Source: a candidate division FCPU426 bacterium (GTDB taxonomy: Bacteria > Oederibacteriota > JAUXIB01). From it: 35,793 nucleotides of DNA. Below are positions 1 to 35,793 of the stretch, in pieces (the first letter of the stretch is position 1; each line of letters opens with the position of its first letter). A program made the position numbers and the translations under genes. The notes under the pieces were generated by a model. It was not told the origin of the DNA. It saw only the letters and a program-made list of their open reading frames with translations, and made no database searches. The stretch spans positions 1-35,793 of the forward strand of contig JAUXIB010000006.1 in NCBI GenBank assembly GCA_030621225.1, in the 5' to 3' direction.

Positions 1-70
1 TCAAATCAGATGTTGGTCCAACAACAAGCTGATCGACATCCTTCGAGTCAAGATTTCCGACCTGAAAGGA

Positions 71-105
71 GTTCACTTTTGAATTGAAAATGGTTCACTT
101 TTGAA
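71..105. mobile_element. Possible terminus of an IS21-like insertion sequence (repeated GTTCACTTTTGAA)
   Basis: GTTCACTTTTGAA occurs at 71-83 and 93-105, resembling the multiple terminal repeats of IS21-family elements. No transposase is in the window. Confidence 0.35.
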
Positions 106-215
106 AAGTTCCTAACACAAATGTTCGCACAAATTACAAATCAATGGCCCGCCACAATATAAAAGATATTTTTAACGCGTTGACAACAATCAGTTGTGGT
201 GTTGCTTTTGGGTAT

Positions 216-251
216 AAAAAAAGCCAAAAGCCCCGACTCTTCGGAGCTTTT
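216..251 (-). terminator. Rho-independent terminator downstream of the small (KKKA)n gene
   Basis: Minus strand AAAAGCTCCGA-AGAG-TCGGGGCTTTT (11-bp stem, one T-G wobble) followed by a T-rich tract. Confidence 0.7.
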
Positions 252-279
252 AGCCTACAACTTCTCAATGAGTGTAGAA

Positions 280-387
280 CTACCTTTTCTTCTTGGCCTT
301 TTTCTTCGCCTTCTTCTTGGCCTTCTTCGGAGCCTTCTTCTTGGCCTTCTTCTTCGCCTTCTTCTTCGCCTTCTTCTTCACTGGCAT
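280..387 (-). CDS. 35-aa lysine/alanine-repeat basic protein (histone H1-like, nucleoid-associated type)
   Basis: Minus strand reads MPVKKKAKKKAKKKAKKKAPKKAKKKAKKKAKKKR*. AAGGAGGAG Shine-Dalgarno lies just upstream of the ATG and a terminator follows. Not in the supplied ORF track. Confidence 0.75.
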   Translation of the reverse strand: MPVKKKAKKKAKKKAKKKAPKKAKKKAKKKAKKKR

Positions 388-532
388 AGGAACTCCTCCT
401 TTTTTGTAAAACTCTATTAACATATTAGCACTCTGTTAATTTTCAATGCAAGGACTTTTTTTGTTTTTTTTGTTTTTTTTCTCTTAACAAAAAAACACAG
501 CCGATGTTTTTTTACCACGCGTTTTTCAAACA

Positions 533-1468
533 TTATGTCAAACGATAAACCTTCATCGCGTTATCATAATATATCTTACGCAATACTTCTTCCGGCAGAT
601 CCATGCCCCGTACTGTCACCGGCCGTGCCGCGTCCGCGTCATCGATCGGACTTATAAAGTCTTCGCTTCCTTCCCATAACTTCTGCTGCACGTAGTAGCG
701 CGAAGCAAAATATGCTTGGTCTCCTCCATGATAAGTTACCAAATCAGTACCAAAAATAATACGCTCCGCGTGCTCGACAATAAACTGCCTCGCCTCGTCC
801 CGCTTGGCAGATAACTCACGAGCAACCCACTTAGTCGCCGAAGTATCCAAATACAAATTCGAAAAACGCGCCAGCAATTCAGCCAAGTGCGGCAGTTCTT
901 CCGGGTTTCCACCAAAATGTGCCGCTACAAAATTTATGCCGGGATACGCGGCTAGCGCACCCGTCAGTTGGCGGTAGTTATCCCGTTTACTGAGAAACTT
1001 ACGCTTATCGCTGTAACACCGCTGAAACCAGATATCCGGGTCGGCGATATGCACAAGGGCCGCCAGCTTTAACTCGGCCATCCCTTCAAATATAGGACGC
1101 AACCGCTCGTCATCCAAATATAATCCCTGTTTGTAATTAAACTCCGGCTTGAACCAAAACTTCATAGCTACCGCCCCGTTCGCTCGCTGCCGCTCCATTA
1201 CCGGCACATTCTTTTCACGCAAAGCCGCCGCGTTATTCAGCTGTGAATAATCCGGCCAGAGCGCAAAATGCAGGAAATCTCCGTGCCGCTGCCGCAGGGG
1301 GGACGTTTCCTCCGGTGAACTAACAGCGATCATCCTCTTCATACCATATAACTGTGCTATTTCCACTAGCAGATCGGCGCTCTTTGAGTCGGTGAGATGC
1401 ACATGAGCATCAATGATGGACAAAGGGAATTTTCTACGCGGAGGATTACTGAAATCTATCTCGTTCAA
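533..1468 (-). CDS. Amidohydrolase family (amidohydrolase_2-like TIM-barrel metal-dependent hydrolase)
   Basis: N-terminal IIDAHVHL motif, VAAHFGG, FGTDL. Tracker start is a TTG codon, so the exact start is uncertain. Confidence 0.8.
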   Translation of the reverse strand: MNEIDFSNPPRRKFPLSIIDAHVHLTDSKSADLLVEIAQLYGMKRMIAVSSPEETSPLRQRHGDFLHFALWPDYSQLNNAAALREKNVPVMERQRANGAVAMKFWFKPEFNYKQGLYLDDERLRPIFEGMAELKLAALVHIADPDIWFQRCYSDKRKFLSKRDNYRQLTGALAAYPGINFVAAHFGGNPEELPHLAELLARFSNLYLDTSATKWVARELSAKRDEARQFIVEHAERIIFGTDLVTYHGGDQAYFASRYYVQQKLWEGSEDFISPIDDADAARPVTVRGMDLPEEVLRKIYYDNAMKVYRLT

Positions 1469-1733
1469 TGTCTGATACTTTCGGAAAAATCTTTTTTACC
1501 ACAGAGCCACGAAGAACACAAAGGAAAGACTTTTTAGAGTTTTATCTTTTCTAAATTCGTCCAATCCCTGGAACGCCCCTACATACCGCCTGCCGCCTGC
1601 CTTGAGCGAGCATCGCTTGCAAGCCGAAGGGTTATCCCAAAAAAAGAGTCGTTCATAACGTTGTGTCGTCGTGGTAAGTGCTGTTATCCAAAAAAGAGTT
1701 GTTAACGTCGTGTCGTCGTGGTCAAAGATTTTT

Positions 1734-2009
1734 TTACCATATTATCCAAACCAGCAACAAGACAACCAGCGTCCCGCTCAACCAAAAAAGATTATTCGTT
1801 CGCAACCGTTCCCAAAATGTAGCCGGACGCCGTATCAAGCGCCGCCCCGTAACCTTCATGCCCCTCGCCCCGGCAAACGCCGCCAGGCAGCTCTGACTGC
1901 AAAAATAATACGTCTGCTTTTTTAAAATAAGACTAAGCGCGCTATTTTCATCAACCGCCATACCGCAAACAGGGTCTCTTGTTTTTTTATTTAACACAAG
2001 AATGTTCAT
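1734..2009 (-). CDS. YHS-domain protein with C-terminal transmembrane helix
   Basis: DPVCGMAVDENSAL...YYFCSQSCLAAF YHS signature; hydrophobic C-terminus LFWLSGTLVVLLLVWIIW. Overlaps the upstream HEAT gene by 4 nt. Confidence 0.8.
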   Translation of the reverse strand: MNILVLNKKTRDPVCGMAVDENSALSLILKKQTYYFCSQSCLAAFAGARGMKVTGRRLIRRPATFWERLRTNNLFWLSGTLVVLLLVWIIW

Positions 2010-3232
2010 TCAGTAAATCGTTCCTCTATTTTCACAACGGCTCGCCGGGCGCTGTTACGCACCTCTGCCGAATTACTATCTTCCATAAACGGCTTTATCA
2101 ATCCCAGCGCCTCGCGGCCGCCAAGTTCAGCCAGCGCCCGGATCGAGGCCAAGCGCGTACTCTCCCCCGCCAAACTATCGATCACTAACTGGTATCCTCG
2201 TCTATCTCCCATCCGACCAAGATACTCCGCGCAATATAAACGCACCGCTTCATCTTCATCTTCTATATGTTCGCGCAAGGCCTTGCGGAATTCCTCCCGT
2301 CTTTTATAAAGCAGGTCCAAGCCAAGCTGGAAATGCAAACTGCGATTGCGCCCCTGGCTATCCAGCGTAGGCCGCAGATAGTTCTCGCGCGCATCCGTCA
2401 GACACGCCCGGTAAAGTTCGGAGAAAGCCTCCGGCGCCCGACAGCGCAAGAGGATGGCGTGATATGTTTTTTGCCGCAAACGCTGACGCACCCCTCTCGC
2501 CGAGCGAAAAACATCCAGCGGATATTCCCTGGCTAGTTTTTCCAAGTAATATAACGCGGCATCCGTCTCGGCTTTTTCCAAAAAAAACCCGATCTCCTTT
2601 TTGCTCGGAGTTACTTTCATCTCCCCTGCCAGATTAAATCTAACCGCTGCTTCTAATACCAACGGCCTGGCCTCGGGACGGCTGCGCATCAGACGCCAAA
2701 TAAAATCACGCTCAATCCCCTCCTCATAAAGCTGAAATAAAGCTACCAAACGCTCTTGCGAAAGTGCATGTCCCAAGAGCTCGTCGCGCTCCGAACCTTT
2801 TACCAATTCCGCCATCTCATCGCGGGCAACGATATATTTGCTCAGGTCCAAAACATGCGCGCCCGCTTCCACTTTATCACGCAACACAGCACACACCGCC
2901 GCCGCTGTCTGACGATCGGCGAAACAACCGCTGACCACACGATAAAGCACTCGCCCTTTCTTCATAAAGGGAAGCAAGCGCACGGGCAAAGCCAGCTCTT
3001 TTTTGGCTTCAGCGTAATAATAATTAGCCAGCGCCCATAACTGTACACTATACGTCGCCGCGGGTTCTCCGGAACAATTCATGGCAACTGCCGCCGCCAG
3101 CTCGGTTTTTGCTTGCGCGCCGCTTTTCTCCAAGGCCTGCTGGTATAATTCCGCCAACGGCGCGCCGCTTGCTACCGAAACGGCAAGCAACAGCGCACTG
3201 CTCGATAACATCAACAGCAAAGTTTTCTTCAT
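2006..3232 (-). CDS. HEAT-repeat domain secreted/periplasmic protein
   Basis: Signal peptide MKKTLLLMLSSSALLLAVSVASG; C-terminal HEAT-like repeats (AVRLYCAEYLGRMGDRRGYQLVIDSLAG). Start moved from 3268 to 3232, where AGGAGA lies upstream. Confidence 0.65.
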   Translation of the reverse strand: MKKTLLLMLSSSALLLAVSVASGAPLAELYQQALEKSGAQAKTELAAAVAMNCSGEPAATYSVQLWALANYYYAEAKKELALPVRLLPFMKKGRVLYRVVSGCFADRQTAAAVCAVLRDKVEAGAHVLDLSKYIVARDEMAELVKGSERDELLGHALSQERLVALFQLYEEGIERDFIWRLMRSRPEARPLVLEAAVRFNLAGEMKVTPSKKEIGFFLEKAETDAALYYLEKLAREYPLDVFRSARGVRQRLRQKTYHAILLRCRAPEAFSELYRACLTDARENYLRPTLDSQGRNRSLHFQLGLDLLYKRREEFRKALREHIEDEDEAVRLYCAEYLGRMGDRRGYQLVIDSLAGESTRLASIRALAELGGREALGLIKPFMEDSNSAEVRNSARRAVVKIEERFTE

Positions 3233-3324
3233 AGTTTGATCATCTCCTAAATATAATTTCCTAGTCATTATACTACACCACTACCGCCTAAATCACACCG
3301 TAATGACATAATCATCGAAATGAA

Positions 3325-3353
3325 TTGACATCCCAGCTGCATGGAATTATTAT
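3325..3353 (+). promoter_or_regulatory. Sigma70-like promoter TTGACA-17-TATTAT upstream of the GH20-like gene
   Basis: TTGACA 3325-3330, 17-bp spacer, TATTAT 3348-3353; only 9 nt to the ATG at 3363. Confidence 0.6.
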
Positions 3354-3362
3354 TGTAATCTA

Positions 3363-4763
3363 ATGGTTATGCGCAGCAAACTTCAGAGAATATTTTCATC
3401 TATAGTAGCGCTCCTATCACTTAGTCTTGTGTTTTCCTTATCGCCGGCTCTGGCTAAACCAAAACTACTGCCAAAACCTCAAAAAGTAAAATGGCTAAAG
3501 GGAGAAGGTGCCGCTGGCCCACTTACGGTAATCACCATTAATAATGTCACGGGCAGCCCCGGTCAGACTCTTTACGATAATTTTCTCAAAAAACTTCCCA
3601 AGCAGGGGCTGGGCAGTGAAGGCTATTTATTAGAAGTAAGCGCCGAAAAAACGGTGATCATCACCCCGCACACCTGGGGCTACCTGCGCGCCCAACAGAC
3701 ATTAAAACAATTGCGTGACCCTCAGGGCAACTATACTTATTGCCAGATCGCCGACTGGCCAACGGATTTCTGGCGCGGCGCGCATTTTCTTATTCCCAAC
3801 GCCTCCGCTCAGCCGGCGATCAAAAAACTGATCAGCGAAGTGCTGGTTCCGTTGAAATGCAACGTCTTCTTACTAGGGGTAGGCTATAGCTACCAGTTCC
3901 CGTCCCACCCGGAAATAAAACAGAACGGCGCCTGGAGCAAGCAACAGATGCGGGAGATCGCCGCGCTCTGCCAGCAAAACGGCATTATCTTCATTCCCGA
4001 GATGGGCTGTCTCGGCCATCAGTCTTGGGGTACGCCACCCCATGCCCTGCTGCGCGCCTACCCGGACTTTGAGGAACCGTCTGAAATAGATCCCAAATCC
4101 TCGGATTTTTACTGCCGCTCCTGGTGCCCACTTCACCCGCAAGTGAACAGCGTAGTTTTTGATCTGATCGACGACCTGCTGGACGCCTGCCAAAGCAGCT
4201 ACTTCCACGTAGGTCTGGACGAGGTATTCGTTATCGCCAGTGAGAAGTGCCCGCGTTGCCGGGGCAAGGACCCGGCGGATCTATTCGCTAAGGCGGTTAA
4301 TGACCTCTATGGGCACATTACTACTAAACGCCGCAAGCGGATGTTGATGTGGGGAGACCGACTACTCAGCAGCGCCAGGACGCCCTATGGCGCGTACGCC
4401 TCTTCCGCTAACGGCACGGACGACGCCATAGACATGATTCCCAAGGACATCATCATCTGTGATTGGCACTATTCCTATTTTGAAGAATACCCTTCGCTAC
4501 GCACCCTTACTAAAAAGGGGTTTCACGTCTGGCCTGCCGTCGCTTATGACCAGCGCGCCGCGCGCGCCTTTCAATACGCCGCACGATCACTAAAGGGAAA
4601 TAAGTCCCTGGGCACGCTTTCCACTACCTGGTGCACCGCTGACAATATTGCCTACCTACTCAGCAGCGCTTCACCGCCCGCCGGATTCACCTACGCCGAC
4701 AAGGCCCGCGCCCGGGCAAAAGCTCTGCAGGCCGTCCTCGCCGAATCATGGAATCCTGATTGA
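3363..4763 (+). CDS. Glycoside hydrolase family 20-like (beta-N-acetylhexosaminidase-type), secreted
   Basis: Signal peptide; catalytic-domain motif FHVGLDEVF and MLMWGDRLL; overall GH20-like TIM barrel. Confidence 0.7.
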   Translation: MVMRSKLQRIFSSIVALLSLSLVFSLSPALAKPKLLPKPQKVKWLKGEGAAGPLTVITINNVTGSPGQTLYDNFLKKLPKQGLGSEGYLLEVSAEKTVIITPHTWGYLRAQQTLKQLRDPQGNYTYCQIADWPTDFWRGAHFLIPNASAQPAIKKLISEVLVPLKCNVFLLGVGYSYQFPSHPEIKQNGAWSKQQMREIAALCQQNGIIFIPEMGCLGHQSWGTPPHALLRAYPDFEEPSEIDPKSSDFYCRSWCPLHPQVNSVVFDLIDDLLDACQSSYFHVGLDEVFVIASEKCPRCRGKDPADLFAKAVNDLYGHITTKRRKRMLMWGDRLLSSARTPYGAYASSANGTDDAIDMIPKDIIICDWHYSYFEEYPSLRTLTKKGFHVWPAVAYDQRAARAFQYAARSLKGNKSLGTLSTTWCTADNIAYLLSSASPPAGFTYADKARARAKALQAVLAESWNPD

Positions 4764-4787
4764 TTTTTGCGGGGAGTCCGCCAGATC

Positions 4788-4840
4788 CTCACCCCAGAGG
4801 TGTAACACAAGGCAGCACGTAGTCTCACCTCTGGGGTGAG
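4788..4840. repeat. Perfect 15-bp inverted repeat CTCACCCCAGAGGTG / CACCTCTGGGGTGAG with 23-nt loop
   Basis: Arms 4788-4802 and 4826-4840 are exact reverse complements. Confidence 0.9.
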
Positions 4841-4850
4841 TGCGTTTGCT

Positions 4851-4990
4851 GACCCCTGACCACCGACCACCGACCACCGTCTTCTCATAGCTCGTTGGCC
4901 GTTCCCCTGTGTCCCGTGTACCTTATTCAGAATTCATAACTCAGAATTCATAATTCCTTTCCCCGTATACTGCCTACTGTATACTTTCAT
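4851..4990. repeat. Degenerate heptad array, 20 units in one phase
   Basis: GACCCCT GACCACC GACCACC GACCACC ... CCTTATT CAGAATT CATAACT CAGAATT CATAATT CCTTTCC CCGTATA CTGCCTA CTGTATA CTTTCAT. Confidence 0.8.
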
Positions 4991-4994
4991 AAGC

Positions 4995-6032
4995 TTACCA
5001 TCCCATAAAATATCCCGCTACGCCCACCGCCATACCCACCGCCAAATTCACCAGCTTAACTCCAAAAAAATCGCGGCGTGAATGCGCCAGCAGCGGCAGC
5101 ATACCGTGTCCGTCCTGAACCACGGAATTAGCCAACAGAATACTCAAGGGGATAGTTCCCTGGGCAAAGAGCGTAACGAAGATCAAATGAGGCCCCGATT
5201 CGGGGATCAGGCCGATAAGACAAGCCAACAGGATCAGGGGAATCGCGTGCTTGACGCCGTAGGCTGCCAGATCAATGGTTCCCATATCCAGCTGGTGGAG
5301 CAACAGATGCGTCAGCAGCAACGCGCCCAGCGTCCAAAGAAACACGCGTGGCAGATGCTCCCGCGCCACGTGCCGCCATAAATGTTCCTCTAAAAAATGC
5401 TCCGGCACTGTAACGACGATAAAGACCCCTACAATCGCGGCACAAAGCATAGTTACCCTGATCCAGTCCCAGTCTGCCGCGCCAATGGCGCCGCTTAGCA
5501 GGCCAAAGATAAATAACGCCAGAACCAGTGTCAACACTCCCCGCGGTAATGAAAGTTTTCGCCAGTAGTTTCCCACCTGTCGGAAGGCAAGGCAGTCACA
5601 AGCCTCCTTGCGGTGCAACTTCAATCCCAAACAATCTTGCGGTCGACCAAAAGAACGCCCCTTTAAAAAGAGATCCGTCAACGCTCCGGCCACAACTCCC
5701 AGCACGCATAAAACCACCATAATCAACAGCGCCTGGCGCGGGAACATCGCCAGCATCACAAAGGCCTCATCGCCGCTGGTGGCGATCATCGCCGCGACTA
5801 AGGCCCCAACAGAGACCACCCTGTGACCATAGAGTGCGACCACCGCAAAAGCGCCCAGGCAGCCCGGAGTTCCCCCCAAGATAACCGCCAGTAGATATCC
5901 GCTCCATTTGTTGGCTGCCAGTTTCAACTTCCAGATCCCCTGGCTGGCCACATTTAGATACTCTACTATCAGCATCATCAGAAAAACGAAAGCTGAGATC
6001 ATTAAGCTGTGTTTTAGTACCTCAATTAACAT
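4995..6032 (-). CDS. Putative 10-TM heavy-metal/manganese exporter (ArsP_2 / DUF2899-like)
   Basis: Polytopic membrane protein with GGTPGCLGAFAVVALY and ATSGDEAFVMLAMFP, a central CxC-containing loop, and LIGLIPESGPH. Start MLIEVLKHS at 6032 preferred over 6074. Confidence 0.65.
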   Translation of the reverse strand: MLIEVLKHSLMISAFVFLMMLIVEYLNVASQGIWKLKLAANKWSGYLLAVILGGTPGCLGAFAVVALYGHRVVSVGALVAAMIATSGDEAFVMLAMFPRQALLIMVVLCVLGVVAGALTDLFLKGRSFGRPQDCLGLKLHRKEACDCLAFRQVGNYWRKLSLPRGVLTLVLALFIFGLLSGAIGAADWDWIRVTMLCAAIVGVFIVVTVPEHFLEEHLWRHVAREHLPRVFLWTLGALLLTHLLLHQLDMGTIDLAAYGVKHAIPLILLACLIGLIPESGPHLIFVTLFAQGTIPLSILLANSVVQDGHGMLPLLAHSRRDFFGVKLVNLAVGMAVGVAGYFMGW

Positions 6033-6192
6033 ATGGGCATATACTAGTCCAGCGCGCTGTGGTCTACAAGACATTTATCGTTAAACAATTAGGTGTATTA
6101 TGTGGAAAAACATCCCCGAATGGCTTGACATAGTCATAGTAGAATGATAGTCTTTTTTCACATTCAGTCATCAGGGAACCAAGGAGGAATCT

Positions 6193-7182
6193 GTGCGTAA
6201 ATCAAAGATCGTAACACTTATGGTGTCTTTCGCTTGCCTGTTCGCGTTTGGCCTGGCGGATGCCCTTTATGCCCAAAAGATCCGGGTCGCTGTTACGCAG
6301 CTAAAAGCGAAGAAGGGCATCGACAAAGATTACGCCGAGTTGATGACCGATGTCATCCGTACCGAACTGTTCGAATCCGGCAAATTCGAGGTAATGAACC
6401 GCGAGGATATGGTTGCCGTGTTGGGTGAGCTAAAATTTCAGGAATCAGGCGCCTGTAACAGTACCGAATGCGCGGTAGAGATGGGTAACGCTCTCGGCGT
6501 TGAAAAAATGGTCGCCGGCTCGGTAGGCAAGATGGGCAAGACATTCGTGATCAACATAAAGCTGATCGATATTCAACAGATGAAGAACGAACAGTTGCTC
6601 TCTGAGTATCACAAAGGATCGGAAGATGATTTGCCCGACACCCTCGCCAAGCTGATCAGCCGTATGGCCAAGAAGGTATCAACAGACAGCAAAAAAGAAA
6701 AGGTCGTCGCTAAGAAATCCGGCAAGACACGCCGCAAAACCACAACTAAGAAGAAACCCGCGCCGCAGAGAGAGAGCTATTCGTCCTCAGGCGGCGGACT
6801 CTGGAGCCGCACCGATTTTAAAGTAGCTGGGATAACCGGCACTGTCACCGCTATAACCGGTGTGATCTTCATGGCTTCCGCCAGTAGTGCCTTCACCGAG
6901 CATGAAGCAGCCTACGCGCTATACCAGGATGATCGCACTGACGAAGCAACCGTGCAAAGCCTGTTCGTTGATGCTCAGGACAAATACGATTCATACAAGT
7001 CAAAGCAGACCCTATTCTGGACGTCACTGTCCATCACTGGCATCTGTTACGGATACTGCGGTTATTTATTTATGTTCAAGCGCGGTAGTGGCAGCGCTAA
7101 GAATCCCCAGGAAGAACCGAAATTCTACGCCGGACTTGGACAAAACCACGAATATGAAATGTCTTGGAAATATAAATTCTAG
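6193..7182 (+). CDS. CsgG/LpoB-like N-terminal domain secreted protein with C-terminal transmembrane segments
   Basis: GTG start with AAGGAGG upstream; signal peptide; IRVAVTQLKAKKGIDKDYAELMTDVIRTELFESGKFEVMNREDM is CsgG/LpoB-like; basic linker and two hydrophobic segments follow. Confidence 0.65.
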   Translation: MRKSKIVTLMVSFACLFAFGLADALYAQKIRVAVTQLKAKKGIDKDYAELMTDVIRTELFESGKFEVMNREDMVAVLGELKFQESGACNSTECAVEMGNALGVEKMVAGSVGKMGKTFVINIKLIDIQQMKNEQLLSEYHKGSEDDLPDTLAKLISRMAKKVSTDSKKEKVVAKKSGKTRRKTTTKKKPAPQRESYSSSGGGLWSRTDFKVAGITGTVTAITGVIFMASASSAFTEHEAAYALYQDDRTDEATVQSLFVDAQDKYDSYKSKQTLFWTSLSITGICYGYCGYLFMFKRGSGSAKNPQEEPKFYAGLGQNHEYEMSWKYKF

Positions 7183-7200
7183 TCAGGGAGGAATAGGACG

Positions 7201-7962
7201 ATGAGAAAGAAGATAACGCTGGGCGTAACAATCCTTGCCGCAATAAGTCTCGTGCTGTGTCTGCCCGCCTGCAAGAAGGCGCTTACCGAAGGCCCTGATG
7301 CTCATACCAACCCACTCGACCCGAGTAACCCTAGTTATATCAACATCACAATCGACGGCACCATCGATGCTGACTACGGCGCTGCCATAGGTTCGGGCGC
7401 AAACACAGCTATCGGGTGTACCGGACTGGATATAAAAAAAGTCTTCGTGATCGATTCCGCTAATTACTGGCACTTCTTTGTCGAACTGAACCAGGGCTGG
7501 TGGGGAGTGGCAGGTGGTTATCTGGCTATTTATCTTGAGTGGGCCCCGGGCGGAGCCCCGCTGGGTATAGAAACCAGCGCAGGCCAACAATATTTTAGCG
7601 GTTTGTTTGATCCTGAGGGAGTAATCTGGTGGGATCTCGACCCCGGGGTAAACTTCGTTGACTTCTACACCTACGACCCAATTCTCCCGGGCTGGAATCT
7701 CACACCACTGCAACCCTTAGCCGCAGCAAATAAATCCACTCCCAGTATATCCCCGGTAAACGGTCATTTGGAAGTACGTGTACCCAAGAGCTATTTTGGC
7801 GCGACGCCTCCCGCAAGCCTCAGAGTACAAGTGCTTTCCTACTTAGCTGGAGCTATGATCACCTCTTGGGATCAGGTCCCGGGTCAAGGTTTGGGAGAAT
7901 GCTACTCTTTTTGTTGTCCGAGCGTACTAAATGCTATTACGGTCACGGCAACGAACAATTAG
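7201..7962 (+). CDS. Lipoprotein of unknown function
   Basis: Lipobox LCLPAC; GGGAGGAATAGG upstream of ATG; 18 nt after the preceding CDS. Confidence 0.7.
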   Translation: MRKKITLGVTILAAISLVLCLPACKKALTEGPDAHTNPLDPSNPSYINITIDGTIDADYGAAIGSGANTAIGCTGLDIKKVFVIDSANYWHFFVELNQGWWGVAGGYLAIYLEWAPGGAPLGIETSAGQQYFSGLFDPEGVIWWDLDPGVNFVDFYTYDPILPGWNLTPLQPLAAANKSTPSISPVNGHLEVRVPKSYFGATPPASLRVQVLSYLAGAMITSWDQVPGQGLGECYSFCCPSVLNAITVTATNN

Positions 7963-7996
7963 ATAGTTATCTTCAGCTAGAACTGCTAGCGCTATA

Positions 7997-8021
7997 AAAG
8001 GGCTCCCTCTGGGAGCCCTTT
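7997..8021 (+). terminator. Rho-independent-type hairpin after lipoprotein gene
   Basis: AAAGGGCTCCC-TCT-GGGAGCCCTTT, perfect 11-bp stem. Confidence 0.8.
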
Positions 8022-8030
8022 GTATTTCCC

Positions 8031-8155
8031 CGTATACCCATAGCTCGTAGCTCGATACTCGCAACTTGTATCTTCCGCCTTCGGCAAGCCTACGGCGTGA
8101 CAACAAGGGACCTGTCCCTGGCTACGAACTACGAGCTACTAGCTACTAATTTTTT
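8031..8155. repeat. Heptad array interrupted by a TCCGCC...GGCG palindromic element
   Basis: Left TCGTAGC TCGATAC TCGCAAC TTGTATC; right GCTACGA ACTACGA GCTACTA GCTACTA; about 48-bp interruption at 8073-8120. Confidence 0.75.
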
Positions 8156-10917
8156 CGCTTCTCCCAAAGCCCTAGCAGAGCCGGCAGGATCAGTACCGTG
8201 CTCAGGAAACAGGCGCCAACGCCGATCGTCAGCAGGCCGCCCAGGCTCGCCAGGCCGCGGTACTTAGCCAGCAGCAGCGCGCCAAAGCAGGCCATGGTGG
8301 TAACGCTGGTAAGCATGATAGCGCGGCCCGTGGAAGCAACTACCGTCCTTATCTTACCCTTACCCTCGATGCGGTAGCGGTGCAGCAAGTGCACGCCATC
8401 GTCGATGCCGATGCCAACGATCATTGGCAGGCCCATCACGTTGACAAAGGTAAACATCATCCCCACGCTCTCCATTATCCCCACCATCCAGATCGCGCCC
8501 ACGACCAGCGGCAGCATCGCCATCAGCGCGAAGCGCACGCTCCGGAAATCAAACCACAACAGCAAAAAGACCACGATAATGGTCAGTCCCGTGGCCTTCC
8601 TGCCGTCCTCCTTTAGATAGTCCATGTAGTTAAGGAACATCGGCGGCAGGCCGGTTATCTTCTCGTCCACGCGCTTGAGCTGAGCGCTGAAACGCTTGAG
8701 GAATTCTACGTCCCAAACGTTGCCCTTGGGATAGATTGTGATCAACATCTGGTCGGCGCGATCATTGAAAAACTGCCGCTTTATCCGCTCTGGCAGATCG
8801 GCCAGTTCGATCGCGACCGGGTTGGCCATCCGCGCTACAGTCTGGCGCATCACGGGCAGATAGTGTTCCTGGAAGACGCTTAGCCCCCGCGCGCTCGCGC
8901 CCCGGTCCCTCACCAACGCGTCATTGAGCAAGCCAAGCTTGCCCCCTGAAGCATCGTCTTCCGGATCACCGGCAATTTCCTGGCACTTGGCGTCCACCTT
9001 GTCCTGCCCGCCGGTGAAGGCCATCTGGCCCATCTCGTAGAGATTATCCTCCAGGCGGCGCAATTGCTCCGCCAGCGCCGGCAGATCAGCCTGGCGCAAA
9101 GCCCGGGCGCCGCCGGACGCCGAGAGATACTCCGCTATCTGTTTTATGTAGGGACGGCGTCTGGCCTGTTCTTGCGGCGAGGGAATGTAGTAAGTAAGGC
9201 TGTTCACCATGCTCACGGTAGGCAGGTCCTTGGCCGCCTCGGTGATCCGCCGCGCCTCTGCCAGGTCCCGGGCGGTCACCATGGCAAAATCAGGCGACAG
9301 GTCAAAGACCTTGATGATCTCGTGCTGTAACGCTACCGACTCCAGGCCCTTGGGTTCCATGTTCAGATAGTTGTAGTCAAATTCCGAGTGAGACGCCTGG
9401 TAGATAAAAAAGGCGGTCAAGCCCACCGCCAGCAACAGGTAAAGCGCCGGGCGGCCGCTTATCTCGCCACCCAGCCTGCCGAGGAAGGCAAACTCGACAA
9501 TCGAGGGCCGCTGATATTTTTTGCCCCGCCGGGCCAGAAGTTTCTCGCGCCAGACCAGAAAGGCCGGCAGCACCATTATGCTGACCAGCATACAGCAGAG
9601 CACCCCCATCCCCATCACCGCTCCCATCCCTCGGATACTGCGCGTGCTGGAGACCATCAGGGTGAGGAAGGCGCAGGCGGTTGTCAGCCCGCCGGTGATC
9701 ACCCCCGCTCCCGCCCGGCGCAGGCTCTCCGTCACCGCTACTTCTATCTTTGCCCCCTGGCCGCGAAATTCATTATAAAGGGCGATGATATGCACGGAAA
9801 AATCAATTCCCAGGCCAAGCAGTATAACCGCGAACATCGAAGTACCCAGGTCAAGGTAGCCAAGTGTCAGCGCGATCAGGCCGCTGGTCAGCACTATGCC
9901 CAGCACTAGGTTAAGCGCCGCCAAGAGAGGCGCCGCCCACATACGAAAGGACAGGGCAAAAAGCGCGAAAACCAGGATAATGCCGACCGATGAAGTAAGC
10001 TTCATGTCCGCGGTCACGTAGACCATCTCATCCCGCCCCAGTGGCACCGTGCCCGTCAGCCCGGCAGTGACCCCGGGATAACGGCCCTCGGCTTCGTCTA
10101 TCATCGACTGGATGATCTCGGTGCTGGCGATACACTTATTAACATCGACCACCGAGAAACTAGGCTCAACGATCAGCAGCAGCATCTGCTTGTCGTGGGA
10201 TATCAAGTATGGCTGCCCCAACAGCAGGCGCTCCACGCGGCGGCGTGCATCTGCCTTACTGCTCTGCCCACCGATCGCCGCGGTCATACCGTCCAGCCAC
10301 TGTCCCAGGCCATCCAAAAAGACTACCGCTTCATTCTCCTTGCTCTTGTTGGACAGAGATTCCTCATCGTAGACGTAGGTGCGCTCGAAGTTGTCGTTGA
10401 TCGCGGTCAAAAGCGGCACCAGGTTCAAGTCCTTATACATCCCCTGCATATTCGCCAGGTCCCTGGCTTTGACCAGCATCAGGGCGTGCCGGCGAATGAA
10501 GTCCATATCCAGCTTGTAGTCCACGCGCTTCACCAGCAGTTCCGGCGGCGGCGCCTCTTGCTCTCGGCCGAGCTTATGCCGCAGCCAGGCAACCAGCGGG
10601 TTTTTCGGCTTCTGCCACATCCCCGTGTCTATCCGCTCGATGCGCGGCGCAAGCTCCTCCGCGAAGGCCTTAATATCGGCCTCCGGGCCCTTGATCACTA
10701 CCATGCTGTTGCTGGAGGAGGTATATTCGTCCAGGATGCGCTGGAACTCCAACGCCATCGGATCATTGGCTGGCAGGCTATCCGCGAAGCTGGTCTTTAT
10801 CTCCAGCTTGCCCGCCATAACCCCCGCCAGGATGGTCAGCGCCACCGCGCCGATTATCACCCGGCCGGGATAACGGCTGGCGATCCTGCCCCATGCTATC
10901 AGTAGTCGTTCGCGCAT
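8146..10917 (-). CDS. RND superfamily / MMPL family transporter
   Basis: 923 aa with two repeated SSD-like TM blocks (MFAVILLGLGIDFSVHI and VMGLPMIVGIGIDDGVHLLHRYR). Confidence 0.85.
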   Translation of the reverse strand: MRERLLIAWGRIASRYPGRVIIGAVALTILAGVMAGKLEIKTSFADSLPANDPMALEFQRILDEYTSSSNSMVVIKGPEADIKAFAEELAPRIERIDTGMWQKPKNPLVAWLRHKLGREQEAPPPELLVKRVDYKLDMDFIRRHALMLVKARDLANMQGMYKDLNLVPLLTAINDNFERTYVYDEESLSNKSKENEAVVFLDGLGQWLDGMTAAIGGQSSKADARRRVERLLLGQPYLISHDKQMLLLIVEPSFSVVDVNKCIASTEIIQSMIDEAEGRYPGVTAGLTGTVPLGRDEMVYVTADMKLTSSVGIILVFALFALSFRMWAAPLLAALNLVLGIVLTSGLIALTLGYLDLGTSMFAVILLGLGIDFSVHIIALYNEFRGQGAKIEVAVTESLRRAGAGVITGGLTTACAFLTLMVSSTRSIRGMGAVMGMGVLCCMLVSIMVLPAFLVWREKLLARRGKKYQRPSIVEFAFLGRLGGEISGRPALYLLLAVGLTAFFIYQASHSEFDYNYLNMEPKGLESVALQHEIIKVFDLSPDFAMVTARDLAEARRITEAAKDLPTVSMVNSLTYYIPSPQEQARRRPYIKQIAEYLSASGGARALRQADLPALAEQLRRLEDNLYEMGQMAFTGGQDKVDAKCQEIAGDPEDDASGGKLGLLNDALVRDRGASARGLSVFQEHYLPVMRQTVARMANPVAIELADLPERIKRQFFNDRADQMLITIYPKGNVWDVEFLKRFSAQLKRVDEKITGLPPMFLNYMDYLKEDGRKATGLTIIVVFLLLWFDFRSVRFALMAMLPLVVGAIWMVGIMESVGMMFTFVNVMGLPMIVGIGIDDGVHLLHRYRIEGKGKIRTVVASTGRAIMLTSVTTMACFGALLLAKYRGLASLGGLLTIGVGACFLSTVLILPALLGLWEKRKN

Positions 10918-10937
10918 TTTGCTCCATACAATAAGAC

Positions 10938-11021
10938 CTGTATCTCGTATCTAGTATCTTGTATCTCGTTGCCTGTAAGCTTCGAAACGAGATACCAGCT
11001 ACGGGCTACTAGATACGATCA
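10938..11021. repeat. Heptad array (12 units) with inverted halves
   Basis: CTGTATC TCGTATC TAGTATC TTGTATC TCGTTGC CTGTAAG CTTCGAA ACGAGAT ACCAGCT ACGGGCT ACTAGAT ACGATCA. Confidence 0.8.
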
Positions 11022-12239
11022 GAAGTAGACCCTCAAGCGAACAACTCCCCCCTTGCCCAGCTTACTACTGTATGCCGTTCCTGCCTTACCCAGCCCAGCG
11101 TTGGCGTAAAGGGTCAGCTCAACGTCCTGGTAGGGAGAGTAATTCATCTGTGGAACAAGCGCCACACTCTCATCCGACACGCTGTATATCCCCGAAAGGC
11201 CCAGCGTAGTTAGCTCCCCCCAGGGATAATTAAGATACAGGTAAGCCTGGTTACGGCTGAGCGCCAGCGTTTCACCGCCCAGGCTGCGCAACCAGTCATT
11301 GAGGCCGTAGTCGCCCGAATCATTGGGCGCGTCGCTCTTGTGCAGGAACTCACCCATTATATACAGACCGCTCTCCAGCGTGTAGTCCAGCCCAGCGGCC
11401 AGCTCCCAGAATTCCGCCCCGGCCATCTCGTTCCAGGCGTACTCCGCCCAGCAGCCCAGTACAAGCTCCCCCGCCAGGTCTACGCCATAAAGGCGCCGCT
11501 TCTCCTCCGGCGTTTCCATGTCCAAGTCCACACCATCCGCCAATTCTTCTATGCTTACCCCCGTCGTCTCCGCCAGCGCCAGTGCCTCGGCGATCGCCCC
11601 CGCGTAGTCCATGTAAGGCCAGCCCTTTTCCGCCAGCACCAACGACAGGTCAAAATGCCCCGCGCCGCTCTTCAGACGCAGCATCTTGCCCGACAGCTCC
11701 CAGCTATCCCCGGGAGCATAAAGCCCGATCAGGGTGCTGCGGTTACCCAGGGGCAGATCAAAACGCGCGGCGCTGTGACCGCGCTGTTCATAAGTGGGAT
11801 CGTAGACGTCTTTGCGATTAAAAAGGTCCGTCGGGTTCCAGGCGTAGCCCGTACCCGGGCTGATCTGTTGCTTGCCCAGCACCAGGTCGGCGCGTTTCGT
11901 TGCCAGCTTGAGGAAGGCATTATCCAGGTAGAACTCATCCTCGAATTCCATCGCCAACGGCGGCAATCCCCTTGCCGCCCGCCTGGGAATGAAATCGCGC
12001 GCGTCCCAGCTAGCGCGACCATAGTAATCCAAATAAACCAGGTCCGCTGCGAATGTCACTTTCTCGGAAAGCGAAGAAGCCAGATCCAGGCGCAGCTTGT
12101 TCGTGCCCAGATGCACGAACTCATCATTCAGCTCAAACCCCGCCAACTGCGGCTCGAGATAACCAGATATATCCAGTTCCTGAGACATCCCAAGGGTAGC
12201 CAACGAAAAAGAAAATGCTATTACCGTTATCCACCTCAT
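11019..12239 (-). CDS. Outer-membrane beta-barrel protein (porin-like / DUF1302-like)
   Basis: Signal peptide, alternating beta-strand pattern, C-terminal ...GGVVRLRVYF ending in aromatic F. Confidence 0.65.
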   Translation of the reverse strand: MRWITVIAFSFSLATLGMSQELDISGYLEPQLAGFELNDEFVHLGTNKLRLDLASSLSEKVTFAADLVYLDYYGRASWDARDFIPRRAARGLPPLAMEFEDEFYLDNAFLKLATKRADLVLGKQQISPGTGYAWNPTDLFNRKDVYDPTYEQRGHSAARFDLPLGNRSTLIGLYAPGDSWELSGKMLRLKSGAGHFDLSLVLAEKGWPYMDYAGAIAEALALAETTGVSIEELADGVDLDMETPEEKRRLYGVDLAGELVLGCWAEYAWNEMAGAEFWELAAGLDYTLESGLYIMGEFLHKSDAPNDSGDYGLNDWLRSLGGETLALSRNQAYLYLNYPWGELTTLGLSGIYSVSDESVALVPQMNYSPYQDVELTLYANAGLGKAGTAYSSKLGKGGVVRLRVYF

Positions 12240-12270
12240 ATCTGACCTTTCTTTTTACCACAACGTAAGC

Positions 12271-12389
12271 CAGTCGTTAGTCGTTGGTATCTAGTATCTA
12301 GTTTAGCTTACGAATTTAGCTGAACGCTATACGCAATACGATACGTAGTCAGCAACCAGATACTAGCTACTAGATACGAGATACTGCCT
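12271..12389. repeat. Heptad array, 17 units in one phase, with inverted halves
   Basis: CAGTCGT TAGTCGT TGGTATC TAGTATC TAGTTTA GCTTACG AATTTAG CTGAACG CTATACG CAATACG ATACGTA GTCAGCA ACCAGAT ACTAGCT ACTAGAT ACGAGAT ACTGCCT. Confidence 0.8.
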
Positions 12390-12520
12390 TCTGTCGCCTG
12401 CCCTGAGGAAGCGTAGCAAATCGAAGGGTTATCCAAAAAAGAGTTGTTGACGTCGTGTCGTCGTGGTAAGTGCCGTTATCCAAAGTAGTTTCTCTCAAGT
12501 TGTTCCTCTGTGTTCTCTGT

Positions 12521-12607
12521 CCTACTCCGCTAAAGCTACGTAGGACTGAACCCTTCGTAGCCCCCCTTCCTGTCTTCCGACAGGAAGACAGGGGGGCGAA
12601 GTAGGGT
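12521..12607. mobile_element. About 87-bp palindrome-rich insertion within a repeat (non-autonomous element candidate)
   Basis: TTCTCTGT|...|GGCTCTGTGGTTAAAA; the uninterrupted form occurs (reverse strand) at 1498-1524. Internal CTTCCTGTC-TTCC-GACAGGAAG hairpin. Confidence 0.55.
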
Positions 12608-12633
12608 GGCTCTGTGGTTAAAACACCTTCACG

Positions 12634-13401
12634 CTACCTCGCAGACTTTAGCCCCCGCTCAGTAAACATATTATCAGGTAGTTCCACCCCCAACTTCATC
12701 TCTACGATCTCCATTAAGGTCTGGGTATTATCTTCTTTATTATGCATCACTATTTTTGTCGCCGTGGGAACGCCGTCTATCTCCTTCACCTCACTGCACA
12801 CCAGGCGCTTCAGGTGATACTCGGGGTCGTCCTCATCGTAGTAGTCGATCACCAACGCTACGAAGTTACTCTTCGCCACCCAAACGACGAGATGCGAATA
12901 GGAGCGGTCGCTTTCAGGCTTCTTTGTGAGCTCCAGCTTGTAGCACCGCTCTCCCTGCATTTTCTCCTCGCCCAGGAGCACACTCTCGTAGTCCTCAATA
13001 AAGGCATCGCCGCTGCCCATATCCTCATAGGAGAAATCACTGCCTTCCAGCTTGCGCTTCTTGGCGTGGCTGGCCAGCTTGCGCACGCGGTTGGTACGCC
13101 GGAAATAGGCCCAGATGTCGTCGGCGTTATTGAGCATCAAGATCGCGTCGCCCTTAACGCGCGACGGCTTGAGGTAGCGCATCAAGTTCTTGGCGCCGCG
13201 GTCTTTGCTGTAGGTATGGTAAAGAAAGGTGCGCAATTGCCCACCGCTTGTCTGGATGGTCATTTTCATCTTTGCCTCAGCGCTATCCTGGTTCATCAGC
13301 TCGTTCATCTTCTTGATTATCTCGGGACCGCTCAACTCCCCGGCACCCGCCAGGGAAACAACCCCGGCCAGCACCCCAGCCACAATGCTCTGCCTGCTCA
13401 T
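12634..13401 (-). CDS. Outer-membrane lipoprotein-sorting (LolA-like) protein
   Basis: AKMKMTIQTSGGQLRTFLYHTYSKDRGAKNLMRYLKPSRVKGDAILMLNNADDIWAYFRRTNRVRKLA is typical of LolA-like proteins encoded near RND exporters. Confidence 0.75.
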   Translation of the reverse strand: MSRQSIVAGVLAGVVSLAGAGELSGPEIIKKMNELMNQDSAEAKMKMTIQTSGGQLRTFLYHTYSKDRGAKNLMRYLKPSRVKGDAILMLNNADDIWAYFRRTNRVRKLASHAKKRKLEGSDFSYEDMGSGDAFIEDYESVLLGEEKMQGERCYKLELTKKPESDRSYSHLVVWVAKSNFVALVIDYYDEDDPEYHLKRLVCSEVKEIDGVPTATKIVMHNKEDNTQTLMEIVEMKLGVELPDNMFTERGLKSAR

Positions 13402-13500
13402 TTTCTACCTCGCTTTCCTGCCACGCCGGCAACACTTATTCCCACTATCAGTTCATCGAGACTGAATCACTAGCTCCGTTGGATAATCATTGTGATTTTT

Positions 13501-13605
13501 TTAGTATTTAGTATTTGGTATATGGTGTTTGGTCGCCTATTCACAAGCATACTAAATACAATTTTTGCGCTTCATAATTCATAACTCAGAATTCATAATT
13601 CGCGG
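13501..13605. repeat. Heptad array, 15 units, overlapping the 3' end of the antiporter CDS
   Basis: TTAGTAT TTAGTAT TTGGTAT ATGGTGT TTGGTCG CCTATTC ACAAGCA TACTAAA TACAATT TTTGCGC TTCATAA TTCATAA CTCAGAA TTCATAA TTCGCGG. Confidence 0.8.
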
Positions 13606-15364
13606 AGCTTCCGCCATCTTGCTCTTGCCTAAGCTGATACATCGCCCGTAGCAGGTCGCGCTGCTCGACGATACCGATCAATTTCTTGGAACGCTGGTTT
13701 TTCACTACGGGCATGGTGCCAAGATTAAGCTGATGGAATAAGTTTAATAATTTCTCGGCGGTGATCTCCGGCGTTACCGCCGGAGTGTTCCGGTCGAGGA
13801 TGTCCATCGCATCCACCAGATGGGCCAGCGCTGGGTCGTAAACCATGTCGCTCAAATTATGAAAATGGATTATTCCCTTGTACCGACCGGCCTTATCCAC
13901 CACGGGAAAATGGTTGAGGTGGCTACGCTCTACAAAATGCAAGATATCGTCCAATTTCGCCTTGGTGGAAAGAAAACGAACATTAGTACGCATCACGTGC
14001 CTGGCACATAACCTTCCTGCTTTTCGGCTGCGCCGGCGTCCCCGCAAGGTGACGCCGATCTTCTGCCTGATCATCATACCCAGCGTCGGTTTGTCCGTGT
14101 GCATCGCCCCGGGACGCATCAGAGTGATCAGCTTTACCTCCCCCGCCTGGATCACCGTGTAGCGCACCAGGAAAGGCCCGATCAATTCATATAGCACCAC
14201 CGAGGCCAGGATCACGGTATTTATCTGGGCCGCGATCGGACTGTCCCAGTGATCCACCAGGTAGCTCCCCAAGCCAATGGCTACCCCAGCCTGGCAGAGC
14301 AAACCCAGCCCGGCCTTCTCCTCCAGGATATGCGCTTGACCCACCTTGTTTATCCCCCGGTACATACCAATGTATTTTCCCGCGCTACGCATCACGATAT
14401 ACACGACGCCCAGCCAGCCCAGGTGCTTGAGTTCCGCGAAGTGAAGATTGTAACCGGCTAAAACGAAGAATAGCGCGTAAACCGGCATACCGATCGTATC
14501 CAGCAAGCTGTCAAAGCGGCTGGGATTGAGCGCAAAATTAGCAAAGACCCCGCCCAATACCAGGCAAGCGGCCATTGAGTTAAACGACATGCCTATATTA
14601 TGCCGTAACCAGTCATCACCGGTGATCAACAGGAATATTACCGCGAAAAACAGCAAGACCATTTCCGGAAGCGGTACCCGTGAGTGCAGCCAACTTAAAA
14701 CCAAACCCAGTATTCCTCCCACCAATACGCTTCCCAAACAGACCCAAAGCAGGTCAAGCCATAAAGAAGCGGTACTCAAAACCGCGCTGTCTATCCAACC
14801 CAGCGAGACACAAACGATAAAGACCACAGAAAAACCGATGATACTAACCAGGTTATTGATACCTACCAGGCCCAGCAAATGGTCGGTAGTAGGCCCTTTG
14901 GCGCCGTACTCCTGCAACACCAGCAGGGTGGCCGCCGGCGCGGTAGCGATAGCAGCCATGCCTAACAACAGGCCGATGGTAACCGAAAGCGGCAGGTTCA
15001 TACCGGGCAGGCTCCAGGCAGCCACGCTGCAACCCAAACTGGCAAACAAAGCTGTCAATGATATTTCCCAGAGACTGAGCCTTGGTAACGTCTCACGAAT
15101 ATTCTTCAGCCGCTGCCGGTCAAAAACCTGGCCGATAACGAAAAGGATCAACCCTAAAGCCAGTCCGTTGACCAAACTGCTCAACGAAGCGACCCAGCCT
15201 GGCTCCGTACCATACATAATAGAAGCAATCTGGCGCAAGAGTGAACCGACCAGGATATACCCCACAATGCGCGGTATGCGCAATAACCTAGCCAGATAGC
15301 CGCCTAAAAAGGCGGCGATCAGCATCACCGATATTGCCAGCACCGGGCTGATTACTCCACGCAC
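13586..15364 (-). CDS. Cation:proton antiporter (CPA2/Kef-like) with C-terminal CBS domain pair
   Basis: Na+/H+ exchanger-type TM core; C-terminal VMRTNVRFLSTKAKLDDILHFVERSHLNHFPVVDKAGRYKGIIHFHNLSD and second CBS repeat. GTG start. Confidence 0.8.
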   Translation of the reverse strand: MRGVISPVLAISVMLIAAFLGGYLARLLRIPRIVGYILVGSLLRQIASIMYGTEPGWVASLSSLVNGLALGLILFVIGQVFDRQRLKNIRETLPRLSLWEISLTALFASLGCSVAAWSLPGMNLPLSVTIGLLLGMAAIATAPAATLLVLQEYGAKGPTTDHLLGLVGINNLVSIIGFSVVFIVCVSLGWIDSAVLSTASLWLDLLWVCLGSVLVGGILGLVLSWLHSRVPLPEMVLLFFAVIFLLITGDDWLRHNIGMSFNSMAACLVLGGVFANFALNPSRFDSLLDTIGMPVYALFFVLAGYNLHFAELKHLGWLGVVYIVMRSAGKYIGMYRGINKVGQAHILEEKAGLGLLCQAGVAIGLGSYLVDHWDSPIAAQINTVILASVVLYELIGPFLVRYTVIQAGEVKLITLMRPGAMHTDKPTLGMMIRQKIGVTLRGRRRSRKAGRLCARHVMRTNVRFLSTKAKLDDILHFVERSHLNHFPVVDKAGRYKGIIHFHNLSDMVYDPALAHLVDAMDILDRNTPAVTPEITAEKLLNLFHQLNLGTMPVVKNQRSKKLIGIVEQRDLLRAMYQLRQEQDGGSSANYEF

Positions 15365-15486
15365 TAGTCTGCTCCTTAGGGTTGATGATTGCGGGCAAAA
15401 TGCCCCTTTGGATAATGATATCTCAGGAAGGCAATAAGGTCAAGCGTACCGCACACCCGGTGTGCAAACGGAGTGCATGTATCAAT

Positions 15487-15550
15487 GTATCGGGGTAACG
15501 GGGTGTCGGCGCATTCACACCGTTCCTCCGATACTCCGTCACTCCGATAC
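15487..15550. repeat. 23-bp imperfect inverted repeat built from 8-bp units
   Basis: GTATCGGGGTAACGGGGTGTCGG (15487-15509) versus CCGATACTCCGTCACTCCGATAC (15528-15550): 19/23 Watson-Crick pairs plus 3 G-T wobbles. Confidence 0.8.
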
Positions 15551-15713
15551 AGTGCTGAGTCCCGCGTCCCAAGCTACTTACTACAAGCCAACCTGTATTA
15601 TACCTCTGGGATGTAACAACAGTAGATACAATGAGAGCCCTTGCGCGCCACCTTCAAATCCGGCGCGCTCTTCTTCAGGTCGTTTATCATCAGACACCCC
15701 CTGGTTTAATTCC

Positions 15714-16772
15714 TTAATTCCCATACTGCCGATACTTTTTCCCCCTACTGTCCTCGCCTTTGACATTGAGTCCCACCCTGTCGTCGCTGCCGTAAACCCA
15801 ACCACCCTTACCATCGAATACCTTTACCTCACGATTACTACCCGTGATCTGTTCCTTGGGAATCTCCTCGATATACTTCGGCACAAGTGCCTCGAGCGTC
15901 GGCGGCCAAACCCCTTCGTGGTCACCGTAATATATCGCAGTGGCGGCCTTTAAATATCCCAGATGTCCCTTGGTCTCCGCCTCTTTTTCCTTGGTTTTCA
16001 ATTCCTTTTTCTTCTGCTTCAATGTTGCCAACATGTCCGAAAACATGTCCGAAAAGGGGATCCCCGGATCAAACTGGAACAACTCCTCCTCGATCTCGCC
16101 ATTAAGCACTATCTTGCGGTGGATCTCGTCTCGCACCGTTGAAAAGTCGTCATTTTTTTTCTCCTGGTGCACCCGTCGCAGCAGGAAATCTTGCTTGCCT
16201 ATCCACATTGTTTGTGGTTGTTTGCCACGCAGCACAATCTCGATCACATAGCACTCCACCCCCTCAAAAGTCTCCTCGCCCACCAACTTGGGAGAAGACG
16301 TACGAGAGCTCAGGGAACCGTCCAGGTCCGGCAACAGCATCAAGGGAACATGATACGCGGCACCGTCTGAAACTCCCGTCGCTCCCGCGATAGCCATCTT
16401 TAGATCCACCATAGGCTCGTACATGTCCGGCTCCAGGTAGAGGTAGGCGCTTTTGCCGTTATGCCATACGACGCTCTGACGAAACGGTGCGTTAGGAATG
16501 GGATGCTTTGAACGCCAATCGAAGCGAAAACGGTCGGGACGGACCAGATAAGTATTGAAGAGCACCTCTGCCGTCCTGGTTTTTCCCGAATCCTGATTAA
16601 AGACAGTCGTCACCACTCCCGTGTCGCGATAACTGGCACAAGAACTGTACTTTTTTTCCATCTTCTTGATTATCTCCTCCGCCTGCTGACGCGGCTCACC
16701 ACAATACGCCAAGAACACAGAAAAGATACCGGCCGCACACGCTCCCAGCCACCATTTGTTACGTATCTTCAT
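15714..16772 (-). CDS. Lipoprotein: LolA-like/DUF2092-like domain fused to a pseudopilin (GspG)-like C-terminal domain
   Basis: Lipobox FLAYC; mid-region YSSCASYRDTGVVTTVF...; C-terminal KGHLGYLKAATAIYYGDHEGVWPPTLEALVPKYIEEIPKEQ...GGWVYGSDDRVGLNVKGEDSRGKKY resembles a type II pseudopilin head domain. Confidence 0.55.
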   Translation of the reverse strand: MKIRNKWWLGACAAGIFSVFLAYCGEPRQQAEEIIKKMEKKYSSCASYRDTGVVTTVFNQDSGKTRTAEVLFNTYLVRPDRFRFDWRSKHPIPNAPFRQSVVWHNGKSAYLYLEPDMYEPMVDLKMAIAGATGVSDGAAYHVPLMLLPDLDGSLSSRTSSPKLVGEETFEGVECYVIEIVLRGKQPQTMWIGKQDFLLRRVHQEKKNDDFSTVRDEIHRKIVLNGEIEEELFQFDPGIPFSDMFSDMLATLKQKKKELKTKEKEAETKGHLGYLKAATAIYYGDHEGVWPPTLEALVPKYIEEIPKEQITGSNREVKVFDGKGGWVYGSDDRVGLNVKGEDSRGKKYRQYGN

Positions 16773-16838
16773 CGTGTTTTTGTCCCCTGTTTTATCTGTT
16801 TCTTTAATAATCTTCTGTGCCCCCCAACCCCAAGATCC

Positions 16839-16875
16839 CACACCCGGTGAGCAAACGGAGTACACACTGGGTGTG
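16839..16875 (+). repeat. 37-bp palindromic element (family CACACCCGGTG-N15-CACCGGGTGTG), copy 1
   Basis: CACACCCGGTG AGCAAACGGAGTACA CACTGGGTGTG. Confidence 0.85.
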
Positions 16876-16896
16876 CGGTTGGATCGCTGCCATACT

Positions 16897-17193
16897 CTAG
16901 TCTTTCGCCTTCTTGCTCTCAATCCACTGTTTAATACCCACCCGGCCATTTTTGAAACCGATGTTGATACCATGTTTGCGGTCGCTGCTGAGCCAGATGT
17001 AATGTCCCGTCTCGGGACCGGCGGTCGTTAGGACCTGGGTAGGTTCTCCCAGTATCTCTTTTACCTCAGCGATGGTCATGCCCTCTTCGATCTTCGCCAG
17101 GTTTTCCTCGTTGATGGCATCCCCACCGCTACAGCCGAATAATGATATCGTGATAAAAAGCGCTGCGAAAATAAGCTTTTTGGTTTTTTTCAT
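16897..17193 (-). CDS. SmpA/OmlA (BamE-like fold) small lipoprotein
   Basis: Lipobox LFGC; NLAKIEEGMTIAEVKEILGEPTQV...GHYIWLSSDRKHGINIGFKNGRV. Confidence 0.7.
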   Translation of the reverse strand: MKKTKKLIFAALFITISLFGCSGGDAINEENLAKIEEGMTIAEVKEILGEPTQVLTTAGPETGHYIWLSSDRKHGINIGFKNGRVGIKQWIESKKAKD

Positions 17194-17212
17194 CTGTGTT
17201 TCCTCGCTCCTC

Positions 17213-17437
17213 TTACTTCTTCTTTGAACCGCCACCAAAGATCTTCTTCTCGAAATAAAAAAAATACAGGGGCATCATCACCACCGCTATCGATATGCCT
17301 ATGACCGCTCCCCTATACTCCATAGGAACGCCGAGCAGTCTCGCCACATATCCGATTCCCCCTCCGGCAATTCCCGCGATAACCAGAAATATCCCGAATG
17401 CTTTCCAGTTAACCTTACGACCTTTTTTGTCTGCCAT
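17213..17437 (-). CDS. Small two-TM membrane protein
   Basis: MADKKGRKVNWKAFGIFLVIAGIAGGGIGYVARLLGVPMEYRGAVIGISIAVVMMPLYFFYFEKKIFGGGSKKK; AAGGGAGA upstream. Confidence 0.6.
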   Translation of the reverse strand: MADKKGRKVNWKAFGIFLVIAGIAGGGIGYVARLLGVPMEYRGAVIGISIAVVMMPLYFFYFEKKIFGGGSKKK

Positions 17438-17464
17438 GGTCGTTCTCCCTTTCATCCCTTCGCC

Positions 17465-17501
17465 CACACCCGGTGAGCGAACACCATGCACACCGGGTGT
17501 G
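17465..17501 (+). repeat. 37-bp palindromic element, copy 2 (perfect 11-bp arms)
   Basis: CACACCCGGTG AGCGAACACCATGCA CACCGGGTGTG. Confidence 0.9.
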
Positions 17502-17519
17502 TGTCTCTGCTGCATTCTA

Positions 17520-17568
17520 ACAAGCGCCGTTCCCCGTATCCTGTATCCCGTATCCCGCATCCTGTCTA
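17520..17568. repeat. Heptad array (CCGTTCC CCGTATC CTGTATC CCGTATC CCGCATC CTGTCTA)
   Basis: 7-bp periodicity abutting the stop codon of the TlpA-like gene at 17570. Confidence 0.75.
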
Positions 17569-17569
17569 T

Positions 17570-18379
17570 TCACTTCCATCCAGCCAAAAACTTCTTTATC
17601 TCCGCGTCCCCTGGGTTAAGCAGCAACGATTTTTCATAAGCCGCGCGGGACCTGGCGAAATCACTTAAATTGTAATAACAATAGCCCAACAAGCTATAAA
17701 TGCGTGCGTCCTTTGGATTATTTTTTTCTGCTGCCAATAATTCAGTTGCTGCCTGCTGATACTGTCTATTCCTTATCAATAAATTCGTTTGCCTGATCAC
17801 GTCAGCTACTGGCCGACCTGCATTCTCCAACGTTACTATCGGACCGGCTTTCTTTGCGGTCACCGTTTGATTCAAGTTAAACGTTTTCTCGACATGCTTC
17901 ATAAAATCGTCTTTGGGGCGGGACCCTACAAGTTTACCTTGATATATCCCTTGCTTATCCACAAAAGCAAAATGAGGGATACCTCTCACTTTATAAGACC
18001 CGCTCACTACTTTTCGTTCATCCAGCAGCACGTGAACCTCGGTTAATTTTTTCTCTTTAGCAAAATCTCTTACACGCATTTCACTCTCGGCTATATTAAT
18101 GCTGAGTACTACAACATCATGAGCGGCGTACTTCTTAACCACTTCTTCCATTACCGGCATCATTGCCCGGCAAGGCGAACACCAAGTGGCCCAAAAATCC
18201 ATGATCACGTGTTTCTTTCCCTTGTAATCAGAGAGTTTCACCCGTTTGCCGTTTAGATCATAGAGAGAGAAATCCCGCGCTTGTTTGCCTTCTTCCAACC
18301 GCTTGGCTATGAGCGAGGTTGTTAGTAGAATGATAAGAAAAACTATTGAAGCTTTTTTTGTGCCCATAAGCGCGCCCAT
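17570..18379 (-). CDS. TlpA/ResA-like thioredoxin-fold protein with C-terminal TPR
   Basis: DFWATWCSPCRAMMPVMEE CxxC motif; C-terminal DARIYSLLGYCYYNLSDFARSRAAYEKSLLLNPGDAE TPR. Start may be 18367. Confidence 0.85.
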   Translation of the reverse strand: MGALMGTKKASIVFLIILLTTSLIAKRLEEGKQARDFSLYDLNGKRVKLSDYKGKKHVIMDFWATWCSPCRAMMPVMEEVVKKYAAHDVVVLSINIAESEMRVRDFAKEKKLTEVHVLLDERKVVSGSYKVRGIPHFAFVDKQGIYQGKLVGSRPKDDFMKHVEKTFNLNQTVTAKKAGPIVTLENAGRPVADVIRQTNLLIRNRQYQQAATELLAAEKNNPKDARIYSLLGYCYYNLSDFARSRAAYEKSLLLNPGDAEIKKFLAGWK

Positions 18380-18446
18380 TTAATTATTATGTCGTTGATT
18401 TTGACAGGATTAATTGGAATAGTCAAGAAAACCGGGGGGGCTTGGC

Positions 18447-18878
18447 TTACCGGCTCACATCCTTCGATAAAACTATCATCCCGTCTTTGTCCCGCTTATC
18501 CACGTCACCCTTGTAACCCGCCTTTAAGAGAAGCTGGATGGAATTCGTGTTCTTCGGTTCCACGGAACCGAAGAATAAGCGGACACCGGCCAAAAGAGGC
18601 GCGCGCTCCAGGTATTCCAGTATCCTCAGCCCGTATCCCTTGCGCCTATGGGTGGGACTAACAATGAAGCCCATATACCCTTTGTCTTCCTCCACGTCCG
18701 CCTGCACCAACCCAACCAGCTCATCCCCATCAACGAACTTCCAAGCATGGACGTTTGGGGCATCCGTCACATACTTCAGCCATTTCTCCGTTGGCAGTTC
18801 AAAATACTGGCTGGCCTCATCTTCATACCAAGCCGCAAACTTCTTCAAGTCCTCCGAAACGATCTTCTCAGCTTTCAT
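18447..18878 (-). CDS. GNAT family N-acetyltransferase
   Basis: GFIVSPTHRRKGYGLRILEYLE acetyl-CoA binding motif A. Confidence 0.75.
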   Translation of the reverse strand: MKAEKIVSEDLKKFAAWYEDEASQYFELPTEKWLKYVTDAPNVHAWKFVDGDELVGLVQADVEEDKGYMGFIVSPTHRRKGYGLRILEYLERAPLLAGVRLFFGSVEPKNTNSIQLLLKAGYKGDVDKRDKDGMIVLSKDVSR

Positions 18879-18920
18879 TTTTCTGCTGTTTGACGTGTGT
18901 CTTCCAAGACCTGATACCAT

Positions 18921-19208
18921 CTATTTCAACTGAACTATCAGGCGTCGGTCGAGCGCGGCGGCCAACCTCTGAAGAGTCTTGAGCGTATACCGCGCCGAAG
19001 ATGGATCCTCTAGCTGAGAAAGCGCCTGCTGCGAAATTTTTAGCGTTCTCGCCAGTTCGCGCTGGGTCAAACCCTGCTCTTCTCTTATGGTAGCGATCCG
19101 TACCGCGAGCCGAGCCGCCAAATCTTCCTCATCGAAAGCACTTTTTACCGCCGGGTCCTTAAGGTCCTCGCGCAGACGGTCCTTTAACATCCTGAGTTTC
19201 TTTCTCAT
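18921..19208 (-). CDS. XRE-family HTH antitoxin (HigA-like)
   Basis: ATIREEQGLTQRELARTLKISQQALSQLEDPS HTH; 3 nt downstream of the toxin gene. Confidence 0.85.
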   Translation of the reverse strand: MRKKLRMLKDRLREDLKDPAVKSAFDEEDLAARLAVRIATIREEQGLTQRELARTLKISQQALSQLEDPSSARYTLKTLQRLAAALDRRLIVQLK

Positions 19209-19211
19209 TAT

Positions 19212-19568
19212 CTACCCTCCGTGCCGTTTCACCCAATCGCCTCGGCAATGCATGACGCGTTCCAATTCAGTCGTATTGATTGCTTGTTTCTTTTTTAGAA
19301 AGCCATTAGTTACTATAATATCCCTCCTGCGATAAAAAAAGTAGAGCAATCTTATCTCCAAACGTCCGAAGCTCACCCGCAGCTCCCGTATTGGTCCTTT
19401 TACGACATCGGCATAAGGCCTGGGTAAATCCGGACCCTGTTCTTCCAAGAGCGCAAGCCATTTTAATGTCTTTGCCCTCGGTCTCTTTTCGAGAGAATCT
19501 AAAAATTCATCAACCGGGGAATCACCCCTTCGGTTTTGATAGAATATAATCCTGTATTTAACGTCCAT
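19212..19568 (-). CDS. HigB/Gp49-like RelE-superfamily toxin
   Basis: PVDEFLDSLEKRPRAKTLKWLALLEEQGPDLPRPYADVVKGPIRELRVSFGRLEIRLLYFFYRRRDIIVTNGFLKKKQ is characteristic of Gp49/HigB. Confidence 0.88.
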   Translation of the reverse strand: MDVKYRIIFYQNRRGDSPVDEFLDSLEKRPRAKTLKWLALLEEQGPDLPRPYADVVKGPIRELRVSFGRLEIRLLYFFYRRRDIIVTNGFLKKKQAINTTELERVMHCRGDWVKRHGG

Positions 19569-19572
19569 AATG

Positions 19573-19601
19573 ATTATACAAGTATTTTCTTGTTATGTCA
19601 A
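19573..19601 (-). promoter_or_regulatory. Consensus sigma70 promoter TTGACA-17-TATAAT with ACAAG/CTTGT inverted repeat in the spacer
   Basis: Minus strand TTGACATAACAAGAAAATACTTGTATAATCATTATGG; -10 ends 4 nt before the toxin ATG; IR at 19578-19593. Confidence 0.85.
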
Positions 19602-19783
19602 CCTATAGCCAGTATTATTTTTCTCACCCGGTAGTGGACATATCCCACTCCCATATGCAACCATCCTACCATGCCCCCCCTGACAAAAATGGGGGGGGTG
19701 CAGAAAAAAACTTAAAAAACTTTTATCGGAGGATTATTTTCGGAAAGGTTCAAAACGTGGTTCGCATGTAGGGATTCAATTTA

Positions 19784-19871
19784 CCGCTAGCATATTTAAT
19801 GTCGGTTTGTATCGATTCCTTTAAAATCAGACATAAAAACGATGCCGCTAGCATATTTAATATCGGTTTGT
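19784..19871 (+). repeat. Two 27-bp direct repeats (one mismatch) separated by 34 bp
   Basis: CCGCTAGCATATTTAATGTCGGTTTGT (19784-19810) and CCGCTAGCATATTTAATATCGGTTTGT (19845-19871). Confidence 0.9.
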
Positions 19872-19875
19872 CCCC

Positions 19876-19913
19876 GTAGGGGGTCGAACCCGCTTTTTCG
19901 GGCGTGCCCCTAC
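19876..19913. repeat. Hairpin GTAGGGG...CCCCTAC with inner CCG/CGG stem
   Basis: GTAGGGGGTCGAACCCGCTTTTTCGGGCGTGCCCCTAC. Confidence 0.75.
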
Positions 19914-19934
19914 ATTTTAACAAGCGCCGTTCCC

Positions 19935-19970
19935 TGCTTGCCCTACAAAGCTCCAAAAGAGCGAAGTAGG
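19935..19970. mobile_element. About 36-bp palindromic insertion in a heptad array
   Basis: AACAAGCGCCGTTCCC|TGCTTGCCCTACAAAGCTCCAAAAGAGCGAAGTAGG|GTATCC versus uninterrupted AACAAGCGCCGTTCCCC GTATCC at 17519-17540. Confidence 0.5.
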
Positions 19971-19972
19971 GT

Positions 19973-20028
19973 ATCCCGTCCACTGTATACCTTATTCATA
20001 ATTCACAACTCAGAATTCAGAATTCATT
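19973..20028. repeat. Heptad array, 8 units
   Basis: ATCCCGT CCACTGT ATACCTT ATTCATA ATTCACA ACTCAGA ATTCAGA ATTCATT; contains the stop codon of the MscS CDS. Confidence 0.75.
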
Positions 20029-21181
20029 TCCCCTTCAACGCGTCACTCACCTTCTTGATGATCCCCGCGTCCCTGGGCGGCACCAGCGGGCGTCGAGTAT
20101 CGCCAGCCAGGTAGGTGGTACTTGTCGGGAAGGCAAACTCAATGCCCTCTTGTTCAAAGCGCCGCATGATCTCCATATTTGTCCGTTGCCGCCAGTCTAA
20201 ATAGTTCCAATACTTAGGCGGGTGATACCAGGCGATCAGCTTGATATTCAACGACCAATCATTAAACTCATCGAAATACACCCGCGGCGGAAATTCCTTG
20301 TCCATCCCCTCGTGGTCCTTAAGCACGTCGCGGATTATCTCCACCGCTTTTTCCACCTTCTTCACCGGCGTATCATAGGTGATGGTAATATTCGACAACC
20401 GCCGAATATGCGGCCGTCGTCCGATGTTCTCCACCGCGCTGTTCACGATCTTCTCGTTAGGGATCGTCACCTGATGTCCGGTCAGCGTCCTGATCTTGGT
20501 CGAACGCAGGCCCACCTCCTCCACCGGCCCGTCATAACCGTCGATCACTACCCGGTCGCCTACCTTAAACGGCTGATCAGCGATAATCGTTAAGGAACCA
20601 AAGAGATTAGAAATAGAATCCTTGGCAGCAAAGGCAATCGCCAGGCCGCCGATGCCCAGAGAAGCCAGGATAGTGGAAATGTTAAGTCCCAATACATTCT
20701 GGCCAATGAACATCACCGCGATTACGATCACCGTGGTACGCAAGGCCTTGCCCACCATCGGCGCCAGCATATCATCCAGATGACTCTCGGTGCGGGTGGC
20801 CCATTGTTTAAGATAGTAATCAATTACACTGACCAGCCGGTAGAGCATCCAGGCAAAAGCGAAGATGGCCAGCGCCTTGGCCGAGCGCCCCGTCCAAAGG
20901 GTAAGCGCCGGGTCAAACTTAGCCAGGTGCGGTATCACCGAGATATAAAACCCCGCCGCCCAAGTGATCCACTCCAACGGCCGTCCGACACTCTTGAGCA
21001 CCTGGGCCCCCAGACCAAACTCACCCTCCTTTTCGTGCGTGATCGCCGCCGCCCGACGTTCACAGATATAGCGGGCCAAACGCCCGATAACGAAAGTCGC
21101 CAACAGCGAAGCAAAGAGCGTCACCATCCGCCACCATTCTATCTTCTCCGTAAACTCATGCCACCATTCCGTTATGTTCAT
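20024..21181 (-). CDS. Mechanosensitive ion channel, MscS family
   Basis: GLNISTILASLGIGGLAIAFAAKDSISNLFGSLTIIADQPFKVGDRVVIDGYDGPVEEVGLRSTKIRTLTGHQVTIPN; AAAGGAGG upstream of ATG at 21181. Confidence 0.92.
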   Translation of the reverse strand: MNITEWWHEFTEKIEWWRMVTLFASLLATFVIGRLARYICERRAAAITHEKEGEFGLGAQVLKSVGRPLEWITWAAGFYISVIPHLAKFDPALTLWTGRSAKALAIFAFAWMLYRLVSVIDYYLKQWATRTESHLDDMLAPMVGKALRTTVIVIAVMFIGQNVLGLNISTILASLGIGGLAIAFAAKDSISNLFGSLTIIADQPFKVGDRVVIDGYDGPVEEVGLRSTKIRTLTGHQVTIPNEKIVNSAVENIGRRPHIRRLSNITITYDTPVKKVEKAVEIIRDVLKDHEGMDKEFPPRVYFDEFNDWSLNIKLIAWYHPPKYWNYLDWRQRTNMEIMRRFEQEGIEFAFPTSTTYLAGDTRRPLVPPRDAGIIKKVSDALKGK

Positions 21182-21301
21182 TGCGCCTCCTTTTTTTGTT
21201 GGCACTATTTCGTACAGCGTATAGCGTTTTTTTGTCCAACGTCGCACGTCTAATGTCACACGCCGCTTAGTGCCCAACGTTTGACGGTCGACGATTATTA
21301 T

Positions 21302-21357
21302 AATTCAGCATTCAGAATTCATAACTCAGAATTCCCTATCCAGCCCCCTGTATACCC
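21302..21357. repeat. Heptad array (AATTCAG CATTCAG AATTCAT AACTCAG AATTCCC TATCCAG CCCCCTG TATACCC)
   Basis: 7-bp phase maintained, then interrupted by a TCCGCC...GGCGGA element. Confidence 0.7.
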
Positions 21358-21377
21358 TTCGACTCGTTCCACTCGCT

Positions 21378-21404
21378 TCCGCCTTCGTCAAGGGCTACGG
21401 CGGA
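21378..21404 (+). repeat. TCCGCCTTCGTCAAGGGCTACGGCGGA palindromic element
   Basis: Perfect TCCGCC/GGCGGA ends; related copies at 8074-8097, 28675-28708 (-), 29408-29467 (-). Confidence 0.75.
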
Positions 21405-21439
21405 CAAGCAGGGCAGGCCGTCTACCGTATACTTAACCC

Positions 21440-22291
21440 CTACAACACCTCCTCGATCAACGTCCGCGCCGTCTGCTTATCAACCGCCCCAAAGACTACC
21501 GCTAATCGATTTCCTCTTCTACCAGTGGCTATTTTTCCTTTTTCCTTGGAAACATCTAGCATCACCGAAAGAAACTTGTCCTCGCCGCTTTTCGCCGTTA
21601 ACTCATTAGCATAGCGCACCAACACCAACTGCAGTTTACTTTTCCCCCGCTGATAAGTCGCCAGTACTACTTCGTTGTCTTCGCCAATACGCAAGATGTC
21701 CTCCTGCGACAAGAAATAGTGATGCTTTAGTCCAAAAGCGCCGTGAAAATATCTAACACTCAACTGAGCCAGACCCTCCGGCGGCAGCATCTCCACCAGA
21801 TCAGGCCCTCGGCCGCAATCGCTGCGCCCAGCAACCAGCGTGTTGCCCAGCTCGATCATCGCCTCCTGTAAACCCGGCACCTCCTCTGCATATATATTGT
21901 AGAAGTACTTCCCCTGCCAGAAGCGAAGCATACCGTAGTCGTATTCCGAACCCTGTCCCACTCCCGCTTCAGACGCGCTCCGCTCAAAACTGAATATACC
22001 GTATGCATCAGGCGGTAAGCCCATATCATAAACTTCTACCTGTAATGACGGAAAACCGTCCCGGGTATATTTGCGGGCCGCCAGACCGTTAAAATCATAG
22101 GCCAGGTATACCTCGGCGCCGCCATTCATGTACTCAAAAATCCCCCGCTTGCCGTTGTAAAACACAGCCTGCTCCGTCGCCTGCCAGCCAGCGACACTAT
22201 CGGGCAACCTTTGCTTCAAGTCACTTCCCTTGCCGCAGCCTTGCAGGCACAGTAGTAACAAGCAAATGATTAGACTGGTGTTTTTGTACAT
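21440..22291 (-). CDS. Lipoprotein, DUF6599-like
   Basis: Lipobox CLQGC; LPDSVAGWQATEQAVFYNGKRGIFEYMNGGAEVYLAYDF...EVYDMGLPPDAYGIFSFERS. Confidence 0.65.
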   Translation of the reverse strand: MYKNTSLIICLLLLCLQGCGKGSDLKQRLPDSVAGWQATEQAVFYNGKRGIFEYMNGGAEVYLAYDFNGLAARKYTRDGFPSLQVEVYDMGLPPDAYGIFSFERSASEAGVGQGSEYDYGMLRFWQGKYFYNIYAEEVPGLQEAMIELGNTLVAGRSDCGRGPDLVEMLPPEGLAQLSVRYFHGAFGLKHHYFLSQEDILRIGEDNEVVLATYQRGKSKLQLVLVRYANELTAKSGEDKFLSVMLDVSKEKGKIATGRRGNRLAVVFGAVDKQTARTLIEEVL

Positions 22292-22444
22292 AATTAGCCA
22301 GGCACACTCCCGCTGTGCAACCGGAGTGCACATATCATACAGCATACCAAATACTAATTACGGTCTCAAACGGCCTAGATGGAATAATAACTGCCGGGAG
22401 ATCGGGAATCTATATTTCGCAACTGAGGCAATACTATACTATTA

Positions 22445-23407
22445 CTAATCCAATTGGTTATGTTCTTTTAACCAGGCGAGCATCTCCGACAAGCTGGCCG
22501 TAGCCAAGGCAATACAACTGTCCGCTGCTCCGTAATACATCCTCAGCTCATCGCCTGCCAACGTCCAGCCGCAGGGAAAAACAACCTTATCCACGTCACC
22601 GATCATGGCATACAGCTCGCGCGGCCTGAAAACCCACTCATCAGAACGACCGATAAGTTTTGTTGGATCCTCAAGATCCACTAACGCTAATCCAAGCCGG
22701 TATATCGCACCGCCGGCCGTATGCTTGACCCCATGATAAATAAATAGCCAGCCTTCATCGGTCTTTATCGGCGGAGTGTTAAGACCGACTTTACGAGCGT
22801 CCCACCAGGCGCCTCTTCTGGCGGGGACCAGCACCTTGCGGTCACTCCAGCTTTTCATATCCGACGAACAAGAGATCATGATGTGCGCCTCATTTTCTGT
22901 AGGGATCGGCGCCGGACGATGTATGATAACCCACCGATCATTAAAGCGAACCGGAAACAGGGCGGCATCTTTATCATCCGGAGGCAGAATCGGCCCAAGA
23001 CGTTTGAAATCCTTGAAATCGGTAGTTGTCGCCAAAGCGACCAGAGGACCCTCCTCGGAGAACGCGGTATAAGCCACGGCCCAAAGTTTTTGTTCTTCAA
23101 GGTAGGTTATTCGCGGGTCTTCTATACCCCATATCTCCTCCGGATGGTTCTCCGGATCTGGCAGTAAAGTAGGTTTTTTATCTATGCGCCAATCCGTGAT
23201 ACCATCCTTGCTGCGCGCGGCGGTCAGGTGCGATATACCACGGCGGTCTTCCACCCTCATTAGAAGCAGAGTTTCACCACCGATTATAGTTACCGCGGCA
23301 TTAAAAACGGTATTTGCCTTGTAAGGCAAATCCTCTGCTGTGATTATCGGGTTGTCCTTGCACCTCTTGAAAAGGTTGTTTGATTCATCTTCTACCCTGT
23401 TTAACAT
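22445..23407 (-). CDS. GH130-family beta-mannoside phosphorylase / glycosidase-related protein
   Basis: NPIITAEDLPYKANTVFNAAVTIIGGETLLLMRVEDRRGISHL...EEIWGIEDPRIT...YHGV; AAGGAAG RBS within the upstream CDS. Confidence 0.85.
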   Translation of the reverse strand: MLNRVEDESNNLFKRCKDNPIITAEDLPYKANTVFNAAVTIIGGETLLLMRVEDRRGISHLTAARSKDGITDWRIDKKPTLLPDPENHPEEIWGIEDPRITYLEEQKLWAVAYTAFSEEGPLVALATTTDFKDFKRLGPILPPDDKDAALFPVRFNDRWVIIHRPAPIPTENEAHIMISCSSDMKSWSDRKVLVPARRGAWWDARKVGLNTPPIKTDEGWLFIYHGVKHTAGGAIYRLGLALVDLEDPTKLIGRSDEWVFRPRELYAMIGDVDKVVFPCGWTLAGDELRMYYGAADSCIALATASLSEMLAWLKEHNQLD

Positions 23408-25748
23408 TTCTTCCTTTCGAAGTTTTTCGTTTAATATTATCCTTGGTGATCTTGATGTCGCGTTTTCGGACCTTGAGCTTCTCCTTATAATTTTGGTGAT
23501 TGTACATCATAAGAAGCGAGAGCAACCAGGCAAGCGTAGCTTCCGCTCCCTGATTGGGATTAGCGCCATCCGCACCCAGCCCATCGCAACACCCACCGCT
23601 ATTATAATCATATAAGTTAACATTCATATTGTTGTGACCCAAAAACCAATCCAAACAACGCCTTGCAGCGTCATCCCATTTTTTCTTCCCGGTAGCTCTA
23701 TAAGCCGCAAGGCAGGCTTCTAGAATGCTTTGCGCCTCAATTGGCTGCTGGTCAAAGCGTGCTTTATTCCCGCCCTTCGGATACCAGCCATGGTTTCCTA
23801 CAGCCTCGAACACATTCGCGGCATCAAACTGAATTCCAACAAGCCAGTCAAGACATTTCAAGCCCGCATTCTTCATTTTTTCATTATTAAGCAACTGGCC
23901 GGAAGCGATCAATGCCTGGGGTATTTTTCCGTTGTCATAAGTCAATTGATCATTGATCCAGGGCCATTTGCTACTAGCATTGTTTTCGTATTCCCGGAGC
24001 AGAAGCACGGCCACCCGCTTTTGAATACCACACACCTCCCGGTCACCGCCAAATCTTTTAAGGTAATTCTGTATGCCGATCAAACCAAAAGCCCAAGACC
24101 GGGGCGCACTAAACTCTAATAAATTATTCACAGTTTTTTTGAATACCCCCATAGCGACATCACACAGGGGTGAGTACGGCTCGGAACCGATAACCGTCCC
24201 CAAGGCCCATAAAGCCCGTCCCTGACTGTCCTCAGAGCCGATACCTTCCTGCCAGTGACGATCAAAATTCATAATACTCTTAAAACGGTTTGTCTTCTCG
24301 CTAAAAGCATGCCAAAGAAATCCCATGTAAACGCATTCTAAATCTTTGAGGAAACTATCATCCGGGATCAATTGCTGTGCCATTAGCGCAACCATCAACG
24401 CCCTGGCGTTATCATTCAAAGCATAGCCGTGCTCACGTGCCGGAACGATGAAGCGAGCGTGCCGCACTATACCTACATCATCCGTAAGACGACGCAGGTG
24501 CTCAATATTAATACGCGGCAATTCTACTTCTTTTTCATTTGCCAAACGGGAGTGGGACAATAAACGCGGATGCCGCTGCCATTCTTCCTCTGCTTCATCG
24601 AAGACCTGTAGATAAGAACGGGCTACCTCCTTCCAAACCATATCGCGACAATACGAATAGGCCCGTTTGCGCATCGCGTGCCGTGAAGTTTCGTTATCAA
24701 AAAGATCGACCACTTGCTTCGCCAGCGCCTTTGGATCCCCGAAAGGGATCAAGCGACCTCGTTGCCCGTCAAGAAGCTCCTTGGCATGCCAAAAAGGCGT
24801 GGCAATGGTTGCCTTGCCGGCGCCCATAGCATAGGCTAGTGTTCCTGAAGTGATCTGGTCCTCGCCTAGGTAGGGCATGATAAAGATATCCGCGGCACCC
24901 ATAAACTCCATTAGTTCCTTTAATTCCACAAAACGATTATGAAATATCAGATGCTTCTCTACTCCGAGTTTCCTGGCCCGCCGCTGAAGCGATACACGAT
25001 AGGCCTCGCCATATTTTCTGAGGATGTTTGGGTGGGTCTCGCCCAAAAAGATGCAAACCACATCAGGGTGTTTTTTTACGATCGCCGGCAAAGCATCAAT
25101 TATATTCTCCAGCCCTTTACGGGGGGAAAGTAAACCAAAGTTGAAAATAACCTTCTTTCCTTCTACGCCAAACTGATCTTTATAATAGTTCGGATCGACA
25201 AAGGGAACATCGTGAATACCATGCGGTATTATCCTGACCTTGTCTCCGGATATGCCGTAAACATCGTTTAACAACCCAAGGGCCTTCTTGCTCATTACTA
25301 TCACTCTAGCAGAAAGTTCACAGATCTCTTGCAGCAAGCCCTTGCGTTCCTCTCCGGGCTTCGCGAGAACGGTATGCAAAGTAGTCACCAGCGGTACGCG
25401 CAGATCACGCAACAAAGAAAGAATGTGCTCGCCGTAAACGCCGCCAAAAATACCATACTCATGCTGTAAAACGACCACATCTGCCTGATTAACATTAACA
25501 AACTCGGCAGCGAGTCTATAATCAGCCAAATGCTTGTCTTTGATCACAAACCGCACTCGCTCGGGGTAATCATATCCGGTCGGAATGTCGTCCATGGCCA
25601 CAGTAAAGCAATCACTGGTACTGGCCTCGGCCGCTATTGCTTCTAAAAGGTCAGTGGAAAAAGTGGCAATGCCACAACGCCGCGGCAGATAGTTCCCGAT
25701 CAGAGCTATAGTATGTTTGCCTGAGCGAAAAAGAGTACTAGTTTCCAT
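23385..25748 (-). CDS. GT4 glycosyltransferase with C-terminal alpha/alpha-toroid domain
   Basis: N-terminal IALIGNYLPRRCGIATFSTDLLEAI, FNFGLLSPRKGLENIIDALP, GTLAYAMGAGKATIATPFWHAKELL; C-terminal helical repeats. Confidence 0.85.
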   Translation of the reverse strand: METSTLFRSGKHTIALIGNYLPRRCGIATFSTDLLEAIAAEASTSDCFTVAMDDIPTGYDYPERVRFVIKDKHLADYRLAAEFVNVNQADVVVLQHEYGIFGGVYGEHILSLLRDLRVPLVTTLHTVLAKPGEERKGLLQEICELSARVIVMSKKALGLLNDVYGISGDKVRIIPHGIHDVPFVDPNYYKDQFGVEGKKVIFNFGLLSPRKGLENIIDALPAIVKKHPDVVCIFLGETHPNILRKYGEAYRVSLQRRARKLGVEKHLIFHNRFVELKELMEFMGAADIFIMPYLGEDQITSGTLAYAMGAGKATIATPFWHAKELLDGQRGRLIPFGDPKALAKQVVDLFDNETSRHAMRKRAYSYCRDMVWKEVARSYLQVFDEAEEEWQRHPRLLSHSRLANEKEVELPRINIEHLRRLTDDVGIVRHARFIVPAREHGYALNDNARALMVALMAQQLIPDDSFLKDLECVYMGFLWHAFSEKTNRFKSIMNFDRHWQEGIGSEDSQGRALWALGTVIGSEPYSPLCDVAMGVFKKTVNNLLEFSAPRSWAFGLIGIQNYLKRFGGDREVCGIQKRVAVLLLREYENNASSKWPWINDQLTYDNGKIPQALIASGQLLNNEKMKNAGLKCLDWLVGIQFDAANVFEAVGNHGWYPKGGNKARFDQQPIEAQSILEACLAAYRATGKKKWDDAARRCLDWFLGHNNMNVNLYDYNSGGCCDGLGADGANPNQGAEATLAWLLSLLMMYNHQNYKEKLKVRKRDIKITKDNIKRKTSKGRNVKQGRR

Positions 25749-25905
25749 ATCAGCCGGTTCCCCTTCAATTACAGCAATCCGTGCTGGTTTTTACAGTCGG
25801 TGATTATAACATCTTAGTATGAATGATAGCAATTAATCGCTCACAGACCATTAAGCCCGCAACCTTGTTTCTAAACCAACCGCATATTTCTCCGGATACC
25901 AAATA

Positions 25906-27153
25906 CTAATTACGATCTACGATCTTAAACCGCATCCCTTCCCACCTCGCCACTACCGCCGCGCCGACCGCGTCACCCCAGGCATTAACCGTGGTACGGC
26001 AGCGGTCCAAAAACCAATCCACCGCCAGGATCATCGCGATCCCATCCAACGGCAGGTCCACCGCCTTTAAGACCATCACCATCGTCACCAACCCGGCTTC
26101 CGGTATGCCGGCCGCGCCGATCGCCGCCAGAGTAGCCGTAAGAAAAACTATCACCATCGCGCCCATTGACAGCTCGATACCATAGACCTGGGCGATAAAA
26201 AGCACAGCCACCGCCTCGTAAAGCGCCGTGCCGTCCATATTAACCGTTGCCCCCAAAGGCAGTACAAAACTTGTCGCCTTGGCGGGTACGCCGTTCTTGT
26301 TTTGCGCGCAGTCCATGGTCAAAGGCAGCGTCGCCGAAGAGGAGGCCGTGCCAAAGGCAGTGGCCAGCGCCTCGCCCATTCCCCGGAAGAAGCGCCAGGG
26401 ACGCACCCTGGCCACCAGCAGCAAGATCAGCGGCAAAACTACCACGCCGTGCAGCAGCAGGCCACTGATCACGGTCACGCTGTAAAGGCCCAAGCGGGTC
26501 AATTCCCCCATAAAGGCCTCGCCGCCCCCGGCTTTGCCCAGGCGAGCCGCCACCAGCGCGAAAATGCCCAGCGGCGTGAAATACATTATCAGGTGCACCA
26601 CCTTCATCACCGCTTCATTAGCGATCGAGATCATCTCAAGCAGCTTCCCGCCGCGGCCGCCCATAGTGGTCAGTATCCCCCCGAAAAGCAGGGAGACCAC
26701 TATCAACGGCAGCACTTGTCCATCGGCCATTGCCTTGAAGATATTTGGCGGGATCATGCCCATTAATACATCGACAAAAGAATACTCGCGCTCCATACCG
26801 GCCGCGTCCACCGCCAGGCCCTGCACCCCCGCGCCGGGTTTGATCACGTTTACCAATACCAGGCCGATAAAAACCGAGATACCGGTGGTAGTCAGATAGT
26901 AGACCACCGTCTTGGCGCCGATACTGCCCAGCTTGCGCACGTCACCCAGCGAGGCCACGCCGGAAATGATCGAACAAATGATCAGCGGCACGATGATCAT
27001 CTTTAGCGCGTTGAGGAACAAATCGCCCATCCATTGCACCGCCAGCATCTTTTCGCCGAAGAACCAGCCGCACAGGCCGCCCAGTAACATGCCGATCAGT
27101 ATGCCGGGTAGAAGCCAGCTTTTAGTCGGGGATTTAGCTTTTTTTATCACCAT
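25906..27153 (-). CDS. Dicarboxylate/amino acid:cation symporter (DAACS)
   Basis: ATAFGTASSSATLPLTM, LPLGATVNMDGTALYEAVAVLFIAQ signatures; AAAGGAG RBS at preferred ATG 27153 (tracker start 27171 is TTG). Confidence 0.92.
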   Translation of the reverse strand: MVIKKAKSPTKSWLLPGILIGMLLGGLCGWFFGEKMLAVQWMGDLFLNALKMIIVPLIICSIISGVASLGDVRKLGSIGAKTVVYYLTTTGISVFIGLVLVNVIKPGAGVQGLAVDAAGMEREYSFVDVLMGMIPPNIFKAMADGQVLPLIVVSLLFGGILTTMGGRGGKLLEMISIANEAVMKVVHLIMYFTPLGIFALVAARLGKAGGGEAFMGELTRLGLYSVTVISGLLLHGVVVLPLILLLVARVRPWRFFRGMGEALATAFGTASSSATLPLTMDCAQNKNGVPAKATSFVLPLGATVNMDGTALYEAVAVLFIAQVYGIELSMGAMVIVFLTATLAAIGAAGIPEAGLVTMVMVLKAVDLPLDGIAMILAVDWFLDRCRTTVNAWGDAVGAAVVARWEGMRFKIVDRN

Positions 27154-27517
27154 AACTCCTTTTTTTACCAACGACCAACGACTTTTTCACCACGACGTCA
27201 CAACGTTTTTCTTTTCAAACATCAAGGCACTAAGACATCCACCTTCGTCATCCTACTACGCCAAGGCTTCAAAAGACAAGAGGATACGGCAAGACGAGCT
27301 AAGAAACATCCTTTTTTAAAAAAGCCCTTTGTGTCTCGATTTTCCTTTGTGCCTACCATTTGCCGTCAAATGCCTCGCAAAAATCAATGATTGCTCCCCT
27401 AGTAATCAAAGAGAGACCACGGCCGTTATCCAAGGGATTCCTTGGTGTCTTTGTGGTAAAAGCCGTTAACGTCGTGTCGTCGTGGTAAATGCCGTTATTA
27501 AAAAACCAATCTGTGGA

Positions 27518-27649
27518 TCATTTCTTTGAAGTAAAAGGCAACTGCACTCGGCTCAGCGGCTTCATCCCCGGCAACCGGCTCTCATAATCACGCAGCATCT
27601 TGGCCGCCACCCCCGATAAGCCGATCAAAAGACCCAGCCATCTATTAGA
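27518..27649 (-). pseudogene. Short orphan C-terminal coding remnant (43 codons)
   Basis: Open frame SNRWLGLLIGLSGVAAKMLRDYESRLPGMKPLSRVQLPFTSKK* with protein-like composition but no upstream extension (TGA) and no clear start. Confidence 0.35.
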
Positions 27650-27726
27650 TCAACATATTCTTGGAAGACTTCCATGATAATGGAGAAATTATACTATGGT
27701 AGGCATGAAATGTGTTAAGAAAACCA

Positions 27727-27763
27727 CACATCCAGGGTGCATGGTGTTCGCTCACCGGGTGCG
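27727..27763 (-). repeat. 37-bp palindromic element, copy 3 (diverged arms)
   Basis: CACATCCAGGG TGCATGGTGTTCGCT CACCGGGTGCG; loop is the exact reverse complement of copy 2's loop. Confidence 0.75.
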
Positions 27764-27821
27764 AACTGGGGTGTAGGACGGCAATATACGCAATGCGACA
27801 TACGATATACTGAATACAGTG

Positions 27822-28547
27822 CTAAATCACCTGCCCCTGCTTAAGCCATTTCATCGGCGCTGGCTTGAACTGCTTATAGTTATTGCCATAATGGTGGCAG
27901 AGGATCTTTTTCTTTATCTCTTTTGGCAGCGTCTGGAGCTCTTCCAGGGAGCAATGCACACCACCAGTAAATAACTGAGTGTCATAGATGATCACATCCG
28001 AGATCTTGGCCATCCTAGTAATCAACTCGGCGTCAAACATGGCATCCGCTGAGAAAAAAGTCCTGCGGCGGGGCGTCTTGAAATAGATAGCATAACTGGG
28101 AAACGCTAATACGTGCTTAACCGGGATAAAGGTATAAGAAAAGTCACCCAGCTTGTAGGACTTATCCGGATCTACCGCTTTTACCTGGAAATAATCTTCA
28201 AGCGTCAGGCGGCCGGTGTGATCCCTCCAGAGGGCCGGCATTAAGCGCTTCTTGAGGCCTTCAATTACGGCCTTGGGCGCGATCAGCGGCGTCTTGTGAC
28301 CGCCCAGCATATACATATTTTTGAAGGCTATCTCTTCCAGACCGCCGATGTGGTCCAAGTGTATGTGAGTTATCAGGATCCCATCCAGATCCTTCGGACC
28401 CAAGCCAGCCTTATCCAGCCCCAGAGGCACCGAATTACCACAATCAACCAGAAAACGCTTTTGGGCCTTTGTCTCGATAAGCAGTGAAGCATTATACAAC
28501 GGAGGACGAGCAAACGCGCTGCCTGTACCAAGTGCTTTTATTTTCAT
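27822..28547 (-). CDS. MBL-fold metallo-hydrolase (RNase Z-like superfamily)
   Basis: ILITHIHLDHIGGLEE metal motif; FFSADAMFD; LCHHYG. Confidence 0.8.
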   Translation of the reverse strand: MKIKALGTGSAFARPPLYNASLLIETKAQKRFLVDCGNSVPLGLDKAGLGPKDLDGILITHIHLDHIGGLEEIAFKNMYMLGGHKTPLIAPKAVIEGLKKRLMPALWRDHTGRLTLEDYFQVKAVDPDKSYKLGDFSYTFIPVKHVLAFPSYAIYFKTPRRRTFFSADAMFDAELITRMAKISDVIIYDTQLFTGGVHCSLEELQTLPKEIKKKILCHHYGNNYKQFKPAPMKWLKQGQVI

Positions 28548-28705
28548 AATTGAATGGCTCCCTTTACTTTCCGGTCAATATGACAGTCATTTTACTACTT
28601 TTTATGCTAATAGTCCAGCAATAATTTGTTACTATGTATAGCGTGAGGAATTATGAGTTCTGAGTTACCTGTCTCGCCGTAGTCCTGACGTAGTCAGGCA
28701 GAGGC

Positions 28706-28866
28706 GGATGAATGCTGAATTATAAAGTACACAGTACACGGTACACGGTACACAGTACACAGTACACGGTACACGGGATACAGGACACTGGGGGTTCAAC
28801 TTGGAAATACACACAATGCGCAATACGACATACGATATACGAACGACGAGATACTAGCTACGCACA
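28706..28866. repeat. Heptad array, 23 consecutive units, including (GTACACR)7
   Basis: GGATGAA TGCTGAA TTATAAA GTACACA GTACACG GTACACG GTACACA GTACACA GTACACG GTACACG GGATACA GGACACT GGGGGTT CAACTTG GAAATAC ACACAAT GCGCAAT ACGACAT ACGATAT ACGAACG ACGAGAT ACTAGCT ACGCACA. Confidence 0.9.
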
Positions 28867-28872
28867 AAAACC

Positions 28873-29286
28873 ATGTCTCCTATAAACAGAAACAAACACA
28901 ACGAACTCGCGGCGCGGATGCGCCAACTAGGCGTAAAGGAAGAAGATATCCGCGAGAATTTCATCCACTCCTCGGGAAGCGGCGGCCAGAACGTTAACAA
29001 GGTCGCCACTTGCGTGCAACTTAAGCATCTGCCTACCGGCATAGAGGTAAAGTGCCAAAGAGAACGTTCGCAGGCCTTGAACCGCTTCCTGGCCCGACGC
29101 CGCCTGCTGGATAAGATAGAAGCGCAAAAAGAGGGTAAAAAATCCGCGGAGCAAGCCAAATGGGAGAAACTCCGCCGTCAAAAACGCCGTCGTTCCCGGC
29201 GAGCTAAAGAGAAAATGCTGCAGAAAAAGAAACAACAGGGGGAGAAGAAACGGCTACGCGCGCAACCTCTGTCAGGGGATGATTGA
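28873..29286 (+). CDS. Peptide chain release factor-like protein (RF-1 domain, GGQ)
   Basis: HSSGSGGQNVNKVATCVQLKHLPTGIEVKCQRERSQALNRFLARRRL plus Lys/Arg-rich tail; lacks codon-recognition domains. Confidence 0.9.
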   Translation: MSPINRNKHNELAARMRQLGVKEEDIRENFIHSSGSGGQNVNKVATCVQLKHLPTGIEVKCQRERSQALNRFLARRRLLDKIEAQKEGKKSAEQAKWEKLRRQKRRRSRRAKEKMLQKKKQQGEKKRLRAQPLSGDD

Positions 29287-29557
29287 CCAACAAAACATCA
29301 AAAACGACTATTTCACCACAACGACACGACGCTAACAACTCTTTTTTGGGATAACCCTTCGGCAAGCTCGGGACAGGCGGCGCTGGTGTTAAAAAAAGGA
29401 CGTTGCTTGTCCGTCGTTTTATCCGCCATAGTCGGAGCCGACGGCAGAAGCCCTTGACGAAGACGGATGACGTCGTGGTAAAAAAGATTTTAGTCGCAAT
29501 GGTACAATGTTGGTGTTTTAAAAAGAAAAACGTCGTGTCGTCGTGGTAAAGAAGCCT

Positions 29558-29992
29558 TTAATCTCCCGGTCGGCGGCCGTGATACAGCTTGATCAAGATC
29601 TCATCCTGCTCCCGGCGCAACTTCTCCACCTCTTCCCTGGCCCAACGTTTATCCGCGCCACTCGCTGGTTTCTCTAAAAAATATGGCGGCTGCTTGAACT
29701 GCAAGGAGCGTATAAAACCATAATATTCTGATGAATTTGGACTGTAGATATCGTTGTGCCGACGCAAGTGAAAGAACTCTTTTGTCACGCGGCTACAACG
29801 CGTATATTCCTGCCGATTGGGCTTGCTTGATTTAAGGTAACGCAAAGAGTAGTTTTCTATCCGCATGAAAGCCGGATAAATAGCGGGGTTGATCAGCTTT
29901 CGCCTCTGGTATTCACCGTAAATATAATGGGCAACCGGCGCGCTGGCGACGACCAGTATCACCAACATAAATATCATTCGTTTCCTAGTCAC
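29558..29992 (-). CDS. Hypothetical protein with N-terminal TM helix
   Basis: GTG start preceded by AGGAAACACA; MIFMLVILVVASAPVAHYIY. Confidence 0.55.
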   Translation of the reverse strand: MTRKRMIFMLVILVVASAPVAHYIYGEYQRRKLINPAIYPAFMRIENYSLRYLKSSKPNRQEYTRCSRVTKEFFHLRRHNDIYSPNSSEYYGFIRSLQFKQPPYFLEKPASGADKRWAREEVEKLRREQDEILIKLYHGRRPGD

Positions 29993-30046
29993 TGTGTTTC
30001 CTCTTTTCCATCAGTATAACCCTACCGATTGCACCCGTCAATACCA

Positions 30047-30083
30047 CACACCCAGTGTGCACGGTGTTCGCTCACCGGGTGTG
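30047..30083 (-). repeat. 37-bp palindromic element, copy 4
   Basis: CACACCCAGTG TGCACGGTGTTCGCT CACCGGGTGTG. Confidence 0.85.
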
Positions 30084-30288
30084 GAATCGGGGTGATGTTA
30101 TCTTATCCGCCTCGCAAAAATAGGTAATCGGAATTATTTACCATCCTCCGGATGGTGGCGGCCACAGAGGGCCGCCACTACTAACAACCAACAACTGCTC
30201 CCCAAGAGGTGTAACCATGACTCGGCTTGATTTTTCATATCAAGATCTCATTACATAGTATAAAATGAATTAACTTTAAGGAAATATC

Positions 30289-31038
30289 ATGAAAATATCT
30301 TTGCTGCAAACAGATGTCGCCTGGGAAGATAAACCCGAAAACTTCGCCAGGGTCCAGGCCTTGGTAAAAACTATAAAGGACACGGACCTGTTAGTTCTGC
30401 CGGAGTTGTTCGCTACCGGCTATACGATGGAGCCCCGAGCACTAGCCGAAGACCTTGACGGCGACACACCCCGCTTCCTGTCCGGGCTGGCCAAAGAAGC
30501 CAAAACAAATATCTTAGGGTCCTTTATAGCCACCTCAGAGCCCCGACCAAAAAATTCCGCGCTGCTGTTCGACGCACGGGGAAAACTGCTTCTGCATTAC
30601 TCCAAAATGCGCCTGCCTTCCTTTAGCGGCGAGGACCAGCATTATTCTCCCGGTAAAAAAACGGAAATCTTTGAACTGAACGGTGATAAGATCGGCGTGC
30701 TTATCTGTTACGACCTTCGCTTCGGTGAACTGTTTAGTGAGCTGGCCAGTCAAGGAGCGAAATGCGTGATCGTCATCGCCAATTGGCCGCAAGAGAGGAT
30801 AACCCATTGGGATACTTTACTTCGGGCCAGAGCTATCGACCATCAGATATTCATAGCCGGCGTAAACCGGGTGGGAAAATCCCCTACCACCGGTTACTCC
30901 GGCCACACCAGCGTGATCGGCCCCAGCGGAGAAACGCTTGCCACGGCTACTGAAAATAAAGAGTGTCTGCTTACTACCGAGATTGATCTCTCCCTGGTGG
31001 ATAAGGTCCGGCGGGAATTACCACTTGGGGAACTATAA
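30289..31038 (+). CDS. Nitrilase-superfamily carbon-nitrogen hydrolase (omega-amidase-like)
   Basis: VLPELFATGYTM (Glu), HYSKMRLPSFSGED (Lys), GVLICYDLRFGELF (Cys) catalytic triad. Confidence 0.88.
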   Translation: MKISLLQTDVAWEDKPENFARVQALVKTIKDTDLLVLPELFATGYTMEPRALAEDLDGDTPRFLSGLAKEAKTNILGSFIATSEPRPKNSALLFDARGKLLLHYSKMRLPSFSGEDQHYSPGKKTEIFELNGDKIGVLICYDLRFGELFSELASQGAKCVIVIANWPQERITHWDTLLRARAIDHQIFIAGVNRVGKSPTTGYSGHTSVIGPSGETLATATENKECLLTTEIDLSLVDKVRRELPLGEL

Positions 31039-31078
31039 TCATCAGCGTAGGGGCGCCGCTCATGTCTCGCCGTTGTAG

Positions 31079-31105
31079 GGGAGCACCTCCGCGTGCTCCC
31101 TTTTA
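31079..31105 (+). terminator. Hairpin GGGAGCAC-CTCCGC-GTGCTCCC + TTTTA downstream of nitrilase gene
   Basis: Perfect 8-bp stem followed by short T run; also part of a dispersed GTAG...CTCCGC hairpin family. Confidence 0.6.
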
Positions 31106-31132
31106 TGTTGTATTAGGCGGATGCTGCGCCCC

Positions 31133-31152
31133 GGGCAGGGCAAGCCCTGCCC
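31133..31152. repeat. Inverted repeat GGGCAGGGC-AA-GCCCTGCCC
   Basis: Exact 9-bp arms. Confidence 0.85.
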
Positions 31153-31216
31153 CTACGAGCAATTCGTGTCAGCGTAGGCGACTAAATACCAGATACCAAC
31201 GACTAACGACTGCCTT

Positions 31217-33559
31217 TCACCCCATAACCACCACGACCTTATTCACACTCCCCCGCTTCTGGATCGGCACAAGATTCCCTGCTATCTGTTTGCCGTTCAG
31301 CTTGATTTCCTTAATACCTTTTTCCACCCCACGAGGGTTCCTTACTTCTATCTCGTACATCGCACCCCTAAACTTACGCTGCACCTTAAAGCCGGTCCAT
31401 TTCTTTGGTACACAAGGATCGATCACCAATCCCTTGAAATCCGGACGCACACCCAGGATATACTTGGTCGCTGCCTGGTAGAACCAGCCGGCAGTGCCGG
31501 TCAGCCAGGGGTGACGGCTCCGCCCGTGCTGCACGTGGTCAGGACCGACCACGAACTGGCAGTAAGAATACGGCTCCGCCTCACGCGTCTCGATCTTATC
31601 GTTCTGGTTGTAGGGCAGGATAGCGGAATAGAACTTGTGAGCCCGATCGCCGCGCCCCAGCATACACTCGGCGATGATCGCCCAGGGATTGGGATGTGAA
31701 AATATCGCCGCGTTCTCTTTCAGTCCCGGGTTGATGTTGGTGGCGTAGCCGATGTCCCAGTCCACCTTGGTGTAGGCGGGCATCTGGATCACCAGCCCCC
31801 AGGGGGTAAAGAGGTGCTTGTCGACCGAGTCCATCGCCCGGACCCCCCGCTCGCCAGTAGCCAGCCCGGAGTAAACAGCCCAGGTCTGGGCGTTGAGCCA
31901 GACCTTGCCCTCCTGGTTTGCCTTGCTGCCGATGCGAATGCCCTTGGCCGTGATCGCCCGAATATACCAGTCACCATCCCAGAGGTGCTTGTCCACCGCC
32001 TCTTTCACCTGCCGCGCGTGCCGGCGATACTTGCTGACGTCGTTCTTGCGACCCAAACGTTCCGCGGCCTCGATAAAGGCTGCCAAAGCCCAGTAGTGTT
32101 GAAAGGAGACCATCGAGCTCTCTCCGCCGCCACGCAGGTTCAGGCAGTCGTTCCAGTCCGCCTTGAGTCCCTGGCAGATACCGTGCTTGCCGATATACTT
32201 CTTGGAGAAGTCCAGGGCCCGTTTGCAATGCTCGTAGACCGTGGCCTGGCCCTTATCAGCGAAAGGCACGACCTGGTCCAGGAACTTGATGTCCCCCGTC
32301 TCCTTGACAAATTCACAGATAGTGACGATCAACCAGAGAACATCGTCCGAGCATACATTCTCCAGCGACGGAGCTTTTTCCTGGCCCGGCTTGAGGGTCA
32401 GCGGATTGAACAAGTGAATGCCGTAGCCGCGGGCTACCTGGGCCGACAACAGCTCGATGATCCTTTGCCTGGCCTTGTCCGGGTTACTGTGTACCACGCT
32501 CATCACGTCCTGCGAGGTATCCCGGTAACCAAACCCGACCCGCCCGCCTACCTCAACAAAGGAGGCGAACCGTGACCAGGTGACACAGGTCTCGGTCTGG
32601 TAGAGATTCCAGGTGTTAACAAAAGAAGTCATCCCGCCATCCGGTACCTGACACTGGTAATTGGACAGCTTCGCCTCCCAGTGCTGCTTGAGGCGGCCCA
32701 GTTCCTTATCCACGTTGCTGGGCTTGGCGTACTTGAGCTTGGCCTTCTTTCCCGCCTTGACGTCCCCCACCCCAACCACGTAAGCAAGGCGCAGTTCCTG
32801 CCCTGGCTTTAACGTCAAACGCTTGTGCAGTGAACCGCAGGGGTTGCCGCCGGGCATGGAAAAGTTCGCGCACTTGCCCCGCTCGACAGCGATCGGGTCG
32901 GCCTCAGTTCGGTAAGGCCCGATGAAATGCTCGCGGTCAGCGTCATAGGAATCCGGCTTGAAGCTGGAGACAAAGTAGTTGTGCGCGATGTCAACGAACT
33001 CGTAATGGATCACTCCATCCTGATAGTTGGTGCGGTTGGCGTAGAGTGACCACTGGTAGTCATAGTTGTCCGCCGAGAGGCCGTGAAAAGCGAACTCAAC
33101 GTAGGAGAAAATGCTGATCTGCCTGGTCCGCTTGCCTCGGTTCTTGAGCTTTACCGACCATACCTCGGCATTCTCATCAAGCGGGATAAAGACGGTCTGT
33201 TCCCCCCGGATGTCCCGGTAATCACACGAAAACTTGGAGTAAGAAAGCCCGTGCCGCGCCTCGTAGTTCGCCTTCTTTAAGTTCTTCTGCACCGGCTGCC
33301 AGGTAAGTGACCAATATTCACCGCTGGCGTCATCACGCAGGTAGACACAGCGCCCCGGGCGGTCCATCGGCAAGGCGTTCGAGCGGAAACGCGTAAAGCG
33401 CCCCTGGCCCGAGTCCTTGTAGAAATTATAGCCGCCGCCATTATGCGAGATGACACCGCAAGTGTCCTGCAGGCCCAGGTAATTCGTCCAGGAAACCGGC
33501 ACGTCCGGCCGTTCTATCACGTACTCGCGATTAACATCATCGAAAAAACCATATTTCAT
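31217..33559 (-). CDS. GH94 family phosphorylase (cellobiose / N,N'-diacetylchitobiose phosphorylase-like)
   Basis: MKYGFFDDVNREYVIERPDVPVSWTNYLG, FGYRDTSQDVMSVVH, ADWNDCLNL, HGRSRHPWLTGTAGW, VIDPCVPKKWTGFKVQRKFRG; TTGGAGG RBS. Confidence 0.92.
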   Translation of the reverse strand: MKYGFFDDVNREYVIERPDVPVSWTNYLGLQDTCGVISHNGGGYNFYKDSGQGRFTRFRSNALPMDRPGRCVYLRDDASGEYWSLTWQPVQKNLKKANYEARHGLSYSKFSCDYRDIRGEQTVFIPLDENAEVWSVKLKNRGKRTRQISIFSYVEFAFHGLSADNYDYQWSLYANRTNYQDGVIHYEFVDIAHNYFVSSFKPDSYDADREHFIGPYRTEADPIAVERGKCANFSMPGGNPCGSLHKRLTLKPGQELRLAYVVGVGDVKAGKKAKLKYAKPSNVDKELGRLKQHWEAKLSNYQCQVPDGGMTSFVNTWNLYQTETCVTWSRFASFVEVGGRVGFGYRDTSQDVMSVVHSNPDKARQRIIELLSAQVARGYGIHLFNPLTLKPGQEKAPSLENVCSDDVLWLIVTICEFVKETGDIKFLDQVVPFADKGQATVYEHCKRALDFSKKYIGKHGICQGLKADWNDCLNLRGGGESSMVSFQHYWALAAFIEAAERLGRKNDVSKYRRHARQVKEAVDKHLWDGDWYIRAITAKGIRIGSKANQEGKVWLNAQTWAVYSGLATGERGVRAMDSVDKHLFTPWGLVIQMPAYTKVDWDIGYATNINPGLKENAAIFSHPNPWAIIAECMLGRGDRAHKFYSAILPYNQNDKIETREAEPYSYCQFVVGPDHVQHGRSRHPWLTGTAGWFYQAATKYILGVRPDFKGLVIDPCVPKKWTGFKVQRKFRGAMYEIEVRNPRGVEKGIKEIKLNGKQIAGNLVPIQKRGSVNKVVVVMG

Positions 33560-33814
33560 TTAATCCTCCAAGGTTACTGAATGAACTGAAATATTACTTT
33601 ATTTTGAAGACAATAGTCAATAGTAAAAACCCTGTCGCCCCCGGGGTGTGAAATATCAAACAATCCTTAGATACTATTATAATATCAGCGTAGTGGCCGA
33701 CCTCCGCGTCGGCCATATAAACCATATAAAACTTTGGAACACGGGATACGGGATACAGGACACAGGGGGGCTAGCCTGGTAATGTACGCAATACGCCCCA
33801 ATAGGTAATTCAAA

Positions 33815-33834
33815 CATACCCGGTATGCTATAAT
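33815..33834 (+). promoter_or_regulatory. Palindrome CATACCCGGTATG adjacent to TATAAT -10 box upstream of the RACo-like gene
   Basis: 33815-33827 palindrome, TATAAT at 33829-33834. Confidence 0.5.
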
Positions 33835-33864
33835 GGGTGGTGAAAAAGATTTTTTTGCGATCTC

Positions 33865-35451
33865 ATGAAAAAAATAACTATTACCTTTCGCCCGGCAAAT
33901 GTCAGCGTAGAAATACCTGTCGGCAAAACCGTGCTCGAAGCGGCTAATGCCGCCGGCATCACGCTGGACGCGCCCTGCGGCGGCAGGGGACGTTGCGGCA
34001 AATGCCTGGTGCGTCTGCGCCAGGGCATATCCCCGCCCACCGCTGAGGAAAAGATCCGGCTAAACGCCCAGCACTTGAAAACCGGACACCGCTTAGCCTG
34101 CCTGACCCGGCCGCAAAAAGACACTGCCGTTGAACTGCTAAACACGCTCGAACAAGCGCCGATGCTTTCCGCCGGCAGGACGCTTAATTTCAAACTACGC
34201 ACAGACTATCCGGACAACACTCTCGGCCTGGCCCTTGATATCGGCACCACCACTATCGCCGCCGCCCTTTATGACCTTTGCCGTGGCGTAAAAATATCAA
34301 CGGACGCCGTGCTCAACGCCCAGCTTTCTTACGGCGCCGACCTGATGAGCCGCCTTAACTACTGCCTGACCGATAAGCGCGGCGCAAATGAACTGCATCG
34401 CACGCTGATTAGCTCTATTAAGGGCCTGGTTGAAAATCTCTGCCGCAGCTCGCGGGTCAAGCCGGCAAAGATCAAACACTGCCGCGTAGTCGGTAATACC
34501 GCCATGCTGCACTTCTTCCTGGGCCAGGACCCCCGTTCTCTGGCCACTTATCCCTTTACCCCGGCTTATCATGGCTGGCGCGATATGGCGCCCCGACCGC
34601 TGGGGCTATCGACGACCTGCGCAGTGCGCGTTTTACCCTATCTGAACGGGTTTGTCGGCGCAGACTGCCTGGGAGTTATCCTCGCAACCGGTCTTGATAC
34701 GGTCAAGCGGCCTCATCTGGCCATAGATATCGGCACCAATAGCGAGATCGTCCTGGCCGCGGCTGGCAGACTCCTCGTGGCCTCCTCCGCCGCCGGACCG
34801 GCATTAGAGGGCGGAGGCACCTCATGCGGTATGCGGGCCGCCACGGGAGCGATCGACAGCCTGGAGTTCAAGCGTAGATTAAGTTTCCACGTAATTGGCA
34901 ACGGGACAGCCAAAGGATTATGCGGTAGCGGACTATTGGACCTACTGGCCGTTTTACGCAGGTCGGGCACAGTACAAGAGGATGGATTGTTGGTAAAAGA
35001 AGGGAAGCTCAGCTCACGGGTTTCCGGAAAACTGGGGCGCTGTCGCCTGCGGCTTTCCCCGGCCGGCGACAAGGAAATCTATTTCACCCAGCAGGACATC
35101 CGCCAACTCCAACTGGCCAAGGGCGCCATCGCCGCCAGTGCGGCTATCTTTCTTGAAGAACTGGCTTTGACCCCGCATAAACTAGAAAAATTATTTCTGG
35201 CCGGAGCCTTCGGCAACTACATAGATATCAACAACGCTTTAGAGATAGGCCTGCTGCCGGCGGTGCACTCTGAGAAGATCATCGGCACAGGCAACGCCGC
35301 GCTGGATGGGGCCGCCATTTCTCTGCTCGCTACAGGAGTTGAAAAACGCATCGATGCCATCGTAAAACAAGCTGAACATATTGAGCTGAACCTATCGCCA
35401 AAATTCCAGGACCTGTTCGCGGAGGCAATGGCACTGAGACCATTGCAATAA
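33865..35451 (+). CDS. ASKHA/RACo-like corrinoid-protein activator with N-terminal [2Fe-2S] domain (DUF4445-like)
   Basis: APCGGRGRCGKC (Cx5Cx2C) plus HRLACLT; LALDIGTTTIAAALYDL; LAIDIGTNSEIVL; LFLAGAFGNYIDINNALEIGLLP. Confidence 0.88.
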   Translation: MKKITITFRPANVSVEIPVGKTVLEAANAAGITLDAPCGGRGRCGKCLVRLRQGISPPTAEEKIRLNAQHLKTGHRLACLTRPQKDTAVELLNTLEQAPMLSAGRTLNFKLRTDYPDNTLGLALDIGTTTIAAALYDLCRGVKISTDAVLNAQLSYGADLMSRLNYCLTDKRGANELHRTLISSIKGLVENLCRSSRVKPAKIKHCRVVGNTAMLHFFLGQDPRSLATYPFTPAYHGWRDMAPRPLGLSTTCAVRVLPYLNGFVGADCLGVILATGLDTVKRPHLAIDIGTNSEIVLAAAGRLLVASSAAGPALEGGGTSCGMRAATGAIDSLEFKRRLSFHVIGNGTAKGLCGSGLLDLLAVLRRSGTVQEDGLLVKEGKLSSRVSGKLGRCRLRLSPAGDKEIYFTQQDIRQLQLAKGAIAASAAIFLEELALTPHKLEKLFLAGAFGNYIDINNALEIGLLPAVHSEKIIGTGNAALDGAAISLLATGVEKRIDAIVKQAEHIELNLSPKFQDLFAEAMALRPLQ

Positions 35452-35556
35452 GTCACGGGTCACATGTCACGTGTCGCGAGGCAGCTAAGTAGTTCGAAGT
35501 TCGCGGGATGTAGGAGGTAGTATGCGACTAAATACTAGATACCAAATACTAGATAC
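35452..35556. repeat. Heptad array directly after the RACo-like stop codon
   Basis: GTCACGG GTCACAT GTCACGT GTCGCGA ... TAAATAC TAGATAC CAAATAC TAGATAC. Confidence 0.75.
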
Positions 35557-35793
35557 GCCTGTCCATTAAAACCTATCCGCCTGCCACATATATGCCCAGC
35601 TCCTGGGAAATAACGCCTTCATAAGGATAATTATAAGAAGGCCTTGGGGGAATAGCAAGCAGGATTCCGTTGTTTCAACGCTTCCGCAACTTTTTTGTAA
35701 ATGGTCTTTTGAGCGAGGATGAGGGGTGTTTTAAAGGCGGAGAGTTTCGCCCTGGTGGTTTAAGCACCTCCTCACGGACGTAATTTCAGCCGT

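Follow-up and report, generated by a model that had tools for sequence, protein, structure and literature searches.

Does a tandem array of seven near-identical heptanucleotides, lying directly upstream of the start codon of a release-factor-like gene, act as a switch for that gene, or does it belong to something larger in the genome? The question was raised by positions 28706-28866 of the window, the 35,793-nt stretch of DNA analyzed here (contig JAUXIB010000006.1, candidate division FCPU426 bacterium), and it was addressed with a genome sample consisting of 0.8 Mb of the same genome, including 118 kb of intergenic DNA. The focal run is one copy, overgrown at this locus, of a composite repeat family with 7-nt periodicity that is dispersed through intergenic DNA, and what was supposed to be a gene-specific switch becomes one locus of a genome-wide repeat.

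Structure of the heptad run

A sequence-only reading of this DNA had described an uninterrupted run of 23 heptads at 28706-28866. The 161-nt run is real, with 101 of 154 lag-7 matches against a mean of 41 (sd 6, maximum 60) in 1000 dinucleotide shuffles, and its core, left part and right part each exceed the shuffles. It is not uninterrupted, however, as 28783-28810 is near chance: lag-7 identity falls to 4-5/14 within this segment, and 28776-28822 holds just 17/40 matches, a value equalled or exceeded by 13 of the 1000 shuffles. The word phase also shifts along the run, with TAC at 0 mod 7 in the core and at 5 mod 7 on the right. The near-perfect (GTACACA/G)7 core lies exactly at 28727-28775, where it had been placed, and TRF reports it with period 7, 7.1 copies and 93% matches. 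By score, the focal array ranks third among the 266 period-7 arrays found in the intergenic sample. The run has the form of a heptanucleotide long simple sequence repeat, being a tandem repeat of a 5-11 nt unit that is longer than chance, and its unit, not a multiple of three, is placed in non-coding DNA.

The element begins earlier than 28706, its first block being at 28647-28667. Its parts are named here after the blocks that recur in the genome (A, TGARTTM; B, GTACACR/GGGAYAC; C, ACGCWAT/ATACGAY; D/E, TACKAGM/AACGACY), and together with the two flanking genes they are as follows:

27822-28547, minus strand: divergent neighbour, metallo-beta-lactamase fold hydrolase (RNase Z/Apyc1-like)
28647-28667, plus strand: first part of block A, TGARTTM heptads GGAATTA TGAGTTC TGAGTTA
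28668-28708, no strand assigned: 41-bp hairpin (REP-like) repeat splitting block A
28709-28726, plus strand: remainder of block A, TGAATGC TGAATTA TAAA (nhmmer match 28709-28762)
28727-28775, plus strand: expanded block B core (GTACACR)7, R in the order A G G A A G G
28776-28796, plus strand: block B tail, GGATACA GGACACT GGGGGTT, its left part matched at 13-14 other genomic places
28797-28822, plus strand: link of weak periodicity, to which other copies (L122, L132, W33739) still match
28823-28845, plus strand: block C (ATACGACATACGATATACGAACG), with further occurrences at L132 1715 and window 27785-27815
28846-28866, plus strand: block D remnant (ACGAGATACTAGCTACG), from a word family that forms heptad hairpins elsewhere
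28873-29286, plus strand: RF-1-domain protein of 137 aa with GGQ (ribosome-rescue/ArfB-like), without a Shine-Dalgarno

The downstream gene and the divergent gap

The downstream gene was rightly called release-factor-like, since the RF-1 domain is present (PF00472, 6e-25). As noted earlier, 6 nt separate the end of the array at 28866 from the ATG at 28873, and a Shine-Dalgarno-like motif is not visible. A Shine-Dalgarno stands at the first start codon in just 177 of 494 genes (control window: 61); therefore, its absence at the release-factor-like gene is ordinary here.

A start codon immediately preceded by seven near-identical units, and a weak promoter-like site (28580-28608) on the far side of the array, invite the reading that this is a phase-variable locus, in which the GTACACR count would alter promoter spacing or leader length and tune the release-factor-like gene, much as 7-bp copy number changes hmw1A expression (PMC8262952). 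However, promoter-like sites in the focal gap are near background (2 found vs. 0.8 expected), the leader RNA over 28640-28880 folds no better than shuffles (z 0.5), and the gene is of the ribosome-rescue type rather than a surface or antigen gene. Heptad arrays are found upstream of release-factor-like genes in some other lineages (10 of 63 gaps vs. 24 of 389 for other genes, p=0.016), but most of this excess comes from Syntrophorhabdaceae-type loci that are related to one another, and the words differ. With the family as a whole also depleted at such positions (see below), phase variation at this locus is considered very unlikely.

Elsewhere in the window, the minus strand at 280-387 holds a small Lys/Ala-rich ORF (~35 aa, AKKK repeats) with GGAG just upstream; as read from its sequence, it is reminiscent of histone H1-like basic proteins.

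A dispersed composite repeat family

Within the 0.8-Mb sample, intergenic lag-7 identity is 0.305 against a base level of ~0.256, decaying over lags 14 and 21, whereas coding DNA gives 0.252; the excess is intergenic only. A segment search found 266 period-7 arrays in the 118 kb of intergenic DNA vs. 2 in shuffles, with period 7 dominant and far above other periods that are not multiples of 7, of which 9 comes next. The same heptad words recur across many arrays. Block A occurs at 54 loci, in many of which it is followed by GGTACAC, GGGATAC, GGGACAC and AGGGGGC, and the strict order TGARTTM then GGTACAC/GGGATAC gives 33 genome-wide matches (some overlapping) vs. 0 in the reversed control. A loose-regex version of this test was mixed: B lies downstream of A 17 times and upstream 6 times with scattered register, in keeping with loci at which B precedes A and with an A-B register that is frequent rather than strict. 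Because of this mixed outcome, only a preferred block order is claimed.

The copies are homologous. An iterative profile of the element has 86 matches in the 0.8 Mb, focal 28709-28821 among them, and a BLAST search with the focal gap finds, for most of 28637-28857, counterparts elsewhere in the genome at 73-90% identity, up to 14 of them at the B tail. The copies vary in length and block content, and their dispersal is of the kind seen in REP- and MITE-type repeats. The heptads flanking the core, which had been taken as unrelated to it, do differ from it in sequence but are its recurrent partners in this family. Overall, the family is genome-wide and mostly non-coding, and its blocks recur in a preferred order. 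Block A carries a heptad-spaced TGA; a three-frame stop cassette was nevertheless rejected as the general cause of period 7, since the commonest word (ACGAGCT class) is without a stop.

D-type heptads (TACKAGM) pair reverse-then-forward 23 times and in the opposite order 0 times in a word-level test; a test with exact 8-mer inverted repeats gave 15 vs. 9 arrays. The resulting heptad hairpins have a left arm (GTAKCTM)n and a right arm (KAGMTAC)n, and many are bordered on the outside by GTCGTTR/YAACGAC heptads; they occur at sites including window 10940-11016, 12287-12384 and 13504-13559 as well as L126 4356, L130 14425 and L176 1043. Several have common loops and non-heptad flanks, a likeness in sequence that points to dispersed hairpin elements of common descent. 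The 41-bp hairpin repeat CCTGTCTCGCC...GAGGCGGA was observed at window 28668-28708, L130 158-198 and L185 3940-3980, three unlinked places with the identical junction GAGTTA^TGAAT inside a TGARTTM block. Another dispersed repeat, TTTACCACGACGACACGACGTTAACAACTCTTTTTTGGATAACGGC (the TTACC repeat), has 47 matches in the 0.8 Mb, with sites at window about 1664-1735, 12440-12480, 27465-27500 and 29455-29560 and at L273 1936-2029; two of its matches lie near a Y1-transposase gene (L273).

Dispersed homologous copies, the 41-bp repeat at one block A junction in three places, the hairpins with common loops and non-heptad flanks and the 7 Y1-transposase matches in the genome are all consistent with a non-autonomous mobile element (MITE/REP-like) moved by a Y1 (RAYT/IS200-type) transposase, the heptads being incidental. 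This reading is nonetheless unlikely: only the TTACC repeat and no heptad family adjoins the Y1 gene (L273), and mobile repeats of this type are not known to combine a period of 7 with many different words. No enzyme that moves heptad elements was identified in the genome.

Probable growth of the GTACACR core

GTACACR runs in the 0.8 Mb comprise 63 single units, 6 doubles, 1 triple and 1 run of seven, the focal one. Because other copies of the element have one to three units where the focal locus has seven, local growth inside an existing heptad element appears well supported on sequence comparison, as the earlier proposal of an expansion within a pre-existing heptad frame would have it. The succession of the variable base (A G G A A G G) can be read as a 28-nt period as well, which would agree with a duplication of several units at once, though on its own the pattern is weak evidence. 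Where homologous heptad copies differ in length, gaps of 7 and 14 nt are the most frequent, and among gaps of at least 4 nt, 62 of 201 in heptad copies are multiples of 7, compared with 75 of 656 in non-heptad repeats; since periodic sequence makes aligners favour period-sized gaps, and the pairs are not independent, these lengths are supportive only. Loss of mismatch repair was rejected as a cause, MutS being present in the genome. Loops of 7 nt are larger than those that MutS repairs well.

Genomic position and strand

Arrays make up 12.7% (0.127) of codirectional gaps, 9.3% of convergent gaps and 5.9% (0.059) of divergent gaps; they are densest 0-40 nt past stop codons and under-represented both between divergent genes and close to start codons, the family being found more often after genes than before them. 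In codirectional gaps, block A is sense to antisense 26:6 (26/32) at a median of 19.5 nt past the stop codon, and the B core is on the sense strand 10:1 (10/11). The focal copy itself sits between divergent genes rather than in a 3' UTR, which makes it an atypical member of the family. Since the focal run is a copy of a dispersed family that stands mostly 3' of genes, a switch specific to the release-factor-like gene is unlikely.

The 26:6 bias past stops and the 23:0 hairpin polarity exceed what would be expected of neutral slippage alone. If the copies share one ancestor, this could account for the hairpin polarity but not, by itself, for the strand bias. Together with the 10:1 ratio of the B core and with the Xanthomonas GGGAATC heptads, which likewise are on the sense strand, within 50 bp of stops and mostly transcribed (PMC4692102), these patterns suggest a possible role in transcript ends for a sense-strand 3' element. 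On a strong form of that idea, heptads in the transcript tail would bind a protein or shape transcript ends, and selection would keep the family. Insertion tolerance and copying from one ancestor could yield part of the bias, however, and the Rfam search of the window gave no match, the focal gap holds no terminator-like site, the focal copy is outside a 3' UTR and the words differ among genomes, making it quite unlikely that such a function underlies the family.

Heptad arrays in other genomes

The same-phylum comparison covered 44 genomes, all outside the taxonomic family of the focal bacterium. Among 40 sampled relatives, most have few or no arrays and a few have several with other words; heptad arrays were also found at Syntrophorhabdaceae, Aminicenantes and Omnitrophota loci. 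Arrays with other words elsewhere are expected of a period-7 mutational bias, as proposed by Mrazek et al. 2007. The (TGARTTM)3 run has 153 copies here vs. one or two copies in 3 of 144 other genomes, all pure TGAATTA. A species-exclusive vocabulary was rejected because TGARTTM runs recur in 44 viral-collection stretches, the TGAATTA word being widespread in viral contigs. The A-B composite was not seen outside the focal genome in the 144 other genomes or the viral collection.

Several individual loci were also recorded. A 243-nt in-phase array with many words of another vocabulary lies at L254 1302-1544 in a distant genome of ~0.8 Mb (G103). Outside the phylum, G131 C57:2296-2319 (L231 1499-1531) carries TACGAGCTACTAGATACGAGATAC, identical to a D-block variant of the focal genome, in a gap between two minus-strand genes; the chance expectation is far below one. 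TTTCACN heptads occur in Syntrophorhabdaceae-type genomes at comparable positions with differing copy number (L041 8439-8511, L045 8492-8574, L046 9179-9237, L090 8338-8363), two of them directly before a Shine-Dalgarno-like AAGGAG.

A speculative generalization is that heptad elements form a bacterial class of transcribed, 7-nt-phased sequences, with a vocabulary of its own in each genome and a shared grammar (sense strand past stops, one-polarity hairpins), which would be read by a protein or RNA spanning 7 nt and grown by a 7-nt polymerase step. This broad reading is regarded as a long shot.

Proposed explanation

The account judged probable is that a dispersed composite heptad family exists in this genome, and that the focal array was placed by chance in a divergent gap and probably has no gene-specific function. 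Units would be gained and lost through slipped-strand misalignment in steps of 7n, leading to local growth inside an older heptad element, and whole elements may spread to many loci via ectopic copying or non-autonomous transposition. Selection would then clear elements from coding and promoter DNA and tolerate, or mildly favour, sense-strand copies just past stops. Chance insertion would account for the presence of the focal array ahead of the release-factor-like gene.

Comparison with known heptanucleotide repeats

Over-representation of heptanucleotides in bacteria has been known since 2007 and has no settled explanation. As cited in PMC4679880 and PMC4692102, Mrazek et al. 2007 found that, among long simple repeats, heptanucleotides were the most frequent in the majority of the genomes they studied, and proposed a 7-nt polymerase-contact length.

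The closest parallels are multicopy. The GGGAATC / GGGGA(C/T)T repeats of Xanthomonas and Nostoc (PMC4692102) are, as here, intergenic and genome-wide, favour codirectional gaps, are under-represented in divergent ones, lie on the sense strand close to stops (in the present genome at the level of the family), form inverted pairs and have been proposed to originate by period-7 slippage. They consist of one G-rich, quadruplex-capable word, whereas the elements here are composite, with several mostly non-G-rich words: GTACACR has at most GG, and blocks A, C and D are without G tracts, in place of a GGG/GGGG tract per unit. A G-quadruplex reading of the core was rejected, the unit sequence having no GGG runs. 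Geobacter metallireducens (PMC2700814) has 49 copies of a fourfold GGACCGG and class 3 sites made up of five MTYCTGA heptads, most of these sites being paired across opposite strands; it shares with the present genome heptad blocks in many copies, the presence of two or more families side by side and a paired inverted arrangement, and among the forms of MTYCTGA is ATTCTGA, which is block A's word TGAATTC rotated. Those sequences were described as binding sites or RNA elements whose copy number is nearly constant, whereas here the number varies and different blocks are chained. The TAACTGA repeats of marine Beggiatoaceae (PMC4679880) are likewise abundant intergenic heptanucleotide tandem repeats, patchy across phyla, but consist of one word mostly just upstream of starts, in contrast to a family mostly past stops.

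A further comparison is with single-locus switches. At hmw1A (Haemophilus, PMC8262952) and neuO (PMC13001214), 7-nt units can likewise change by slippage, and the hmw1A repeats also lie upstream of the gene. Those arrays are long, pure and single-locus, with measured switching of surface-structure genes, whereas the array described here has 7 units, belongs to a dispersed family, adjoins a housekeeping-type gene and is known from sequence alone.

New in the present genome are the multi-word composite chained elements and the one-polarity heptad hairpins (23:0). With its many words, chained blocks and dispersed copies, the genome is best filed with the known multicopy heptad repeats, among which its composite dispersed elements, the 1/2/3/7 GTACACR series and the strict hairpin polarity make it a strong case, and a test bed for asking whether period 7 originates in the replication machinery or reflects a 7-nt reader.
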